This document shows, piece after piece, positions 1 through 64,000 of a DNA stretch of 64,000 nt (position 1 is its first letter; each line of letters starts with the position of its first letter). A model generated the notes under the pieces. That model was given only the letters and a program-made list of their open reading frames with translations, was not told where the DNA came from and did no database searches. Source of the DNA: Acidobacteriota bacterium (GTDB taxonomy: Bacteria; Acidobacteriota; Terriglobia; 20CM-2-55-15); the NCBI GenBank assembly GCA_003223875.1, contig QHWY01000109.1, positions 1 to 64,000 on the forward strand. Direction: 5' to 3'. Both the position numbers and the translations under genes were made by a program.

Positions 1-1180
1 GTCCCTTGGCCGTAGTGGCCAAGTACTCCAGCGCGGCGGCCACGCCGCCTTTCTTATGTGGTATGCCCGCCAGAGACAGTCCCATCTCGACGCCGCTCAA
101 TGTGCCCGCCAGCATTAGATCGTTGAAATCGCCAAGATGGCCGATGCGGAATATTTTGCCTTGCAAGCGGCCGAGGCCAGTGCCGAGCGGCATATTAAAG
201 TGGTCCAGCACCACTTTGCGAAACTCCTCTGCCGAGTAGCCGGAAGGTGTGAAGAGAGCGGTAACCGAATGGCTGTATTCCTTCGGATCAAGGGCGACTG
301 TTTCCAGACCCCAAACCTCGGCAGCACGCCGCGTCGCCTCTCCATGGCGGCGATGACGGGCGAAAACATTATCCAGTCCTTCCTCGCGCAGCATTTGCAA
401 GGATTCCTTCAACCCGTAAAGCAAATTTGTGGCGGGTGTGTAGGGGAAAAATCCATTTGTGTTTTGCGAGAGGATCGGAGCCCACTCCCAGTACGACTTT
501 GGAAGCCGCGACGATTTGGACGCCGCCAGTGCCTTCTCACTGATGGCGTTGAAACCGAGTCCTGGCGGCAACAATAGTCCTTTCTGCGAACAACCAATGG
601 TTACGTCCACGCCCCACTCGTCTTGGCGGAAATCGATGGAGCCGAGCGAGGAAATGGTATCGACGAGCAGCAAGGCCGGATGTCGTGCACGGTCCATGGC
701 TTTACGCGCTTCGCGAACACGGCTTGTAATGCCTGTTGAGGTTTCATTGTGCACAACGCATACCGCTTTGATGTTGTGATCACGATCTTCGCTAAGCTCG
801 GCTTCAACGACCTGGGGGTCCACACCGTGACGCCAATCGTTTTGCACAACCTGAACCTCGAGGCCTAGCTTGGAAGCCACCTGGGCCCACAACGTCGAAA
901 AGTGGCCGATGTCGAACATCAATATCTTGTCGCCGGGCGAAAGCGTATTGACGAGCGATGCCTCCCACGCTCCAGAACCGGACGAGGGAAAGATCACGAC
1001 TTCGGACGACGTTTTGCAAATTTCCTTCAGACCGTCGAGCACTTCACCGGTCATTCGGCTGAACTCGGGTCCGCGGTGATCTATCGTCGGACGCGATATC
1101 GCGCGCAACACGCGATCGGGCACATTGGTAGGTCCCGGAATCTGCACGAACTGGCGGCCGCTGGAGTATCGGATACTCAT
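1..1180 (-). CDS. Class V aminotransferase (serine-glyoxylate / alanine-glyoxylate type), 3' end cut by window edge
   Basis: Reading the minus strand from ATG at 1180 gives 393 open codons with no stop before the window edge. The product begins MSIRYSSGRQFVQIPGPTNV, the usual start of PLP-dependent serine-glyoxylate/alanine-glyoxylate aminotransferases. The motif GCSQKGLLLPPG carries the expected Schiff-base lysine near residue 200, and LLVDTISSLGS (about 171-181) holds the cofactor-binding Asp. Family members are usually close to 390-400 residues, so only the last few residues are missing. The start overlaps the stop of the upstream deaminase gene as ATGA (1177-1180), so the two are probably co-translated. 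It would move an amino group between a small amino acid (Ser or Ala) and glyoxylate or pyruvate in the cytoplasm. The exact substrate cannot be decided from sequence. Confidence 0.9.
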   Translation of the reverse strand, partial: MSIRYSSGRQFVQIPGPTNVPDRVLRAISRPTIDHRGPEFSRMTGEVLDGLKEICKTSSEVVIFPSSGSGAWEASLVNTLSPGDKILMFDIGHFSTLWAQVASKLGLEVQVVQNDWRHGVDPQVVEAELSEDRDHNIKAVCVVHNETSTGITSRVREARKAMDRARHPALLLVDTISSLGSIDFRQDEWGVDVTIGCSQKGLLLPPGLGFNAISEKALAASKSSRLPKSYWEWAPILSQNTNGFFPYTPATNLLYGLKESLQMLREEGLDNVFARHRRHGEATRRAAEVWGLETVALDPKEYSHSVTALFTPSGYSAEEFRKVVLDHFNMPLGTGLGRLQGKIFRIGHLGDFNDLMLAGTLSGVEMGLSLAGIPHKKGGVAAALEYLATTAKG

Positions 1181-2181
1181 GATTGGTTCACCTTCAACTT
1201 TCGAACAAAAACCCCTGCTTCGCTGAACAACTGAAACGCAGTGCCATTGAGAGGGTAATCCATGTTGTAAATCACTTCGCGTATGCCCGAATTAATAATC
1301 ATCTTAGCGCATTGGAGGCAGGGCGCGAATGTTGTGTAAATGATGGCGTCTTTCACAGACACTCCGTGGTGAGACGCCTGCACGATCGCATTTTCTTCCC
1401 CGTGGGAACAGAGGCATTCTTCAAGATTTGTACCCGAAGTTGCAAGACTGTTGCATCGAGGACAACCCCCTTCGTTGCAGTTACGGGTGCCGCGAGGGGT
1501 GCCATTGTAGCCGGTCGAGATCACTCGCTTATCTTTGACAATGATTGCCGCAACCTTGCGCTTTATACAGTTCGAGCGCGATGCGACGACCTTCGCTATA
1601 TTCATGAAATATTCGTCCCAACTCGGCCTCTGAACTTCTTTGAGAAGACGCAGCAACAATTCGTCGATTTTCGGATAAAGGGTTTCCAGCAGCCCATCAT
1701 TCGTCAATGTGTGATCGGCCATGAGTTCAACCTTCACGAGATTTTGAGAAGTTTCCTCGCCTTCGGCTTCGCGCTTTTCCAATTCGATAAATTCCTCGAA
1801 CGTCCGGGGGTCGCTCTCGCGCCGTCTCGACAGAATCCGGCGAAATCGCACTTCCTGAGGAGCCTCAACTCGAATCAGTTTAAAGTGCTTAGCGGCGCGG
1901 AACGCTTCGACCTCGGCAGGATTCCGTATGGAGTCGATCACGTAGTGTTTATCGTCTTCAATCCTTTCCAGAACGCGTTCGGCGAGGATGTTGGCGCCGT
2001 ATTTCTGGCGCAACTCATTTCCAACAGCAATCAACAAGTCGCGCGTGGGCTGAAGACCGCGGGATCGAATCTCGTCGCGAATAACGTCGGAGAGGGAGCA
2101 GTAATAGAAACTTTTCGTCTGCAGATATCGAGCAACTTCGCCTTTTCCCGCCGCGTTTCTGCCAGTAAGTCCTATCAACAT
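1177..2181 (-). CDS. P-loop NTPase/kinase-like domain fused to dCMP deaminase
   Basis: A 334-residue two-domain protein. Residues 4-15 (GLTGRNAAGKGE) form a Walker A-like loop of the dephospho-CoA/adenylate kinase type, and the kinase-like fold continues to about residue 180. Residues about 187-330 are a deoxycytidylate deaminase domain: HGEENA (His260, Glu262) and PCLQC (Cys288, Cys291) supply the catalytic Zn ligands and general acid/base. An additional cysteine cluster lies at 235-258 (CNEGGCPRC, CLC), as is common in dCMP deaminases. The family converts dCMP to dUMP for thymidylate synthesis. Similar NTPase-deaminase fusions are also known as anti-phage dCTP/dCMP deaminases (AvcD type), though those are longer. 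The downstream aminotransferase overlaps by 4 nt. Housekeeping and defence roles cannot be separated here. Confidence 0.85.
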   Translation of the reverse strand: MLIGLTGRNAAGKGEVARYLQTKSFYYCSLSDVIRDEIRSRGLQPTRDLLIAVGNELRQKYGANILAERVLERIEDDKHYVIDSIRNPAEVEAFRAAKHFKLIRVEAPQEVRFRRILSRRRESDPRTFEEFIELEKREAEGEETSQNLVKVELMADHTLTNDGLLETLYPKIDELLLRLLKEVQRPSWDEYFMNIAKVVASRSNCIKRKVAAIIVKDKRVISTGYNGTPRGTRNCNEGGCPRCNSLATSGTNLEECLCSHGEENAIVQASHHGVSVKDAIIYTTFAPCLQCAKMIINSGIREVIYNMDYPLNGTAFQLFSEAGVFVRKLKVNQS

Positions 2182-2230
2182 TGCGAAGCCTTACGATACT
2201 ATGATTCCTTTTGACTGGGAAGGAAACGGC

Positions 2231-3046
2231 ATGTTTGAGAACAAAAGAATCGCAGTATTGGGCGCCGGCAAGCTGGGTGAAGCACTCATAACGGGCATGC
2301 TGGATGCGGAGGTCGTTAACCGCAGACAATTCATCGCGACCGCAGCGCACAAGGAAAGGCTAGACCAGCTTCAAACGAAGCTCGACGTCGAAACGACTCT
2401 GTCGAACGGCGAGGCGGTACGAAAGGCTCATCTGGTGCTCCTGTGTGTAAAGCCGCAGACAGTGGAAGAGGTACTGCGTCAGGTCTCCGATGATCTCACG
2501 CCCGATCATATCGTGATCTCTGTGGCCGCGAGCGTGACGACGCGCTTTATGGAAACAATTATCAACAAGCCCGTTCCCGTCATCCGGACCATGCCGAATA
2601 CACCTTGCTTCATAAAAAGAGGCATGACAGCGATTGCTCCAGGGAAACAAGCAACGGCCGAGCATGTGGCGCAAGCGCGAAAGATTTTCGATGCTATCGG
2701 ACGCACGCTCATTCTCGACGAAAAGCACATGGATGCAGTGACGGGATTGAGCGCCAGCGGCCCCGCTTTTGTCTACATCATCATTGAATCCTTCATTGAA
2801 GCTGGGGTGAAAGTCGGCTTACCGCGGGAAGCCGCGACCCAGTTGGCGGCACAGATGGTTCTTGGGGCCTCCAGCATGGTCCTGCAAACGGGTGAGCATC
2901 CGGCCAAGCTAAAAGATATCGTCACGACACCTGCTGGCTGCACCATCGACGGAATACTCGAACTGGAAGACGGCGGTCTGCGCGTTACGCTTATCAAAGC
3001 GGTCGTCCGAGCAACACAGCGCGCGCGAGAACTTGTAAACGGCTAA
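2231..3046 (+). CDS. proC: Pyrroline-5-carboxylate reductase
   Basis: Catalyses NAD(P)H-dependent reduction of 1-pyrroline-5-carboxylate to L-proline, the last step of proline synthesis. The N-terminus has the Rossmann motif GAGKLGEAL. The C-terminal half has the family signature region DAVTGLSASGPAFVYI followed by the helical dimerisation domain. The frame is open from an ATG at 2201, but I prefer ATG 2231 (MFENKRIAVLGAG): it follows GGAAGGAAA at 2218-2226 with good spacing and gives 271 residues, the normal ProC length. It diverges from the deaminase gene, whose start is only 50 bp away. glgA follows after 10 bp. Confidence 0.95.
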   Translation: MFENKRIAVLGAGKLGEALITGMLDAEVVNRRQFIATAAHKERLDQLQTKLDVETTLSNGEAVRKAHLVLLCVKPQTVEEVLRQVSDDLTPDHIVISVAASVTTRFMETIINKPVPVIRTMPNTPCFIKRGMTAIAPGKQATAEHVAQARKIFDAIGRTLILDEKHMDAVTGLSASGPAFVYIIIESFIEAGVKVGLPREAATQLAAQMVLGASSMVLQTGEHPAKLKDIVTTPAGCTIDGILELEDGGLRVTLIKAVVRATQRARELVNG

Positions 3047-3056
3047 GACAGTTGTC

Positions 3057-4532
3057 ATGCTTCGCGTTCTGATGGTTGCTGCAGAATGTGCGCCCTTCGC
3101 CAAGGCGGGCGGTCTGGCCGATGTTTTGGGCGCGCTGCCCATGGCTTTGGAGAAGCTTGGCGTTTCCGTAACGATAGCAATCCCGCGCCATCGCGTTATC
3201 GATCTCCGAGAGTCTGGCTTTGAACCCGTTCCCTCGTCCGGCGATGCTCGTGTCTCGCTCGGATTTGAGAGCATTCCGTACGAAATCCATCGAAGTCAAT
3301 TGCCCCGTTCATCGGTCGAAGTTTTCCTGATCGGTAACGACCGGTTTTTTGACCGGCCCGGCATATACGTGGACAGCATAACGGGACACGATTATGCCGA
3401 CCAGGCGGACCGCTGGATTTTCTTCCAACGCGCCACGATGGAATTCTTCAAAACGAGATCGCCTGCGCCGGATGTTCTTCATTGTCACGATCACCAGACC
3501 GGACTCCTACCCGCCTATCTCCCCCGCTTTTACCGAATGGATAAAGGTTTTGCGGGCACGCGTTCCATGTTCACGATTCACAACATTGGTTACCAGGGTC
3601 GGTTTCCACGCGATGTTCTATTTCGAGCGGGTTTTGGTGACAGCGCGTTCTATCCCATGAGCCCTTTCGAGTTTTACGGAATGGTCAATTTCATGAAGGC
3701 CGGCATCGAATATGCCGACCTAATCACGACCGTCAGTCCGACCTATGCACGCGAGATTCAGGAAAGCAGCGAATTTGCGTTCGGACTGGAAGGAGTTCTG
3801 CGCGAACGAAGCCATCGGTTGCTTGGGATCCTCAACGGAATTGACGACGAACTTTGGGATCCGAAAAAAGATCCTTTTATTCCGAACAAGTACAGCAAAA
3901 CCAATGTGGACGGTAAACTGGAAGACAAGAAGGCGCTGTTACAAAAATACAATCTGGATTCTTCCCATATTGATTGGCCTCTCCTGGCAATGATTTCTCG
4001 CATTGAGGCCCAGAAAGGTTTCGATCTCCTGGTCAGTATCCTGGAAGATCTGCTCGCGAAGGATCTCTATTTTGTATTGCTCGGGAGTGGCAACAAGGAA
4101 ACCGAAAAACATTTGCGCACCATTATTGAACGGCACGCAGGCAAGGCCGGCATCCGATTTGAATTCGACAACGGAAGCGCTCATCTTGTTGAGGCAGGAG
4201 CGGACATTTTCCTCATGCCATCAAAGTATGAGCCTTGCGGTCTGAACCAGATGTACAGCCTGCGCTATGGGACCGTTCCCGTGGTTCGCAAGACGGGCGG
4301 TCTAGCGGACACCATCCGCGAATACGATCCCTCAACGGGCGAGGGAACAGGATTCGTGTTCAGCGGTTATGATCCAGAGCAATTTAAAGCCGCCATCGAC
4401 CGCGCCTTGGCGCTCTGGCCTCAACGGACAAGATGGCGGCAGTTGATGCGCAATGGCATGAGCGTTGAATTGGGTTGGAAAGAGTCGGCGCGCAAATACG
4501 TTGAGGCTTACGAGCTTCTCCGAAAAATGTAA
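3057..4532 (+). CDS. glgA: Glycogen (starch) synthase, ADP-glucose type
   Basis: A 491-residue GT5 glycosyltransferase that extends alpha-1,4-glucan chains from ADP-glucose. The N-terminal KAGGL motif (residues 16-20, ADP-glucose binding) lies in the GT5 starch-synthase domain. The C-terminal Rossmann half has the SKYEPCGLNQ and KTGGLADTI motifs with the family's conserved Glu. Length is normal for GlgA (about 480). It starts 10 bp after proC on the same strand. The last codons and 3' flank (4512-4558) are duplicated at 5653-5699 with one mismatch, which marks a rearrangement just downstream. Confidence 0.95.
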   Translation: MLRVLMVAAECAPFAKAGGLADVLGALPMALEKLGVSVTIAIPRHRVIDLRESGFEPVPSSGDARVSLGFESIPYEIHRSQLPRSSVEVFLIGNDRFFDRPGIYVDSITGHDYADQADRWIFFQRATMEFFKTRSPAPDVLHCHDHQTGLLPAYLPRFYRMDKGFAGTRSMFTIHNIGYQGRFPRDVLFRAGFGDSAFYPMSPFEFYGMVNFMKAGIEYADLITTVSPTYAREIQESSEFAFGLEGVLRERSHRLLGILNGIDDELWDPKKDPFIPNKYSKTNVDGKLEDKKALLQKYNLDSSHIDWPLLAMISRIEAQKGFDLLVSILEDLLAKDLYFVLLGSGNKETEKHLRTIIERHAGKAGIRFEFDNGSAHLVEAGADIFLMPSKYEPCGLNQMYSLRYGTVPVVRKTGGLADTIREYDPSTGEGTGFVFSGYDPEQFKAAIDRALALWPQRTRWRQLMRNGMSVELGWKESARKYVEAYELLRKM

Positions 4533-4558
4533 ATTCCCTTCAGATTTCTGAATTTCAT
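4512..4558. repeat. Left copy of a 47-bp direct repeat (glgA 3' end)
   Basis: GAGCTTCTCCGAAAAATGTA through AATTTCAT covers the last seven codons and stop of glgA plus 26 bp beyond. The same 47 bp recur in direct orientation at 5653-5699 with a single difference (G versus A at the 32nd base). The two copies bracket the 21-bp array, an R1 element and the ABC ATPase remnant, so the 1.1-kb segment between them is either an insertion or the product of a local duplication. Confidence 0.85.
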
Positions 4559-4596
4559 AGCCGTTTCATTTCGTCACGCCGACAATCAAGTGCGGC

Positions 4597-5205
4597 TCGG
4601 AGATAATCTTCTTTGCCTTCGAGACGGTCAACTGCGCTTCAGAAATAATGTATTTCGCTCTGGAAGCGATCAACTCTGCGTTGGACATGATCGACCTCGC
4701 CTTCAACATGATTAAGTTTGAGCCGGAGATGATTATCTCCGGCGTCCAGAGGATCATTGTTTAGGCGCAAATGATCGAGTCCGTTCTCGAAATAATCTTC
4801 TTCGGGACGGAAATAATTATCGATGGCATCGTAGCGGTCTTTTCGGAAGCCATTCGATTCCAATTATTTCAACAACTTACAGACATACCCGATTGTAGCG
4901 GTCTTCTTCACGATCGTAGCGGTATTTGTTGCCATCGTAGCGGTCTTCTCCGTGACTGTAGCAGTCTTGTTTACAGACGTAGCGGTCAAATATGAGAGCG
5001 AAGCGGTCTTCTTCGTCTTGGAGAAGATTATTTCCGGCGTGGAGAAGATCATTTCCGGCTTGAAGATGATTTTCTTCGCTTCAAAGAGGATTAACTCCGG
5101 CAGCGAAGCAATATGGTTTGAACGCGACAAGATTATCTCCGCGCCGGAAATGATCTTCTTCGCGCCGGAGATGATTATCTCCGCCCGCAAGAAGATTAAT
5201 TCCCA
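4597..5205. repeat. Array of about 29 degenerate 21-bp repeats with internal dyad symmetry
   Basis: 609 bp can be cut into 29 consecutive 21-bp units with a shared pattern NNGGARATGATTATCTCCGNN, with at least one 1-bp slip near 4849-4891. The best units hold a palindrome GGAGAT-GATT-ATCTCC; at 4722-4743 the arms extend to a perfect 9 bp (GCCGGAGAT/ATCTCCGGC), and another good copy is at 5167-5182. A sub-block (4891-5016) has the variant core GTAGCGGTCTTC. Since 21 is 3x7, every frame that is open reads as heptads (for example EKIISGV on plus, KIISGAE on minus), but no open frame has a ribosome site and stops interrupt the array. It looks like non-coding repeated DNA, with 21 bp equal to two helical turns. 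Confidence 0.85.
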
Positions 5206-5212
5206 TCCGAAG

Positions 5213-5320
5213 GGCTTTGCACAAAAAATACATCGTGGGCGCTCATAGAGCGCCCCTACAGTTGCGCACCCCAAGCTGTAGGGGCGGTCTATGACCGCCC
5301 AGGATTTTTTGTGCAAAGCC
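5213..5320 (+). mobile_element. R1 element, copy A (108-bp inverted-repeat element)
   Basis: Ends are inverted repeats GGCTTTGCACAAAAAAT / ATTTTTTGTGCAAAGCC (close to 17 bp). Inside are two short palindromes, GGGCGCTCATAGAGCGCCC and GGGCGGTCTATGACCGCCC, joined by a CTACAG...CTGTAG spacer. The flanks are CATCCGAAG on the left (5204-5212) and CATCCGAAA on the right (5321-5329), an 8-of-9 direct repeat consistent with target duplication. Related copies are at 42040-42147 (inverted) and 52146-52253 (same orientation). There is no coding capacity, so movement would need a transposase from elsewhere. Confidence 0.85.
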
Positions 5321-5353
5321 CATCCGAAAGACAATCAACTTGCTCACGCTGAA

Positions 5354-5656
5354 TCATGGAGTGACGGTGTTTCCCTCTACATGTGGTTCATCGACGACCT
5401 GGCCATCAAAAAAGTGAACCGTTCGATCTGCGTGACGAGCGTACGGTGGATCGTGCGTCACCATGCAGATTGTTGCGCCTTCCTGATGCAACTCGCGGAG
5501 CAGGTCCATAACGGCTTCGCCGTTCTGCGAATCGAGATTGCCTGTCGGCTCATCGGCAAGCAGGATAGACGGCGCGCCCCCCAACGCACGCGCGACCGCG
5601 ACTCTCTGCTGCTGACCGCCCGAGAGTTGCGATGGATAGTGTTTCATCCGGTGAGC
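5354..5656 (-). pseudogene. C-terminal remnant of an ABC transporter ATPase (LolD/MacB type)
   Basis: About 100 codons encode only the second half of an ABC ATPase: signature LSGGQQQRVAVARAL, Walker B ILLADEPTGNLDS and H-loop VTHDP, ending at a TGA at 5354. Homology can be followed upstream to GEAHRM just before the glgA-tail duplicate (5653-5699). The Walker A and Q-loop half is missing, so the product could not bind ATP normally. The DEPTGNLDS motif points to the lipoprotein-export/macrolide (LolD/MacB/FtsE-like) branch. No permease partner is nearby. It is best read as a gene broken by the same rearrangement that duplicated the glgA end. Confidence 0.85.
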
Positions 5657-5699
5657 TTCTCCGAAAAATGTAAATTCCCTTCAAATTTCTGAATTTCAT
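5653..5699. repeat. Right copy of the 47-bp glgA-tail direct repeat
   Basis: Matches 4512-4558 at 46 of 47 positions. Beyond the repeat the sequences are still loosely alike for about 12 bp (CCCATCTCATTTC versus GCCGTTTCATTTC). It abuts the broken upstream end of the ABC ATPase fragment. Confidence 0.85.
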
Positions 5700-5860
5700 G
5701 CCCATCTCATTTCTCTAACTTGTTGATTTAATGATGAACGCGCAATGGTGCCTCTATTGCATGCGTCAGGGCGTTCCAGTTTCCGCCCCGGCCTTCAACG
5801 ATGTCTCGTTCTCACAGGGGGTGAGGGGAGAGAGAAGAATGGCCGGGCTCACGGAAAAAA

Positions 5861-5894
5861 GGGACGCAGCTCAATTGGCTGCGTCCCTTTTTTT
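5861..5894. terminator. Bidirectional intrinsic terminator
   Basis: A perfect 10-bp stem GGGACGCAGC / GCTGCGTCCC (5861-5870 and 5878-5887) with a 7-nt loop is followed by seven T residues on plus. It is preceded by six A residues (5855-5860), so the minus transcript also ends in a U-run. It lies 13 bp beyond the stop of the minus-strand gene ending at 5908. The rest of 5700-5855 shows nothing recognisable. Confidence 0.9.
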
Positions 5895-5907
5895 ATTTGT
5901 GCGCTTT

Positions 5908-6282
5908 TTATTTTTCGTCCAACACTAGAGAGATCTGACGGACGCGGCTTGTGATGATAAGGCGTTTGTCGAAATGAATCTCGAGGTTGAATCCGACGTA
6001 AATGCCGCGGAGCTTCAGAAAGCTCCCGCCGAGGGAACTGCCGGCGAGCCGGGCTTCGGTGAATTCGGGGAAAAAGCGGCCGCCGCGAACGAGGATGTCG
6101 CCGGTCCGGCCGCAGATCACGGTAATTTCATACAGGCTATTTTCCGTGTGTACCGCTAGCTTTTCCATGTCCTCGATCGTTTCCAATTGGACACCTTCTG
6201 TCCAACTGTGTGAGGACCAGGTGTCGAGAAGCGCGCCGGCCGCGCAGCTAACGGTATTATTCCTATCGGCGTCCTTATCCAT
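5908..6282 (-). CDS. Unknown 124-residue cytoplasmic protein
   Basis: An open frame of 124 codons from ATG 6282, ending 13 bp before a strong terminator. There is no signal peptide or membrane segment. The sequence is balanced in charge, with a beta-rich look (LYEITVICGRTGDILVRGG, LKLRGIYVGFNLEI) and no motif I recognise. It lies 34 bp downstream of the FHA-PP2C phosphatase gene on the same strand, so the two may be one transcription unit and it may act in that pathway; this is inference from position only. No clear ribosome site is visible before the start. Confidence 0.65.
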   Translation of the reverse strand: MDKDADRNNTVSCAAGALLDTWSSHSWTEGVQLETIEDMEKLAVHTENSLYEITVICGRTGDILVRGGRFFPEFTEARLAGSSLGGSFLKLRGIYVGFNLEIHFDKRLIITSRVRQISLVLDEK

Positions 6283-6316
6283 CTAATTATCGTTTTACGT
6301 TGTAGGACATGCTCTG

Positions 6317-7960
6317 TCAAACTATTTCGACGATGACGATCGTAATATCGTCGGTTTGCGATCGCCCCATTGTGAAATTCTGAATCGTGTCGAGCAATTT
6401 CCGTTCTAGATTCTTTGAACCTGCGCGGGCCTCTGCTCGAATGACAGTCTTAACGCGTTCTTCGCCCAGCATCTCTCCCTGAGGATTCTCGGCCTCGGTG
6501 AGACCATCGGAATAAGCGACGAGCACATCGCCTTGATTCAATTGCAGCGTGGCAGCGTCATAGTGAGCCCAAGTGAACGCGCCGATGATCATGTTATTTG
6601 AAACGACTTCTTCAATGTCGCCCGTGACTGCCCGAAACACGTATGCCGGATTGTGTCCGGCGTTGATGTACTTACCTGAACCTTTCGAATCGAGCGTGAA
6701 CAAAAACATCGTCACAAATCGGCTCGACGACGACTTTTCGCAAAGAAAGCGATTCAGCCGGTTTAGAGATTCATTGACCGGGACGTTCGCGCGCAATTGC
6801 ATTTGCAAACAACCCAGGACCATGGAACTGAGCAAAGACGCTGAGATTCCTTTTCCGGATACATCCGCCAGCACACCGACCAGTTCTCCCGATTCCAGTT
6901 CCACGAAATCATAGAAGTCGCCTCCGACATACCGCGTCGGTTTGGAGAATGCGTGTAAGTTGAGGTTTTCGACCTTGGGGAAAGTCTGTGGCAAGAGCGT
7001 GCGCTGAGTCTCCTCGGCCAAAGTGAGTTCCTGTTCAAGCCTCTTTCGCTGCTCGATGCTTTTGATCATCTCCACGCGTTCAAGAACATTCCCTGCTTCA
7101 ACCGCCAGTTTATTGAGGATCTTCTCATCCAAACCGGACAGGGAATGCATCCTCTTTGTACTGTCGAGATACAAAATGCCGAGGATGGTTGGTGTGTCCG
7201 CCTCCGATGGTATTCCCATCAGCGGCAGGCAAGCGACTGCGCGAAGATTCATCGCAACAATACTGGCTTGCTCTAGGTAGCGGTTATCCAGACCTTCCAC
7301 CATAAACACGGCAGAACTGTTTTTGACGACATCATCGACAACAGTGTGACTTGTCATGAAGTGGGACTGGGAAAGGGTGCAGCCTTTGCCGTCCATGCCC
7401 GCGGCATAACCAAAACTTTGACTGTCGCGAACGAGAATGAATCCTCGCTCCGCGCCGCTGATTTTGAGGGCCGACTCCAGAATTTTTTGAAATGCCGCTT
7501 CAGGCGTGAAGAGGGTTTCCCATTGATACTGAAAGTCGAGGATACAAGAAATCTTTTCGAGGTCCGAGACTTCGGACGGAAGCACGACGCCAAGATCGAT
7601 TAGCGAACGTTCAAAAATCTTGGTCGTATCCGATTGGCCTTGCCTCGATGGCTTGGCATCACCGACGATGTAATGCAGATCGATACGATCTTTTCCAAGC
7701 GAGATTCGATCGCCGTGTCGTAGCACGTGCTGCTCGATGCGTGCTTCGTTCACAAAGGTGCCATGCGTGCTCGCAAGGTCCTGCAAAAAATAACCATCCG
7801 GCGTCTTGACGAGCTTGGCGTGATGCCTGGAAACGTGCTGGTTGTTCAATACGACATCTGCATCGCCCTTGCGTCCGATCAAGATTTCGCTAGCCACAAG
7901 CGGAAGGAGATTCTCTTGCCTATCCGGTCCGACCCAGTAAAGTTGCGGCGTTGAGGACAT
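6317..7960 (-). CDS. FHA-GAF-PP2C (SpoIIE/RsbU-type) serine phosphatase
   Basis: A 547-residue three-domain signalling protein. Residues about 15-105 are an FHA domain that reads phosphothreonine (LIGRKGDADVVLNNQHVSRH, then STHGTFVN). Residues about 155-310 look like a GAF sensor domain, followed by a short coiled coil. Residues about 320-545 are a SpoIIE-type PP2C phosphatase with the metal-binding stretches GGDFYDF, ADVSGKGISASL and SDGLTEAENPQGEMLG. Relatives dephosphorylate anti-sigma-factor antagonists of the STAS family; one STAS protein is encoded at 55124-55486, though a link is only a guess. It is cytoplasmic, with no membrane segment. Confidence 0.9.
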   Translation of the reverse strand: MSSTPQLYWVGPDRQENLLPLVASEILIGRKGDADVVLNNQHVSRHHAKLVKTPDGYFLQDLASTHGTFVNEARIEQHVLRHGDRISLGKDRIDLHYIVGDAKPSRQGQSDTTKIFERSLIDLGVVLPSEVSDLEKISCILDFQYQWETLFTPEAAFQKILESALKISGAERGFILVRDSQSFGYAAGMDGKGCTLSQSHFMTSHTVVDDVVKNSSAVFMVEGLDNRYLEQASIVAMNLRAVACLPLMGIPSEADTPTILGILYLDSTKRMHSLSGLDEKILNKLAVEAGNVLERVEMIKSIEQRKRLEQELTLAEETQRTLLPQTFPKVENLNLHAFSKPTRYVGGDFYDFVELESGELVGVLADVSGKGISASLLSSMVLGCLQMQLRANVPVNESLNRLNRFLCEKSSSSRFVTMFLFTLDSKGSGKYINAGHNPAYVFRAVTGDIEEVVSNNMIIGAFTWAHYDAATLQLNQGDVLVAYSDGLTEAENPQGEMLGEERVKTVIRAEARAGSKNLERKLLDTIQNFTMGRSQTDDITIVIVEIV

Positions 7961-8028
7961 GGGTTTGGCGTGGTCTGTTCGGGGAGATACTAGTACAATT
8001 CCGTTAACTTGTTGACGAGATTTTCATT

Positions 8029-10632
8029 ATGAGATTGATGGTTTCCAAATGGTTCTTCATAGTTGTCGCGTCCGCTTTGGCCGTTGCGCCGGCGATACTG
8101 CCGGCAGCTGAAGTGCCCGAAGACCGAGGCGCGATGGGTCTGTCCCAGGCGTTGAAACGTCTCGACGTCATCGCGAGCGTGCTTCACACCGGCGCGCACC
8201 CGGATGACGAAAACAGCGCTCTCTTGGCGTGGCTTGCAAGAGGCCAGGGCGTCCGGACGGCGTACTTGTCCGCCACCCGGGGTGAAGGTGGAGTAAACCT
8301 TATTGGAAGCGAGTTATTTGAAACGCTTGGAGTCATTCGTACAGAAGAACTGTTGGCCGCGCGCCGTCTGGATCATGCCGAGCAGTTTTTCACGCCGAAC
8401 TACGAGTTTGGTTTTTCGAAAAGCGCTGATGACACATACACCAAATGGAACCACGATCAGATCCTGGGAGATTTTGTGCGCGTCATCCGCGACTTTCGTC
8501 CGGAAATCATCGTTTCCCGTTTTACAGGAACACCGCGAGACGGGCATGGGCATCATCAAGTCGCGGGGCTCATCACCCAGGAGGCATTCAAGGCTGCCGC
8601 CGATCCCAATCGATTTCCAGAATATGGCAAGCCTTGGCAGGCGAAGAAGCTTTATCTGAACGGCATGGACAATGATCCGAATAACCCGAACAATCAAAAT
8701 AACGCCCAAAACAATCAGAACAACCAGCCCGGTATTCGAATTAATGTTGGCGAATTCGATTCGGTTCTCGGCCGTTCGTATAACCAAATAGCGATTGAAG
8801 GCCGAAGCATGCATCGCTCGCAGGGGCAGGGGGGAGCGCAGGAGCAAGGTCCGCGCCAAACCCGCCTTCAGTTGACACAGAAGGCCGTGAATGTTTCCGA
8901 TGACGCGCCGTTCTTTTCAGGTGTGCTCTATAGGTTGTCTGATCTTTCGCAATTGGATTCGAGTCTCTCGGCAGATGTTGCCGGGCTCGAGCAACGCATT
9001 AGCGCAATCCGTCAGAAGGTCAATCTGACTCGTCCCGCCGACATTGTTGCGGATCTGTCTGCAGCGCTCGCGGACCTCGAGCGAATCAGGGCCAAATCTA
9101 CTAACGAGCATGTCCGCTTCTTGCTGGATAAAAAGGAGGACGACTTCCAGGAAGCTCTTCGGATTGCCTCCGGTCTCACCATTGACGTTCTTGCTTCGGA
9201 TGACACTGTCGTTCCGGGCCAGGAGTTCAACCTGACCATCAGCGTGACAAATGGCGGGCCCTATAATTTTCCCGAACTCCGTGCTGTAACCGATCTTCCG
9301 CCCGGCTGGGAAGCCGTTTATGACAATTCGACAGGATCGCTCGAGCCCGGCCAGCGGCTGGATCAAAAATATAAGGTGAAAGTTTCTAATGGCGCCGATT
9401 TCACACAGCCGTACTGGCTGCGTCAACCACGCCGCGGCGATCGCTTCGTTTGGCCATCAGTTCCCGCGGGTACTCTTCCAAGGGATGAAGTGTTACTTCC
9501 GACGCGCGCTGAAGTGAAGTATCAAGGGACGACGATCGTCATGAAGAAATCGGCGGAGTTCCGGCGCGTCGACCGTACATACGGGGAACAGCGAACGACA
9601 CCGAAGGTCGTGCCTGCGCTTTCGGTTACGATCTCTCCTGACATTGCGATCGTTCCGCTGAAGGGAAGCCGGCAAAAAGAATTTACCGTTACCATCGAAA
9701 ATCAAAATCCGGCAGCAGCTGCCGCTGAGGTTCACCTTGTGACGCCTGCCGGCTGGACGGTATCGCCGGCATCGCGTAGCGTGAATCTCAGCCGGCAAGG
9801 AGAGAAAGCTTCGCTGCAATTCATGGTATCTGTCTCTTCTGCCGCTGGAGATTTTGCGATACAGGCAGTCGCAAAATCCGGAACGCAGGAATTGAAGATC
9901 GGATATACCGCTGTAGCTTACCCACATATCCAGACCCGGTATGTCTATTCAGCAGCTCAATCCAAGGTGGAGGTCATCGATGTCGCAACAACGGTCTCCT
10001 CCGTTGGATATGTCGAAGGTACGGGTGATGCCATTCCCGACGCGTTGAGGCAGTTGGGAATCAATGTCACCGTCCTGTCTCCGAAAGATATTGCGACAGC
10101 CGATCTCTCGAAGTTTCGAACTATAGTTCTCGGCGTTCGTGCCTACGCCATTCGTGATGACTTGCGCGCGTACAACAAACGCCTTCTGGATTATGTTGCC
10201 AGTGGGGGAACACTCATTGCGCAGTACAACCGCGGCAACGAAGTCGGAAACCTGCAAATCGGACCTTACCCATTCACCATGCCGAATGTGAACCAGAACA
10301 ACGCGGACCGTGTGACGCATGAAGAAGCGCCGGTCAGAATTCTGGATCCAGCGCATTCGCTATTGACCGTCCCCAATAAAATTACCGAAAGCGACTTCGA
10401 TGGCTGGATCGACGAGCGAGGCACGTACTTCTTGAGAACATGGGATTCCAGATATGTTCCGCTTCTCGAAACGCATGACCCTGGCGAACCACCAAGAGAA
10501 GGGGGCCTCGTCGTAGGCAAATACGGAAGAGGAACCTACATTTACACGGGATTGTCGTTCTTCCGTGAATTGCCCGCTGGAGTGAAGGGTGCTTACCGGA
10601 TTTTCGCGAACTTGGTAAGCGTTGAGAACTAA
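8029..10632 (+). CDS. Secreted PIG-L (LmbE) family deacetylase with NEW3-like and GATase-like C-terminal parts
   Basis: An 867-residue exported protein. The N-terminal signal peptide (FFIVVASALAVAPAILPAAE) precedes a PIG-L deacetylase domain with the zinc motif HTGAHPDDEN and the later HGHHQVAG motif. A strikingly Asn-rich loop (NDPNNPNNQNNAQNNQNNQP) interrupts this domain at about residues 213-232. The middle carries two beta-sandwich repeats like NPCBM-associated NEW3 domains (LTISVTNGGPYNFPEL; FTVTIENQNPAAA). The last 200 residues resemble a class I GATase/ThuA-like fold (TIVLGVRAYAIRDDLRAYN). PIG-L enzymes remove N-acetyl groups from amino sugars; the substrate here is unknown. It ends just before an R2 repeat block. 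Confidence 0.87.
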   Translation: MRLMVSKWFFIVVASALAVAPAILPAAEVPEDRGAMGLSQALKRLDVIASVLHTGAHPDDENSALLAWLARGQGVRTAYLSATRGEGGVNLIGSELFETLGVIRTEELLAARRLDHAEQFFTPNYEFGFSKSADDTYTKWNHDQILGDFVRVIRDFRPEIIVSRFTGTPRDGHGHHQVAGLITQEAFKAAADPNRFPEYGKPWQAKKLYLNGMDNDPNNPNNQNNAQNNQNNQPGIRINVGEFDSVLGRSYNQIAIEGRSMHRSQGQGGAQEQGPRQTRLQLTQKAVNVSDDAPFFSGVLYRLSDLSQLDSSLSADVAGLEQRISAIRQKVNLTRPADIVADLSAALADLERIRAKSTNEHVRFLLDKKEDDFQEALRIASGLTIDVLASDDTVVPGQEFNLTISVTNGGPYNFPELRAVTDLPPGWEAVYDNSTGSLEPGQRLDQKYKVKVSNGADFTQPYWLRQPRRGDRFVWPSVPAGTLPRDEVLLPTRAEVKYQGTTIVMKKSAEFRRVDRTYGEQRTTPKVVPALSVTISPDIAIVPLKGSRQKEFTVTIENQNPAAAAAEVHLVTPAGWTVSPASRSVNLSRQGEKASLQFMVSVSSAAGDFAIQAVAKSGTQELKIGYTAVAYPHIQTRYVYSAAQSKVEVIDVATTVSSVGYVEGTGDAIPDALRQLGINVTVLSPKDIATADLSKFRTIVLGVRAYAIRDDLRAYNKRLLDYVASGGTLIAQYNRGNEVGNLQIGPYPFTMPNVNQNNADRVTHEEAPVRILDPAHSLLTVPNKITESDFDGWIDERGTYFLRTWDSRYVPLLETHDPGEPPREGGLVVGKYGRGTYIYTGLSFFRELPAGVKGAYRIFANLVSVEN

Positions 10633-10633
10633 G

Positions 10634-11070
10634 CTCCCCTCCTAAGTTAGGAGGGGAGCCGAGCGAAGCGAGGCGGGGTGGTTCCCATAAGAACCACCCC
10701 GCCTTCGCTCACTTCTTTTTGAGGCTTCGCCCTATCGGGCTCGCGCTTCGCGGTTCGCCAAGCCACCCCTCCTAACTCCTGAGGAACTACGTTTGGGGAG
10801 GCTATTCCCCTCCTCAGCCGAGGAGGGGTGGCTGCGCGGTCAAAAAAGCCGCGAAGCCACCTTAGCCCGCGCAGACGGGGTGGTGTTGGTCAACCCACCG
10901 ATAATTCGATGTTGAACCAACCACCCCGTCCGCCCCATCAAAGGAATGGGACCATTTTCTTGAAGGCGCGGCCACCCCTCCTTTACCAAGGAGGGGAATG
11001 TTGCTCGTTTAAATCTCGTTCCTCTCCTGAAACTGGCCGTGCCCCGGCTACCCGCTTAGGAGGGGAGTTT
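10634..11070. repeat. R2 repeat block (two or more nested palindromic copies)
   Basis: About 437 bp without a credible gene. It is built from repeated motifs in both orientations: CTCCCCTCCTAAGTTAGGAG at the left end, GGGGTGGTTCCCATAAGAAC / AACCACCCCG palindromes, GAGGCTTCGCCCTATCGGGC, GGAGGGGTGGCTGCG, and CTTAGGAGGGGAGTTTAAAT at the right end. The same motifs recur at 19277-19462, 22880-23015 and 44736-44845. The arrangement suggests at least two elements, one inserted beside or into the other. It lies between the PIG-L gene and the BamE-like gene. Confidence 0.8.
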
Positions 11071-11101
11071 AAATGCCTCGACCCAGTGATAGACTTGTGA
11101 C

Positions 11102-11854
11102 ATGTTGTATCGTAGTTTTCTGGTCATCCTCGTTTGTCTATCTCTTTCGCCTGCGCTCCCAGCGCAACTCTCCCGCGATGCGAAATTTGAGATTCTCCGG
11201 ACTGTCATCGCTGACCAAGCTGCGGCTCGCATCGCAATGCCGTTCGGGACCGACGGTATTGAATTGTCCGAATCTGGCGAGATCAATAAAGAAAAGCTGG
11301 ACAAAGAGATGAAAAAGAACGGCCAATCCGTCGAAGTCGGAAAGGTCGTTACTGTAACGGACCTGGATTTCGGCGATGACAAAATTGAAATTGAGCTCGA
11401 CGGCGGCGGGAAGAATAAGAAAAGCTTCACGGACCGCATTCAAATCGGCGTCGGTTCCGGTACTCAGACTGTACCGGTCGGCAGGGAGGATAAGACCAAA
11501 AAAGCTAAGGGTTCGAAGGTTGTTCTCCGGTTTGCGAAAAAAGTTCCGCCAGATTTAAAGCCGGAGGCGTTGAAAGAAATGCTCGCGCCGGTTTTGGATT
11601 TCAACAAACGCAGTTTTCTGAAGACAGGAATCGATGCGCTCCCGCCTGAGTTTCAAGAAGCGGTCAAAGCCAAGGAAGCACGGATTGGAATGGATCGCAC
11701 TACCGTCATCATGGCGCTCGGCCGGCCGGATAAAAAGGTACGCGAGAAAAAAGACGGTATCGATGTCGAGGACTGGATCTACTTTCAACGGGGACTACGG
11801 GCCAAGTTCGTCACTTTCGAGAATAATGTCGTTATACGGATTGCGGAATACTAG
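11102..11854 (+). CDS. Exported protein with a BamE/SmpA-like C-terminal segment
   Basis: 250 residues with an N-terminal signal peptide (YRSFLVILVCLSLSPALPAQ). The middle is Lys/Glu-rich and predicted soluble. The C-terminal stretch from about residue 190 (RIGMDRTTVIMALGRPDKKV, then DVEDWIYFQ) resembles the SmpA/OmlA (BamE) pattern in which a G(M)-x-x-x-V-x-x-x-L-G-x-P motif precedes a Trp-Tyr strand. There is no lipobox. The stop TAG (11852-11854) falls inside the left inverted repeat of the 279-bp MITE, so the natural C-terminus may have been altered. The function is unknown; a role in envelope biogenesis is a guess. Confidence 0.75.
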   Translation: MLYRSFLVILVCLSLSPALPAQLSRDAKFEILRTVIADQAAARIAMPFGTDGIELSESGEINKEKLDKEMKKNGQSVEVGKVVTVTDLDFGDDKIEIELDGGGKNKKSFTDRIQIGVGSGTQTVPVGREDKTKKAKGSKVVLRFAKKVPPDLKPEALKEMLAPVLDFNKRSFLKTGIDALPPEFQEAVKAKEARIGMDRTTVIMALGRPDKKVREKKDGIDVEDWIYFQRGLRAKFVTFENNVVIRIAEY

Positions 11855-12128
11855 TGTTGCGTTTCATAAATAGCTTTACCATCGCCGATGGGGCTTGCGA
11901 GGCGAGGTCGAGGAGCGATGAGGAGGCGATGCTCATTCATCGCCGACGAATCGCGACGACGAGATCGCCCGCAACCCCCATCGGCCCTCCGGGTTGCGGC
12001 GGAACGGCCCCGTCTTCGTTGTCGCTCCTCGGTTACAATGAATGAGCATTGCGCCCTCGTCGCTCCTAGAATCCGGGGCCGTTGCGCTCGCAACGATGGT
12101 AAAGCTATTTATGAAACGCAACACTAGT
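11850..12128. mobile_element. 279-bp MITE with perfect 35-bp terminal inverted repeats
   Basis: The ends ACTAGTGTTGCGTTTCATAA... (11850-11884) and ...TTATGAAACGCAACACTAGT (12094-12128) are exact reverse complements over 35 bp. The interior is also self-complementary: ATGCTCATTCAT near 11930 pairs with ATGAATGAGCAT near 12040. It has no coding capacity beyond chance frames and no transposase. The outer six bases ACTAGT are themselves palindromic, so a CTAG or TA target cannot be told from the element end. It overlaps the stop codon of the upstream gene. Confidence 0.87.
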
Positions 12129-12130
12129 TA

Positions 12131-12193
12131 CTGCGGGCCCAACTGCTCCCGGTCCAACTGCCTACGGCCCAACTGCCTGCGGCCCAACCTCAC
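12131..12193. repeat. Short tandem repeat, four units of GGCCCAACTGCC type
   Basis: Units of 14-17 bp, GGGCCCAACTGCTCCC, GGTCCAACTGCCTAC, GGCCCAACTGCCTGC and GGCCCAACCTCACG, lie directly between the MITE and the GTG start of the VanZ-like gene. The frame of that gene stays open through the repeat but has no usable start there. Confidence 0.6.
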
Positions 12194-12643
12194 GTGAGAA
12201 GTCGTTTTTTCGAGTACCAGTTACCTGTCGTTGTATGGCTGTTGTCGATCTTCTTTTTTTCTACCGATGCATTCTCTACCATCGAGACATCCAAGATCAT
12301 CCTCCCGGCCTTGAGATATGTCTTTCCGACTCTCTCTTATGAAGAGCTCCAATTCTGGCACATGGTGATTCGAAAGTTGGCCCATGTGACGGAGTACGCC
12401 GTTTTGGCCACTCTGGCATACCGTTGCTTCAATAGCGGCGAAATCGATTTGAGCAACAGCAGAGTCAGAACGATCGGTTTTATTTTAATGGTGGCTCTGA
12501 TGGACGAATGGCATCAACGATTCACAGCTTTGCGAGGTGCATCCATCGTCGACGTCAGTTACGATTGCTTAGGCGGTGTTGGGGCGCTTGGACTGATCGG
12601 GCTTTATGAAACCTGGCGTTTACGTTCACATTCCATTTTGTGA
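12194..12643 (+). CDS. VanZ-family membrane protein
   Basis: 149 residues with four predicted membrane helices (LPVVVWLLSIFFF; HVTEYAVLATLAYR; TIGFILMVALMDEW; GALGLIGLYETW). The pattern RKLAHVTEYAVLA ... DEWHQRFTALRGASIVDV ... D-x3-G matches VanZ-like proteins, whose biochemical role is uncertain; the founding member gives low-level teicoplanin resistance. The start is taken as GTG 12194 because no ATG fits; no ribosome site is visible and the upstream sequence is a short tandem repeat. Its 3' end overlaps hemW by 38 bp. Confidence 0.8.
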   Translation: MRSRFFEYQLPVVVWLLSIFFFSTDAFSTIETSKIILPALRYVFPTLSYEELQFWHMVIRKLAHVTEYAVLATLAYRCFNSGEIDLSNSRVRTIGFILMVALMDEWHQRFTALRGASIVDVSYDCLGGVGALGLIGLYETWRLRSHSIL

Positions 12644-13748
12644 GCAGCGATGTTACTACTGCGCGTTCACGGTGGCCGTGTCCCCACAGCATGCGCATGA
12701 ACCTTATGTGCGCCACGTGATTCGCGAGATTCAGCTCTCACAATTTAGTCAACAGCCGGAAACGATTTTCTTTGGCGGCGGAACACCGTCAATTATTGAC
12801 GGCGCGTGGATTCAAAAGATTGTTGAAATGTTTCCAAAAGGCGCAGAGGAGATCAGCCTTGAAGCGAATCCGGGGACACTCGATGGGGCTAAGCTCGAGC
12901 ACTATGCCACTGCCGGTATCAATCGTATCAGTCTCGGCGTTCAATCATTTGACGATGACGACTTGAAAAACGCCGGCCGGCTACACGGTTCCGCGGAAAT
13001 TTTTCGCGATATTGAGTCACTTCGGAAATATGGCTTTAACAACATCAATATCGATTTGATTTCTGGCCTGCCGCATCAACAGCTCAATATCTGGCGCCGG
13101 AATCTGGCCATTCTCGAGCAGATCCGGCCCGAGCACGTTTCGATTTACATGCTTGACGTTGAAGACCGAAGCGTATGGGGCAAATCCGCGTCGGATGTTT
13201 CTGACGACCTCTCAACGAAGTTCTACATGGAAGCTGTGGAGCGGCTTTCCAAGGCCGGATACGTCCATTATGAAATTTCGAATTGGGCGCTACCCGGATT
13301 TGAATGCCGCCATAATCTTAAATACTGGACAGGAGTGCCTTACCGGGGTTTCGGTATCAGCGCCCACTCATTTTCGAAAAGCGCCGGTTTGACGTTTAAA
13401 AGATTTTGGAACACAACGTCTCTGAGCGAGTATCGAGACATGCTCGATGCGGACCGGCTGCCGATTGCCGGCGAAGAAGAACTCACGCGTGAAATGCGTT
13501 TGGATGAAGCGTTTCTGATCGGATTGCGCAGAACGTCTGGCTTTGATATCTGGAGTGTCGCCGCTGAACTTGGAATCGAGTATCCGCGGGAATGGTTCGA
13601 CCGAATCTGCAAACTCGAGGATGCCGGTTGGATTCAATTTGACGGAATATTCTTGAGACTTACAGCGAAAGGACGGCTGCTCGCGAACGCAGTCACTGAG
13701 GAATTACTATGGCCAACGCTAGTATCGACCTCCGCAGCGATACCGTAA
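12606..13748 (+). CDS. hemW: Radical SAM haem chaperone / coproporphyrinogen-III-oxidase-like protein HemW
   Basis: 380 residues. The radical-SAM cluster motif is CEQRCYYC (Cys12, Cys16, Cys19) in IPFCEQRCYYCAF, followed by FFGGGTPSI and GVQSFDD typical of the HemN/HemW group. HemW lacks the extra N-terminal residues of true HemN and acts as a haem chaperone in characterised bacteria. Length matches HemW (about 380) rather than HemN (about 450). The gene overlaps the VanZ-like gene by 38 bp and the threonine aldolase gene by 40 bp, implying one transcript. Confidence 0.9.
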   Translation: MKPGVYVHIPFCEQRCYYCAFTVAVSPQHAHEPYVRHVIREIQLSQFSQQPETIFFGGGTPSIIDGAWIQKIVEMFPKGAEEISLEANPGTLDGAKLEHYATAGINRISLGVQSFDDDDLKNAGRLHGSAEIFRDIESLRKYGFNNINIDLISGLPHQQLNIWRRNLAILEQIRPEHVSIYMLDVEDRSVWGKSASDVSDDLSTKFYMEAVERLSKAGYVHYEISNWALPGFECRHNLKYWTGVPYRGFGISAHSFSKSAGLTFKRFWNTTSLSEYRDMLDADRLPIAGEEELTREMRLDEAFLIGLRRTSGFDIWSVAAELGIEYPREWFDRICKLEDAGWIQFDGIFLRLTAKGRLLANAVTEELLWPTLVSTSAAIP

Positions 13749-14749
13749 CGAAACCATCCGCGGAAATGCGGCGCGCAATGGCGGAGGCGGAGGTCGGCGA
13801 CGACGTGTTCATCGAGGATCCGACCATCAACAAACTACAGGAACGTGCTGCGGAAATCTTCGGGCGGGAAGCTGGACTGTTCGTGCCTTCCGGTTCGATG
13901 GGGAACTTAACCTGCATTCTGGCGCAGGCGCGGCAGGGACAGGAAGTGATCTGCGAGGAATCCGGCCACGTTTATAACTACGAGATGGCTTCGATGTCCG
14001 CGATTGCCGGTGTGCTTCCGCGGCTCGTCGTCGGGGAGGACGGAATCTTAAGTTGGCAAAGCATATCCAAAGCCATCCGCCCGAAGATTTACTACCGCCC
14101 GCAGACGGCACTGATCGCGTTGGAAAACACCCATAACATGGCAGGCGGTACTGTTTATCCAACGGAAGTGGCAGAAGAGATTTGCGATCGCGCGCATGAA
14201 GCGGGCATCCGCGTTCATTTGGACGGGGCGCGAATCTTCAACGCCGCGACTTACCTGGGCGAAAAGGTCGCGGATATGACTAAAAAATTCGATTCTATTC
14301 AGTTCTGTTTGAGCAAAGGACTTGGCGCGCCGGTCGGCTCGATGATTGTCGGTACCCGGGAGTTCATCGAACGGTGCCGCAGCATTCGAAAGATGCTGGG
14401 AGGCGGTATGCGTCAGGCAGGCGTCCTGGCTGCGGCCGGACTCATCGCCTTGGAAAAAGGTCCGAAGCGGCTTCAGATCGATCACGATAATGCAAAATTG
14501 CTCGCGACGCGACTTGCCGCAGTTCCCGGCGTCACATTGAATCCGGCACAGGTGCAGACCAACATTGTGATTTTTAATTTGAAGACCTCGGGATGGTCTT
14601 CTTCTGATTTCCTGCAGACGTTGGCGAAACGCGGTGTTCTCGGTATTCCCGTCGACAACGAACGAGTCCGTATGGTCACGCACCTCGACGTTGATCGCAA
14701 CGACGTGGAAAAGGCCTCGGCGGTCGTTCAGGAAGTGCTTCACCGATGA
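13709..14749 (+). CDS. ltaE: Low-specificity L-threonine aldolase
   Basis: 346 residues, PLP enzyme of the beta-eliminating lyase/aldolase family that splits L-threonine or L-allo-threonine to glycine and acetaldehyde. It begins with the hallmark [19 protein letters not shown]. It has the [11 protein letters not shown] motif (cofactor Asp) and [16 protein letters not shown], whose lysine binds PLP. The start ATG 13709 lies 40 bp inside the end of hemW, and its stop overlaps the ddl start as ATGA (14746-14749). Confidence 0.92.
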
Positions 14750-15801
14750 AAAAAATTCGAGTCGGCGTGATCTTCGGCGGCCGGTCCGGCGAGCACGAGG
14801 TATCGTTAAGGTCCGCTGAATCGATTCTCAAAGCGATAGACCGCACTAAGTACGAGGTTGTGCCGATCGGCATCACGCATGCAGGACGGTGGCTCGCATC
14901 GACAAAAGCACTGGCCATGCTTCCCGCGAAAGACCAGATTCAAAAAGTCTTCACCGATGGAGAGCCCATCACGCTGCCCGCAGAGCCTGCAAGTCAAGGA
15001 ATCGTCGACGTCATCTTTCCTATACTGCACGGCACGTATGGAGAGGACGGCACGATACAAGGTTTCCTGGAGTTAGCTAACGTTCCTTACGTCGGCGCGG
15101 GCGTTTTAGGCTCCGCGATAGGGATGGATAAGGACGTTATGAAACGCCTTCTCCGTGAAGCTGGTCTCCCGATTGTGGATTACTGGGCCGTCCGCAAAGC
15201 GGATCGCGATTCTTTTCTCCAGGCGCACATCACGACTCTTCCTTATCCGGTGTTTGTTAAACCTGCCAACCTTGGGTCTTCTGTCGGGATCACGAAAGTA
15301 CACGCAGCGGAAGAATTGCCGGCGGCACTCGAAACGGCCTCGAAGTACGATCGTAAGATTGTCGTCGAGCAGGGAGTTGTTGCTCGCGAGATCGAGATCA
15401 GTGTTCTTGGCAACGATGATCCGATTGCGTCGTTACCCGGAGAGATCATTCCATCCCGCGAGTTCTACGATTACCAAGCGAAATACATCGACGGAGATTC
15501 ACGCCTGTTGATTCCGGCACCACTCGAGGGAATTCAGACCAATGATGCTCAGCGATTGGCAATTGCTGCTTTCAAAGTTCTGGAATGTTCGGGCATGGCT
15601 CGCGTCGATTTGTTTTTGGAACGGACGACTGGCAAGTTTTACGTCAACGAGATCAACACCCTTCCTGGGTTTACCTCCATCAGCATGTATCCGAAGTTAT
15701 GGGAGACGTCAGGTATTCCGTATCCACAGCTGATCGACCGGCTGATCACACTTGCGATTGAGCGCCACGCCGAGAAGAATAAACTCCGCACGAAATACTG
15801 A
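14746..15801 (+). CDS. ddl: D-alanine--D-alanine ligase
   Basis: 351 residues, ATP-grasp ligase that makes the D-Ala-D-Ala dipeptide of peptidoglycan. Seen: N-terminal [18 protein letters not shown], substrate loop [19 protein letters not shown]-grasp core [14 protein letters not shown] and metal site [17 protein letters not shown]. Length and motif order are standard. It is translationally coupled to the threonine aldolase gene (ATGA) and is the last gene of the 12194-15801 run. Confidence 0.95.
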
Positions 15802-15810
15802 CAGTTAAAT

Positions 15811-15883
15811 TGTAGCGGCGGTCTATGACCGCCGACAATCCGGCAATTTGTGAGATCGCCGGCGGTCATAGACCGCCGCTACA
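15811..15883. repeat. R1b short palindromic element, copy 1
   Basis: 73 bp with inverted ends TGTAGCGGCGGTCTATGACC / GGTCATAGACCGCCGCTACA (24-bp arms) around a 25-bp centre. The arm core GGTCTATGACC is shared with R1, and a second copy lies at 27117-27188. It lacks the GGCTTTGCAC ends of R1, and no flanking direct repeat is seen. It sits 10 bp after the ddl stop, between convergent genes, where a transcribed hairpin could help end transcription. Confidence 0.75.
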
Positions 15884-15887
15884 GACT

Positions 15888-16574
15888 CTACTGCCAACGA
15901 AACGAATTTTGTTCGAATCTCAGAACCCGGCATGCGGTATCTCTCGCGAATTGCTCGGAATGCGTAACGACGATCTGTGTCATGCCTTCACGATCCAATT
16001 CGCGCATGACATTGAATACCTCATCGACGAGCTGCGGATCCAACTGTGACGTCGGTTCGTCGTAAAGCATCACTTCCGGCTGCATCGCCAGACTCCGAGC
16101 AATCGCAACGCGTTGTTGCTGCCCGCCGGAGAGCTTTGCGGGATAGGCCTCGACTTTCTCTCCCAAGCCAACGCGTTCCAGAATTCTTCGTGCCAGTAGA
16201 GCTGCTTCCTTTGGCTGGATCTTTTTGACCTGAATCGGCGCAAGCATTACGTTTTCGAGAACTGTCAAGTGGGGAAAGAGATTAAAAGTTTGAAAAACCA
16301 TGCCCGTCTTCAAGCGCATCTTTCGAACAAGAAGCTTCTGCTCCGGAGAAAGATGATTGGATTCTCCCTCAGCCCATCCAACACGCAGATCGCCGATCGA
16401 AATCGTGCCGCTATCGAAAAGTTCGAGGAAGTTGATGCATCGCAGGAGCGTGGTTTTGCCGCAGCCGGACGGGCCCATGATGACGGTCAGTTTGCCTGGT
16501 GGAAAGTCGAGAGCGAGATTCTTGAAGAGAATGTGGCTGCCGAATGATTTCGTCAGCGCTTCGATCTTGACCAC
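15888..16574 (-). CDS. Amino-acid-type (GlnQ/HisP-like) ABC transporter ATPase, no partner nearby
   Basis: A complete ABC ATPase: Walker A GPSGCGKTT, Q-loop VFQTFNLFPHLTVLENV, signature LSGGQQQRVAIARSLA, Walker B VMLYDEPTSQLDP and H-loop VVTHS. The FNLFPH and DEPTSQLDP motifs are typical of polar amino-acid importers. The frame extends to ATG 16652, but homology begins at VVKIEALTKSF, so I take GTG 16574 (228 residues), which has AAGGAG about 18 bp upstream. It then overlaps the JAB gene by 22 bp. No permease or binding protein is encoded beside it. Confidence 0.85.
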   Translation of the reverse strand: MVKIEALTKSFGSHILFKNLALDFPPGKLTVIMGPSGCGKTTLLRCINFLELFDSGTISIGDLRVGWAEGESNHLSPEQKLLVRKMRLKTGMVFQTFNLFPHLTVLENVMLAPIQVKKIQPKEAALLARRILERVGLGEKVEAYPAKLSGGQQQRVAIARSLAMQPEVMLYDEPTSQLDPQLVDEVFNVMRELDREGMTQIVVTHSEQFARDTACRVLRFEQNSFRWQ

Positions 16575-17137
16575 CGCTGATTTGCGAGAGCGCTCCTTAA
16601 GAGGATTTTCTGTTGGCTTTCTTTCGCGTTGAAGCCAATCGCATAAGGACAAAAAATATTCGCGCGCTTCGCGCGTGAGTATTCGTCGAGATAGTAGCCG
16701 CCGATACGGAAGTGGTAATCGTCCACGGTTCCCGACAAGGTTCCGTCACCATTGTATTGCCACGCGCTCGATCGGCGCTTATCGTTGGCCACGATAATGA
16801 CGTAGAGATTTCCATGAATCATGTCGATCAGGTCTTGCGTACTCAAATTGCCGACGCCTTTCAAATCGCCCCAGCCCGTATGGGAATGGAAATCGCCGAT
16901 CAGCGATAGATGCGGCAGGTTCGCTAAAAACTTTTCAATCCTCCGCGAAGCCCGGCCATTTTTCTCGACGCTGGTGTGGCGGCGATTTGCTGTCTGATAC
17001 GAGAGAGCATGCTCGACAATGTAAATGTTGTTGGTGTCGCGGTATCCAAGAAGGAGCCCAAAGCATTCCTTCTTGTAGACTTCCACGGCGGATATCAGGA
17101 GGGCCCAGAACGCGTTTGATGAAATATACACTTCCAT
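16553..17137 (-). CDS. JAB/MPN (Mov34/PAD-1) domain metallopeptidase-like protein
   Basis: 194 residues from ATG 17137. It has the JAMM elements: Glu in KKECFGLLLG, the His pair in GDFHSHTGWGD, and S-x-x-D in NLSTQD. The spacing between HSH and STQD is about five residues longer than in classic JAMM proteases, with a GDLKGVG insertion. The frame is open to ATG 17179, but that start lies in an intrinsic terminator (17159-17190), so the internal ATG is preferred; no strong ribosome site is visible. Family members cleave isopeptide or peptide bonds, often of ubiquitin-like or sulfur-carrier proteins; no such partner is seen here. The C-terminus overlaps the ABC ATPase gene. Confidence 0.75.
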   Translation of the reverse strand: MEVYISSNAFWALLISAVEVYKKECFGLLLGYRDTNNIYIVEHALSYQTANRRHTSVEKNGRASRRIEKFLANLPHLSLIGDFHSHTGWGDLKGVGNLSTQDLIDMIHGNLYVIIVANDKRRSSAWQYNGDGTLSGTVDDYHFRIGGYYLDEYSRAKRANIFCPYAIGFNAKESQQKILLRSALANQRWSRSKR

Positions 17138-17158
17138 GTCGGGCTGCGAGATTCTAAC

Positions 17159-17190
17159 AAAAAATAAGGGCCGCATCACTGCGACCCTTA
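17159..17190 (-). terminator. Intrinsic terminator after the lysine-rich micro-ORF
   Basis: On the minus strand an 11-bp stem TAAGGGTCGCA / TGCGGCCCTTA (one G-U pair) with loop GTGA is followed by six T residues. It lies 38 bp after the stop of the micro-ORF at 17229-17276 and 21 bp before the JAB start, so it separates the two. Confidence 0.85.
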
Positions 17191-17228
17191 TGATCTCGGT
17201 TTTCGCGCCTAATTTTTATACGCTTATT

Positions 17229-17276
17229 TTACTTTTTCTTTGTGGCTTTCTTCTTCTTTGCTGGAGCTTTCTTCAC
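17229..17276 (-). CDS. 15-residue lysine-rich micro-protein
   Basis: A 16-codon frame from GTG 17276 encodes MKKAPAKKKKATKKK, ten lysines in fifteen residues. A consensus ribosome site AGGAGG (17288-17283) sits 6 bp before the start, and an intrinsic terminator follows at 17190-17159. The unit therefore has its own translation signal and transcription end. The composition is like the Lys/Ala/Pro tails of histone-H1-like or HU-tail proteins, suggesting nucleic-acid binding, but I cannot name a family. It is far below usual annotation limits. The alternative is a chance A-rich run, but the precise ribosome site argues against that. Confidence 0.6.
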   Translation of the reverse strand: MKKAPAKKKKATKKK

Positions 17277-17299
17277 TTTTTCCCTCCTATTTCTCGTTT

Positions 17300-17326
17300 G
17301 CCTCACAACATCTTGAGGCTTTTTTT
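17300..17326 (+). terminator. Plus-strand hairpin with T-run
   Basis: GCCTCA / TGAGGC (17300-17305, 17314-17319) with an 8-nt loop is followed by seven T residues. No plus-strand gene ends nearby. It overlaps the upstream region of the minus-strand micro-ORF, so it may block readthrough from the plus strand or act in the micro-ORF leader. Confidence 0.5.
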
Positions 17327-17416
17327 ATCTAATGCCGTTAGTATTGTGGCGAAAGTTTTCCCTGTCAAGCACAAATTGATGTTGACGTGAGAGTTAGCAA
17401 AACTGTTGCGGGTTAT

Positions 17417-18433
17417 TTACGGATACTGGTAATAGCCTTTGCGGTGGAGAGTTTTCAGATTATTTCCTGCGATCCTGACCTGAATGCCACGGAAGACCGG
17501 TCCAGGCCCTAGGACTTCGTTATTGGAAACGTAGCCGAGCACATACTGATTGCGTGCCTCTTCGGTAGCTGAAGCGTAGGATCTCTCGATGCTTTGGATC
17601 GAATTCACGAAGTACGCGTCTCCGCCGGTAGTCTTCGCATAATCATCCAGCACGGAGGTCTTGTTGTACGGAAATGGTTGGTCGAGTCCCACAGCATAGA
17701 CTTGCACTCCCGTCTGCAGCAGGCTCTTCGTCGTTTCATCGAAAGAATGATCGTTTCCGTTATTTTGCCCATCGGAAATGACAAGAACAATTTTTCGGCG
17801 GTTCCGTTCACGCTTAGCCAAATCGGATGCGGCTTCAAAGATGGCGTCGTTCAGGACGTTCGTGATCTTTGGCGCTGAGGTGATGACGACGCCTACTTGT
17901 CCGGGAGGTACAACCGGTGCTCCATTGATCACCGGTCCAGGCGTTGAGAACGGGCCGCGAGGAAGGTTCGAGTCGTTGACAGTGCGCGGTTTCACTTCCC
18001 GCAAGGTGTTCATCGATGTTTTCACGCGTTCCGCGTCGGTGGAGAAATCCAGTACCTTCGCGACAAATTTGTCATAGCGGTAAAGAGCCACTTCATCGAA
18101 CTGGCTAAACGCACCCGCCAACGCCGGAAACGTTTGCTGAACTTTGGACAGCGATTCGGTCGGAAGTCCAGTGTCGACGACCACAGCTGCCGAGAGCGGC
18201 ACAGGATCCGTTGTGAAATTCGTTACGGTCTGCTGACGCCCGTTTTCCAAGACGACGAAATCTTCCTTCCTGAGACTCGTGACGAGCGTACCGCCGGCTC
18301 CTTTCACGGTTACAGGAACTACTACCAGATCGACTTTCGCGCGGATCTTAAATTCCTGCGCGTATGCGGCTGCGGCGATGAACAACGCCGTCGCCAGGAA
18401 CGGTTTTGCAGTCTTTCTACCTCCGTGGCGCAT
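17417..18433 (-). CDS. Secreted VWA protein (VWFA-related Acidobacterial type)
   Basis: 338 residues with a signal peptide (KPFLATALFIAAAAYAQEF). It has the layout of the acidobacterial VWA family: a short beta domain with VDLVVVPVTVKGAGGTLVTS and LRKEDFVVLENGRQQ, then a VWA fold (AAVVVDTGLPTESLSKVQ, IVLVISDGQNNG) and a C-terminal SYASATEEARNQYVLGYVS segment. The metal-site motif is degenerate: DTGLP replaces the usual DxSxS seen in its two paralogues. Function is unknown; it is probably a periplasmic or surface protein. The start overlaps the stop of the paralogue at 18417-19547 by 17 bp, so the two are coupled. Confidence 0.85.
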   Translation of the reverse strand: MRHGGRKTAKPFLATALFIAAAAYAQEFKIRAKVDLVVVPVTVKGAGGTLVTSLRKEDFVVLENGRQQTVTNFTTDPVPLSAAVVVDTGLPTESLSKVQQTFPALAGAFSQFDEVALYRYDKFVAKVLDFSTDAERVKTSMNTLREVKPRTVNDSNLPRGPFSTPGPVINGAPVVPPGQVGVVITSAPKITNVLNDAIFEAASDLAKRERNRRKIVLVISDGQNNGNDHSFDETTKSLLQTGVQVYAVGLDQPFPYNKTSVLDDYAKTTGGDAYFVNSIQSIERSYASATEEARNQYVLGYVSNNEVLGPGPVFRGIQVRIAGNNLKTLHRKGYYQYP

Positions 18434-19547
18434 AATACCCTTTCCTTGATTTTACGATATAACCCGGCTGCCGAGCCGTGACCTTGATCTGACGATATTT
18501 GCCGTCTCTCGCGGTATTTAAGGAGAAGTATCCCAGACTGTACTGGCTTCGCAGTTCTTGCGCGATCTGGTCAAAGATTTTCTTAAACGAGTTTTCGCTG
18601 TTGACAACGAATGTAGAACCGCCCGTCTCCTCCGAGAATTTTTTCAGCGTGCGGATGTCGCCGTCGCCGAATCCAGGGAAGCCGCTCCTTCCATGACCAA
18701 AGAACCCGGTAGAGGCGGCATTAGAAATGGCATAGATCACTGCGTTACTCTGGTGCGCCGACAGAAGAGCTTCCGTAAATTTGGTCTTGCTTGTGGTGTC
18801 CTCACCATCACTGATTAAAATGATCGCCTTTCGGCCGGCCTCGTCAGTCAGTTTTTCCTTGCCGGCCAGATACACCGCGTCGTAGATCGAAGTGCCGCCG
18901 CCAATTTCGAGTCCATCGATAGCACGCTTCAGTAACTTCAAATTTTCGGTGTAGTCCTGAACCATTGTCACCGATCGATCGAAGCCAATAACAAGAGCTA
19001 AATCTTTTTCACGCAAAACGGATTCCAAGAAGGAGTTGGCAGTCAATTTCTCTTCATCGAACACCGGCCTGACGCTGGGGCTTGTGTCAATCAACAAAGC
19101 TAGTGTCAAAGGCAATTCGTTTTCCCGCGCGAAATTTCGGATCTCCTGCCGCCGCCCGTCTTCTTCGACCTTAAAATCCTGGGCCGTGAGTCCGGACACG
19201 AATCGGCCATGGCGGTCCGTGACGGAAAATTGCACATTGATGAGGTCGACCGTAACTTTCAGCGTGTCCTCCGATTGCCCTCCTCGCAGGGGAGGGGTGG
19301 CTGCGCCAAGCGAAGCGCAGGCGCAGACGGGGTGGCGCGAAGCGCGAGCCCGATAGGGCGAAGCCTCAATAGAAGCGCGGAGGAATGTTTCGGCCGAACT
19401 GACCACCCCGGCGCGCCAGCCCGCTGGCTGTCGCGCCTCCCCTCCTCTGCGAGGAGGGGAGTAGCCGGCGCTTATTCCGATCGCCAGCAGAATCAGGACG
19501 GCCTTACGCTTCATTGGCGTCATGTTATCATGCCCATTTATATCCAT
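18417..19547 (-). CDS. Secreted VWA protein with an in-frame R2 repeat insertion
   Basis: 376 codons. The mature part (from about residue 92) is a standard acidobacterial VWA protein: VDLINVQFSVTDRHGRFV, GLTAQDFKVEEDGRRQ, an intact DxSxS motif (LIDTSPSVRP), IILISDGEDTTS and LRSQYSLGYFS. The N-terminus has a signal peptide (MKRKAVLILLAIGISAGY), but between it and the mature domain lies about 62 codons of Arg/Ala/Pro-rich sequence (30-91) that is exactly the R2 repeat at 19277-19462. The frame stays open, so a longer protein can be made. The likely start is ATG 19523 or 19514 (MKRKA...), since the first 8-11 residues are not signal-like. Confidence 0.85.
   Translation of the reverse strand: MDINGHDNMTPMKRKAVLILLAIGISAGYSPPRRGGEARQPAGWRAGVVSSAETFLRASIEASPYRARASRHPVCACASLGAATPPLRGGQSEDTLKVTVDLINVQFSVTDRHGRFVSGLTAQDFKVEEDGRRQEIRNFARENELPLTLALLIDTSPSVRPVFDEEKLTANSFLESVLREKDLALVIGFDRSVTMVQDYTENLKLLKRAIDGLEIGGGTSIYDAVYLAGKEKLTDEAGRKAIILISDGEDTTSKTKFTEALLSAHQSNAVIYAISNAASTGFFGHGRSGFPGFGDGDIRTLKKFSEETGGSTFVVNSENSFKKIFDQIAQELRSQYSLGYFSLNTARDGKYRQIKVTARQPGYIVKSRKGYYAPRR
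19277..19462. repeat. R2 repeat copy inside a coding sequence
   Basis: About 186 bp bounded by CCCTCCTCGCAGGGGAGGGG and CTCCCCTCCTCTGCGAGGAG (inverted repeats), with GGGGTGGCGCGAAGCGCGAG and GACCACCCCGGCGCGCCAGC in between. The segment GCGAAGCGCGAGCCCGATAG is shared with the block at 10634-11070. The length is a multiple of three and the minus frame of the VWA gene has no stop in it. Confidence 0.85.
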
Positions 19548-19588
19548 TGGGTTAGACGCGCCACACCGGTAGCGGTAACAAACTCTAG

Positions 19589-20992
19589 ATGTTCAAACTG
19601 ACGAACACCCTGACAGGGGAGCAAGAAGTATTCGAACCGCAGGACAAAGAGACGGTACGAATGTATACCTGCGGGCCAACCGTCTACAACTTCGTGCATA
19701 TCGGCAACTTCCGGACTTTTGTCTTCCAAGACATCCTGAGGCGGCAACTTTCAAGCAAATGGAAGCTAAAGCACGTGATGAACATCACGGACATCGATGA
19801 CAAGATCATCGCCCGCTCGATTGAAACCGGTCAGGACATCAAATCGTATACCGCCGATTACACCGCTGCATTTTTCGAGGACTGCGACCAATTGCGGATT
19901 CAGAAGCCGGAGATCATCGCGCCCGCAACCGAGCATATTGGGGAGATGATCGATTTGGTCAATCGCCTTCTGGCGGCGGGCTACGCTTATCGAGAGGGGG
20001 ATTCGATCTACTATCGCATTTCTCGATTTCCCGCCTATGGGCGCCTCTCCAGGCTAGACAAGAGAGAACTGAAGGTGGGCGCTCGCGTCGAGGCTGACGA
20101 ATACGAAAAAGAGGAGCCGCGGGATTTCGTCCTGTGGAAGGCAGCCAAGGATGCGCGGGAGCCCCGTTGGCCCGCGCCGTTCGGCGAAGGCCGGCCGGGC
20201 TGGCATCTCGAGTGTTCGGCAATGGCGATGAAGTATCTTGGCGATACACTCGATCTTCATTGTGGCGGGATTGATCTTCTCTTTCCGCATCATGAAAACG
20301 AGATCGCCCAGAGCGAGGCTGCGACAGGCCGGCCCTTCGTCCGATTCTGGATTCACGGTGAACATTTGCTTGTCGACGGCGAGAAGATGTCGAAGTCCAA
20401 AGGAAATTTCTATACGCTTCGCGATCTTTTGAACAAGGGTTACGACGCGCTGACGATCCGGTATCTCCTGGTCTCGGTCCGGTACCGCAAACAACTGAAC
20501 TTCACGCTGGAAGGGTTGAAAGAAGCGCAGGCGGCGCTGGATCGCATCAAGGAATTCCTGTTTCGTCTGAGAACCGCAAAGCTTGAGCCAGGCAGCAATG
20601 CGATCCTTGCCGGCTGCTTGGCCAATGCCCGGGAACAATTCGAAGCCGCACTCGACGATGATCTGAACACGTCGGGCGCGCTTGGAGCCATTTTCGTGTT
20701 CATCAGTGAAGCGAATGTCGCGCTCGAACACGGCAGATTGGGGGAGGCGGACCGCATGGAAATCCAAGAGTGGTTTAAAGTTATCGATGCCCGCCTGGGT
20801 ATTGTCCCCGCAATGGAACATCTCGTGCTCGACGACAAACAGGCCGAGCAGATCGAGATGCTGGTCCGACAGCGAAATGAGGCCCGCCGAAACCGGAATT
20901 TCGCGTTATCGGATCAGATTCGCCAGCAATTATTCGATCGCGGCGTAGTCATTGAAGACACGCGGGAGGGCACAAGGTGGCGTCAGAAGTAA
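19589..20992 (+). CDS. cysS: Cysteinyl-tRNA synthetase
   Basis: 467 residues, class I aminoacyl-tRNA synthetase charging tRNA-Cys. Seen: TCGPTVYNFVHIGNFR, where Cys28 is a zinc ligand and HIGN the class I signature; GWHLECSAMAMKYLG and HCGGIDLLFPHHENEIAQ with the remaining zinc ligands; and the KMSKSKGN loop. Length is typical. It is divergent from the VWA pair. Its 3' end overlaps the following aminotransferase gene by 16 bp. Confidence 0.96.
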   Translation: MFKLTNTLTGEQEVFEPQDKETVRMYTCGPTVYNFVHIGNFRTFVFQDILRRQLSSKWKLKHVMNITDIDDKIIARSIETGQDIKSYTADYTAAFFEDCDQLRIQKPEIIAPATEHIGEMIDLVNRLLAAGYAYREGDSIYYRISRFPAYGRLSRLDKRELKVGARVEADEYEKEEPRDFVLWKAAKDAREPRWPAPFGEGRPGWHLECSAMAMKYLGDTLDLHCGGIDLLFPHHENEIAQSEAATGRPFVRFWIHGEHLLVDGEKMSKSKGNFYTLRDLLNKGYDALTIRYLLVSVRYRKQLNFTLEGLKEAQAALDRIKEFLFRLRTAKLEPGSNAILAGCLANAREQFEAALDDDLNTSGALGAIFVFISEANVALEHGRLGEADRMEIQEWFKVIDARLGIVPAMEHLVLDDKQAEQIEMLVRQRNEARRNRNFALSDQIRQQLFDRGVVIEDTREGTRWRQK

Positions 20993-22245
20993 TCAACGAA
21001 AAACTTCCAAGGCTCGTCACAGAATTGCCGGGACCGAAAGCTCGCCGGATTATCGAGAGCGACCGCCGGTACATCTCGCCCTCCTACACCCGTCCATATC
21101 CGCTGGTTGCGAAGAGCGCCAGCGGCGCGATTGTGGAGGATGTCGACGGCAATCGATTTCTCGACTTCAATGCCGGCATTGCCGTCTGCTCGACAGGCCA
21201 TTGCCATCCCGACGTCGTTCGAGCGATCCAGAAGCAGGCCGAGCAGCTCATTCATATGTCCGGAACGGACTTTTACTATGAGCAGATGCCACAGCTCGCG
21301 CGCAAGCTGGAAACGTTGATGCCTGATGGGAAATCGTGGCGGTGCTTTTTTGGAAATTCGGGCACCGAAGCTATTGAAGCTGCGATGAAGCTAGCGCGTT
21401 ACGCCACAGGCCGTTGGCAATTTATCGCATTTCATTCCTCGTTTCACGGCCGCACGATGGGTTCGCTGTCACTGACGTCGTCGAAGCCGGTTCAGCGAAA
21501 GGGATTCGGTCCGCTTATTCCCGGTGTCACTCATGTTCCCTTCGGCAATGCGGCTTATCTAGAGGACGTCGTTTTCAAAACGACCGTCAATCCAAGTGAA
21601 GTTGCGGCAATCGTGGTGGAACCTATTCAGGGCGAAGGCGGCTATATCGTTCCGCCGCCGAATTTTCTTCCACAACTTGAGAAGATCGCCCGCACCCAAG
21701 GCATTCTCCTCGTCGCCGATGAAGTCCAGTGCGGTATGGGCCGTAGCGGGAAGATGTTCGCATTCGAGCATTTCGATTTTCATCCGGACATCGTAGCGAT
21801 CGCGAAAGGCATTGCGTCCGGCATGCCGCTGGGCGTAACGATGGCTCGCGCGGAAATCATGACGTGGGAACCCGGCGCTCATGCCTCGACATTCGGCGGC
21901 AATCCTGTATGTTTAGCGGCTGCGCTGGAAACAGTCCGGCTCTTGGAAGAAAAATATGTCGCCAATTCCGCGAAGATGGGGGAATATTTGTTCGCGAAGA
22001 TCGAGCGCATGAAGGACCAGCAACCCACGATCACCGATCTTCGCGGCCGTGGTCTTATGATCGGGGTCGAACTTGTATCAAGCGAGCTTCGTGACAGGAT
22101 CCTTAATGAATGCTTCCGCCGCGGCTTGCTGATTCTCGGCGCCGGCCGATCGACGATTCGTCTCTCTCCGCCTTTGATCATTGATGAAGAGCAAGCGGAT
22201 TTCGCGGTTGGAACGATTTCGGATGCGATTGCGGCTATGGCGTAG
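20977..22245 (+). CDS. Class III aminotransferase (4-aminobutyrate/acetylornithine type)
   Basis: 422 residues, PLP-dependent. Motifs: FLDFNAGIAVCSTGHCHPDV, GNSGTEAIEAAMKLAR (phosphate pocket), HSSFHGRTMGSLSLTSSKP, LLVADEVQCGMGRSGKMFA (cofactor Asp) and VAIAKGIASGMPLG (Schiff-base Lys). Sequence features fit the family containing GabT and archaeal/actinobacterial 4-aminobutyrate aminotransferases better than ArgD, but the substrate is open. The start is GTG 20977 with GGGAGGG 8-14 bp upstream, inside the last codons of cysS. Confidence 0.9.
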   Translation: MASEVINEKLPRLVTELPGPKARRIIESDRRYISPSYTRPYPLVAKSASGAIVEDVDGNRFLDFNAGIAVCSTGHCHPDVVRAIQKQAEQLIHMSGTDFYYEQMPQLARKLETLMPDGKSWRCFFGNSGTEAIEAAMKLARYATGRWQFIAFHSSFHGRTMGSLSLTSSKPVQRKGFGPLIPGVTHVPFGNAAYLEDVVFKTTVNPSEVAAIVVEPIQGEGGYIVPPPNFLPQLEKIARTQGILLVADEVQCGMGRSGKMFAFEHFDFHPDIVAIAKGIASGMPLGVTMARAEIMTWEPGAHASTFGGNPVCLAAALETVRLLEEKYVANSAKMGEYLFAKIERMKDQQPTITDLRGRGLMIGVELVSSELRDRILNECFRRGLLILGAGRSTIRLSPPLIIDEEQADFAVGTISDAIAAMA

Positions 22246-22272
22246 CATTGCTGGGGCCGCGGGACCTGATTC

Positions 22273-22647
22273 ATGCCGTTTCCTCTCCTTTTCCACCGCT
22301 TGCTGACGTTCGGGCGCCGTTCCGAGATTCTGGCTATTGATTACATCCGGTCGCTCGGCTACCGGATAGTGACTTGCGGATACCGTACCCAGGGCGGGGA
22401 AATCGACGTCGTTGCCTGGGATGGCGCTACGCTCGTTTTTCTCGAGGTAAAAGCCCGCCACAACTCCGACCCTCCCGAGGACTCCGTCGGCTATCGAAAG
22501 AAACAGCGGATGATTCGGGCAGCTCATGCCTATATTTCACGTTACCGGCTGCAGGAAACTCCCTACCGTTTCGATATCGTTGCGCTTACGTCGCTTCCAG
22601 GTTCGAAGCCGCAATTCCGCCTTCTCCGCGACGCGTTTGGCGAGTAA
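22273..22647 (+). CDS. UPF0102 / YraN family nuclease-like protein
   Basis: 124 residues with the YraN pattern: a leading helix (FGRRSEILAIDYIRSLGY), then GGEIDVVAWDGATLVFLEVK, the E-I-D ... E-V-K core of a restriction-endonuclease-like fold, and GYRKKQRMIRAAHAYI. Family function is unproven, though the fold suggests a nuclease or Holliday-junction-resolvase relative. It follows the aminotransferase gene by 27 bp on the same strand. Confidence 0.88.
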   Translation: MPFPLLFHRLLTFGRRSEILAIDYIRSLGYRIVTCGYRTQGGEIDVVAWDGATLVFLEVKARHNSDPPEDSVGYRKKQRMIRAAHAYISRYRLQETPYRFDIVALTSLPGSKPQFRLLRDAFGE

Positions 22648-22712
22648 ACGCCCTCAAGCGTCACCCTTGCGCCTCAACTACGTCTATCAATCAAGAAAGG
22701 AGAGACGTTGTT

Positions 22713-22802
22713 ATGGTTATGAATATCCTTTTAGAAGGCTTTGGTGTTTTCATCCTGACACTCATCATCATGATCGTGTTCAGTTTGATTTTGCATACTT
22801 GA
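22713..22802 (+). CDS. 29-residue single-helix membrane peptide
   Basis: ATG 22713 to TGA 22802 encodes a 29-aa peptide that is almost wholly one membrane helix (GFGVFILTLIIMIVFSLIL). A ribosome site AAGGAG (22697-22702) stands 10 bp before the start. It begins 65 bp after the yraN-like gene on the same strand. Similar tiny one-helix proteins often tune larger membrane complexes or are type I toxins; there is nothing here to choose between these, and no antisense RNA signal was recognised. It is not listed by usual length cut-offs. Confidence 0.55.
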   Translation: MVMNILLEGFGVFILTLIIMIVFSLILHT

Positions 22803-22841
22803 AGCGAAGCGTCGCGAATGGCAGCAGTCGAGCGTGTAGCC

Positions 22842-23052
22842 AAACGTTTGGTAGTGGGCTACTTTGGGATCGGCTGTCCAAAACTCCCCTCCTAAGTTAG
22901 GAGGGGCGCCGAGCGCAGCGAGGCGGGGTGGTTCCTAAAGACCAATGTTTGCAGTCGGCATTGGGAACCACCCCGGCGCTTCGCGCCACCCCTCCTAACT
23001 TAGGAGGGGAGTTTTGATCCTTTACTTCGAAATAGCCCACTACCAAACGTTT
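22842..23052. repeat. Nested inverted repeat: 20-bp outer arms enclosing an R2 copy
   Basis: The outer arms AAACGTTTGGTAGTGGGCTA (22842-22861) and TAGCCCACTACCAAACGTTT (23033-23052) are perfect reverse complements. Inside, AAAACTCCCCTCCTAAGTTA (22880 on) and the matching right end up to 23015 form an R2 element with GGGGTGGTTCC / GGAACCACCCC palindromes. This looks like one element inserted in another, or a composite that moves as a unit. Confidence 0.75.
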
Positions 23053-23094
23053 TCATCCGTAGACCGCTGCTGCCATTTTCCGTTAAAATCGCGC

Positions 23095-23661
23095 GTGCAG
23101 TTTTTGCGGGAGTTTCTTGCAACGCCGGCCGTTATCGGAGCTGTTGCTCCGAGTTCGGAGGAGCTCGCGCGAACGATGGTCGCCGGTCTCGACCTCCGCA
23201 ATGCCCGGGCTGTTCTGGAGTACGGTCCGGGCACCGGAATCGTCACGGATTACATCCGGAGACAGATTGCGCCGCAAACAAAGCTGGCGGCGATCGAAAT
23301 CCATCCGCGAATGGCGGCGTTGTTCAAGCAGCGGCATCCGGACGTTCCGCTCTTCCAAGACAGCGCGGCCAATGCCAGGATGATTTGTGATTATGCCTGC
23401 ATGGATTTTGTCGATTGCGTTGTCTCGGGACTCCCATGGTCGACATTCTCTGAGCCCCTGCAGGTGAAGGTTCTCGATGAGACGATGCGCGTCTTGAAGC
23501 CTGGTGGCAGCTTCGTTACTTTTGCCTACATCCATGGACTCGCGTTACCGACAGGAAAGCGCTTTGCCGGCCTGTTGCAGAAGTATTTTCCCGTCGTTTC
23601 GAAAAGCCCTGTCATTTGGCGTAATGTTCCGCCGGCTTTGGTTTATCGTTGCCGCCGCTGA
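23095..23661 (+). CDS. SAM-dependent methyltransferase, phospholipid N-methyltransferase (PmtA)-like
   Basis: 188 residues if started at GTG 23095. Motifs: QFLREFLATPAVIGAVAPSS and LARTMV, characteristic of the PmtA/rRNA-adenine-dimethylase-like group; the SAM-binding loop VLEYGPGTGIVTDYI; and a post-motif SGLPWSTFSE. PmtA enzymes methylate phosphatidylethanolamine towards phosphatidylcholine. The frame continues upstream to TTG 23014 inside the repeat, but that part has no homology look. No clear ribosome site precedes either start, so the start is uncertain. Confidence 0.8.
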   Translation: MQFLREFLATPAVIGAVAPSSEELARTMVAGLDLRNARAVLEYGPGTGIVTDYIRRQIAPQTKLAAIEIHPRMAALFKQRHPDVPLFQDSAANARMICDYACMDFVDCVVSGLPWSTFSEPLQVKVLDETMRVLKPGGSFVTFAYIHGLALPTGKRFAGLLQKYFPVVSKSPVIWRNVPPALVYRCRR

Positions 23662-23844
23662 GCTAAGACCGCTTGCACGTATTTCGCATTTCGGATGGCG
23701 TGACCGCCCATTGTTGTTGAAGTAGAAGTAAACGTAGAAGATGCCACACTCCACCGAAGCGGTGGAGGCGGCGTCGGAGGATTCGTTCCCGGCAAGCGAC
23801 GCCCCATCGTGGACAGGTACGACCGTCCCGGTAGGATAAAGGAT

Positions 23845-24105
23845 CTACGCTGCCGAACTACGCCTGCGAGCCTCACTCACCATGATCGTCCGCTCGCGAA
23901 TGTTGTGACCATTCAACTGCCGGACAGCATCCGCGATGGGAATTTTTTCTGCAATATCGACGTACGCAAAACTGGGCGATGCCCCTGAGACCGTGTCGCG
24001 GATAACGCGTACGTGTTTCACGTGGATTCCAGACGATTCAACCCACGCTGCCAATTCTTCATCGCTGCAATTGTGGGGAACATTCACCATGAATAAAGTG
24101 CCCAT
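23845..24105 (-). CDS. Small RRM RNA-binding protein
   Basis: 86 residues from ATG 24105, which follows GGGAGG by 5-6 bp; the frame extends upstream to 24150 but without support. It is a single RNA-recognition motif: RNP2-like LFMVNVP near the start and a degraded RNP1-like SPSFAYVDI, in the usual beta-alpha-beta-beta-alpha-beta order, with a short basic tail (EARRRSS). Small RRM proteins in bacteria bind RNA and are often cold- or stress-related. It is distinct from the better-conserved RRM protein at 36218-36520. Confidence 0.8.
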   Translation of the reverse strand: MGTLFMVNVPHNCSDEELAAWVESSGIHVKHVRVIRDTVSGASPSFAYVDIAEKIPIADAVRQLNGHNIRERTIMVSEARRRSSAA

Positions 24106-24171
24106 GGAGGCCTCCCGAAGGTGTTCCAGTCTACGCAGGTGCCAGCGCAAAATCCAGTGAAGAATATCCTA

Positions 24172-24843
24172 CTATTTCGTGATTGAAGCTTTCTTGATGT
24201 AGTCCAGCTTCGGAAAATCTTTCGTCAGATACGCGTTGCCTTCTGCTTGGACGCGGCCTTGTTCCGGCCCTGCGCCGCTCGGCGCGCCCTCACCATAACC
24301 AGAATAGATCTTGTCGACCACATCCATACCTTTGGTCACTCGGCCGAACGCAGCGAAGCCAAGCGGATCGAGATTGGAGTTATCGCGGAAATTGATGAAG
24401 ACCTGCGTCGTGCGTGTGTCCGGTCCGTTCGAGCCGCCTTGCATGGCAAAGGTGATGTTGCCGCGCTTATTGCCTTCTTTGACGGGATCACGTGGAATTC
24501 GGGCTTCACGCCATACCGCGTTCACCGCAGGATCTCCGTTGAGCCCGAACTGAACCATGAAACCTGAGATGACACGGAAGAACCGCGCATTGTCAAAGAA
24601 GCCGTTCTTGACGAGATTGTAGAAACGGTCGGTGCCATTGGGAGCCCAATCCCGATGCACTTCGACTTCAAATATCCCCGCGCTCGTGTCGAAATTCACT
24701 TTGAATTCCGGCGGCGCCATCTCTTTCAGTGCCGCGGGATTTTTCAGCGCGGCATTAGTCGGGGCTTGGCCCAACACGATGGATGCCACGGCAAGCGCCA
24801 CACCGGCGGCACAAACGACAAGAAGATACGATCGATTATTCAT
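24172..24843 (-). CDS. Exported cyclophilin-type peptidyl-prolyl isomerase
   Basis: 223 residues with a signal peptide (YLLVVCAAGVALAVASIVLG). The cyclophilin domain shows FYNLVKNGFFDNARFFRVI, FMVQFGLNGDP, GNITFAMQGGSNGPDTRTTQ and FGRVTKGMDVVDKI. The enzyme speeds cis-trans isomerisation of X-Pro bonds in the periplasm. The start follows GGAGCAGAAC and overlaps the CYTH gene by 8 bp. Confidence 0.92.
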   Translation of the reverse strand: MNNRSYLLVVCAAGVALAVASIVLGQAPTNAALKNPAALKEMAPPEFKVNFDTSAGIFEVEVHRDWAPNGTDRFYNLVKNGFFDNARFFRVISGFMVQFGLNGDPAVNAVWREARIPRDPVKEGNKRGNITFAMQGGSNGPDTRTTQVFINFRDNSNLDPLGFAAFGRVTKGMDVVDKIYSGYGEGAPSGAGPEQGRVQAEGNAYLTKDFPKLDYIKKASITK

Positions 24844-25384
24844 GTTCTGCTCCTGGGTTTACTAGATCCACGTATGCCGTTGGAACAAGATCTTCTTTTT
24901 GAATTTCGAGCTTCAGCATCAGGTCTTCCGCGACGGCGATTCCGTATTGAACGTCCTGGCCTCGGTCGAGTACGACCTCGAGCTCGATGAAGGGGCCGAG
25001 TCCTTCAACCCGATCCAGATGAATGCGTGTCTGGCCCACCAAATATACAGCTCGCTTCTTCCGAACGATCGCCCGAATGCCTAACGCCTTCGCTAAAACT
25101 TCTTGAAGCCCTTCAGTATCGTTCGTACGGAAGAACAGATATTGGGATTGCCTGGGCGATGGCGAATCATCTCGATCATACTGTATCAACTCCGCAGAAC
25201 CGTCTTCCAATTTTCGGAGCTTTAATCGTCCCACAGCGACATTGAAAAAAATATCCTCTTGCAGCAGATGCGTGACGGATCCTTCGGCCAACCGCGCTGC
25301 TCGCTGCATTTGTGTTTCAAAGTTCCGCGCTCGCGCTTTAATCTCGACGTTGCGCCCGCTAGCTGTTCCTTGCGTCGTTTTCAT
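24836..25384 (-). CDS. CYTH-domain protein (class IV adenylate cyclase CyaB-like)
   Basis: 182 residues with the N-terminal N-V-E-I-K-A motif (EIKARA) and alternating charged beta strands (GRLKLRKLEDG, ELIQYDRDD, IHLDRVEGLGPFIELEVVL) that line the triphosphate tunnel in CYTH proteins. The family includes CyaB adenylate cyclases, thiamine triphosphatases and inorganic triphosphatases; sequence alone does not decide. It overlaps the cyclophilin gene by 8 bp. Confidence 0.85.
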   Translation of the reverse strand: MKTTQGTASGRNVEIKARARNFETQMQRAARLAEGSVTHLLQEDIFFNVAVGRLKLRKLEDGSAELIQYDRDDSPSPRQSQYLFFRTNDTEGLQEVLAKALGIRAIVRKKRAVYLVGQTRIHLDRVEGLGPFIELEVVLDRGQDVQYGIAVAEDLMLKLEIQKEDLVPTAYVDLVNPGAEHE

Positions 25385-25634
25385 TTTTCGATGGCAGATG
25401 GCCTTCTCAATCTGGTTTCTTTAGCACTTCCCACCGCTTTTGTCCCGCATTTTGGTAATGCGCTAGACTGTATCAAGGCGAAAAATAGGATGTAAATCGA
25501 GAGAACGAGTCTCATGTTCTTCGGTAGAACCCGTCTACCTTTCTTATTGATTGGCTGCGCCCTGGCGGGCTTGCATTGCAGCCGCTAATTTTGGAGGCCT
25601 TCTTGCTTAAAGGCCAGAGGGAGCCGTAAACGAT

Positions 25635-27005
25635 ATGCTTTCGAAAAACTCCGGATTCATCGTGATAGTCGCGCTGATTCTAGCAGTTGCGCTCGGCGCA
25701 TATGCCGCCGACAGCCGGACGAAATTGAAGCCAGGATGGAATCTGTTCTCACCAAAACAGGATATCGACATGGGGCGGGAGTCCGCCAAGCAAGCTGAAA
25801 TGCAACTCCCAATCCTGAATGATCGGCAGGCCTCCATCTATATCGACACGCTCGGGAAACGGTTGGCCTCGCACGCGCCCGGCGAAAAGTATCCTTACCA
25901 ATTCAAGATCGTGAATGACACGGCAATCAACGCATTCGCGCTGCCCGGCGGGTTCATCTATGTCAACCGCGGGGCGATCGATGCTGCCGATTCAGAGAAT
26001 CAGATCGCCGGAGTGATCGCACACGAGATCGGTCACGTTGTTCTGCGGCATGGCACAAATCAAGTTTCGAAAGCGTACTTGGCACAGGCGCCGCTTGCTA
26101 TTCTGGGAGGCGTGTTAGGGAGTAATTCTATCGGTTCCGTATTGGGGCAGCTCGGTGTTGGGTTCGGACTGAATTCTCTGTTTCTGAAATACTCACGCGA
26201 TGCGGAGACCCAGGCTGATCTTATGGGAACGCAGATCCTTCACGACAACGGCTACGATCCAAAGGGAATGGTCGAATTCTTCGAAAAGATTCAAGCCGAG
26301 AGCAAGGGAGGGCGCGCAACTCAATTTTTCAGCGACCACCCGAATCCTGAAAACCGGATCAGCAACGTACAACGTGAAATCGAAAGACTCGGTGGCTTGC
26401 CTGCCAATGCCCGAAGGGATTCCCCGGAGTTTCACACCGTGAAGAATCTACTGGCCGGCCTACCCGCTCCCCCGAAAAGCGGTGCGCGAGGAACGACCCG
26501 GCCTAGCGATACGCGCAACGGGAAACCGGAACCGCCATCAGCTAAGCGGGCAACCTTCAGTGGAAACGGTCTCCAGTTCCGTTATCCCGACAACTGGCGT
26601 CAGTATGGGCAGGGAAGCGCGATGACGTTCGCTCCGGACAGCGGCATCGTCAATGGCGCTCTAGCGTACGGCATGATGATCGCCGAATTCGAACCGGACT
26701 ACCACGGACAAGGCCAAATTTCTCTCGATGAAGCAACGGATCAGCTCGTAAGTAACTTGCAACGATCGAATGCCAACATGCGTGTGACGCGAAGTCACGA
26801 GCGAACGCGCGTGGGTGGACAGCCGGCGCTGATTACCGAAGCGACCAATCAATCGCCGGCGGGAGGACGCGAGACGGACTGGATCGTGACGACCATGCGT
26901 CCCGACGGCACGATGTACTACGTTGTCGGTGTTGCGCCGCAGAATGAGTTCGGGACCTATCTCCGCGCCTTCGAAGATGTCGTCGATAGTTTGAGATTCA
27001 GATAA
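25635..27005 (+). CDS. Exported M48-family zinc metallopeptidase with C-terminal extension
   Basis: 456 residues with an N-terminal signal/anchor (FIVIVALILAVALGAYAAD). The M48 core has DTAINAFALPGGFIYVNRG, HEIGHVVLRHG (HExxH zinc site) and SRDAETQADLMGTQI with the third-ligand Glu, as in the periplasmic BepA/LoiP group. After a low-complexity linker (GARGTTRPSDTRNGKPEPPS) a second domain of about 150 residues starts at LQFRYPDNWRQYGQG and looks like a PsbP-like or lipid-binding beta fold. A hairpin stands just after the stop. Confidence 0.9.
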   Translation: MLSKNSGFIVIVALILAVALGAYAADSRTKLKPGWNLFSPKQDIDMGRESAKQAEMQLPILNDRQASIYIDTLGKRLASHAPGEKYPYQFKIVNDTAINAFALPGGFIYVNRGAIDAADSENQIAGVIAHEIGHVVLRHGTNQVSKAYLAQAPLAILGGVLGSNSIGSVLGQLGVGFGLNSLFLKYSRDAETQADLMGTQILHDNGYDPKGMVEFFEKIQAESKGGRATQFFSDHPNPENRISNVQREIERLGGLPANARRDSPEFHTVKNLLAGLPAPPKSGARGTTRPSDTRNGKPEPPSAKRATFSGNGLQFRYPDNWRQYGQGSAMTFAPDSGIVNGALAYGMMIAEFEPDYHGQGQISLDEATDQLVSNLQRSNANMRVTRSHERTRVGGQPALITEATNQSPAGGRETDWIVTTMRPDGTMYYVVGVAPQNEFGTYLRAFEDVVDSLRFR

Positions 27006-27018
27006 TTGGAAGTTCCAA

Positions 27019-27066
27019 ATTGGAGATTTCTGCATTTCTCAATTTTCGGATGCAGAAATCTCCAAT
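27019..27066. terminator. Long hairpin after the M48 gene
   Basis: A perfect 17-bp stem ATTGGAGATTTCTGCAT / ATGCAGAAATCTCCAAT (27019-27035, 27050-27066) with a 14-nt loop begins 14 bp after the stop. There is no T-run, so it may protect the mRNA 3' end or be a Rho-assisted terminator. Confidence 0.6.
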
Positions 27067-27082
27067 GATGCAGTTTTCGGTA

Positions 27083-27204
27083 GTGACTCAGTTTGAAAAT
27101 TGCGGGGTTTCCCACCTGTAGCGGCGCTCTATGAGCGCCGATAGTGCAGCAGTTTAGACATCGCCGGCGGTCATAGACCGCCGCTACAGTTGAAACTGAG
27201 TCAC
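27083..27204. repeat. R1b short palindromic element, copy 2, inside a larger inverted repeat
   Basis: The core at 27117-27188 (TGTAGCGGCGCTCTATGAGC ... GACCGCCGCTACA) matches the copy at 15811-15883, with the left arm changed to the GCGCTC type. It is enclosed by outer arms GTGACTCAGTTT (27083-27094) and AAACTGAGTCAC (27193-27204). Confidence 0.75.
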
Positions 27205-27295
27205 CACCCAATTTTCAATGCGCTTGGTTCTTCCCACCTTTTGTGGTAAACATCCGCCACACAAGTAAACGTTAACCCGGCTCCGGAGGATTCTT

Positions 27296-27628
27296 ATGGA
27301 ATGGAAAGATCTGGAGAAGATGACAGTCCTCAAATTGCGTGAGGAAGCGCTGAAGTTTCCAGAGATCGAAGGTGTGCACGGAAAGAACAAAGAGCAACTC
27401 ATGGACGAACTCGCGAAAGCTCTGGGCATCGAAAAGCCTCACGTCCACTTTACCGAGAAAATTGTTCATACAAAGTCGGACCTGAAGCACAAGATTCTGG
27501 AACTCAAATCGGAACGCGATAAGCTTCTTCAAGGCCACGACCACGAAAAATTGCATGATGTGCGCCGCGAGATGCACAAACTGAAGCACGAGATTCGAAA
27601 ACTCGAGGCCAAGGCCGCTCACGGCTAG
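27296..27628 (+). CDS. Rho-N/SAP-like domain with a basic coiled coil
   Basis: 110 residues. The N-terminal part (KMTVLKLREEALKFPEIEG, then KNKEQLMDELAKALGI) has the helix-turn-helix look of the Rho N-terminal or SAP-like domain that touches nucleic acid. The rest is a charged coiled coil (SDLKHKILELKSERDKLLQG, LHDVRREMHKLKHEIRKLEA). It is preceded by GGAGG at 27284-27288, 7 bp before ATG. It may be a small nucleic-acid-associated structural protein. The next gene follows 32 bp later. Confidence 0.7.
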   Translation: MEWKDLEKMTVLKLREEALKFPEIEGVHGKNKEQLMDELAKALGIEKPHVHFTEKIVHTKSDLKHKILELKSERDKLLQGHDHEKLHDVRREMHKLKHEIRKLEAKAAHG

Positions 27629-27660
27629 CTGCTCTCGCTTCGAGAAAGCGCAATCAATTC

Positions 27661-28548
27661 ATGCCCACAGATCAATTGCGGATCATGGTGTACCGCCATT
27701 CCGTGTTCTATAGTCCGCTTATTGCCGTGGTCGCGGCCGGCTTTCTTGAAGAGGAGGGACTGACCGCGACGTATTTTCCAAAGCCGCCTCGGCGAAATCA
27801 GTACGAAATGTTTCGGAACGACGAAGTGGATATCATGCAAGCGGCGGTGTCCACGAATTGGGATCCGCTTTCCAAGGGTGACCGCGATATTCCTGTCCAT
27901 TTTGCGCAAATCAACCAGCGCGATGGATTTTTCTTGATGCGGCGCGGTAGCCGCGACGCCTTCGAATGGCGTGATCTGGAAGGAACACGGGTGCTGGCCG
28001 ACCATGCACAGCAGCCATTTGCGATGTTCAAGTATGGCCTCCATCTCAAGGGCGTGAACCTCAACCGGATCGAACTGAGCAACGCCGGTTCGCCCGATGC
28101 CATGGAGAAAGCGTTCCGGGATGGACAAGCGGACTACATTCATCTGCAGGGTCCGGCGCCGCAGCAACTCGAAAAAGAGGGCGTTGGGAAGGTGGTCGCC
28201 GTCATGGGCGAAGTCATTCCTCCGGTAGCGTTCAGTAGTCTTATGGCAAGGCGTGAATTTCTGCGTACGGCAAAAGCTCAGGCTTTCATGCGTGCTTATC
28301 GGCGGTCGCTGCGCTTTGTACTCGAGTCATCTGCGAGAGACATCGCCACCGCCGAAGCGAGTTTCTTTCCAGCCATACCGGTGGATGTAATGGAAGCCGC
28401 CATCGCACGCTACCAACAGCTCGGGACCTGGCGGCTGGACCCTACGATCACCCGGGAGCAGTACGACATGGCGATGGATATCTTCGTTCATGCGGGTATC
28501 TTCAAAGAGCGATTCCCATATGAAGACGTTGTTGTGCGCTTTGCTTGA
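27661..28548 (+). CDS. THI5/NMT1-like (SsuA-type) substrate-binding fold protein lacking a signal peptide
   Basis: 295 residues beginning RIMVYRHSVFYSPLIAVVAA then GFLEEEGLTATY, the opening strand-helix of periplasmic binding proteins of the NMT1/THI5/SsuA type. It continues with DEVDIMQAAVS and a type II binding-protein layout. There is no signal peptide or lipobox, and no ABC permease or ATPase is nearby. It may work in the cytoplasm, as THI5-like enzymes do, or start upstream; the frame offers no longer start. Substrate unknown. Confidence 0.75.
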   Translation: MPTDQLRIMVYRHSVFYSPLIAVVAAGFLEEEGLTATYFPKPPRRNQYEMFRNDEVDIMQAAVSTNWDPLSKGDRDIPVHFAQINQRDGFFLMRRGSRDAFEWRDLEGTRVLADHAQQPFAMFKYGLHLKGVNLNRIELSNAGSPDAMEKAFRDGQADYIHLQGPAPQQLEKEGVGKVVAVMGEVIPPVAFSSLMARREFLRTAKAQAFMRAYRRSLRFVLESSARDIATAEASFFPAIPVDVMEAAIARYQQLGTWRLDPTITREQYDMAMDIFVHAGIFKERFPYEDVVVRFA

Positions 28549-28701
28549 TATTCCATCCATCCTGCCGTAGGCTGCCTTTTGGGTAGTGCTAAAAGTTCTA
28601 TGAAAACAAGGTGAAGGGTCTTTGCGCCCCATGGATGGTTTGGCGCATGCCATGGACAGACTGCGGTCAAGCTGGTTACAGCTTGTAGCGGGAGGGTATC
28701 T

Positions 28702-30270
28702 ATGTTTGCAATTGCAGTGAGCCTACTAGTGCTGTTGTCTGCCTGCTCATCAGTCCCGCCGACCGGTCCAGCAGCCGGACGCGCGTTAATTGATGAGGCG
28801 GCAGCGGCCATGGGTGGTTGGCTGGTTCTGGATTCCGTGAAATCCCAGGAAATCATCACGGGAGGTACGGATGTGGAACCCTTACAGGCCGTCGAACCGA
28901 CGGGTCAACCGCGCCTCATCAATCAATTCGGTCAAACCATCGTTGTGGATTTCGAAAAGAATCGTATGCGGCTCTCCTTTGATGCCATGCGCGAATACCC
29001 GAGCCGTCAGCCGGTGAAGTTCGTTGAAGTGCTTGACGGCGATGCCGGAATGCTCGAAACACCTCAAGCCGACGGCAAGACAACGCGCGAACGGATGCAT
29101 CCGAGCCGGTATGCAACAAGGCTCCGCGATATGCGCAGAATGCCGATACGTATCCTCTACACCGCGAAAAATGCCGCGGATTTGACCAGAGAGCCCGACA
29201 AGATTGATGGCAAAGTAACCATCAATGTCCTTCGCTTCAAAGACGGCTCGCAACCGGTCGAGCTTCAGCTCGACAGCTTTAACAAACTGCCGCTTCGAGT
29301 CATCTATACCGAGGACGACCCCATCTACGGCGATACTTTCAACGAGCTCACCTTTGTCGATTGGCGCGACTACAACGGCGTCCGGTTACCGCAAACCCAA
29401 GCCATCTTCCTGAATGGGAACAAAATCCGCGAGGAACGCGTGCGCACTCTCATCAACAATCCGAAATATGAAGAGAGCAGTCTAACCATTCCTGCCGAGA
29501 TTCGTTCGCAGCCCGAAGTGGGAGAGCGCATCGTTTCGCAATGGCCGCTGCGCAGACTCGTCATGGGTGTGAACTATTTAGATTTCGGCCGTGAACAGAA
29601 AGTCGAGCTAGTCGAGGTTGCGAAGGGCATCTATCACATCAAAGGTAGCGATCATCACAGCATGGCCATTGAAATGAAGGACCATGTGATCATGGTCGAA
29701 GCGCCGTTTTTCGAAGAAAGGTCTGTCGCCGTTATCAAAGCTGTCGAAGAGAAGATTCCGGGAAAGCCTATCAAGTACCTTGTCGTAACGCATTTCCACA
29801 TCGACCATTCCGGCGGAATCCGGGCGTACGCCGCGAAAGGCGCAACGATTCTAATGCAAGAAACGAACGCGCCTTTTCTGAAGACGCTTCTCTCGCGACC
29901 AAAGACGATGCGGCCCGACTCGCTGGCCAAGGCCGGTAGCGTCACGCCAAACGTCGAAGGCGTGAAGGAGATCAAGTCGCTTACAGATGGCGAACGGACG
30001 GTTGAGCTGCGAGACCTCCCTAATCCGCACTCGTCCGGTATGTTGATGGTGTATCTGCCGAAGGAGAAGATTTTGTTTGAGAGCGATCTGTTTACGCCGG
30101 GCACCCCCGTAGACCCGTCAAATACTCTTGGGGTTCAAAACGCTGTCGCGCTGTTGGCGGGCGTCAACAATGCGAACATTCAGGTCGATCGGATTGTCGG
30201 CGGACACGGAGATGTCGCACCATTGCGCGAGCTCGCGAAAATTGCGCCCGCAGGGAAGCCGGCGTCATGA
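28702..30270 (+). CDS. Lipoprotein metallo-beta-lactamase-fold hydrolase
   Basis: 522 residues. The N-terminus is a lipoprotein signal (SLLVLLSACSS, lipobox LLSAC at about residues 11-15). Residues about 30-290 are a beta-rich region like outer-membrane lipoprotein-sorting or DUF domains. Residues about 300-515 are an MBL-fold domain with VVTHFHIDHSGG (zinc motif HxHxDH), a later NPHSSGMLMVYLPKEKILFESDLF and GGHGDV. Substrate unknown. The start ATG 28702 follows GGGAGGG. The LemA gene follows 14 bp after the stop. Confidence 0.88.
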   Translation: MFAIAVSLLVLLSACSSVPPTGPAAGRALIDEAAAAMGGWLVLDSVKSQEIITGGTDVEPLQAVEPTGQPRLINQFGQTIVVDFEKNRMRLSFDAMREYPSRQPVKFVEVLDGDAGMLETPQADGKTTRERMHPSRYATRLRDMRRMPIRILYTAKNAADLTREPDKIDGKVTINVLRFKDGSQPVELQLDSFNKLPLRVIYTEDDPIYGDTFNELTFVDWRDYNGVRLPQTQAIFLNGNKIREERVRTLINNPKYEESSLTIPAEIRSQPEVGERIVSQWPLRRLVMGVNYLDFGREQKVELVEVAKGIYHIKGSDHHSMAIEMKDHVIMVEAPFFEERSVAVIKAVEEKIPGKPIKYLVVTHFHIDHSGGIRAYAAKGATILMQETNAPFLKTLLSRPKTMRPDSLAKAGSVTPNVEGVKEIKSLTDGERTVELRDLPNPHSSGMLMVYLPKEKILFESDLFTPGTPVDPSNTLGVQNAVALLAGVNNANIQVDRIVGGHGDVAPLRELAKIAPAGKPAS

Positions 30271-30284
30271 GAACGGAGGAGTGA

Positions 30285-30902
30285 ATGAGTACTGGTTTAA
30301 AGATTACCCTGGGTGTACTGGCAGCCATCGTTTTATTCGTCATCATCATTGGCGGTGCCGTTGCTGGGACATACAACTCGCTTGTGCAACTCGATCAAGC
30401 GGTCCAATCCCAAGCGGCTCAGGTGCAGAACGTTTATCAGCGGCGAGCGGATCTGATTCCGAATCTCGTTGGCACGGTGAAAGGCGCGGCGAATTTCGAA
30501 CAGCAAACCCTTACCGCCGTTACCGAAGCACGGGCAAAAGTGGGACAGGTCACGTCGGGCGCACTGGAGAATATTACGCGGGACCCCCAGGCATTTCAGC
30601 GATTCGAACAGGCACAGGCGGGCCTTTCCTCCGCCTTGTCGCGCCTGATGGTGGTGGCGGAGAGATATCCCGAACTGAAAGCGACTCAAAATTTTCGCGA
30701 CCTGCAGGCGCAGCTCGAAGGAACAGAGAATCGAATTTCGGTTGAGCGCATGAGATTCAATGAAACGGCGCAAGCGTTCAATACCAAGCGGAACTCATTC
30801 CCGACGGTAATCGTCGCCAGCTTCTTTGGCGACCGTTTCCAAACGAAACCTTACTTCCAAGCGCAGACCGGCGCGGAGAAGCCTCCCGAGGTGAAGTTTT
30901 AG
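30285..30902 (+). CDS. LemA family protein
   Basis: 205 residues: one N-terminal membrane helix (ITLGVLAAIVLFVIIIGGAV) and a LemA four-helix domain (TYNSLVQLDQAVQSQAAQVQ, YQRRADLIPNLVGTVKG, YPELKATQNFRDLQAQLEGT, RMRFNETAQAFN). LemA proteins are commonly encoded beside TPM/YgcG proteins, as here, and the pair is thought to act at the membrane; the role is not settled. Ribosome site GGAGGAG precedes ATG 30285. Confidence 0.92.
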   Translation: MSTGLKITLGVLAAIVLFVIIIGGAVAGTYNSLVQLDQAVQSQAAQVQNVYQRRADLIPNLVGTVKGAANFEQQTLTAVTEARAKVGQVTSGALENITRDPQAFQRFEQAQAGLSSALSRLMVVAERYPELKATQNFRDLQAQLEGTENRISVERMRFNETAQAFNTKRNSFPTVIVASFFGDRFQTKPYFQAQTGAEKPPEVKF

Positions 30903-30904
30903 GT

Positions 30905-31666
30905 TTGAAATCCTGTCGCAGTTTGCGATCCGCGGCTTTATTCGTTGTCCTCGCCGTTGTTTCGGCTGCTCCCGTGAAGGCAGCCGAAACACCTATCCCT
31001 CCTCCTCCCACTCGCTGGGTTACAGATACCGCGAATTTCATGTCGCCTGGAGCCGCAAGCTCGTTGGATTCGCGTCTTGCGGACTACGAACATTCCACCG
31101 GACACCAACTGATTGTCTACATCGGGCAGACGACGGGCGACGCTCCAATCGAAGACTGGGCCGTACGGGTATTTGAGCGATGGAAGGTCGGCAGAAAAGG
31201 CATCGACGATGGCCTAGTGCTTTTCATCATGGCTGCGGACCGGAAATTGCGGATCGAAGTTGGCTACGGTCTGGAAGCCCAGGTGCCCGACGCGATCGCA
31301 TCGCGTGTAATTAATGACGTCATTGTGCCGCGTATTCAGGCGGGCGATCGCGACGGTGCCGTCACATCGGGCATGGATGCGATCTTGACTGTTATCGGCG
31401 GCGGTACGGTGCCGGTTCGTGCCGCCCGGCGGACGCAACAACCGATGCCGCTCGCGCAGCTCATCTTTTTCGCAATCCTCGGGGTGATCGCTCTCATTAT
31501 TTTTGTGACGAATCCCAGTCTCGCTATGCTCCTTCTTTTCAACATCCTTTCCGGCAGCGGTCGGCGCGATCGCGACGGTTGGGGCGGAGGTGGTGGCTGG
31601 GGCGGAAACGGGTTCAGCGGAGGAGGCGGACGGTCCGGAGGAGGTGGAGCGAGCGGATCATGGTAA
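30905..31666 (+). CDS. TPM-domain (YgcG) membrane protein with Gly-rich tail
   Basis: 253 residues from TTG 30905, two bases after the lemA stop. Signal peptide (RSAALFVVLAVVSAAPVKAA), TPM domain (VTDTANFMSPGAASSLDSRL, ERWKVGRKGIDDGLVLFIMA, EVGYGLEAQVPD), one membrane helix (LIFFAILGVIALIIFV), and a tail of almost pure Gly/Ser/Trp after residue 225. This is the classical YgcG layout. It overlaps the next gene, also a TPM protein. Confidence 0.9.
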   Translation: MKSCRSLRSAALFVVLAVVSAAPVKAAETPIPPPPTRWVTDTANFMSPGAASSLDSRLADYEHSTGHQLIVYIGQTTGDAPIEDWAVRVFERWKVGRKGIDDGLVLFIMAADRKLRIEVGYGLEAQVPDAIASRVINDVIVPRIQAGDRDGAVTSGMDAILTVIGGGTVPVRAARRTQQPMPLAQLIFFAILGVIALIIFVTNPSLAMLLLFNILSGSGRRDRDGWGGGGGWGGNGFSGGGGRSGGGGASGSW

Positions 31667-32118
31667 TGACACGAAAAAAACTGATCCGGATCATCGACCA
31701 TGAAAAGATCAAGGAAGCTATCCAGAAGGCCGAGCACCGGACTTCAGGTGAGATCCGCGTTTCCGTTGCACCTTTCTTTTGGGGCAACGTCCACAAAGCT
31801 GCCGAGAAAGCTTTCGTGAGGCTCGGCATGACGCGCACGAAAGATCACAACGGCGTGCTCTTCTTCGTCGTTCCCGCACGCCGGAAGTTCGTGGTGCTCG
31901 GCGATAGCGGGATTCATGCGCGCGTCGGCCAGGAATTTTGGCATCGCGTCGTTGCGGTTGTTTCGGAAAGGTTCCGGCGAGGCGACTTCACCGGCGGCCT
32001 CATTCGTGGTATCGAAGAGGTTGGAGAACAGCTATCCACGCACTTCCCGTACGATGTTGCGGCGGATGTCGACGAGTTGCCGGATGACGTCGATTTTGGG
32101 GGAAAATCAGCGCTGTGA
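31660..32118 (+). CDS. Soluble TPM-domain protein
   Basis: 152 residues, a second TPM domain without signal or membrane helix: EAIQKAEHRTSGEIRVSVAP, GVLFFVVPARRKFVVLGDSG, FWHRVVAVVSERFRRGDFTG. The start is ATG 31660 or ATG 31666; the latter forms TAATG with the stop of the preceding TPM gene. Together with lemA and the first TPM gene it forms a three-gene unit with stop-start overlaps continuing into the M20 peptidase gene. Confidence 0.88.
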   Translation: MVMTRKKLIRIIDHEKIKEAIQKAEHRTSGEIRVSVAPFFWGNVHKAAEKAFVRLGMTRTKDHNGVLFFVVPARRKFVVLGDSGIHARVGQEFWHRVVAVVSERFRRGDFTGGLIRGIEEVGEQLSTHFPYDVAADVDELPDDVDFGGKSAL

Positions 32119-33479
32119 TCTCACGTTTCCTCATCGGTCTCCTGCTGGTTGTTTTCACTCAAACTGGTACTGACTCTCAGCTCGCGCGCGACATTTATAA
32201 GGAACTCGTCGAAATCAACACCACGGATTCCTCCGGCAGCACGACGAGAGCGGCTGAGGCGATAGCTGCGCGGTTAAAGGCTGCCGGCGTTCCCGAGTCA
32301 GACATCCAAGTTCTCGGTCCTCACCCTCGCAAGGGAAATCTTATCGCTCGTTATCGTGGAACGAACCAGAGAAGACCGTTGCTGTTGCTTGCCCATCTCG
32401 ATGTTGTCGAAGCGTTGAGACAGGATTGGTCTATTGATCCGTTCGCGCTTTCGGAACGAGATGGTTATTTTTATGGCCGAGGTACGACTGACGACAAAGC
32501 AATGGCAGCCGCCTGGATCGCGACGTTTATTCATATGCGGCAAGAGGGCTACAAACCCGATCGTGATTTGATCATCGTACTGACAGCTGACGAAGAAGGT
32601 GGCGAGTACAACGGTGTGCAGTGGCTTTTGAAGAATCATCGGGATCTCGTCGATGCGGATTTCGCGTTAAACGAGGGCGGCGAGAGCTTGATCAAGAATG
32701 GAAAATACCTGCTGAATGCCATTCAGCCGAGTGAAAAGGTATATCAAAGCTTCCGGCTCGAAGTGAAAAACGCAGGCGGGCACAGCTCGCGGCCCGTGAA
32801 GGACAATGCGATTTATCATCTCGCCGACGGTCTGACGCGACTGGCGAAGTATCAGTTTCCGATTCACCTGAATGAAGTCACGGCGGGATATTTCCAAAAA
32901 ATGTCTCTCGTGCATACCGGTCAGTTGGCCGCCGATATGCGCGCCATTAGCAAATATCCCGGGGATAAAGCTGCCATTGCGCGCCTTTCCGAGCTGCCGT
33001 ACGAAAATGCGTTGTTGCGAACGACGTGTGTGGCCACACGCCTCGAGAGTGGACATGCGGACAATGCCTTGCCGCAAACAGCGCGGGCCATCGTGAACTG
33101 CCGGCTCTTGCCCGGTGAATCACCGGTTGAAGTGCGATCCACGCTCATTCGTGTTTTGAACGATCCCAAGATTTCCGTCACGGCAATCGGAGATGCGATT
33201 CCCAGCAGGCCGTCTCCTATGCGCGCCGATGTTCTCGGTTCCATTGAACAGATCACAAATCAGATGTGGCCGGGAGTTCTCGTCGTCCCGGTGATGTCGA
33301 CAGGGGCCACGGACGGCTTGTATTTGCGCAATGCCGGAATTCCGACCTATGGCATATCGGGCTTCTTCGAGGACGTTGACGACACTCGAGCGCATGGACG
33401 GGACGAGCGCCTCGGCGTGAAACAGTTTTATGAGGGGATCGAATTTCTTTACCGCCTGGTCAAGGCTCTCTCCTCATGA
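32115..33479 (+). CDS. Exported M20-family dipeptidase/carboxypeptidase
   Basis: 454 residues from GTG 32115, which overlaps the previous stop (GTGA). Short signal peptide (SRFLIGLLLVVFTQTGTD). The M20 dinuclear zinc site is visible: LLLLAHLDVVEA (His-x-Asp), YGRGTTDDKAMAA, LTADEEGGEYNG (catalytic Glu-Glu), DFALNEGGES, and a C-terminal GTRAHGRDER-like stretch (DDTRAHGRDERLG). It hydrolyses a peptide or N-acyl amino acid in the periplasm; substrate unknown. Confidence 0.92.
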   Translation: MISRFLIGLLLVVFTQTGTDSQLARDIYKELVEINTTDSSGSTTRAAEAIAARLKAAGVPESDIQVLGPHPRKGNLIARYRGTNQRRPLLLLAHLDVVEALRQDWSIDPFALSERDGYFYGRGTTDDKAMAAAWIATFIHMRQEGYKPDRDLIIVLTADEEGGEYNGVQWLLKNHRDLVDADFALNEGGESLIKNGKYLLNAIQPSEKVYQSFRLEVKNAGGHSSRPVKDNAIYHLADGLTRLAKYQFPIHLNEVTAGYFQKMSLVHTGQLAADMRAISKYPGDKAAIARLSELPYENALLRTTCVATRLESGHADNALPQTARAIVNCRLLPGESPVEVRSTLIRVLNDPKISVTAIGDAIPSRPSPMRADVLGSIEQITNQMWPGVLVVPVMSTGATDGLYLRNAGIPTYGISGFFEDVDDTRAHGRDERLGVKQFYEGIEFLYRLVKALSS

Positions 33480-33895
33480 TTCATGTTCTTCCTGGCGTAG
33501 CTATTCCCGAAGGCGAACTCCGCTTCGCTGCTTCCAGAAGCGGCGGACCGGGAGGCCAAAATGTGAATAAGGTCAGCAGCCGCGTTACTTTGATTTTCGA
33601 TCTCGAAGCATCAAGTACGCTTTCCGATGAACACAAGCGTAAGATCAGAGAAAAGCTGGCTGGTCGAATTAATAAAGACGGCGTGTTGCAGATCGTTTCC
33701 CAACGCACGCGAAGCCAAGAACTGAATCGTTTGGATACAATCGAACGGTTTTGTGATCTGATCCGGCGTGCGCTCACGCCGCGACGGCTGCGCCTGAAGA
33801 CCGGCATGCCTGCGGCCGCACACGAGCGGCGGATCGATGCGAAGAAGAAACGAGCGTCCGTTAAACAGGCGCGTTCAAAGAAGGATTGGGAGTGA
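33476..33895 (+). CDS. arfB: Ribosome-rescue peptidyl-tRNA hydrolase ArfB (YaeJ)
   Basis: 139 residues with the class I release-factor motif GGPGGQNVNKVSSRVTL, whose GGQ catalyses peptidyl-tRNA hydrolysis, and a basic C-terminal tail (RIDAKKKRASVKQARSKKDW) that enters the mRNA channel of stalled ribosomes. Length is typical of ArfB. It overlaps the M20 gene by 4 bp (ATGA) and the M61 gene by 4 bp (GTGA). Confidence 0.94.
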   Translation: MIHVLPGVAIPEGELRFAASRSGGPGGQNVNKVSSRVTLIFDLEASSTLSDEHKRKIREKLAGRINKDGVLQIVSQRTRSQELNRLDTIERFCDLIRRALTPRRLRLKTGMPAAAHERRIDAKKKRASVKQARSKKDWE

Positions 33896-35739
33896 GACAT
33901 AAAATCCGATGCCTGTTTATTTTTACCTTCGCGCTGTTTGCACAGGCTCAAAGTCCTCCCTCGTATCTGATCCGCTACAGGCTTGCCATGTCTCGTCCCG
34001 CTTCACATCTATTCGAGGTCACAATTGATGTGTCTATTCCCGCGGGAGACACATCCGCGTCTGTCGATTTGCAGATGCCCAGATGGCAGCCCGGCCGATA
34101 CTCCCTCGCCGACTTTGCAAAGAACGTTCAGGAATTCAGCGCCCGATCGCAGGGCGAACCACTGCGATGGGACAAGATAGACGACCAGACCTGGCGCGTA
34201 CAACGGCAAGGCAGCGGCCTCATCACCGGAACCTACAAAGTTTTCGGTGATGATCTCTCTGGAACATATGCTCAACTCGATGTTGGCCACGGCAACTACA
34301 CAGGCGGGGAAATCTTCATGTATGTTGCCGGCCACAAGCAAGACGCCGTCGAGTTGCATGTCGAGCCGCCCCAAAACTGGCGGGTAATCAATGGCAGGAC
34401 GGAGCGGCCCGACCAGCATGACTGGAAATACCCGAATTACGAACTGATGATCGACAATCCCACGGAGATCGGACCCGACTGGACGGTCGATAACTTCAAG
34501 CTCGGCGGAAAAACGTATCACATTATTGTCCACTCACGCGGAGATGAAGGAGGACGCCGGCCAGCCTTTATCCGCGATCTCGAGAAAATCGTGCGCGCTG
34601 AGACGAAAATGTGGGGAATGCCGGAATTCGACAGCTACACGTTTTTATTCCACTTCGTCGCTGACAATCGCTCGGGCGATGGTATGGAGCACCTCAACTC
34701 GACTCAGATCATCCAATCCGGCATTCTTGCCGATCGCGCCAGCTATTACGGGGCGCTCAGTACAGCGGCTCATGAATTCTTCCACGCATGGAACGTGAAA
34801 CGGTTGCGGCCGGTTGAGCTTGGACCGTGGGATTGGACAAAACCGGCAGCGACGCGTGCCTTGTGGATCGCGGAAGGATTCACGCAATACTACGGCATTG
34901 CGATATACCATCGCGCAGGATTCGCGGATTCTTCAGAGTTCCTAAGCGACCTTGCCGAGACGATCACGACAATCGAGAATTCTCCGGCGAGCAAACTGAT
35001 GAGCGCAGAAGCATCCTCGATGGCCGCGCCTTTTATCGATCGCGCGTCGTACCGCGACCGTACAAACCTGCAGAACAGTTCGCTGAGCTATTACTTGAAA
35101 GGAGAGTTGATCGCTTTGAATCTCGACCTTCTCATACGAGGGCGGACCAGAGGCCGCCAATCGCTGGACGACGTCATGCGCCGGGCATATGACGAGTTTT
35201 ATCTGAAGAGCCCGAATACGAGCTATTACCTGAAAGGCCGCGGTTACACCATCGAGGATTTTCAACGCATCGTCTCACAAGTTGCCGGTGTAGAGATGAC
35301 GGGATGGTTCGAGAAATATGTTCGAGGGGTGGAAACTCTGCCCTATGACGAATCGCTCGCGGTGGTCGGTCTGCGCTTGGCAAAAACAGTCGCGAGCGAG
35401 CCTTACACGGCAGGCATCGCCATTGATCCGGAAGACCGGCAGGCTTTGCGGCTAGGCGCGCTGCGTACAGGCTCGTCCGCGGAGAACGCCGGGTTGCAGC
35501 AGGGCGACATCCTCTTGTCGATCGGCGGAACCCCGGTAAACCGGGAGAACTGGCACCGTATTCTCAATCGATATAAAGAAGGCGACCGCGTGCCGGTGGC
35601 TCTCCGGCGGTTCCGCCAAACGTTGGAGCTGACCATTCAACTTGGTCCTCCGGATGTTTACGAGTATCGAATTGAGGAGATCCCTAACGCATCTGCGGGA
35701 GCAAAGAAGATACGTGCGGATTGGCTGGAAGGAGGTTAA
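33892..35739 (+). CDS. Exported M61-family (glycyl aminopeptidase-like) peptidase with PDZ domain
   Basis: 615 residues from GTG 33892, overlapping the arfB stop as GTGA. N-terminal signal peptide (IRCLFIFTFALFAQAQ). An N-terminal beta domain (LFEVTIDVSIPAGDTSASVD, MPRWQPGRYSLADFAKNV) is followed by the M61 catalytic part with STAAHEFFHAWNVKRLRP (HExxH) and LWIAEGFTQYY (third ligand). The C-terminal PDZ domain is at about residues 515-590 (GSSAENAGLQQGDILLSIGG). It acts in the envelope; substrates are unknown. Confidence 0.93.
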   Translation: MRHKIRCLFIFTFALFAQAQSPPSYLIRYRLAMSRPASHLFEVTIDVSIPAGDTSASVDLQMPRWQPGRYSLADFAKNVQEFSARSQGEPLRWDKIDDQTWRVQRQGSGLITGTYKVFGDDLSGTYAQLDVGHGNYTGGEIFMYVAGHKQDAVELHVEPPQNWRVINGRTERPDQHDWKYPNYELMIDNPTEIGPDWTVDNFKLGGKTYHIIVHSRGDEGGRRPAFIRDLEKIVRAETKMWGMPEFDSYTFLFHFVADNRSGDGMEHLNSTQIIQSGILADRASYYGALSTAAHEFFHAWNVKRLRPVELGPWDWTKPAATRALWIAEGFTQYYGIAIYHRAGFADSSEFLSDLAETITTIENSPASKLMSAEASSMAAPFIDRASYRDRTNLQNSSLSYYLKGELIALNLDLLIRGRTRGRQSLDDVMRRAYDEFYLKSPNTSYYLKGRGYTIEDFQRIVSQVAGVEMTGWFEKYVRGVETLPYDESLAVVGLRLAKTVASEPYTAGIAIDPEDRQALRLGALRTGSSAENAGLQQGDILLSIGGTPVNRENWHRILNRYKEGDRVPVALRRFRQTLELTIQLGPPDVYEYRIEEIPNASAGAKKIRADWLEGG

Positions 35740-35845
35740 GGAAAATTTTGAAATTGGACGAATCCTGATTTCAAATCCGAGACTTCGAAATTTCGAATTG
35801 GACCGTCCAATTTACGATTTCGAGGTCTCCAATTTCAAAATTTCC
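35740..35845. repeat. Imperfect inverted repeat between convergent genes
   Basis: GGAAAATTTTGAAATTGGA (35740-35758) pairs with TCCAATTTCAAAATTTCC (35828-35845), with further AATTTCGAAATT-type internal symmetry. It begins at the M61 stop and reaches the stop of the convergent gene, so it may serve as a shared terminator or be a small AT-rich insertion element. Confidence 0.6.
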
Positions 35846-36108
35846 TATTCCTCCTCTACCGGTTCGTTCGCATCTTCGAGATAGATGCTAAGGTAACAAT
35901 GCACCCGGGCGTCGCTATGGACCCGAAGCCGAAAACCATCTTCCGTGATCTGATCGTATACGCGGTTACCGAACTCGACGATGTATTCCTGAAGCGACTC
36001 GTCCCCTGTTGGGTTATCTAACACTTTGCGGATGATCCCGGCGTCGCCGGGTCGCAAGACGTCATCCTTCGACACACGCACCAGATCGCCCACCCGAAAA
36101 CGCGTCAT
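35845..36108 (-). CDS. Unknown 87-residue protein with SH3-like strands
   Basis: From ATG 36108: MTRFRVGDLVRVSKDD followed by RPGDAGIIRKVLD and EYIVEFGNRVYDQI, an arrangement of strands and glycine turns that resembles a KOW/SH3-like barrel. The tail is acidic (EDANEPVEEE). The frame extends upstream to 36258, but the added residues look like chance. There is no ribosome site; a possible -10 (TATACAAT) lies within 20 bp of ATG, so the mRNA may be leaderless. I do not recognise the family. Confidence 0.65.
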   Translation of the reverse strand: MTRFRVGDLVRVSKDDVLRPGDAGIIRKVLDNPTGDESLQEYIVEFGNRVYDQITEDGFRLRVHSDARVHCYLSIYLEDANEPVEEE

Positions 36109-36217
36109 AAAGCGAATTGTATAACGAGGCAACCGGTGGTATAAGTTGGGGATTCCTGACAGTCGCCTAGAGTCCTCGAGCATGGTGCTCATGTCCTCTG
36201 CGGCTCCAAGGAGGTAC

Positions 36218-36520
36218 ATGGGTAAGAAGCTATACGTTGGCAACCTTCCGTTCACCACGACGGATGAAGCTCTTCAAGAAATCTTCGCTCAAGCGGGAAG
36301 CGTCCAATCCGCCAAAATCATTACCGATCGCGATACGGGGCGAAGCAAGGGGTTCGGTTTCGTCGAGATGTCTAGCGATCAAGAAGCCGCAGATGCGATT
36401 CAAAAGTTCAATGGCGCCGAATACGGCGGGCGGAATATGACCGTGGCCGAAGCCCGTCCCATGGCGCCGCGTGAAGAACGCGGCGGCGGCCATCGAGGCG
36501 GCGGCCGGAATCGCTGGTAA
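36218..36520 (+). CDS. Small glycine-rich RRM RNA-binding protein
   Basis: 100 residues from ATG 36218, which follows a near-perfect ribosome site AAGGAGG at 36208-36214. One canonical RRM: RNP2 LYVGNLPF and RNP1 KGFGFVEM, then a tail rich in Gly and Arg (REERGGGHRGGGRNRW). This matches the bacterial Rbp/cold-inducible type that binds RNA. The tail may add RNA affinity. It is divergent from the 35845-36108 gene. Confidence 0.92.
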   Translation: MGKKLYVGNLPFTTTDEALQEIFAQAGSVQSAKIITDRDTGRSKGFGFVEMSSDQEAADAIQKFNGAEYGGRNMTVAEARPMAPREERGGGHRGGGRNRW

Positions 36521-36616
36521 ATCCTTTTTCTTTGCCACTCATCTTTAGGGGCAGTAAAATGCTTCATTAAATACGTGTGTTCGTAAAGCAGTCTGTTTTC
36601 AACGGAGCGAGAAAAC

Positions 36617-37969
36617 ATGAACGCGAATTTTCGTTACGGCCGGATTATTGCGGCGGTCATCTTCTTTATCGGCGTCTGTCTGATGTTTTCGAGTGTTTCT
36701 TTCGCGGCGGATACCGCTACATTTGCCAAAGACGTGGCGCCGATTCTGCAGGCGAAATGCCAGGAGTGCCATCACACCGGCTCGATGGCGCCGATGTCGC
36801 TGGGCACTTACGAAGAGACGCGTCCGTGGGCTAAGGCCATTCGCGAACGCGTCATCACGCGCCAGATGCCGCCTTGGCACATCGATCCCACCGTCGGCGT
36901 CCAGAAATTCAAAAATGACATGTCTCTCACGCAGGATCAGATCGACACGATCGTTCGATGGGTCGACGCCGGCGCGCCGCTTGGTGATATCAAAGACATG
37001 CCGCGTCCGCGAGAATGGCCAAACACCGACGAATGGAAGGCCACCAAGGAATTGGGGGCGCCCGACCTCATCGTCAAATCCGAACCTTGGACCATGCCCG
37101 CGCATCATCAGGATGTATGGTGGAGGCGGACGAGCGACATCGGATTGACTGAGCCGCGTTGGGTTCGTGCCGTTGAGATGCGTCCAGGATCCGTCGCGGG
37201 CCGTAAAATCACGCATCATGCCGTGGCCTATCTCGCGCAGGACGATCCCGATAGCCTTGTTCCCGGCACCACGGATGATTTGCGTGGTCGCTCACTGTTG
37301 ATGGAATGGGCGATCGGCAAAGGTTACGATTTATTTCGACCGGATACCGGCAAACTCCTGCTGCCGGGTTCAAAGATCGCCTGGGATATTCACTATCACG
37401 CCGTCGGCGAAGAGGTCCGCGATCACGTCGAGATCGGAATCTGGCTGTATCCGAAAGGACAGGAACCCAAGTACAGGACGTATCTGACAGGCTTTCAAGC
37501 GATCCAAGGTGAAGAACGTTTCCGCCGCGTCGACATTCCGCCGAACAGCATCACGGTGAGCCAGCGTGTCACCGTCCTGAAGAAGGCTGGCATGCTTGAA
37601 AACTTCCAGCCGCATATGCACCTGCGCGGCAAGGCGATGATGGTCGAAGCCATTCTTCCCGATGGGAAGACAGAAGTTGTGAGTTACGTCGGCAAGTTCA
37701 ATTTCAATTGGATGACCAACTACATTTACGCCGACGATGCCGCGCCCATGTACCCGAAAGGAACGATGATTCGTGTCACCGCGTGGTACGACAACACGCG
37801 GGCCAATCCGAATAATCCCGATCCCGATCAGTGGGTCGGATTTGGCGATCGGACTGTTGACGAGATGGGCCACGCGTGGATGAACGTCACCTACGTCAGT
37901 GACGAGGATTACAACGCTTGGGCCGCGGCGCACAGAAAGCAAGCGGTTGCCGACACAGCCGCCCAGTGA
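36617..37969 (+). CDS. Exported cytochrome c-like domain fused to a copper monooxygenase-like domain
   Basis: 450 residues. After a signal peptide (RIIAAVIFFIGVCLMFSSVS) a cytochrome-type segment holds CQECHH (Cys48, Cys51, His52) and a likely ligand region TRQMPPWH. From about residue 165 there is a PHM/DBH-like copper type II monooxygenase pattern: KITHHAVAYL, AWDIHYHAVGEE and QPHMHLRGKAM supply clustered His ligands, with FNWMTNYIYADDA near the end. Such fusions are seen in Acidobacteria and Planctomycetes; the substrate is unknown. The next gene overlaps as GTGA. Confidence 0.82.
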   Translation: MNANFRYGRIIAAVIFFIGVCLMFSSVSFAADTATFAKDVAPILQAKCQECHHTGSMAPMSLGTYEETRPWAKAIRERVITRQMPPWHIDPTVGVQKFKNDMSLTQDQIDTIVRWVDAGAPLGDIKDMPRPREWPNTDEWKATKELGAPDLIVKSEPWTMPAHHQDVWWRRTSDIGLTEPRWVRAVEMRPGSVAGRKITHHAVAYLAQDDPDSLVPGTTDDLRGRSLLMEWAIGKGYDLFRPDTGKLLLPGSKIAWDIHYHAVGEEVRDHVEIGIWLYPKGQEPKYRTYLTGFQAIQGEERFRRVDIPPNSITVSQRVTVLKKAGMLENFQPHMHLRGKAMMVEAILPDGKTEVVSYVGKFNFNWMTNYIYADDAAPMYPKGTMIRVTAWYDNTRANPNNPDPDQWVGFGDRTVDEMGHAWMNVTYVSDEDYNAWAAAHRKQAVADTAAQ

Positions 37970-38838
37970 TCCCAAAGTTGTCCGGGGCGCATTGGATTGC
38001 GCCCCTTATCCTTGCTGCGGCGTTTTGCGCGGCATCAGCAGCACAAACTCTCCCGTTTGAACCTGCGCACGAATCGGGCGCGAGTGTCACCGGCGCTTTC
38101 GAAGGTTGGTTCAAGAACCCTGATGGCAGCTTCAGCCTGCTCCTCGGTTATTTCAACCGGAATACGAAACAAGTGATCGATCTTCCTGTCGGACCCAACA
38201 ACCGGATCGAGCCTGGTGGACCCGACCGGGGGCAGCCAACGCACTTTTTGGTCGGCCGGCAGTGGGGCATGTTCACAATAAACGTTCCAGCCGATTTCGG
38301 AAAAAACAAGCTGATGTGGACCATCGCCGCCAATGGCCAGACTACCGTGATCCCTGCGGGTCTAAATCCGGACTACGAAATTTCTCCATTTATCGAAGCT
38401 GCCGTGGGAAACACACCGCCGGTGCTGCGCTTCGAAGAGAACGGACCATCGGGTCAGGGGCCGCCCGGCATTACTGTCGACCGCACTGCGAAAGTAGGAT
38501 CGCCGCTGAATCTAACGATATGGGTTGAGGACGATGCCAAGCTCACCACGTCTTCCGGCGCCCCACCGCGGAATTTGGGCCTGCCGGTCACGGTACGGTG
38601 GAGTAAATATCGCGGGCCGGCGGCCGTGCGGTTCGCGAATGAACAGCCCCAACTGGAAAAGCTCACCGGCGGCAATCCCGGCGAGCCTTTCGCAGGCAAA
38701 GCGACCACAACAGCGACCTTCAGTCTGGCCGGTGACTACGTCTTGCACGTCGTGCTCAATGATTATTCAGGCGACGGCGGCGGTGGCTTCCAGTGCTGCT
38801 GGACGAGCGGCAAGGTGAACGTCAAAGTCGAGCCCTAA
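37966..38838 (+). CDS. Exported beta-rich protein coupled to the cytochrome-monooxygenase gene
   Basis: 290 residues from GTG 37966, chosen because it forms a GTGA overlap with the preceding stop and begins at the signal peptide (WIAPLILAAAFCAASAAQTL). The mature part is beta-rich, with an ESGASVTGAFEGWFKNPDGS opening and an Ig-like final portion (FSLAGDYVLHVVLNDYSGDG). I do not recognise a catalytic motif. Coupling suggests it works with the upstream protein in the periplasm. The region after its stop has short CGCGAAGCGC-type repeats. Confidence 0.78.
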   Translation: MIPKLSGAHWIAPLILAAAFCAASAAQTLPFEPAHESGASVTGAFEGWFKNPDGSFSLLLGYFNRNTKQVIDLPVGPNNRIEPGGPDRGQPTHFLVGRQWGMFTINVPADFGKNKLMWTIAANGQTTVIPAGLNPDYEISPFIEAAVGNTPPVLRFEENGPSGQGPPGITVDRTAKVGSPLNLTIWVEDDAKLTTSSGAPPRNLGLPVTVRWSKYRGPAAVRFANEQPQLEKLTGGNPGEPFAGKATTTATFSLAGDYVLHVVLNDYSGDGGGGFQCCWTSGKVNVKVEP

Positions 38839-38884
38839 CGCGAAGCGCAAGCGCGATAGCGCGCAGCCCGTAAAAGAGGACAAC

Positions 38885-39059
38885 ATGTTCGAGAAATTGT
38901 TTTGGACTCTCTTCACTCTTGCGATTGTTCTTTCTACGTCGATGGATACTCGGGCACAGGCACGAGGCCAGGGACGCCCGGCGCCTGCAGGAAGTGACCG
39001 AGCGGACCGATATTCTCCGCGTCGTCTACGATCCCAAGAAAAGCATTCAACTGAAATAG
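38885..39059 (+). pseudogene. Small exported protein, apparently frameshifted
   Basis: ATG 38885 follows AGAGGACAAC and opens a clear signal peptide (EKLFWTLFTLAIVLSTSMDT). Soon after, the frame turns into low-quality Arg/Pro sequence and runs on into the repeat. In the +1 frame the end reads RRLQEVTERTDILRVVYDPK and stops at TAG 39059, which looks like real coding. A single indel near 38955-38985 would join both into a protein of about 58 residues. I cannot exclude two unrelated chance frames. Confidence 0.45.
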
Positions 39060-39297
39060 CTGCGAAGCGGCGTAAGAAAATAGCGCTGCGCGTTGCGAAC
39101 GTGTTGCCCAAGCCGCGAAGCGGCGCGAGACCATAGCCCAGCACGTAAGCGCTGGGTGTCGTATTGATGTATGTCACAGCCCCGGAGGGGCGGCAAATTG
39201 ATGCTCTGTCGCCGCTTCGCGGCTTGTTTTGCTCCGAAATCACACTCAGCGCTTGCGCGCTGGGCTAATTTCTTAAGCCGCTTCGCGGCTTTGCGGC
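39060..39297. repeat. R3 palindromic repeat region
   Basis: No gene is supported here. TAGCCCAGCACGTAAGCGCT (near 39135) pairs with AGCGCTTGCGCGCTGGGCTA (near 39248-39270). AGCCGCGAAGCGGC and GCCGCTTCGCGGCTT recur in both orientations, and AGCCCCGGAGGGGCGGCA sits in the middle. The palindromes end exactly at the stop codon of the minus-strand hydrolase-like gene. Confidence 0.7.
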
Positions 39298-41364
39298 TTA
39301 TTTCTTCGGGAACAGGTTCCGCTTCCGCGCGTCGTCGAGATTTCTCTTGATCGTCCGTTCCGCGTCGAAGGGTAGTAAAAGTCCTCGACTCACGAGGTCT
39401 TTCACCGCTTCTTCAAAGCGCGCCGCGTACGTTTCAAAATTTCCGTAACGCTCTTCAATGGACAACCGCGGATCGCCGCTCTCGATGCGGTCGACTTTTG
39501 TTTTCGGGAACGGAATATATTGTCCTGCCCCTTCACATCCATCACCATTGTGCGGGGCGGCGCGCAGCGCCCAACCCGTGTAAGTTGCAAGAGGTACTTG
39601 TACCTCGGGCAGAAGAACGCCCGCGATGTCATTCCCATCTGCATCGGTTTTGGGAACGAAGCTTGGATAAATCGGTCCGTTCGCCGGATTGTCCTGATAC
39701 GGCGGTGCGAACATGGGTGGATTGAGCGTCGGTATCCATGTCTTATAGAAGTTCGATCCGTAGTTCAGCAAGTATCGTGTCGATTTGAATCCCGTGTATG
39801 TAACGCCAGGTATATGCGGAAATCCGGTGGAGTTTTGATCGGGTTTCACAAGCGTTCCGTCGGAAAGCTTTGGATACTGGCTCGGCGGCGGCTGCGTTCC
39901 CATGGTGACCCATTTATCCAGCGCGACAAACAGCGCCCGCTGCACTCCCTGTTGATCCAGAGGATTCTGGAACTGCTGGCAGTTTCCTTTCGAGGCCGGA
40001 TTGCCAGTTCCATGCTGCATGCTCGACATGAAATAAATCCGGGTGAATGGGGAATCCGGCAGATCCTTCTTTCCAGCCGGATCGGTGGTCATGAGTGATG
40101 CTGCCTTGACCCAATATTCATTCGCCGAGAAAATCTCCATCGCGTACGGACACGTTTTCGTCTTCATGCATCTGGAATAACGGCTGTCGGTCTTTCCCGT
40201 AATTGGATCTTTTGTTGTTACATTGGCGAATGGAAAGACGCCTTCCAGATAAAGGTGGTCCTGCCGGTTGCGCTCCGTTCGTCCCGGCTGAGACCAGCGG
40301 TAGTTGATGCTGATGCCGTCGCCCGCGCCGATCCACTGCACCATGCCGTCGAACACCGGCTTTCCGTTTTCGGCCTCGTTGAAACCAAGATAACGAAAAT
40401 CGTTGAGAAAACGGCAGGGCTGCGAGCTGCACTCGGTGTAGATTCTTGCGATATCTCCTGCAAGAGGATTGGGATTTCCCGCGCTGTCTTTCGCTTCATA
40501 ACGAAGCCAGGCATTCCAATCGCGAACGGCGGCGAGGCCGACGCCGTTCACCGTTGGGTCTTTTGCCGTGTAACTGAATTCATAAATATCGTTGGGAACA
40601 AACTTCGTCCCGCCGGGGAGTAGGCTAATCGAGGTACCGTCCGCGTTGTACTGCCAGCCGGAAGACGGGATGACTTCGGGCTTGTCGTTCAAATGGACGC
40701 GATGAGTAAGCGTCGCCTTGGACCGATCGAGCGTTGCGGCCGGATACGTTAGATCGTAGGAAGTGTCGCCATTGACGACAATGTACTCATAAGACGGACC
40801 GGTGATGGATGAACCATCAGGGTTGTGCGCAATCGGTAGTCTGATGGCCGTGTTGAAGTTCGCGCTGCTGTCTCCCGCCGAAGCGTCCCATCCGCTGAAC
40901 GACAGCGAATAGCCTTGGGGCAACAGGAATGAATCTCCGAGAGCGGACGCATCCGTGACGGAAGCCGGGTCATTGCCGCCCACTCCGCGATTGAGCGCCG
41001 CAATGGTTTTCCGCCCTCGGTTCGGCGGCTCATAAACCATTTTGTGATTGCCTTTGCTCAGGTTGATCGGCTTCAGAATATAAAAATCGAACGAGTACTC
41101 GACCTTGCCGTTCGCATTCCTAGGCGCAAGCTGCAAATCGACAATGGCCTGATTTCGCGGGTCCTTTGGATCGAGTTCCCCAAAGGCCTTCCCCGCAATC
41201 CTCTCGTACTGCCCCACACCGGGCCAGGAATAGCCGCCAAATGCCGGCGACTGTTTTGCCGTGATCTGGATTTTCTTCACGTAGGCGTTAGCCGTTGTTG
41301 CCGAACAAATACCGCACGTGGTCAGTAACGTCACAACGCTGAGCCGGACAATTGATCGTTTCAT
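39298..41364 (-). CDS. Exported alpha/beta-hydrolase-domain protein
   Basis: 688 residues with a signal peptide (IVRLSVVTLLTTCGICSATT). The sequence matches the look of large secreted proteins annotated as alpha/beta hydrolase domain-containing: EYSFDFYILKPINLSKGNHK, LNRGVGGNDPASVTDASALG, FLLPQGYSLSFSGWD, a late FMSSMQHGTG segment and the C-terminal LATYTGWALR. These proteins are common in Acidobacteria and alphaproteobacteria, with no known substrate. Four to six cysteines (CSSQPC, CMKTKTC) could form disulfides. RBS-like AAGGCGG precedes ATG 41364. Confidence 0.8.
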   Translation of the reverse strand: MKRSIVRLSVVTLLTTCGICSATTANAYVKKIQITAKQSPAFGGYSWPGVGQYERIAGKAFGELDPKDPRNQAIVDLQLAPRNANGKVEYSFDFYILKPINLSKGNHKMVYEPPNRGRKTIAALNRGVGGNDPASVTDASALGDSFLLPQGYSLSFSGWDASAGDSSANFNTAIRLPIAHNPDGSSITGPSYEYIVVNGDTSYDLTYPAATLDRSKATLTHRVHLNDKPEVIPSSGWQYNADGTSISLLPGGTKFVPNDIYEFSYTAKDPTVNGVGLAAVRDWNAWLRYEAKDSAGNPNPLAGDIARIYTECSSQPCRFLNDFRYLGFNEAENGKPVFDGMVQWIGAGDGISINYRWSQPGRTERNRQDHLYLEGVFPFANVTTKDPITGKTDSRYSRCMKTKTCPYAMEIFSANEYWVKAASLMTTDPAGKKDLPDSPFTRIYFMSSMQHGTGNPASKGNCQQFQNPLDQQGVQRALFVALDKWVTMGTQPPPSQYPKLSDGTLVKPDQNSTGFPHIPGVTYTGFKSTRYLLNYGSNFYKTWIPTLNPPMFAPPYQDNPANGPIYPSFVPKTDADGNDIAGVLLPEVQVPLATYTGWALRAAPHNGDGCEGAGQYIPFPKTKVDRIESGDPRLSIEERYGNFETYAARFEEAVKDLVSRGLLLPFDAERTIKRNLDDARKRNLFPKK

Positions 41365-41456
41365 GGTGCCGCCTTTGGATAAAGTTGAGCAGATTATACT
41401 GCAGCCCCCAGTTGAGATCTAATTCCATGACTCGAAACGTTGATACAATCCCACCG

Positions 41457-42029
41457 ATGAAAATTCGAAAATTCTACACATTCATTGAAGACACCATGAG
41501 CGAGGCGGGAAAACCAGGTGAACCGCCCCTACGGAAGGTCGCGGTAGTGGCGGTTGTGGAGAATCCGCATGCCGGACGTTTCGTTGAGGATCTCAAGCCG
41601 ATGATCGAGGGAAGTGAAGAGCTGGGCAGTGAACTGTCGAGAATTGCGGTGCGGGCGCTCGATCCTTATCGGGCTCAGAGCTATGGCAAAGGAGGGATCG
41701 TCGGTCTAGCCGGCGAACAGGAGCACATCAACGCATTACTTACGACGACATTCGCTAATCCGCTTCGAGACGCCGTCGGTGGCGGTAAAGCCTGGATCTC
41801 ATCAATGACGAAACGCGGCGGACCGGGCACATCGATCGACGTTCCGCTCGCGTGTAAAGACGCCCTTTACGTTCGCTCGCATTACGACGGCATGACCGTC
41901 ACCCTCCACGATGCGCCATTGCCGGACGAGATCGCCGTGATCATTTGTCTCGCGAATCGCGGACGACTCCATGCGCGTGTGGGCGGACTCAAGATTGAGG
42001 ACGTCAAGGGACAAGATGGCTTGGTCTGA
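41457..42029 (+). CDS. DUF1185 / amino acid synthesis family protein
   Basis: 190 residues from ATG 41457; the frame extends to 41352, but the added part has no family likeness. Features: MKIRKFYTFIEDTMSEAGKP, VAVVAVVENPHAGRFVEDLK, ALDPYRAQSYGKGGIVGLAG, LRDAVGGGKAWISSMTKRGG. These match the family labelled 'amino acid synthesis' (PF06684), whose biochemical role is not established. The following genes encode an enamidase-like amidohydrolase and an FAD monooxygenase, suggesting a catabolic cluster, though an R1 element and another palindrome now lie between. Confidence 0.85.
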   Translation: MKIRKFYTFIEDTMSEAGKPGEPPLRKVAVVAVVENPHAGRFVEDLKPMIEGSEELGSELSRIAVRALDPYRAQSYGKGGIVGLAGEQEHINALLTTTFANPLRDAVGGGKAWISSMTKRGGPGTSIDVPLACKDALYVRSHYDGMTVTLHDAPLPDEIAVIICLANRGRLHARVGGLKIEDVKGQDGLV

Positions 42030-42039
42030 CCGGAGGCAG

Positions 42040-42147
42040 GGCTTTGCACAAAAAATCCTGGGCGGTCATAGACCGCCCCTACAGCTTGGGGTGCGCAACT
42101 GTAGGGGCGCTCTATGAGCGCCCACGATGTATTTTTTGTGCAAAGCC
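42040..42147 (-). mobile_element. R1 element, copy B (inverted orientation)
   Basis: 108 bp with ends GGCTTTGCACAAAAAATCCT and ATGTATTTTTTGTGCAAAGCC, in the opposite orientation to copies A and C. The flanks are CCGGAGGCAG at 42030-42039 and again at 42148-42157, a 10-bp exact direct repeat (9 bp if one C belongs to the element). This is strong evidence of insertion. It separates the DUF1185 gene from the enamidase-like gene. Confidence 0.9.
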
Positions 42148-42165
42148 CCGGAGGCAGACTGCTTT

Positions 42166-42312
42166 GCACAACAAAAAGGGAACGAACCACAAAAGGCACA
42201 ATGAGGATCACAAAAAAGGGCACAAGAAACCCTAGGGAAGTCTCTTCTTTGTGCTTTTTCGGCTGCGGTTTTGTGCCTTTTGTGTACCGTCCCCGTTTCG
42301 TTGGGCAAAGCC
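42166..42312. repeat. Second palindromic insertion next to R1 copy B
   Basis: GGGAACGAACCACAAAAGGCAC near 42180 pairs with GTGCCTTTTGTGTACCGTCC near 42274-42293, and CACAAAAAAGGGCACAAG pairs with CTTTGTGCTTTTTC. The flanks again carry GCTTTGCACAA and GGGCAAAGCCGGAGGCAG, where CCGGAGGCAG is a third copy of the R1 target sequence. So two elements may have landed in the same site in succession. Confidence 0.6.
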
Positions 42313-42322
42313 GGAGGCAGCG

Positions 42323-43519
42323 ATGAAAACCGCAATCGTTAATCTTGGCACGATCGTTAATGGCGAGTGGAGAAATCCCATCACTAAAGGCGACTCGATC
42401 CTGATGGACCAGGGGAAAATCGTTGAGGTTGGAAGCGTTTCAGGCGAAGCACTGAAATCGTGCGATGTCGTCATCGATGCGGACGGCGCGGTCGCGATCC
42501 CAGGCTTGATCGATTCGCAGGTCCACAACACCTTTGGAGACTATACCCCGCGGCAGAAGACGGTCGGGTTCCTCGAGAGCTACACGCACGGCGGCATAAC
42601 GACCGCCATCACAGCATCGGAAGTTCATGTCCCGGGCAGGCCTACAGATCCGGAGGGCGTGAAGGCTCTGGCTCTGGCAGCGTTCAAGTGTTATCAGAAC
42701 TACCGGCCGGGAGGAATGCGTGTGTATGCAGGATCGATGATCCTCGAACCAGGTTTAAAGGAAGAAGACTTCAAGGAAATGGCAGCTAAAGGTGTGTGGC
42801 TGACCAAAGCGGGTTTTGGCGCGGTCCAAACGCCTTTTGATTATGTCCCGTTGATTGGTTGGGCGAAGAAATATGGAATGATTACCACTGTTCACACCGG
42901 TGGCTCTTCCATACCGGGATCTGCAGGTATCTGGGCCGAGCACCTCATCGCGATGCAGCCCCACGTATCTTTCCATGTGAACGGCGGACCGGTCGCAATG
43001 CCGGACGAACATTATCCCCGCCTCATCAATGAAAGCCAGATCGCGTTGCAAGTCGTCACGGCGGGCAATCTCCGAACGACGCTGATGATCGGTGACCTCT
43101 GCCGGAAAGCGAATCAATTTGATCGGTTTCTGATCGCTACCGATACACCGACCGGGAGCGGAATCATGCCGCTGGGGATGCTATACATGATCACGTATCT
43201 TGCTAGTCTGTCCGATATGCCGGTGGAATGGGCAATCGCCGCCGCCACGGGCAACAACGCTCGCGTGTATCGGCTCAACAGCGGGTTCCTGAAACAGGGC
43301 TGTGATGCTGATCTTGTCGTCCTGGATGCGTGCCTAGGCGGATCCAAGAAGAATGCGTTGGATGCGCTGCGCAATGGGGATATCCCCGCTGTCGCCGCTG
43401 TTGTGACCGACGGCGTGCCAAGATTCGTCGGGCGTAGCCGGAATACGCCCGCGCCAATCAAGAAGGTGCGTGTCGTGGAGAATCGCGTGCTTCACGATTT
43501 CAGCCAAATCAGTCATTGA
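42323..43519 (+). CDS. Enamidase-like amidohydrolase with an altered metal-ligand motif
   Basis: 398 residues from ATG 42323, with GGAGG 7-11 bp upstream. It resembles enamidase of nicotinate fermentation and related amidohydrolases: VAIPGLIDSQVHNTFGDYTP, YTHGGITTAITASEVHVPGR, VWLTKAGFGAVQTP, TTVHTGGSSIPGS, FLIATDTPTGSGIMPLG. The first strand of amidohydrolases normally ends in H-x-H metal ligands; here it reads Gln66-Val-His68, so one ligand is lost. Enamidase hydrolyses a cyclic enamide (6-oxo-tetrahydronicotinate). The substrate here is unknown. The FAD monooxygenase gene begins 1 bp after its stop. Confidence 0.85.
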   Translation: MKTAIVNLGTIVNGEWRNPITKGDSILMDQGKIVEVGSVSGEALKSCDVVIDADGAVAIPGLIDSQVHNTFGDYTPRQKTVGFLESYTHGGITTAITASEVHVPGRPTDPEGVKALALAAFKCYQNYRPGGMRVYAGSMILEPGLKEEDFKEMAAKGVWLTKAGFGAVQTPFDYVPLIGWAKKYGMITTVHTGGSSIPGSAGIWAEHLIAMQPHVSFHVNGGPVAMPDEHYPRLINESQIALQVVTAGNLRTTLMIGDLCRKANQFDRFLIATDTPTGSGIMPLGMLYMITYLASLSDMPVEWAIAAATGNNARVYRLNSGFLKQGCDADLVVLDACLGGSKKNALDALRNGDIPAVAAVVTDGVPRFVGRSRNTPAPIKKVRVVENRVLHDFSQISH

Positions 43520-43520
43520 A

Positions 43521-44732
43521 ATGAAAAAAATACGCATTATTGTCGTCGGCGCGGGTCCCGTCGGTGTCGTTGCTGCGCTAGCGTGCGCTCAAAACGATTT
43601 CGCTGTCACGCTGCTGGAAGCTGAGGCTAAGGTAGACGACAGCCCGCGAGCGGCGACGACCCATCCGGCGACACTCGAGATGATTGACCGGCTCGGCCTC
43701 ATTGAACCATTCATCGCACAGGGTCTCGTGGCGCGCTATTTCCATTTCTGGGACCGCCCTACACGGACTCGCCTTGCCGAATTCGATCACGATCTGCTGC
43801 GCAACGAGACAAAGTTTCCATTCGTTGTCCAAACCGAACAGCACAAGCTCGCCAACATGGGTTTAGCGCGATTGCGCGGGTACGCCGAAGCCGATATCCG
43901 GTTCAACACCCGGGTCATTTCCGTACGACAAGACGAGACAGCGGTCAGCGCCACCGCAGAAGGCCCGAATGGGCTGGAAGAATTTCGAGGCGATTACCTG
44001 ATCGGGGCGGACGGCGGACGCAGCACCATCCGCAAAGCGCTGGACATCGATTTCGAAGGATATACATGGCCGGAGCAATTTTTGATCTTTACGGTCACGG
44101 ATGACTTTCAGCAGCTTTTGCCTTGCTGTTATCGGAATTATTTCGCCGATCCGCAAGAGTGGGTGAATTTATTCAAGGTAGCCGGAGACGATGGAAAAGG
44201 ACGCTGGCGCGCTTGCTTTCCTGCGCAGGTGGATGAATCCGACGATCACGCGTTAAGCGATGAAACCATTCACGGACGGCTGCAAGGAGCATTTCCGAAA
44301 ACCGGATCCTACAATCTCGTCCATCGGAATCTCTATAAGACACATCAGCGTGTCGCCGCCAAATTCCGGTTGGGCCGCGTTTTTCTTGCTGGTGATGCTG
44401 CGCATGTGAATAATCCGATCGGCGGGTTGGGATTGAACTGCGGCATTCACGATGCGATAGAGCTCGTCGATACCCTACATCAAGTCGTCACCGGCCGCGC
44501 TAACGACTCGCCGCTGGATCGATATGAACGGCGCCGGCGGACAATGAATATCCAATTTGTTCAGGAAGCAACGATCGCGAATAAAAGGCGCCTCGAGGAG
44601 AGCGATCCGAAAGTGCGCCGCGCGAATCTGGATGAATTGCGGGCCCGATCCGAGGATCCCGTCCGGCACAAGGAATTTCTTATGCGCTCATCATTGATTG
44701 AGAGTGTGCGAAAGGCGGAGTTCATCGCGTGA
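43521..44732 (+). CDS. FAD-dependent aromatic monooxygenase
   Basis: 403 residues, flavoprotein of the PHBH/UbiH/MhpA group. Motifs: FAD loop VVGAGPVGVVAALACAQ, middle GADGGRSTIRKAL (DG motif) and second FAD motif VFLAGDAAHVNNPIGGLGLN. Such enzymes hydroxylate aromatic or heteroaromatic rings with NAD(P)H and O2. It starts 1 bp after the enamidase-like gene, so the two should be co-translated. The combination suggests oxidation and ring amide hydrolysis of an N-heterocycle, which is inference. The region just after the stop is an R2 repeat. Confidence 0.9.
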   Translation: MKKIRIIVVGAGPVGVVAALACAQNDFAVTLLEAEAKVDDSPRAATTHPATLEMIDRLGLIEPFIAQGLVARYFHFWDRPTRTRLAEFDHDLLRNETKFPFVVQTEQHKLANMGLARLRGYAEADIRFNTRVISVRQDETAVSATAEGPNGLEEFRGDYLIGADGGRSTIRKALDIDFEGYTWPEQFLIFTVTDDFQQLLPCCYRNYFADPQEWVNLFKVAGDDGKGRWRACFPAQVDESDDHALSDETIHGRLQGAFPKTGSYNLVHRNLYKTHQRVAAKFRLGRVFLAGDAAHVNNPIGGLGLNCGIHDAIELVDTLHQVVTGRANDSPLDRYERRRRTMNIQFVQEATIANKRRLEESDPKVRRANLDELRARSEDPVRHKEFLMRSSLIESVRKAEFIA

Positions 44733-44735
44733 ATA

Positions 44736-44845
44736 GTTCCTAAGTTAGGAGGGGTGGCGCGAAGCGCCGGGGTGGTTCCTAAGTGAACCACCCCGCCTCG
44801 CTTCACTTCGTTCGCTCGGCACCCCTCCTAAACTTAGGAGGGGAA
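44736..44845. repeat. R2 repeat copy that ends the RND gene
   Basis: GTTCCTAAGTTAGGAGGGGT at the left and CCCCTCCTAAACTTAGGAGG at the right form the arms; inside are GGGGTGGTTCCTAAGTGAAC and AACCACCCCGCCTCGC. The minus-strand RND gene reads its last codons and TAA stop (44834-44836) from this repeat. Confidence 0.8.
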
Positions 44846-47800
44846 TTCTCGCAGGCGTGAGGCCTTTACGCTGCTCGCCAGTCTCAGTTCGCTCAATTGA
44901 GTGAGTAACGAATATGCCACCGGCGTGACGATAAGCGTTAAAAGCAGGCAGAGAGTTTGACCGCCGATAATGGTTACGGCGATGGCCGACCGCTGAGCGG
45001 CGCCGGCCCCGTTGCCGATGGCGGTTGGTATGAGACCGCCGATGATCGAGAAAGTCGTCATCAGGATGGGACGCAATCGAACCTGACACGCCTCGAGAAC
45101 CGCCTCGCGAAGAGGCATCCCCTGGTCCCGAAGTTTATTGGCGTAATCGATTTGCAGGATTCCGTTCTTCTTGACGATGCCCAACAGCAGCAGCACACCC
45201 AACGAGCTCCACAGATTCAGCGTTCGTCCCGTCAACCAAAGAGTCAGCAACGCAAACGGGATCGACATCGGCAAGCTCATCATGATCGCCAGCGGATGCA
45301 ACAGACTTTCAAACTGCGCCGCAAGCACCATGTACATGAAGATGCATGCGAGAAGGAAAGTCACAATCAGGCTCTTATTTGTGTCATCGAGTGTTTTTAC
45401 AGTACCTGAGAATCGGCTCGTGTAACCGGGCGGTAACCCCACCCTCCTAATCACCTCGCGCACTTTTTCCGCGGCTGCACCGAGGGCTATGTCGGAATTG
45501 AGATTCGCCCGGACCGCAACTTGAAATTGGCGGTTGTACCGGCTGATCCGGCCGGGGCTGAGGCCGCGTTGAATCGTCGCGATGTTATCCAAGCGAACCT
45601 GCCCCACTTTTGTCGAAGGAATCATCAAGCGGGCAAGGACCTGCGGGTCTTTCTGCTGCTCGGGCAGCAGTTGCATTGTTACGGGATACTGTTCGTCCGC
45701 CTCCTTGTATGTCGTTATCTCATCCTCACCGGCAATCATCAACCGGACAGCCGTTGCAACGTCCGCGGCACGCACACCCAATTCGGAAGCACGTTGACGG
45801 TCGATCTGGATTTGAAGTTCCGGGCTATTGATGTCGAGGTCCATGTCTACATCCGCGAATCCCGGAAGTTTTCTCAGTTCGGTATGGATCTTTCTCGCAT
45901 AGTCGCCGACTTTTTGCAGATCCGGGCCAAGCAGCCGTACGTTGATTCCGGAGTAGCTCTCGCCTTCGCCGAGCGCGGAAGGCCAGTTTACGCGCGAGCG
46001 AATACTTGGGTATTGAGCCATGATTTTCCGGATATCTTTGGCAACATCCTCTTGCGTCAAGTCGCGCTTGGATAAATCGACGAGTCGAATATAGGTATGG
46101 GAATGGCCCGCTTTCTCGGGGCTGATGTAAGGGTTGACGAACTCAACCCCCGGCACTTGCTTTACCTTTTCTACGATCTCGGTCAATATCTTCACATTCG
46201 CGTCAAGCGACGTGCTAATGGCCATGTCGAGATAAAGCGTCAATTCGCTCTGATCGTCTGCTGGAATCCAGTCTCTGCCCACGCGTGAATTCAGGGGGAT
46301 CGCCGTCGCAAAAATTGCCAATGACAAGGCTATGACCGCAAACCGATGGTCGAGGGACCACTCCAGAAGCCGGCCGTATTGAGATGAAAGCCAGTGGAAA
46401 AATCCTATTTCTCTGGAGCTGTGTTCCTCTTCGCTGGACTTGGACTTACCGCGCTTCAGCAGTAGCGAACTCAACATCGGCGTCAGCGTAAAGCTGACCA
46501 ACATGGAAACCATCACGGAGAACGCCATCGTCCAGCCAAATTCGTTGACGTAACGCCTAGCGTAGCCGGTCATGAAAGCAATCGGCACAAAAATGATGAC
46601 GAGCGAAATCGTAGTCGCAACAACGGCCAGAGTAATTTCCTTCGTAGCATCGATCGCCGCGGTCTTCGGCAGTTCGTATTTTTCTTCTATAAATCGAACA
46701 ATATTTTCGAGTACCACGATCGCATCGTCGATGACGATACCCACCGCCAGCGTCAAGCCAAGTAACGTCATGTTGTTCAAGGTAAAGTCCATCGCTCTGA
46801 GCAGCGTGAACGTGGCGATGACGGACGTTGGAATCGCAAGTGATGCGATCACAACCGATCGAAAATTCCGGATGAAGAGCAAGACGACCAAGCTTGCCAG
46901 CAAACTGCCGTACAGGAGGTGTTCTTCCAGTCCGGCGACGGAAGCATTAATGAAGATCGATTTATCCGCAATTATCTTGGTCTCAACTCCCGGCGGCAAA
47001 CTTCTTTTGATTTGATCGAGCTTTGCCTTGACGAGATCAATAATCGCAACTGTGTTCGTGCCGGACTGGCGGCGAACATCGAGCCGTACGCCTTCTTTAC
47101 CATCGACCATATTCCAGGTGTTCGGCTCTGCAAAACCATCTTCAACCCGACCGACGTCGCGCACTCGGATAGGCGATCCGTTGAGATTCGCGACAATGAT
47201 GTCGGCAAACTGGCCGACAGCATCCACGCGGCCTAAGGTCCGCACTCCGATCTCGCTTGCGCCGCGAACAATGCGGCCACCCGGAATCTCAACGTTCTCA
47301 CTTTGAATTGCACGTTGAAATTGATTGATGGTGATCCCGTACGCATTCAATTTTTCCGCGTCAGCGTAAAGACGGATCTCGCGCGACCGTCCCCCACCCA
47401 TGGTTACGGTACCGACGCCATCCACAGTCTCCAGCACCCGCCGGATCTGCTTGTCCGCAATTTCCGTCGTTTCGCGGATGTTTTTGTCGCTGACGACAGA
47501 GATCGTCAGCACAGGCGCGGAATCGGGGTCGGCCTTCTGGATGACCGGCGGGTAAATGTTGGGCGGAAGATATCGAAGAGCGCCGGACACCTTCTCACGA
47601 ACATCCTGGGCGGCGCCCTCGAGGTCTCGTTCGAGAACGAATGTGCAGGTGATCCTGGCGGTTCCTTCAGAGGTTTGTGAGCTAATTTCGTCCAGACCAC
47701 TGATCGTGTTCACCGCCTCTTCGATCGGCAGCACGACCTGCGTCGCCATTTCCTCAGGCGTCGCGCCGGGCAATGAGATGCTGATATTGACCGTTGCCGG

Positions 47801-47923
47801 ATCAGATCGGGGGAAGAGATCGACGCCAAGATCCCGGAATGAAAACACGCCCAGAACAACCAGGAAGCTGATCAACATTAAGGCGAAGACCGGCCGTCTT
47901 ACGGAAAGTTCACTGATTGTCAT
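44834..47923 (-). CDS. RND efflux pump, inner-membrane permease (AcrB/MdtB type)
   Basis: 1029 residues with RND architecture: first helix (PVFALMLISFLVVLGVFSFR), periplasmic loop with LPGATPEEMATQVVLPIEEA, proton-relay Asp pair in GIVIDDAIVVLENIVRF, paired helices around residues 330-500, a second periplasmic loop, and the final helix bundle with GIVKKNGILQIDYANKLRDQ. It exports drugs, lipids or other small molecules with the adaptor encoded 15 bp upstream. The last four residues and the stop codon come from an R2 repeat, so the native C-terminus may have been shortened or replaced. No TolC gene is in the window. Confidence 0.94.
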   Translation of the reverse strand: MTISELSVRRPVFALMLISFLVVLGVFSFRDLGVDLFPRSDPATVNISISLPGATPEEMATQVVLPIEEAVNTISGLDEISSQTSEGTARITCTFVLERDLEGAAQDVREKVSGALRYLPPNIYPPVIQKADPDSAPVLTISVVSDKNIRETTEIADKQIRRVLETVDGVGTVTMGGGRSREIRLYADAEKLNAYGITINQFQRAIQSENVEIPGGRIVRGASEIGVRTLGRVDAVGQFADIIVANLNGSPIRVRDVGRVEDGFAEPNTWNMVDGKEGVRLDVRRQSGTNTVAIIDLVKAKLDQIKRSLPPGVETKIIADKSIFINASVAGLEEHLLYGSLLASLVVLLFIRNFRSVVIASLAIPTSVIATFTLLRAMDFTLNNMTLLGLTLAVGIVIDDAIVVLENIVRFIEEKYELPKTAAIDATKEITLAVVATTISLVIIFVPIAFMTGYARRYVNEFGWTMAFSVMVSMLVSFTLTPMLSSLLLKRGKSKSSEEEHSSREIGFFHWLSSQYGRLLEWSLDHRFAVIALSLAIFATAIPLNSRVGRDWIPADDQSELTLYLDMAISTSLDANVKILTEIVEKVKQVPGVEFVNPYISPEKAGHSHTYIRLVDLSKRDLTQEDVAKDIRKIMAQYPSIRSRVNWPSALGEGESYSGINVRLLGPDLQKVGDYARKIHTELRKLPGFADVDMDLDINSPELQIQIDRQRASELGVRAADVATAVRLMIAGEDEITTYKEADEQYPVTMQLLPEQQKDPQVLARLMIPSTKVGQVRLDNIATIQRGLSPGRISRYNRQFQVAVRANLNSDIALGAAAEKVREVIRRVGLPPGYTSRFSGTVKTLDDTNKSLIVTFLLACIFMYMVLAAQFESLLHPLAIMMSLPMSIPFALLTLWLTGRTLNLWSSLGVLLLLGIVKKNGILQIDYANKLRDQGMPLREAVLEACQVRLRPILMTTFSIIGGLIPTAIGNGAGAAQRSAIAVTIIGGQTLCLLLTLIVTPVAYSLLTQLSELRLASSVKASRLREFPS

Positions 47924-47938
47924 AATTCGGGCAGCCCC

Positions 47939-49162
47939 TTACTGGTCGATTTGAATCTTAGCGCCATCCCCGAGCACTTGGCCTTTGACTGGAACCGCGA
48001 TCATGTCGCCGGGCTTGATTCCGGAAACGATTTCGACCTCCTCGCTCGAGAGGTCGCCTACCTTAACTTCCGTTTCTTTCAGAACGTCGCCTTGAATCAG
48101 ACAGACTTTGTATACACCGTAAGAATACTGGAGTGCATCTTGCGGTACGGCCATCGCCTGGTCGACTTTTCCGGACGGTATTCGCGCCTTCACGAAGAAG
48201 CCCGGCTTCAGCAGCCCTTCGGCATTTTCGAGCAAGGCCTCGACTTCAAAGGTGCGGCTTTGCGGATCGACAGAAGGATTGATGCGCGACAAGCGTCCCG
48301 TGAACGTCTTGTCGCGGTACGCTTCGACGGAAACCTGGATGCGATCTCCAATCTGAATCCATCCAGCCATGGTTTCGGGAATCTTGAGGCGAACCCGCAA
48401 AGGATCCATGCTGACGATGACCATCACCGGCGTCTGCACCTTCAAATACTGTCCGGGCGATACGACGCGTTCCTTGATCTGACCTTTGAAGGGGGCGCGA
48501 ATCACAGCGTCGCGCAATTTCTTTTCGGCGAGTTCGACGGCGGCTTTGTATTGAGGGAGCTGTGCTCTCAAGTTTTGAACGGACTGGATAGCCAGATCGT
48601 AGGCCGCTCTGGCGGCGTGCACACGAGCATCGGTTTGGTCAAAGTCCTGACGAGGGATCAACCTCTTTTCGAGTAGTAGTTGGGATCGCTTGAAAGCTTC
48701 CTCAGATTCCTTTAGATCAGCCGCGGCCTTCTTGACTTCAGCCGCATCGAGCACGTTCTTGAGATCGTCGGATTCTTCCGCGAGGCCGAGCCGCGCGCGT
48801 GCCTGTTGGTAAAGAGCGCGCTGCTGATCCAGTGCCAACCTCAATTCAATAGTAGAGACGTTGACCAGAGCTTGACCACGCTCGACGCGATCGCCGATAT
48901 CGGCTAAGACTTCGTCGACTTTTCCTTCGACCTCGGAGCTGACCGTCACCTCTTCTAGAGCAAACAGCGATCCGACCGATTCGACGTTCCGGCGGAGTTC
49001 CTTAAGCTTAACGGATATGGGATGCACTTGAACGCGTTCTTCGCGGGCTGCAGAGTCCGCGCGCTTGCCGGCGACACTATTACTGCATGCCGAGATGGTG
49101 AACAACGTTGCAACAATGAATCCTGCGGTCAAAAACTTCGTTCGAGCCGAGTATGAAAGCAT
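47939..49162 (-). CDS. RND periplasmic adaptor (HlyD/MFP) lipoprotein
   Basis: 407 residues from ATG 49162; the frame extends to 49309, but the signal peptide begins at MLSYSARTKFLTAGFIVATL. Lipobox-like FTISACS anchors it. The adaptor layout is present: lipoyl halves (SSEVEGKVDEVLADIGDRVE and IRAPFKGQIKERVVSPGQYL) around a coiled coil, then a beta barrel (RVRLKIPETMAGWIQIGDRI) and a membrane-proximal part (GDLSSEEVEIVSGIKPGDMI). It pairs with the RND permease 15 bp downstream. Confidence 0.92.
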   Translation of the reverse strand: MLSYSARTKFLTAGFIVATLFTISACSNSVAGKRADSAAREERVQVHPISVKLKELRRNVESVGSLFALEEVTVSSEVEGKVDEVLADIGDRVERGQALVNVSTIELRLALDQQRALYQQARARLGLAEESDDLKNVLDAAEVKKAAADLKESEEAFKRSQLLLEKRLIPRQDFDQTDARVHAARAAYDLAIQSVQNLRAQLPQYKAAVELAEKKLRDAVIRAPFKGQIKERVVSPGQYLKVQTPVMVIVSMDPLRVRLKIPETMAGWIQIGDRIQVSVEAYRDKTFTGRLSRINPSVDPQSRTFEVEALLENAEGLLKPGFFVKARIPSGKVDQAMAVPQDALQYSYGVYKVCLIQGDVLKETEVKVGDLSSEEVEIVSGIKPGDMIAVPVKGQVLGDGAKIQIDQ

Positions 49163-49350
49163 CGGAAATATATAGGTCGATGGAAGGTTACACAGAATCT
49201 CCAATGCCTGCAATCTGTATTCTAAGCGTGTCCTAGAGGAGAGGGTCAGCTTCGTAAGCCGGAATCGATTTGTCAAGCTTTCTTCAAAATTGAAGTCTCT
49301 GAATCCCACGTCAGCCGTGCATTTCCGCGTTCTTTAATTTGAACACTTGC

Positions 49351-49379
49351 TTGACACCGCGTATACCCTGAGATATAAA
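49351..49379 (+). promoter_or_regulatory. Sigma-70-type promoter of the HU gene
   Basis: TTGACA (49351-49356) and TATAAA (49374-49379) are separated by exactly 17 bp, the optimal spacing for the housekeeping sigma factor. It lies 58 bp upstream of the HU start. Confidence 0.8.
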
Positions 49380-49437
49380 GCGCACCGGTTGGTTGTCCAC
49401 GATACGATAAACGTTCGAATCTTCGAGGAGGGAGCAC

Positions 49438-49719
49438 ATGAATAAGGGCGAGTTAATTGACAAGATCGCGAAGGATGCGAAGATTTCCAAAGTCCAGGCA
49501 AGCAATGCTCTCAATTCCGCGCTCGATGGAGTTGTATCGACGCTGAAGAAGGGAAGCAAAGTGACATTGGTAGGATTCGGTACCTTCTCGGTTAGCTCGC
49601 GAAAGGCGAGAACCGGCCGTAACCCCCAGACCGGGGCACCGCTGAAAATTCCTGCCAAGAAAGTCACGAAGTTCGTTGCCGGCGCGGAACTGAAAAAAGC
49701 CGTCAACCGCGGCCGTTAG
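49438..49719 (+). CDS. hup: HU-family DNA-binding protein
   Basis: 93 residues with the complete HU/IHF fold: MNKGELIDKIAKDAKISKVQ, then VVSTLKKGSKVTLVGFGTFS and the DNA-contacting arm RKARTGRNPQTGAPLKIPAK. It bends and compacts DNA as a dimer. A ribosome site GAGGAGGGA precedes ATG 49438, and a strong promoter stands upstream. It is followed by a stable hairpin at 49778-49809. Confidence 0.96.
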   Translation: MNKGELIDKIAKDAKISKVQASNALNSALDGVVSTLKKGSKVTLVGFGTFSVSSRKARTGRNPQTGAPLKIPAKKVTKFVAGAELKKAVNRGR

Positions 49720-49777
49720 GTGTCTTTTCGCAGCAATACACTGTCGATAAGAAGACCTGCATTCCTTAAATCAAGCG

Positions 49778-49809
49778 GAAACTAGGGCAGCTTCGGTTGT
49801 CCTAGTTTC
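49778..49809 (+). terminator. 14-bp hairpin with a UUCG tetraloop after the HU gene
   Basis: GAAACTAGGGCAGC-TTCG-GTTGTCCTAGTTTC forms 14 pairs (two G-U) closed by C(UUCG)G, the most stable RNA tetraloop. No T-run follows (TGGCAAAAATT), so it is either a Rho-assisted terminator, an mRNA 3' protector or part of a small RNA. The rest of 49720-49990 holds a second hairpin at 49926-49953 and nothing else recognised. Confidence 0.65.
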
Positions 49810-49925
49810 TGGCAAAAATTCCCTGCTATTACCATCCCCCTGGGCATCCGCCTGCCAGGTTATGTCCCGGAAATCATTGGTTTATCTCCAAAGATCGTTG
49901 GCAAAGAGAATGCTCCCCAGTAGCT

Positions 49926-49953
49926 GTGTCCCCAGGTTATTGTCGGGGGACAC
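49926..49953 (+). promoter_or_regulatory. Hairpin in the leader of the OmpA-like gene
   Basis: GTGTCCCC (49926-49933) and GGGGACAC (49946-49953) form a perfect 8-bp stem with a 12-nt loop, 38 bp before the start codon and 22 bp before its ribosome site. It could affect translation or mRNA stability. Confidence 0.45.
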
Positions 49954-49990
49954 GGAACGAAGCTCACAGAGCAAGTAAGGAGGAAGATGC

Positions 49991-50746
49991 ATGGTCCGAG
50001 GTAGTCGAACGTTTTCAGTTTTATGCGTCGCATTACTGGCAGGAGTCGTCTTGTCAGGATGCGCCACCAAGAAGTACGTACGCGAGCAAGTTCAGACGGT
50101 GCAACCTCAAATTCAAGAAGCGCAAAATGCGGCGAAAGAGAACGCCGAGCGAATCGACTCTGTCGATAAACGCGCCCAACAGGGGATAAGCACCGCCCAA
50201 AGCGCGGCCCAAGCGGCCGATCAGAAGGCCGTTCAGGCGCAGCAGGACGCGCAGACTGCTCATAGCGCGGCTCAGCTCGCCGATCGAAAGGCCGAAACAG
50301 CGAACGAAAGTGTGCAGCAGGCCGGCAACAGAATCAACACACTTGACACAAAAATTAACAGCATCAACGACAACTATGCGCAAAGCGACATGCTGGCGGT
50401 TGTCTTTCCACTGAACTCCGCGATGTTGACGGAGCAGGCGAGAAGCACCCTTGACCGGATTGCGGGTGATTTGAGTGGGCAACGATCGGGGTACATGATC
50501 GAAGTGCAAGGCTACACCGACAACACCGGCACCGAGCAGTACAACATCGGACTCAGCCAGCGCCGCGCCGAATCGGTCGAGCGTTACCTGGTCAGCAAGA
50601 ATGTCCCACTGTACCGCGTGTCGATTGTTGGATTGGGCAAAGACAATCCGATCGCCGATAACAAAACGAGCCAGGGCCGCGCACAGAACCGCCGCGTAGA
50701 GGTACGCGTACTAAAGTCGACCAACAACAATCGCCAAACGAACTGA
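49991..50746 (+). CDS. OmpA-family peptidoglycan-associated lipoprotein with Ala/Gln-rich coiled coil
   Basis: 251 residues. Lipoprotein signal with lipobox VLSGC (Cys at about residue 21). Residues about 30-130 are a long coiled coil rich in Ala and Gln (AAKENAERIDSVDKRAQQGI ... AAQAADQKAVQAQQDAQTAH). Residues about 140-245 are an OmpA C-terminal domain (VQGYTDNTGTEQYNIGLSQR, RRAESVERYLV, NRRVEVRVL) that binds peptidoglycan. It tethers the outer membrane to the wall. Ribosome site AAGGAGGAAG precedes the ATG, and a 23-bp hairpin follows the stop. Confidence 0.93.
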   Translation: MVRGSRTFSVLCVALLAGVVLSGCATKKYVREQVQTVQPQIQEAQNAAKENAERIDSVDKRAQQGISTAQSAAQAADQKAVQAQQDAQTAHSAAQLADRKAETANESVQQAGNRINTLDTKINSINDNYAQSDMLAVVFPLNSAMLTEQARSTLDRIAGDLSGQRSGYMIEVQGYTDNTGTEQYNIGLSQRRAESVERYLVSKNVPLYRVSIVGLGKDNPIADNKTSQGRAQNRRVEVRVLKSTNNNRQTN

Positions 50747-50775
50747 CGCGCGTCCCATCTTCCTCTTATGGGGCT

Positions 50776-50826
50776 AATTCGGGGCCAAGCAGGTGAATTC
50801 CCTATTCACCTGCTTGGCCCCGAATT
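50776..50826. terminator. 23-bp perfect hairpin between convergent genes
   Basis: The left arm AATTCGGGGCCAAGCAGGTG... (50776-50798) and right arm ...CACCTGCTTGGCCCCGAATT (50804-50826) pair perfectly over 23 bp with a 5-nt loop (TCCCT). A short TTTT lies at the 3' end on plus. It is a strong shared terminator for the OmpA gene and the convergent VWA gene. Confidence 0.85.
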
Positions 50827-50830
50827 TTCC

Positions 50831-51847
50831 TTACTTGGCATAATAGCCATTCCGAGATTGCGTGAGACCAAGATGCGGCTCGCTTGTGCGTAGTTCGATG
50901 CGCCGGAATGAGCCATCCTTCTCGGGCTTGGATGAGACGTATCCAAACGTGTACGAATTGCCTACCTCGCGACCAATCTGTTGGTACAGCGGCACAATGT
51001 CTTCGAGAGTCTTCGGATAGAGAATGCGTCCAGCGGAAACCTCGGCAAGTTCCTCCATCCGGATGCGGACACCCCTCAAGTACTGTTCAGGCAAGGATGA
51101 ATTGGGAAAGACGGTCTGGAGCCGCCGATATTCATCGGCGCCGAGACTGGTTATTTCAAGATTTTTGTCCGTGTTGAACGCAATGATGTATACCGGTATT
51201 CGCTGGTTCCTGGCGGTTTTTAACATTCGCTGGTACAGCCGATCGTCCTGGCGCTCCAACAATCGATTTCTCAACATCAATTCTTTGTAAATGGATGTGT
51301 CGCGCCCATCCGTCAAAACGACGAGTGCCCGCCGCCCGGTGATCTTTCTGAACTCACGCCGGAGGACCTGATCGACCGCGCCATAAAAATCGGTGCCGCC
51401 GATCTTCTGTGGATGAATCAATTCGGGCAGCGCAAGCAGTGCCTTCTGACGATCACTGGTCCAATTCAACTGCTCCGCGAGGTCGGCATCGAACGTCGCG
51501 ATCCCAATGCGATCCTGTGGCCGCAAATTGGCTATGAAGCCCGCAACGGCACGCTGCATCACGAACCACTTGTCTTGGGTGCTGCCGCTCCGATCAAATA
51601 AGAGAAAAATGTTGTAGGCCGTCGCTACTGGGCCAAAATAGCGTATTTCCTGGCGAGTTCCGTTTTCGTATACCTCGAAAGCGTGCTGCGGTAGATCGCT
51701 GACGATATTTCCTGCGGCATCCTGAACAGTGACGTCGACAAATATGAACGGCACGTCCACTTTCAGCGTGTAATCCGGCTGCTGCGCTGTAAGCCACGTC
51801 CCGCTTACAAATCCGGCTATCAGAAGTCTAAAAATGATGCGCGCCAT
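50831..51847 (-). CDS. Secreted VWA protein (VWFA-related Acidobacterial type), third paralogue
   Basis: 338 residues with a signal peptide (IIFRLLIAGFVSGTWLTAQQ). Family layout: VDVPFIFVDVTVQDAAGNIV, LPQHAFEVYENGTRQ, then a VWA fold with an intact DxSxS site (LLFDRSGSTQD) and VVLTDGRDTS, ending in YQQIGREVGNSYTFGYVSSK. It differs from the 17417-19547 pair in carrying longer loops in the second half. Function unknown. Its start is 24 bp from the divergent mini-cytochrome frame. Confidence 0.87.
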   Translation of the reverse strand: MARIIFRLLIAGFVSGTWLTAQQPDYTLKVDVPFIFVDVTVQDAAGNIVSDLPQHAFEVYENGTRQEIRYFGPVATAYNIFLLFDRSGSTQDKWFVMQRAVAGFIANLRPQDRIGIATFDADLAEQLNWTSDRQKALLALPELIHPQKIGGTDFYGAVDQVLRREFRKITGRRALVVLTDGRDTSIYKELMLRNRLLERQDDRLYQRMLKTARNQRIPVYIIAFNTDKNLEITSLGADEYRRLQTVFPNSSLPEQYLRGVRIRMEELAEVSAGRILYPKTLEDIVPLYQQIGREVGNSYTFGYVSSKPEKDGSFRRIELRTSEPHLGLTQSRNGYYAK

Positions 51848-51889
51848 CGATATGTTATCCTAGCATCAGAAGTGGCGGAGAATAGTAAG

Positions 51890-52099
51890 GTGAAGAATAT
51901 TCTACGAACTTTGGCGATAACCGGAGTGGTGGCTCTTTTGTTTGTGCCATTTACGGCTGGCACGCCGGAGTATTCCAAGAAAGAGAACAAGCAGTGTCTG
52001 TACTGCCATACCGCAGTCGGGAAACCCGACCTCAATGATGTCGGCAAGTACTATAAGGAGCATCACACCCTCGAAGGCTATAGGGAAAAAAGACCGTAG
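51890..52099 (+). CDS. Small exported mono-haem cytochrome-like protein
   Basis: 69 residues from GTG 51890, after GGAG (51877-51880); GTG 51872 in the same frame is an alternative. Signal peptide (LRTLAITGVVALLFVPFTAG), then CLYCHTAVG with a CxxCH haem site, and a short tail (YYKEHHTLEGYREKRP) with His residues that could be the distal ligand. Only one haem site is present and the protein is very small, so it may be an electron-transfer accessory. It is divergent from the VWA gene. Confidence 0.75.
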   Translation: MKNILRTLAITGVVALLFVPFTAGTPEYSKKENKQCLYCHTAVGKPDLNDVGKYYKEHHTLEGYREKRP

Positions 52100-52145
52100 C
52101 GGAGCCTTAAGTTCTCCGATTTATTTCCTCTCTGTAGTTTGACTC

Positions 52146-52253
52146 GGCTTTGCACAAAAAATACATCGTGGGCGCTCATAGAGCGCCCCTACAGTTGCAC
52201 ACCCCAAGCTGTAGGGGCGGTCTTTGACGGCCCAGGATTTTTTGTGCAAAGCC
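52146..52253 (+). mobile_element. R1 element, copy C
   Basis: 108 bp in the same orientation as copy A, with ends GGCTTTGCACAAAAAATACA and GGATTTTTTGTGCAAAGCC. The target duplication is exact: GTTTGACTC at 52137-52145 and 52254-52262. One internal palindrome is mutated (GGGCGGTCTTTGACGGCCC), suggesting an older copy. Confidence 0.92.
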
Positions 52254-52275
52254 GTTTGACTCTATAATTTCACTC

Positions 52276-53151
52276 ATGAGAATTGCCGTGACGGGCTCCA
52301 CAGGCCTGATAGGCTCTGCGCTCGTTCCATGGCTAACGAATGGCGGCCATGAGGTCATTCGCATGAGGCGTCCCGCGGATTGGGATCCGGACGCGGGCAC
52401 CATTCATGCCGCCGTGTTGAATGGTGTCGGTGCTGTTGTGCACCTCGCAGGCGAGAACATAGCCGCGGGCCGATGGACAGCAACTCGAAAGGCCAGGATC
52501 CGCGACAGCCGCGTCAAAGCGACGAAGCTGATTGCTGAGACTCTCGGAAACATGGAGAAGCCACCGCAGGTGTTAGTGAGCGCGTCTGCAATCGGCTATT
52601 ACGGCGATCGGGGTCGAGAAGTGCTCCGCGAAGACAGCGCGCCGGGAACCGGCTTTTTAGCCGATGTCTGCCGGCATTGGGAAAGTGCAACGGATGCCGC
52701 GACACGCAAGGGTATCCGAGTCGTGCATCTGCGAACGGGAATCGTCTTAAGTGAAAAGGGCGGGGCTCTGAAGCAAATGCTGCTGCCTTTCAAAGTCGGG
52801 CTCGGCGGGAAAGTCGGTTCCGGCAACCAGTATTGGAGTTGGATCTCGCTGGATGACCTCTGCTCGGTTATCATTCACTGTATTCAAGCAAACGGGCTCC
52901 ATGGCGCGGTAAACACCGTGTCGCCATCTCCCGTCACTAACCTTGAATTCACAAAGGTACTAGGACGTGTTCTCCATCGGCCCACGATTTTTCCAGTGCC
53001 TAGCTTTGCCGCGCGGCTCGTCTTCGGTGAGATGGCGGATGCGTTGCTTCTCGCAAGCGTGCGAGTGGAACCGGCGAAACTGTTAGCTTCGCGATTCCTT
53101 TTCCGGCACAAAGATCTCGAAGCCGCACTGAAGGCGGTATTGCCCTCTTGA
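52276..53151 (+). CDS. TIGR01777-type NAD-dependent epimerase (YfcH-like SDR)
   Basis: 291 residues, extended short-chain dehydrogenase fold: MRIAVTGSTGLIGSALVPWL (Rossmann glycines), VVHLAGENIAAGRWT, VLVSASAIGYYGDRGREVL and the C-terminal ELKAxxLL-like end. The family (TIGR01777/DUF1731) has no assigned substrate in most bacteria. It starts 14 bp after the right target repeat of R1 copy C, so that insertion may affect its promoter. Confidence 0.9.
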   Translation: MRIAVTGSTGLIGSALVPWLTNGGHEVIRMRRPADWDPDAGTIHAAVLNGVGAVVHLAGENIAAGRWTATRKARIRDSRVKATKLIAETLGNMEKPPQVLVSASAIGYYGDRGREVLREDSAPGTGFLADVCRHWESATDAATRKGIRVVHLRTGIVLSEKGGALKQMLLPFKVGLGGKVGSGNQYWSWISLDDLCSVIIHCIQANGLHGAVNTVSPSPVTNLEFTKVLGRVLHRPTIFPVPSFAARLVFGEMADALLLASVRVEPAKLLASRFLFRHKDLEAALKAVLPS

Positions 53152-53159
53152 AATCTAAG

Positions 53160-54041
53160 TCACTTCCCCAAAATTTCTTGGATTGCCATTTCCAGTACCG
53201 GCTTCTCCTGGAAATTTACGAAATGCTTAACGATGGTTCCGGTCTTATCAACGAAGAACATTGTCGGAAATACGATGATGCCGCCGTAGGCTTGCTGTGT
53301 CTCTGCATTGAGATGAGCGAGTGTAAAGTTGAAACCATACTTCTTCGCGTAATCGGCGCGAATCTTGTCGTCGTATGGTAATTCAAGCACCTTATCTGCG
53401 TTGGCGCCGACGATCTTGAACCCTTGTTTTCCGTATTTGTTGTACAGCTCTGTAAGAATTGGAGAAGTTTTGACGCACGGGGGGCAGTTCGTGAACCAAA
53501 AATACAAGAGATGCGGCTGCCTTGCGAGTTGAGCCGACGTGACCGGTTTTCCGTCGTATCCGGTCAGTGAGAATGGCGGAGCTTCTTTTCCGACCCATCC
53601 CGCGATCGTCCGTTCAATCACTCTGCTGAATTGTGGGCTCGCCTTAATTGTCTCGATATCGACTTTGGTGATTTCGCCCGTCTTTGGATTCCGTTCGAGG
53701 AACTTTGGCACGCGGGGGTCTGCCTCCATAATTCGCAGGATGACATCCGCCTCCCCGGGTACCGTGAAGTTGAACTGCTCTGAAAGTTCCTTCAGCGTCG
53801 GTATTTTTTTGGTCGCAGTGTTGTATTGGACGATGAACATCGGAATCTTGAAAAACGTGCTGTAGAGCCGGTCCAGCACCTTTCGTTCTTCGGGTGTTTT
53901 GAACACATTGTTATAAAGATTGGAAATAACGACCGCCCGGCCGGGAACCACGTTGGCTTTGAGATACTCAATAATACGCGTCTCGGTACTCGATGCCTGA
54001 AACAACAACGAGATCAGAACTGCACCTGCTAACTTGAACAT
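53160..54041 (-). CDS. Exported thioredoxin-like (TlpA/ResA) protein with extended N-terminal domain
   Basis: 293 residues with a signal peptide (FKLAGAVLISLLFQASSTET). A novel-looking N-terminal region of about 150 residues precedes a TlpA/AhpC-TSA thioredoxin domain: PPFSLTGYDGKPVTSAQLAR, YFWFTNCPPCVKTSPILTEL (redox CxxC), and GIIVFPTMFFVDKTGTIVKH with the cis-Pro. It reduces or transfers disulfides in the periplasm, for example in cytochrome maturation. Its stop is 8 bp from the convergent SDR stop. Confidence 0.87.
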   Translation of the reverse strand: MFKLAGAVLISLLFQASSTETRIIEYLKANVVPGRAVVISNLYNNVFKTPEERKVLDRLYSTFFKIPMFIVQYNTATKKIPTLKELSEQFNFTVPGEADVILRIMEADPRVPKFLERNPKTGEITKVDIETIKASPQFSRVIERTIAGWVGKEAPPFSLTGYDGKPVTSAQLARQPHLLYFWFTNCPPCVKTSPILTELYNKYGKQGFKIVGANADKVLELPYDDKIRADYAKKYGFNFTLAHLNAETQQAYGGIIVFPTMFFVDKTGTIVKHFVNFQEKPVLEMAIQEILGK

Positions 54042-54146
54042 AATCCCTCCAGGTTCGGCATTATCGTCAACTTACTATCCGGCTTCTCTATTGTCCAGCC
54101 TTTGATATGATCAACGGCCAAAGTAGCCGTTACAAGAAGGAGGATC

Positions 54147-54479
54147 ATGGCCAACCACTACCACGACGAAAACGATCTGAAGCTGCTGAAGGAAATGTCG
54201 AAACTTGCGCCGGAAGAGTTCAGGGCTTGGGCGAATCTGGACGGAATCGTCGGTCGGGAAGATGGACGTATTCCTCGAAAATATCGCGAGTTGATTGCGC
54301 TGGCAGTCGCACACACGACCCAGTGTGTTTATTGCATCGAAGTTCATACGAAAAACGCAAAAAAGGCCGGAGCGAGCAAGGAAGAAGTTGTCGAGGCCGT
54401 GCTTCTGGCCGCGGCTCTTCGGGCCGGGGGTGCTGCGGCGCATGGGACGCTTGCAATTAAATTCTATGATCAGGCTTAG
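54147..54479 (+). CDS. AhpD-like / carboxymuconolactone decarboxylase family protein
   Basis: 110 residues with the AhpD-like core: EFRAWANLDGIVGREDGRIP, KYRELIALAVAHTTQCVYCI and the redox motif CVYCIEVHTKNAKKAG (CxxC plus His). Such proteins reduce peroxiredoxins or act on peroxides via the Cys pair. Strong ribosome site AAGGAGGATC before ATG 54147. The DinB gene begins 9 bp after its stop. Confidence 0.9.
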   Translation: MANHYHDENDLKLLKEMSKLAPEEFRAWANLDGIVGREDGRIPRKYRELIALAVAHTTQCVYCIEVHTKNAKKAGASKEEVVEAVLLAAALRAGGAAAHGTLAIKFYDQA

Positions 54480-54488
54480 GTGATTTCC

Positions 54489-54992
54489 ATGAACAAAGAC
54501 GACATCCAACTGCTGTACAGGTATAACCGTTGGGCGAATGCGACGATTCTCAAGGCAGTCGCGCCACTCAGCGCAGAAGACTTCAGCCGGAAATTGGGCG
54601 GCAGCTTTCCCTCTGTGCGGGAGACTGTGGTTCACATTATGGGGGCGGAATGGATCTGGCTGAGGCGCTGGAAAGCTGTATCGCCGCCCGCGCTATTGAG
54701 CGCCGCAGAGTTTCCAGACCTAAATTCAATCAAACGGAAGTGGCCGGAGATCGAAACCGAACAAATGGATTTCGTCGCCGGAATTACGGATACGGCTCTC
54801 CACCAGCCGCTGAAGTACGTGAATTTGAAAGGCCAACCGTTTGAGTATCCACTTGGCTGTGTGATGCAGCACCTCGTGAATCACGGGTCGTATCATCGAG
54901 GTCAAGTGACGAATTTTCTTCGCCAGCTTGGAGCGCAGCCCGTAGCAACGGATCTCCTGGTTTACTTCGACGTGGAGGGTAAGATCGCTTGA
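54489..54992 (+). CDS. DinB-family putative metal-dependent hydrolase
   Basis: 167 residues from ATG 54489 (GTG 54480 is possible). Four-helix DinB fold with the metal His residues: LLYRYNRWANATILKAVAPL, VVHIMGAEWIWLRRW, and HLVNHGSYHRGQVTNFLRQLG. Members of this family include mycothiol-dependent and bacillithiol S-transferases. It follows the AhpD-like gene closely, consistent with a shared redox/stress role, which is inference. Confidence 0.9.
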   Translation: MNKDDIQLLYRYNRWANATILKAVAPLSAEDFSRKLGGSFPSVRETVVHIMGAEWIWLRRWKAVSPPALLSAAEFPDLNSIKRKWPEIETEQMDFVAGITDTALHQPLKYVNLKGQPFEYPLGCVMQHLVNHGSYHRGQVTNFLRQLGAQPVATDLLVYFDVEGKIA

Positions 54993-55123
54993 TGCGGAAC
55001 GGCGCGCACCGGGCCGCCCTGAATCCGCTTGTAAAGTTGACACTGATAAAGGTAACCTACGCCTCGCTTTTCCAGTCTGTATTGGCGGGCGGGGCCGCCT
55101 GGATCAAATCGAGGGGAGGACGT

Positions 55124-55486
55124 ATGAGTTTGAATGTGAGAACTCGAAAGGTTGATGGTGTCGTGATCGTGGATATGTCAGGTAGACTCACGATTGGTGA
55201 GCCTGTTCTTTTACTTCGCGAGACTCTTCGAGTCCAGGTCAATGATGGAGCGCGGCAGTTCGTCTTAAATTTGGGCGAGGTTTCCTATATCGATAGCTCG
55301 GGATTGGGAGAGCTCGTGTCGGCCTACACAACGGTTCGCAACAAGCAGGGCGACGTGAAGTTGCTGAATTTGACGTCGAAGGCGAAGGACTTGTTGCAAA
55401 TGACGAAACTGCTGACGGTCTTCGACGTATATGACGACGAAGCGAAAGCGGTTAGCGCACTAAAGGCGTCAAAGACCTCCGCCTAG
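55124..55486 (+). CDS. STAS-domain anti-sigma-factor antagonist
   Basis: 120 residues from ATG 55124, preceded by GGGGAGG; the frame extends upstream to 54989 without support. STAS fold: VVIVDMSGRLTIGEPVLLLR, FVLNLGEVSYIDSSGLGELV with the phospho-acceptor Ser in DSSG, then GDVKLLNLTSKAKDLLQMT. Such proteins are unphosphorylated to bind anti-sigma kinases; PP2C phosphatases like the one at 6317-7960 reactivate them. No anti-sigma kinase is adjacent. It ends just before the selenocysteine tRNA. Confidence 0.93.
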   Translation: MSLNVRTRKVDGVVIVDMSGRLTIGEPVLLLRETLRVQVNDGARQFVLNLGEVSYIDSSGLGELVSAYTTVRNKQGDVKLLNLTSKAKDLLQMTKLLTVFDVYDDEAKAVSALKASKTSA

Positions 55487-55498
55487 CACGGACAGAAT

Positions 55499-55596
55499 TG
55501 GCGGAAGTGCGTGGGAGTCGAACCCACCGGACGCCGGTTCCCCGACGCCCCACAGGCTTTGAAGGCCAGGAGAGTCACCGGACCCTACTCACTTCC
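55499..55596 (-). tRNA. selC: Selenocysteine tRNA (anticodon TCA, encoded CCA)
   Basis: Minus strand, 98 nt including an encoded CCA (55501-55499). Acceptor GGAAGTG pairs with CACTTCC (7 bp plus an A-G eighth position); six-pair D stem AGGGTC/GACTCT around CGGT; anticodon loop CTTCAAA with TCA at 55562-55560; nine-pair long variable arm GGGCGTCGG/CCGGCGTCC with loop GGAA; T arm GTGGG TTCGACT CCCAC. The long variable arm, six-pair D stem and TCA anticodon are diagnostic of tRNA-Sec. The anticodon stem CTGGC/GCCTG has one U-U mismatch. It implies UGA is read as selenocysteine in this organism; selA, selB and selD are not in the window. Confidence 0.92.
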
Positions 55597-55605
55597 AAAA
55601 GCGCT

Positions 55606-55611
55606 ATTATA
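55606..55611 (-). promoter_or_regulatory. -10 box of the tRNA-Sec promoter
   Basis: TATAAT (reverse of 55606-55611) lies 9 bp upstream of the tRNA 5' end, ideal for transcription to begin at the mature end. No clear -35 match is seen at 17 bp (GTACTT). The plus strand of the same bases reads TATTATA, close to a -10 for the divergent small ORF. Confidence 0.6.
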
Positions 55612-55619
55612 GGGAAATC

Positions 55620-55739
55620 ATGGCAACGAAGTACGAAATCCTGAAGAAACGCCGCGTCAACCGTGCAAAAAAGAAAGCACGCCTCAAGCGGCGAGCCCAA
55701 GAGCATTTTCAGGCTCGTAAGACTCAACAAGCCGGTTGA
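55620..55739 (+). CDS. 39-residue highly basic protein
   Basis: ATG 55620 to TGA 55739 encodes a 39-aa peptide starting MATKYEILKKRRVNRAKKKA, with about 15 Lys/Arg residues, and ending in ARKTQQAG. It is a single amphipathic basic helix without cysteines, like small ribosomal or nucleoid peptides; I do not recognise a named family. It starts 23 bp from the divergent tRNA-Sec gene, with a TATTAT box 9 bp before ATG, and only a weak AGGGA for ribosome binding, so the mRNA may be nearly leaderless. Confidence 0.6.
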   Translation: MATKYEILKKRRVNRAKKKARLKRRAQEHFQARKTQQAG

Positions 55740-55799
55740 TTTATCTCACATCGCACCACACCTGTTCCCCGGCGCACTTTCCTGATCTAGGATAGCTGA

Positions 55800-57212
55800 G
55801 TGAGTTATGAGCCAGCCTTTGAAGCTCTGAAGAACGGCGATTTTCGAACCGCGGTGCCTCTGCTCGAGAAAGCAGCTCTCGAAACCGCTTACACCTCCGA
55901 CCTTATCAATCACGCCTACACGCTCGCGCTGTATCACGCCGGCGAAAGATCGCGGCTCGCCGATGTTGCTTTCGCCGTTGCAAATTCGTTGCTGGAGCAC
56001 GATCCGGCTTCGGCTATGGACTACTTTCAACGCGCCCTCGTCGCCGGACTGGACGCTGCGCGGTTACGACGAATCGGCCAGATTTTCGAAACTTGGGCCG
56101 CCTCCGCACCTTCCGTTGACCGGCCCCTCCTGGGAGTGACCGATCGTGTTGCGCATGTGGTGGGCTCTCTTCTGCCAGGGGCCTCGTTAACCGACTACAT
56201 TAAGATGCTCGCATCGAGCTTGAAATCGCACGGAATCGAATCGACGATTTTCACCACAGAATGGGCGGCCTCCTGGTTCTTTAACCCCGCAGGCGATGCG
56301 CAGTCGCAAAAGGTCGAAATCGAGGCTGCCGTCAAGATTGCTTCCGTTGAAGGTGATTTCACGGAGCGCGCTCAGCGAATCGCTCAAGCGATTCGAGACT
56401 CCGGTATCCGCGTCGCGCTCTTTCACGCCGATTTGACCCAGCAGATCACCGCACGTGTAGCAGCGGTGCGTCCAGCGCCAATCCAAATCAATGTGAATCA
56501 TCGTGCTGAGATGGACGCCGATTTATTCCACGCCCGGATCCATCTTTTTCAAGCCGCGCTGGGGCGGACCCGCTTTTCGTGCCCGGCGGAATGGATCCCA
56601 CCTGCATCCGACATCGAAACCCGGTTGCAGACAACTGAACCCGTCACCCGGCAAAGTATGGGCCTGGAATCGGCAAGCACGGTTTCCGCGACGTTCGGAA
56701 ATTTACGCGATGCAGCGGGAAGCGGATATCTCAGAGCTCTTTCCGAGATCATGAAGCGATTTCCGAAACACTTCCACATATTTGCTGGGGAAGGAACTGT
56801 AAAGGCCGTCCGGTCCCATCTGCATTCTGCCGGAGTGTTACCGCGGGTCCGGTTCCTCGGGCGTGTTGTCGATGTTGCCCCGCTGCTGGAATTGATTGAT
56901 GTGTATCTCGCGTCATTTCCTGAGTCCAATTCCCATGCGGTACTGGACGCGATGGGAGCGGGAAAACCGGTTGTCGTTTTGAAATCTCCCGTCGATTCCG
57001 AGTACACCTGTACGGCTGAACTCGTGGGTATGCGGGAGTTGGTCGCTCCGGGTGAAGCGGACTACGTCGAAATTGCCGATCGTTTGTTGCGAACCCCAGC
57101 CCACCACGCCGCTCAAGGACGAGCCATGCAAGAACGGTTTCGGAAGGAATTCCGTCCCGAGCGCCTAGGCCGTCGCTACAAGGAGCTCATCGAGAAAGTA
57201 AGCGGGAAGTAA
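55800..57212 (+). CDS. Glycosyltransferase (GT4/GT41-like) with N-terminal helical repeat
   Basis: 470 residues from GTG 55800, which follows AGGATAGCTGA. Residues 1-110 are helical and TPR-like (EPAFEALKNGDFRTAVPLLE). The catalytic half resembles GT-B enzymes of the O-GlcNAc-transferase/SPINDLY kind: HSAGVLPRVRFLGRVVDVAP and LASFPESNSHAVLDAMGAGK-PVVVL with the donor-binding region. It transfers a sugar to an unknown acceptor. It begins a group of sugar- and lipid-related genes that runs to 59962. Confidence 0.82.
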   Translation: MSYEPAFEALKNGDFRTAVPLLEKAALETAYTSDLINHAYTLALYHAGERSRLADVAFAVANSLLEHDPASAMDYFQRALVAGLDAARLRRIGQIFETWAASAPSVDRPLLGVTDRVAHVVGSLLPGASLTDYIKMLASSLKSHGIESTIFTTEWAASWFFNPAGDAQSQKVEIEAAVKIASVEGDFTERAQRIAQAIRDSGIRVALFHADLTQQITARVAAVRPAPIQINVNHRAEMDADLFHARIHLFQAALGRTRFSCPAEWIPPASDIETRLQTTEPVTRQSMGLESASTVSATFGNLRDAAGSGYLRALSEIMKRFPKHFHIFAGEGTVKAVRSHLHSAGVLPRVRFLGRVVDVAPLLELIDVYLASFPESNSHAVLDAMGAGKPVVVLKSPVDSEYTCTAELVGMRELVAPGEADYVEIADRLLRTPAHHAAQGRAMQERFRKEFRPERLGRRYKELIEKVSGK

Positions 57213-57217
57213 CACCA

Positions 57218-57718
57218 TCAGCATGGAAATCCCACCGGCTCCAAGCTGAGAGGTGCAAGCCTCTCGATCGAGGAGAGCGCCAGATGGATACGTCCATTGG
57301 GTCCTCTATCGGTGGCGTCGAGCATGGGCATGAGTAACTTCAAAAGCGAATGAACTCCGGGTTCGTGATCCGTGAGAGGCAAAGCATCGACAAGTTCCTT
57401 TGTAACTGAAATTGCATTTCCCGACCAGAAGTGTATAACCGGACCGAAATCCTCAGATGACATCAACGGTTGCGTCATTTGGCTCAAGAAATCACCGCCC
57501 ACCGGTTTATCGTCATCGATCCAAAAGATACATATATCGGTTTCCTTCCGAACCGCACGAACGGCGCGATTCCAGCCAGCCTTGCGATCGGCTTCGATGA
57601 GCTCGAAATGTTTATAGTTCCACTCTCGAATCTGTTTACGCCGAGCTTCGGCGTTTTTTCCTTCGTATATCCATATAAGCGTGACGGCCGGTGTCTTGCT
57701 GCTCATACCAAATTTCAT
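57218..57718 (-). CDS. Small glycosyltransferase-like (GT-A) protein
   Basis: 166 residues on the opposite strand to its neighbours. It opens with AVTLIWIYEGKNAEARRKQI and contains ICIFWIDDDKPVGGDFLSQM, a plausible D-x-D metal/nucleotide-sugar motif of GT-A folds. It is shorter than a full GT2 domain (about 230), so it may be a minimal or partial enzyme. Its stop is 5 bp from the stop of the convergent glycosyltransferase gene. Confidence 0.6.
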   Translation of the reverse strand: MKFGMSSKTPAVTLIWIYEGKNAEARRKQIREWNYKHFELIEADRKAGWNRAVRAVRKETDICIFWIDDDKPVGGDFLSQMTQPLMSSEDFGPVIHFWSGNAISVTKELVDALPLTDHEPGVHSLLKLLMPMLDATDRGPNGRIHLALSSIERLAPLSLEPVGFPC

Positions 57719-57750
57719 CGGCAGAATTGTGCTATAAATGAGTGCTATTT

Positions 57751-58854
57751 ATGACCAAACTGTTAATCCTATCCTCGGATACGGGGGAAGGACACAACAG
57801 CGCGGCGGCCGCCATTGAAAATGCAGCGAAGTCCGCCGGATTCATCCCCTCCATTCGCAAACCGATCGAAGAATCCACGAAGACCAATTGCGTCTTGGCT
57901 AGTTTCTACAACACGTTGTTGACGTACGGGCCACAGTGGATGGGGTGGTATTTCCGGATGATCGACAGCGCGCGGCCGAATGAGCGCGATTGCTTTTATT
58001 CTAAAGTCCGGAAATATATCGGCCGATTTATCGATTCGGAGAGTCCCGACATCGTGCTGTCCGTGCATCCGATGCTCAACCATTTTATTCAGCGCTTCAT
58101 CAAGGAAGAGAGGCTGGGGATTGCCTGCTATACATTCGTAACCGACCCTTTTCCGCCTTTCTGGCGAGGATGGTCCTCACCTTACGTGGACAGATATTTC
58201 GTGGCGACGGATGAAGCGCTTCAGGCATTGACTGCGAGCGCGATTCCAGCGTGGCGAATCGAACGCGTTCCAATGCCGGTAAGACCTCGTTTCGTTCCCG
58301 CAACGATGACCGCGATCCGCGAATTTCGCAGCACACTCAAATTGGATGACGCGAGCATCATTCTTATTAATGGAGGCGCGCGCGGCGGCGGTCCCCTTTT
58401 GAGGATTTATCGAACAGTCCATAAGGTGGCGGCGGGCGCAAACATTTTGATTGTCTGTGGACGTAACAGACGGCTGCGCTGGCGAATTGAGCGTATGCAT
58501 CATCCGCGGACGCGGACGTTTGGTTTTCTCGATGACTTTTACCGTTACGTCGCTGCGGCCGATATCGTCATAACGAAGCCGGGCGCTTTATCGACTTATG
58601 AGGCCCTCGCATGTAATGTTCCGGTACTTCTCACAGGTTTGCGTTGTCTGATGCCGCAAGAATCCGGCTTGTTCGAAGCAGCCGCGCATTATGATTTCGG
58701 CTTTGCCGCTAAGACATTCGACGAGCTCGAAAGCATCATCAGCAAGGGTGCCAATGAGTGGACTCGAAAACTCGCCTCGATTTCACAGTTTTACAAGAGG
58801 GCTTCAGCAGACGAGCTTATCGAGAAGATCCAACCCGCGCATGCCGCACCCTAA
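57751..58854 (+). CDS. MGDG-synthase/GT28-like glycolipid glycosyltransferase
   Basis: 367 residues from ATG 57751 (GTG 57742 is an alternative). N-terminal lipid-acceptor domain with SSDTGEGHNSAAAAIENAA, the GxGH motif of monogalactosyldiacylglycerol synthases and processive diacylglycerol glucosyltransferases. C-terminal GT28 half: ILINGGARGGGPLL, GFLDDFYRYVAAADIVITKP and the sugar-nucleotide loop KPGALSTYEALACNVPVLLT. It makes a glycosyl-diacylglycerol or similar envelope lipid. The next gene overlaps by 14 bp. Confidence 0.85.
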   Translation: MTKLLILSSDTGEGHNSAAAAIENAAKSAGFIPSIRKPIEESTKTNCVLASFYNTLLTYGPQWMGWYFRMIDSARPNERDCFYSKVRKYIGRFIDSESPDIVLSVHPMLNHFIQRFIKEERLGIACYTFVTDPFPPFWRGWSSPYVDRYFVATDEALQALTASAIPAWRIERVPMPVRPRFVPATMTAIREFRSTLKLDDASIILINGGARGGGPLLRIYRTVHKVAAGANILIVCGRNRRLRWRIERMHHPRTRTFGFLDDFYRYVAAADIVITKPGALSTYEALACNVPVLLTGLRCLMPQESGLFEAAAHYDFGFAAKTFDELESIISKGANEWTRKLASISQFYKRASADELIEKIQPAHAAP

Positions 58855-59962
58855 AAATATTTTTTTGACCGGAGCGACCGGTTTCATCGGCAGCCACCTG
58901 ACATCGCGCTTCCTCAAGGATGGTTACCACGTGAAAGCTCTCGCCCGACCGTCGAAGAATGTTTCTGCGAGAGAACGAGTGGAAAAAGTTGTGAGCGCGG
59001 CCGGTGTGACGCGATTTGAAAATCTCCATGTGCTGGAAGGCGACATCTCGCTGCCTCATTTAGGATTGAGCGATGCTGCGCGCGCTGAGATCACATCGTC
59101 TGCAGAAGAAGTCTGGCATTGCGCGGCTTCTCTTTCGTTTGAGCAGCAGAATCGAGCGGAAATTTTTCGCATGAACCTTGACGGGACCCGCCACGTCCTG
59201 GATTTGGTTAAGGAGTTGAGCGGACGCCGCCTGCATCACGTAAGCACCGCTTATATTGCGGGCAATCGATCCGACGTAGCGCTGGAAACGGAAATCGACG
59301 TCGGTCAATCATTCAAGAATCCTTACGAAGAGTCGAAGTGCCGGGCCGAAATGATGATTGCCGACGCACATGAAGCTGACGCGGTTCGAGCTTCGGTATT
59401 TCGGCCGAGTATTGTAATTGGAGATTCCAAATCAGGGCGTGTTACCCACTTTCATGGCGTTTATGCATTCATTCGCGCCTTGTGGACTGCGCTCGAGCGC
59501 TTGCGCCTGCGCACGCCGCAGCGAGATTTCATAAGGCTGCCGCTACGGGTTCTCGGAGCTGAGAACCAAACGCTCAATTTTGTCCCCATCGATTATGTCA
59601 TCGATGGAATGGTGGAGATTTCCCGCAGGGCCGACAGCGCCGGAGGCACGTATCACTTATCGAATCCGGTGCCGACGGAGAACCGTTTCTGGCTTCCCAA
59701 TATTTGCCGCATATTGCGTGTCGAAGGAATTCAACTGGTCGGAGACAGTTCATTCTTGAAATCGCCTATGACGAAGTTAGAATCGCTGTTTCAAAAGCAG
59801 ATGGCGTTCTACTATCAATACCTGCAAGGAGAACCGCGTTTCGACTGCCGCCGCGCCCTCGCAGCACTGAAGAACACAGGTGTTGAGTGTCCACCGGTGA
59901 CAGTTGAATTTATTTCGAAAATGGCAGGTTGGTACGTGGATTTTCTTGATGCGGGAATTTGA
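58841..59962 (+). CDS. NAD(P)-dependent thioester-reductase-like SDR
   Basis: 373 residues from ATG 58841; the frame reaches 58691, but homology begins at KNIFLTGATGFIGSHLTSRF. Extended SDR of the thioester-reductase/male-sterility kind: EVWHCAASLSFEQQ, HHVSTAYIAGNRSDV and NPYEESKCRAEMMI (YxxxK catalytic pair in SxxYxxxK-type arrangement), and VPIDYVIDGMVEI. Such domains reduce acyl thioesters to aldehydes or alcohols, which fits lipid or secondary-metabolite synthesis. It overlaps the GT28-like gene. Confidence 0.82.
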   Translation: MPHPKNIFLTGATGFIGSHLTSRFLKDGYHVKALARPSKNVSARERVEKVVSAAGVTRFENLHVLEGDISLPHLGLSDAARAEITSSAEEVWHCAASLSFEQQNRAEIFRMNLDGTRHVLDLVKELSGRRLHHVSTAYIAGNRSDVALETEIDVGQSFKNPYEESKCRAEMMIADAHEADAVRASVFRPSIVIGDSKSGRVTHFHGVYAFIRALWTALERLRLRTPQRDFIRLPLRVLGAENQTLNFVPIDYVIDGMVEISRRADSAGGTYHLSNPVPTENRFWLPNICRILRVEGIQLVGDSSFLKSPMTKLESLFQKQMAFYYQYLQGEPRFDCRRALAALKNTGVECPPVTVEFISKMAGWYVDFLDAGI

Positions 59963-60012
59963 AGTCTCGGCACGAAGACGCCGCGAATTCACGTGATATC
60001 ATTTGTTCTAGA

Positions 60013-60381
60013 ATGCGCAAAGTTGCCGTCGTGGACGACAATGCGGATAATCGTTTGATCATCCGAACGATTCTGGAGGACCAATACGAAATTATGGAGT
60101 TCTCCAGCGGAGTTGAAGCGATAGAGGGGTTCAGGCAACATAGACCTGATATCGTCATCCTTGACATTTCTCTTCCCGAAATGGATGGAACCGAGATTCT
60201 CCGCCGGATCCGGGAGGATTCTGAACTCCACGATCTCCCTGTAGTCGCGCTTACTGCACATGCGATGGTGGGGGATCGTGAGAGGTATCTGGCAGCTGGA
60301 TTCAACGACTACATCGCCAAACCCATCCTCGATATGAACATGTTGTTTTCAACAATACAACGCTGGGTGCCTGGCACCTGA
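60013..60381 (+). CDS. Single-domain response regulator
   Basis: 122 residues from ATG 60013: a complete receiver domain without an output domain. Acidic pair in VAVVDDNADNR, phospho-acceptor Asp in DIVILDISLPEMDG, Thr in VVALTAHAM and Lys in DYIAKPI. It relays phosphate within a phosphorelay or controls a partner protein. It starts about 50 bp after the reductase gene. Confidence 0.92.
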   Translation: MRKVAVVDDNADNRLIIRTILEDQYEIMEFSSGVEAIEGFRQHRPDIVILDISLPEMDGTEILRRIREDSELHDLPVVALTAHAMVGDRERYLAAGFNDYIAKPILDMNMLFSTIQRWVPGT

Positions 60382-60398
60382 TGTGCTGAGCCCGGTGT

Positions 60399-60527
60399 AT
60401 GGGCCGCCATCCGGTTCGAGTCCTGCTAATCGAAGACTCGGAATCCGACTACCTCCTCACGCGTCACATGCTCGGTTCCATCGAGAGCCAAACGGAGTCC
60501 GTTTCCCTTTGGGAAAAAGCCAGCTGA
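60399..60527 (+). pseudogene. Truncated response-regulator receiver fragment
   Basis: ATG 60399 to TGA 60527, 42 codons. The first 25 residues (RHPVRVLLIEDSESDYLLTR) are the beginning of a receiver domain (beta-1, acidic pair, helix 1) of the kind often paired with hybrid kinases. The sequence then degenerates and stops, so the Asp phospho-site is missing. It sits 18 bp after a complete response regulator. No gene is seen from 60528 to 60804. Confidence 0.7.
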
Positions 60528-60804
60528 GGAGAAGAGCACTCGGGAGACACACGGTGGCTCCAGAGGTCCATCGCCGCCCCTTTTAAGACGCACGAGCGGA
60601 AGAGATTCGTGTTGTAGGACTCCTTGCGACGGGATCGTAACGGCAGCAGATAAATAGACTTAGGAGCACTGATTCCTCGGCGATTTCTCCATCTCCACAA
60701 CTTGGAACTCTCATTGCACGGTTTACGGAAACCCGCGGCGTATCTATCGAAGGCGGCAGGTGCGCTTTTGCGGGGACTCAAATAGTGGAGGGTAGGCATT
60801 TTAG

Positions 60805-61203
60805 ATGAGTAAGCGATCGATCTTAGTTGTAGACGACGACCGAAGTGTTCGCAGTTACCTCTCAGATTTTCTGACTTCGTGCGGATACAGCATCGACTGC
60901 GCAGAGTCCGGAGACCAGGCAGTGGCACGCCTTTCGGCTGGTTATGTACCTTCCCTGATGGTTCTCGACATCGTCATGCCGGGCATCAATGGCATCGAGG
61001 TTTTGGAAAGTGTCAAGAAAATCAATCCATCCATTCCCGTCATCATTCTTTCTGCTTCCGCACAACCCAAAACCGTTGTCGAAGCCATGAAAATGGGAGT
61101 GGCCGATTTCCTGGTCAAACCGTTCGAAGAGCAGGAACTGGAGCTCGCTATCCAGAATGTCCTTGAGAAGCATCGTTCACGGCGCGACGATTTTCCTGCA
61201 TAG
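60805..61203 (+). CDS. Response regulator receiver protein (NtrC-type receiver only)
   Basis: 132 residues. Receiver with SILVVDDDRSVRSYLSDFLT, LMVLDIVMPGINGIEVLESV, IILSASAQPKTVVEAMKMGV and FLVKPFEEQELELAIQNVLE. The AKPF/VKPF region and helix 5 resemble NtrC-family receivers, but the AAA+ and DNA-binding domains are absent. A short open frame (61208-61360) follows. Confidence 0.9.
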   Translation: MSKRSILVVDDDRSVRSYLSDFLTSCGYSIDCAESGDQAVARLSAGYVPSLMVLDIVMPGINGIEVLESVKKINPSIPVIILSASAQPKTVVEAMKMGVADFLVKPFEEQELELAIQNVLEKHRSRRDDFPA

Positions 61204-61207
61204 CTCG

Positions 61208-61360
61208 ATGGATGAAATCAAGCGGCGAGTTCCCGCCATGACGCCGTATAGATCCAAATACTTCAGGATGCGCTCGGCGAAAACGGATCTCGGTACGGCG
61301 ACACGCCGGTGGCGTGCCATCAAAAAGCTCTACGTTTCGTCCAAGCTTCCGAGCCGCTGA
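61208..61360 (+). CDS. Possible 50-residue basic peptide
   Basis: ATG 61208 to TGA 61360 encodes MDEIKRRVPAMTPYRSKYFR and continues strongly basic (TRRWRAIKKLYVSSKLPSR). No ribosome site is visible, and it starts 4 bp after the response regulator stop. It could be a real small coupled gene, the decayed tail of a longer regulator, or chance. Confidence 0.3.
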   Translation: MDEIKRRVPAMTPYRSKYFRMRSAKTDLGTATRRWRAIKKLYVSSKLPSR

Positions 61361-61378
61361 GCACGAAGAGGCCTGCGA

Positions 61379-62173
61379 TTACAGTACATCTGGAAACGCC
61401 GGTTTTGCGTGCCGAAACAGCAGGGCACCGATAACGAAGACGATAATACTCGCTGCCAGCACCAACGCTACTTCAAGCACATCCGGCTGGGCGCGGTGCA
61501 GCAGGGAATTACGATAACCAGTGACGATAATTGCCATCGGGTTGAATTCGGCGAATATCCGGATATTCGCCGGAAGGCGATCTAGGGAATAAAGAACAGG
61601 CGTGAACCAGAACCAAAGAAACATCAGGATCTGCAGAGCTTGTATGGTGTCTCGGACAAAGACATGAAGTCCTGCTACGATCCAGCCGATGCCTTGCGCA
61701 AGCATCAACGTCATCGCGATATACAAGAAGATCCAAAGAGTGGACAGAGGTACGCTGTAGAAAATGGTCAGCACCAACAGCAGAATTCCTAGTCCGATCA
61801 GGTGATGAACGAAGTTCGAGATCGTAATCGAAATCGGGAGAATCTCTGCAGGGATAATCGTCTTTGTAATTAGCTGAGCGTTATCCGAAATCGCCAGGCA
61901 ATTGCGCATGATTGTATCGCTGAAGAGAAGCCAGGGTAGGAACCCGCAAAAGAAAAAAATTGCGAAGCTATTCGTGCCCGATTCCGGACCAAGCCGTGTC
62001 GGAAAGATCACCGTGAACACGAACGTGTAGCTCAGAAACGATACAAGCGGGTGGATCACCGACCAAAGGAATCCTCCCACCGATCCCACGTACCGGTATT
62101 TCAAATCCCGGAGCACCAAATTCTTCAAAAGGTTTCGATTGGCTATCAGCTTTTTGAACAGGTCGATCACCAT
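61379..62173 (-). CDS. ABC-2 type polysaccharide/teichoic-acid export permease
   Basis: 264 residues from ATG 62173; upstream open codons to 62386 lack family likeness. Six predicted membrane helices, with LVLRDLKYRYVGSVGGFLWS at the N-terminus, the family pattern of Wzm/TagG/KpsM permeases, and SVIHPLVSFLSYTFVFTVIF next. It exports a polysaccharide or glycolipid with a cognate ATPase (Wzt/TagH), which is not adjacent in the window. Nearby glycosyltransferases make an envelope-polymer role likely. Confidence 0.87.
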   Translation of the reverse strand: MVIDLFKKLIANRNLLKNLVLRDLKYRYVGSVGGFLWSVIHPLVSFLSYTFVFTVIFPTRLGPESGTNSFAIFFFCGFLPWLLFSDTIMRNCLAISDNAQLITKTIIPAEILPISITISNFVHHLIGLGILLLVLTIFYSVPLSTLWIFLYIAMTLMLAQGIGWIVAGLHVFVRDTIQALQILMFLWFWFTPVLYSLDRLPANIRIFAEFNPMAIIVTGYRNSLLHRAQPDVLEVALVLAASIIVFVIGALLFRHAKPAFPDVL

Positions 62174-62308
62174 GACTTCAATCTTATACAGGACATTTTT
62201 TCCCCTTGAAAGGGAGGTCCTTACCGTCTGAAGCAAGTTGGGCGAATATTGCCGTAACCTGACACGTATAAAATATTGATACTGTTGACATTTGCGTTGA
62301 AGGGTACA

Positions 62309-64000
62309 ATGCGAGCTTTGGCAGATACATTGCTTGAGCGGTTGGGTTACTCTCCCGCAACACCACGGGCGGCCGTGAGGCGCCAAGAAGAAAGAAGTTC
62401 AATGGCGGAATTGACAGATCGTTATCAGATCAGCGACCGGCGTCTGGCAGCGCAGTTTGCCGTGACCCGCGCGCTGGCCGAATCGTCAACCCTTTCGGAA
62501 GCAACGCCGAAGCTCCTGCAATACATCTGTGAGGCCGTTGGCTTTGAGCTTGGCGAGTTGTGGTGTGTGAACACGGAATCGAATACCCTTCACATTGAAG
62601 GCAGTTGGCACCTGCCGGCCTATGAGGTCGAGGAATTCGAGAAGGCGGGCCGTAAGACAATTCTTTTTCCCGGCATCGATCTTGTTGGACGGGTATTGCT
62701 GAGCGGACAGCCTGAATGGATCGACAATGTTGTCGACGATTCAAATTTTCCTCGCGCGTCTATCGCCGAGCGTGTGGGGCTCCACGGCGCCTTTGCGTTC
62801 CCGATTCCCGTGGCCGATCACATTAGTTGCGTCATGGCTTTTTACAACCGCCGGGTTGTGCAGCCTGATGACGAACTGCTTCAAATGCTCGATGCTCTGG
62901 GGCGGCAGGTCGGGGACTTCATCAAACGAACTCGAGCAGAGGAAGAACGCGATCAGTTGCTCATCTATGAACGTGTCGCGCGTTCCGAAGCTGAAACCAA
63001 TGCCGAGAAACTCGAATTCTTGGCCGAGGCGAGCACGGTTCTCGCATCCTCACTGGATTACCACACGAATCTCATGACCGTCGCAAAACTGGCCGTAAAT
63101 CGGCTGGCTGACTGGTGCGCGGTAGATGTGGTCGACGACAATAACGGCTTCCACCGTGTCGCCTTGGTTCATCGTGATCCGTCCCGAACCGAGTGGGCGA
63201 GGGAGTTTCAAAAGAAATTCTCCGCAAACGCAGCAGCACCCCACGGCGTCGCTCACGTCATGCGTACGGGAAAGGCAAAGATCTATACCGATATCCCCGA
63301 CTCGATGCTTATCGCATTGGCCCAGGATGCCGAACACTTCAAGATTCTGCAGGAACTTGGGCTAGCTTCGGCGATGGTCGTTCCGCTTGTTGCCCGGGGC
63401 CGAACGCTTGGAGCTATCACGTTCGCCTCCGAAAATCCGGCACGCCGCTACACCGACAACGATCTTAGTTTTGCCGAAGATCTGGCGCGACGTGCGGCCT
63501 TAGGGATTGACAACGCCCGTTTGTTTAGCGAGACGCAGAAAGCCCTGCGTGAGGTGCAGAGCAAAACCGATGAGATACAACTCCTGAATCGAGAACTCGA
63601 ACAGCGTGTGCGCGAGCGTACGGCACAACTGGAGGTGATGGTCAAGGAACTCGAGGCTTTCACCTATTCCATTTCTGACGATATGCGCGGTCCGCTCCGC
63701 GCCATCGATGGGTTCTCCCGCGTCCTGGCAGAGGAGTATCCGGAGAAACTGGACGCCGAAGGCAAGCGGCTTCTCAATATCATCCGGACAAACGCGCGCA
63801 GCCTCAGTGAATTGATCGATGGTCTCCTGACCTTTTCACGGTTGGGCCGTCAACCTTTGCAACAGAGCGATATCAATATGGAAGAACTGGCGAAGGCTGT
63901 CTTCGATGAGGTCCAGGTAGCAAATAGGGAAAGGCAACTTCTGCTGGAGCTGCATCACCTTCCGCCGGCGTTTGCAGACCGCGCGATGGTACGCCAGGTA
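62309..64000 (+). CDS. Double-GAF sensor histidine kinase, phospho-acceptor His replaced by Asp; cut by window end
   Basis: 564 open codons to the window edge from ATG 62309 (ATG 62402, after AGAAAGAAG, is an equal alternative). Two GAF domains (about residues 55-210, LCNVTES... pocket; and about 235-400), a coiled coil (LLNRELEQRVRERTAQLEVM), then a HisKA dimerisation helix: FTYSISDDMRGPLRAIDGFS. The expected S-H-D-[LM]-R reads S-D-D-M-R, with Asp457 (63677-63679) where the phosphorylated His should be. ATP-binding domain lies beyond the edge. It is divergent from the ABC-2 permease gene. Confidence 0.9.
   Translation, partial: MRALADTLLERLGYSPATPRAAVRRQEERSSMAELTDRYQISDRRLAAQFAVTRALAESSTLSEATPKLLQYICEAVGFELGELWCVNTESNTLHIEGSWHLPAYEVEEFEKAGRKTILFPGIDLVGRVLLSGQPEWIDNVVDDSNFPRASIAERVGLHGAFAFPIPVADHISCVMAFYNRRVVQPDDELLQMLDALGRQVGDFIKRTRAEEERDQLLIYERVARSEAETNAEKLEFLAEASTVLASSLDYHTNLMTVAKLAVNRLADWCAVDVVDDNNGFHRVALVHRDPSRTEWAREFQKKFSANAAAPHGVAHVMRTGKAKIYTDIPDSMLIALAQDAEHFKILQELGLASAMVVPLVARGRTLGAITFASENPARRYTDNDLSFAEDLARRAALGIDNARLFSETQKALREVQSKTDEIQLLNRELEQRVRERTAQLEVMVKELEAFTYSISDDMRGPLRAIDGFSRVLAEEYPEKLDAEGKRLLNIIRTNARSLSELIDGLLTFSRLGRQPLQQSDINMEELAKAVFDEVQVANRERQLLLELHHLPPAFADRAMVRQV

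Follow-up and report, generated by a model that had tools for sequence, protein, structure and literature searches.

A dispersed palindromic repeat lies in frame within a VWA-domain protein gene of an Acidobacteriota bacterium

How does a copy of a repeat come to lie within the reading frame of an exported protein, and what does it mean for the gene that carries it? The question is raised by a VWA-domain protein gene in the window, the whole stretch of 64,000 nucleotides that was analysed, in which a repeat termed R2 separates the signal peptide from the mature domain. The initial annotation placed the element at 19277-19462 (186 bp, 62 codons). The element itself was recovered; its stated boundary was 3 bp short and is corrected to 19274-19462 (189 bp), which does not affect the frame. 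The features of the locus are:

18417..19547, minus strand: gene of a VWA-domain protein (TIGR03436), host of R2; start likely ATG 19523 or 19514 (MKRK...)
19463..19514, minus strand: signal peptide MKRKAVLILLAIGISAG(Y), 5' of R2, from sequence reading and orthologue alignment
19274..19462, minus strand: R2 palindromic element, 189 bp, 63 codons, read as SPPRRGGEARQPAGWRAGVVSSAETFLRASIEASPYRARASRHPVCACASLGAATPPLRGGQ; profile 183.9 bits, model positions 1-188
19439..19462, minus strand: R2 5' terminal inverted repeat, itself a hairpin, ACTCCCCTCCTCGCAGAGGAGGGG; consensus ATTCCCC...
19274..19297, minus strand: R2 3' terminal inverted repeat, CCCCTCCCCTGCGAGGAGGGCAAT; consensus ...GAGGAGGGGAAT
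18426..19265, minus strand: mature VWA region, residues 95-374 (TIGR03436, E 5e-70; invariant columns)
17417..18433, minus strand: second VWA-domain gene, conserved neighbour, from profile match and orthologue order
19589..20992, plus strand: cysteinyl-tRNA synthetase-like gene, divergent neighbour, named by sequence reading

The ORF is open across the whole R2 copy, which splits a codon behind its first base (GGC T/AC TCC ... CAA T/CG GAG), and deleting the 189 bp restores the frame. The host protein matches TIGR03436 with 236.5 bits (cut-off 81.25, profile 2-324 of 324), and the DxSxS metal-site motif, located by invariant columns, is intact as DTSPS. A sequencing indel hiding a frameshift, which the initial annotation had raised, is not required, since the VWA domain matches at 5e-70 in the same frame. 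The predicted translation of the insert includes the peptides QPAGWR and AGVVSSAETFLR. At the nucleotide level, the two 24-nt arms are 92% complementary and each arm is also a hairpin; as RNA, R2 folds with a stability 5.6 s.d. above that of shuffled sequences. In a structure model built on 4 sequences (mean pLDDT 54) the insert is unmodelled, with a pLDDT near 30, and the VWA core reaches 70-84.

In the VWA orthologues of four species from the same genus (G002-G005, 71-77% protein identity) the signal peptide joins DTLKV directly and R2 is absent. The segment is thus very unlikely to be original coding sequence, and the open ORF together with the empty orthologues bears out the earlier description of R2 as a dispersed repeat in frame directly after the signal peptide. 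The order with the cysS-like neighbour and/or the second VWA gene is kept in the inspected orthologues and in the window. Just 5' of the VWA start, the sequence GGGCATGATAACATG (window 19505-19540) is strongly conserved in several orthologues; it may serve as promoter or operator in the region separating cysS from the VWA gene.

The ends of R2 were set by alignment of 21 copies, and the profile was then run to obtain copy coordinates. The consensus ends are ATTCCCC...GGGGAAT, with a longer form ATTCCCCTCCTCGCAGAGGAGGGG...CCTCTGCGAGGAGGGGAAT. The window copy deviates from the consensus at its ends (T to C, G to C) and matches the copy in contig C396 of the source genome at 93%. The source genome (G000) is a draft of 6.58 Mb in 489 contigs. 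The closest relatives that carry a name are metagenome assemblies of Acidobacteria gp5, with the proteins L081 and L082 identical to those of G004 and G003. Its sequence contains the R2 terminal repeat at 188 + 193 = 381 sites (up to 2 mismatches; reversed-pattern control 0), which corresponds to about 190 copies, and 70 full-length copies were found in a sample of 1.7 Mb (26% of the genome). R2 is depleted in genes: only 9 of 55 strong copies in 1.53 Mb of longer contigs lie inside ORFs predicted with a purpose-built gene finder, compared to 88% coding DNA in the same contigs. The sampled regions were chosen partly for their R2 content, so the densities are not unbiased. Further copies in the window are:

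10635..10752, plus strand: weaker R2-like copy, outside predicted genes, 42.8 bits
10804..10999, minus strand: weaker R2-like copy, outside predicted genes, 36.4 bits
22885..23011, minus strand: weak R2-like copy, outside predicted genes, 22.6 bits

Full-length R2 is present in the source genome and in its relative G001, and only pieces of it occur in other members of the genus, two members of the family and one member of the class; none was detected in the remainder of the 61 genomes surveyed at E 1e-5. The genomes compared are drafts. Inspection by eye revealed no constant direct repeat flanking the 21 aligned copies, and the in-frame lengths of 150, 174, 183, 189 and 192 bp fit either no target-site duplication or one of 3n bp. 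The source genome has four Y1_Tnp genes, none of which has R2 within flanks of about 1.5 kb, and in the search for an autonomous parent none of the 100 inward-facing end pairs of the 1.7 Mb sample was longer than 420 bp. Since neither a transposase nor an autonomous copy was found, it is the dispersal of R2 and its presence and absence at orthologous sites that suggest mobility. R2 has 2.63 open frames compared to 2.24 in shuffled sequences, a value reached by 1 of 100 shuffle sets. This openness is only slightly above that given by composition and mostly follows from the GC content of 67%; thus, no special adaptation to coding has to be assumed. In a copy elsewhere in the genome (G000:C396:60253-60440, L002) the R2 3' end GAGGAGGGGAAT plus a G forms a Shine-Dalgarno-like sequence followed by ATG, a possible start of a cytochrome c-like gene.

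Counting in-frame insertions elsewhere in the genome, as the initial annotation had proposed, revealed several further cases. R2 is in frame with coding sequence on both sides in the VWA gene, in PriA (150 bp, immediately before the helicase part) and in two exported proteins, in which 174 and 183 bp are placed between the n-region and the hydrophobic core of the signal peptide; all of these are read in one common frame, SPPRRGG. Shorter R2 modules are in frame in MurF, a glycosyltransferase (GT2), an MFS transporter and a spermidine synthase-like membrane protein. The modules of MurF and the glycosyltransferase are missing in some orthologues; the MFS transporter and the spermidine synthase-like protein, named by sequence reading, are candidate cases. 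Every well-supported in-frame full copy has a length divisible by three, which full copies generally do not (25/70), and this difference fits selection after insertion.

Other candidates were rejected or kept apart. The ORF of FolD (G000:C143:32074) crosses R2 but its orthologues begin with MTATFI or MTASFI downstream, so R2 is probably located upstream of the real FolD start. The start of a TonB-receptor-like gene (C61:53629) is probably 3' of the repeat, and the N-terminal cases in C396, C334, C358, C304 and C29 were left uncounted because their start codon is uncertain. LigD and the E2 linker were rejected as clean insertions since the orthologue linkers are also long, and are regarded as repeat-filled linkers. 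The copy at C158:36596 is open on both sides and 128 bp long, no multiple of three, and was kept as uncertain. A uracil-DNA glycosylase-like protein (G000:C61:59944-60027) has a repeat-like N-terminal segment, GEAQARQRAASSDDRP, that is common to three species, G000, G001 and G002 (orthologues L138 and L132).

Comparison across the genus revealed that the same protein sites are filled with different palindromes. The PriA linker contains R2 in sense orientation in the source genome and in antisense orientation, at the same codon, in the sister species G001 (L143:1310-1501, 192 bp); the opposite orientation reflects either an independent insertion or an inversion between the end repeats. The PriA linkers of G002, G003 and G004 contain three further palindromes that are unrelated, and the linker of G005 is short. 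A similar pattern, with different palindromes in different species, was found in the LigD and MurF linkers. Fold z values are about -4 to -16 for the palindromic linkers of PriA, LigD and MurF, and near 0 for short linkers, the MurF R2 module and the glycosyltransferase inserts. All six linker palindromes used as queries have matches elsewhere in their own genomes, with dozens for the families of G004 and G005, fewer for those of G003 and G001 and two or three for G002. As a negative control, no palindromes were found in the PriA linkers of scorable relatives from other genera (z -2.6 to +2.5). These sequence comparisons suggest that related species carry different repeats at the same tolerant protein spots and that selfish DNA is repeatedly made into protein.

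A palindrome can also be found as part of a leader. In the orthologues of the C166 protein in G001 and G002 (L158, L160) the leader-coding sequence is GCCACAAAAAGGCACAAA...TTTGTGCCTTTTTGTGGC, with one arm read as KRHTNHKKH and the other as FVFFVTFCG. The palindrome thereby accounts for much of the signal peptide: its positive n-region comes from one arm and its hydrophobic core from the complement of that arm. Dispersed copies of this family occur in the source genome too (65 arms in 1.7 Mb).

We therefore regard R2 as a non-autonomous palindromic mobile repeat that lies in frame in the VWA gene as tolerated selfish DNA, its distribution being a pattern of survivorship (probability about 0.85). 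R2 would be a short MITE- or REP-like mobile repeat of one Acidobacteriota lineage, and one copy of it was inserted behind the first base of a codon where the signal peptide meets the mature domain. Because its length is a multiple of three and this copy has no stops in the frame used, the VWA frame survived. The mRNA would then be translated through the hairpin, and signal peptidase would probably cut just before the insert, near ISA/GYS, so that the protein, once exported, would begin with about 60 additional residues, disordered and Arg/Pro/Gly-rich, unless these are trimmed. Insertions into coding DNA would generally be purged unless they are in frame, open and within a disordered linker or leader. 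Translation of the insert itself is predicted from the open frame.

It is also conceivable, but unlikely, that the VWA gene has been inactivated, with the insert blocking export or folding, the ORF open by chance and a pseudogene underway. Positive charges shortly after the signal-peptide cleavage site can hinder Sec export, and the insert places such charges (PPRRGGEAR) soon after the presumed site. Furthermore, the insertion is specific to the source species, so that no long-term conservation attests to function. Against this, the gene has no stop or frameshift anywhere and its metal-site residues are intact, and comparable inserts persist across several species in PriA and MurF, proteins needed by cells. 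Rather improbable, in our view, is an adaptive insert, in which palindromes are a source of linkers and leaders selected for regulation by mRNA hairpins or for altered export. The reuse of the same sites by different families, the palindromic signal peptide of G001 and G002 and the slight excess of open frames would agree with this; however, neutrality also predicts the reuse of permissive sites, the openness is mostly due to GC content, and no conservation of insert residues has been demonstrated. That the segment is a native linker from which the R2 family was later copied is very improbable: the frame is open and the segment proline/arginine-rich as in many linkers, but four orthologues are without it, about 190 copies share both ends with most strong copies outside genes, and the sequence departs from the consensus at its ends as a derived copy would. 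A misjoining of an R2 copy into the VWA gene during assembly, for which the metagenome-style draft with its 489 contigs and many repeats might speak, is just as hard to credit, since both flanks belong to one gene with conserved order and the PriA insertion is present independently in two genomes.

Our reading of R2 as tolerated mobile DNA invites comparison with known systems. According to PMC10969869 (citing Ogata 2000, 2002), Rickettsia palindromic elements are dispersed, about 100-200 bp long, in frame within unrelated genes and divided into several families per lineage. Compared with this description, the likeness that the initial annotation had seen in a different phylum is upheld: R2 is a dispersed palindrome as well, in frame in VWA, PriA, two signal-peptide genes, MurF and GT2. 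It differs from the elements described there in its GC-rich sequence, its ends and its host, an Acidobacteriota bacterium and not one of the Rickettsiales; moreover, full R2 copies are mostly intergenic, and one linker holds different families across one genus. GTAG/CGTC REPs are found in frame in coding genes of several species, many of them in DNA synthesis and repair, and recB of two Xanthomonas species has different REPs at the same site (PMC3733652). The inserts described here in PriA, and possibly those in LigD and a uracil-DNA glycosylase, are similar; however, R2 ends with ATT/AAT without a GTAG or CGTC tag, is longer, has nested hairpins and is not accompanied by the tyrosine transposase linked to GTAG REPs (RAYT, IS200-type), R2 being absent from flanks of about 1.5 kb at the four Y1_Tnp loci. 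R2 thus works like the Rickettsia elements and the intragenic REPs, and we assign it to neither. With MITEs it shares terminal inverted repeats, a high copy number and the lack of a transposase gene, but it has no target-site duplication visible by eye in 21 copies and no autonomous parent in the sampled 26% of the genome. Inverted repeats are also translated within conserved proteins in the mitochondria of Nematomorpha (PMC6649704) and are part of proteins there, as is predicted for R2; those palindromes are not reported as a dispersed mobile family, and the residues encoded by their arms are conserved.

Since in-frame REPs in repair genes and the same-site insertions in recB were reported in PMC3733652, neither idea is new. 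What is new here is the phylum, the repeat families and the sets of orthologous sites in which some are empty and others hold different elements; for Acidobacteriota, the literature searched, which largely excluded subscription papers, contained no earlier description of such elements. In-frame palindromes were once described as unique to Rickettsia, and in-frame REPs were later listed from other bacteria. To these our case adds a phylum of free-living soil bacteria, the presence of several families side by side, and linkers that are empty, filled or differently filled. We tentatively propose, at somewhat less than even odds, that in this Acidobacteriota genus several unrelated palindrome families have entered the same linkers and leaders again and again, in different species, in frame and in either orientation, and that some of them are exapted, as where a palindrome became most of an exported protein's signal peptide. 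If so, palindromes would continually provide free-living bacteria with new protein segments and would be no peculiarity of Rickettsia. The orthologous series amounts to a natural experiment on where proteins accept added sequence and on how repeats are turned into protein.

The window contains other repeats as well. Between 4582 and 5196, repeats such as AAGATTATTTCCGGCGTGGAG recur at distances that are multiples of 21 bp, or 7 codons, and both strands carry small open frames. A 108-nt repeat family distinct from R2 is present at 5213-5320, 42036-42143 and 52146-52253, with two of the copies 97% identical.
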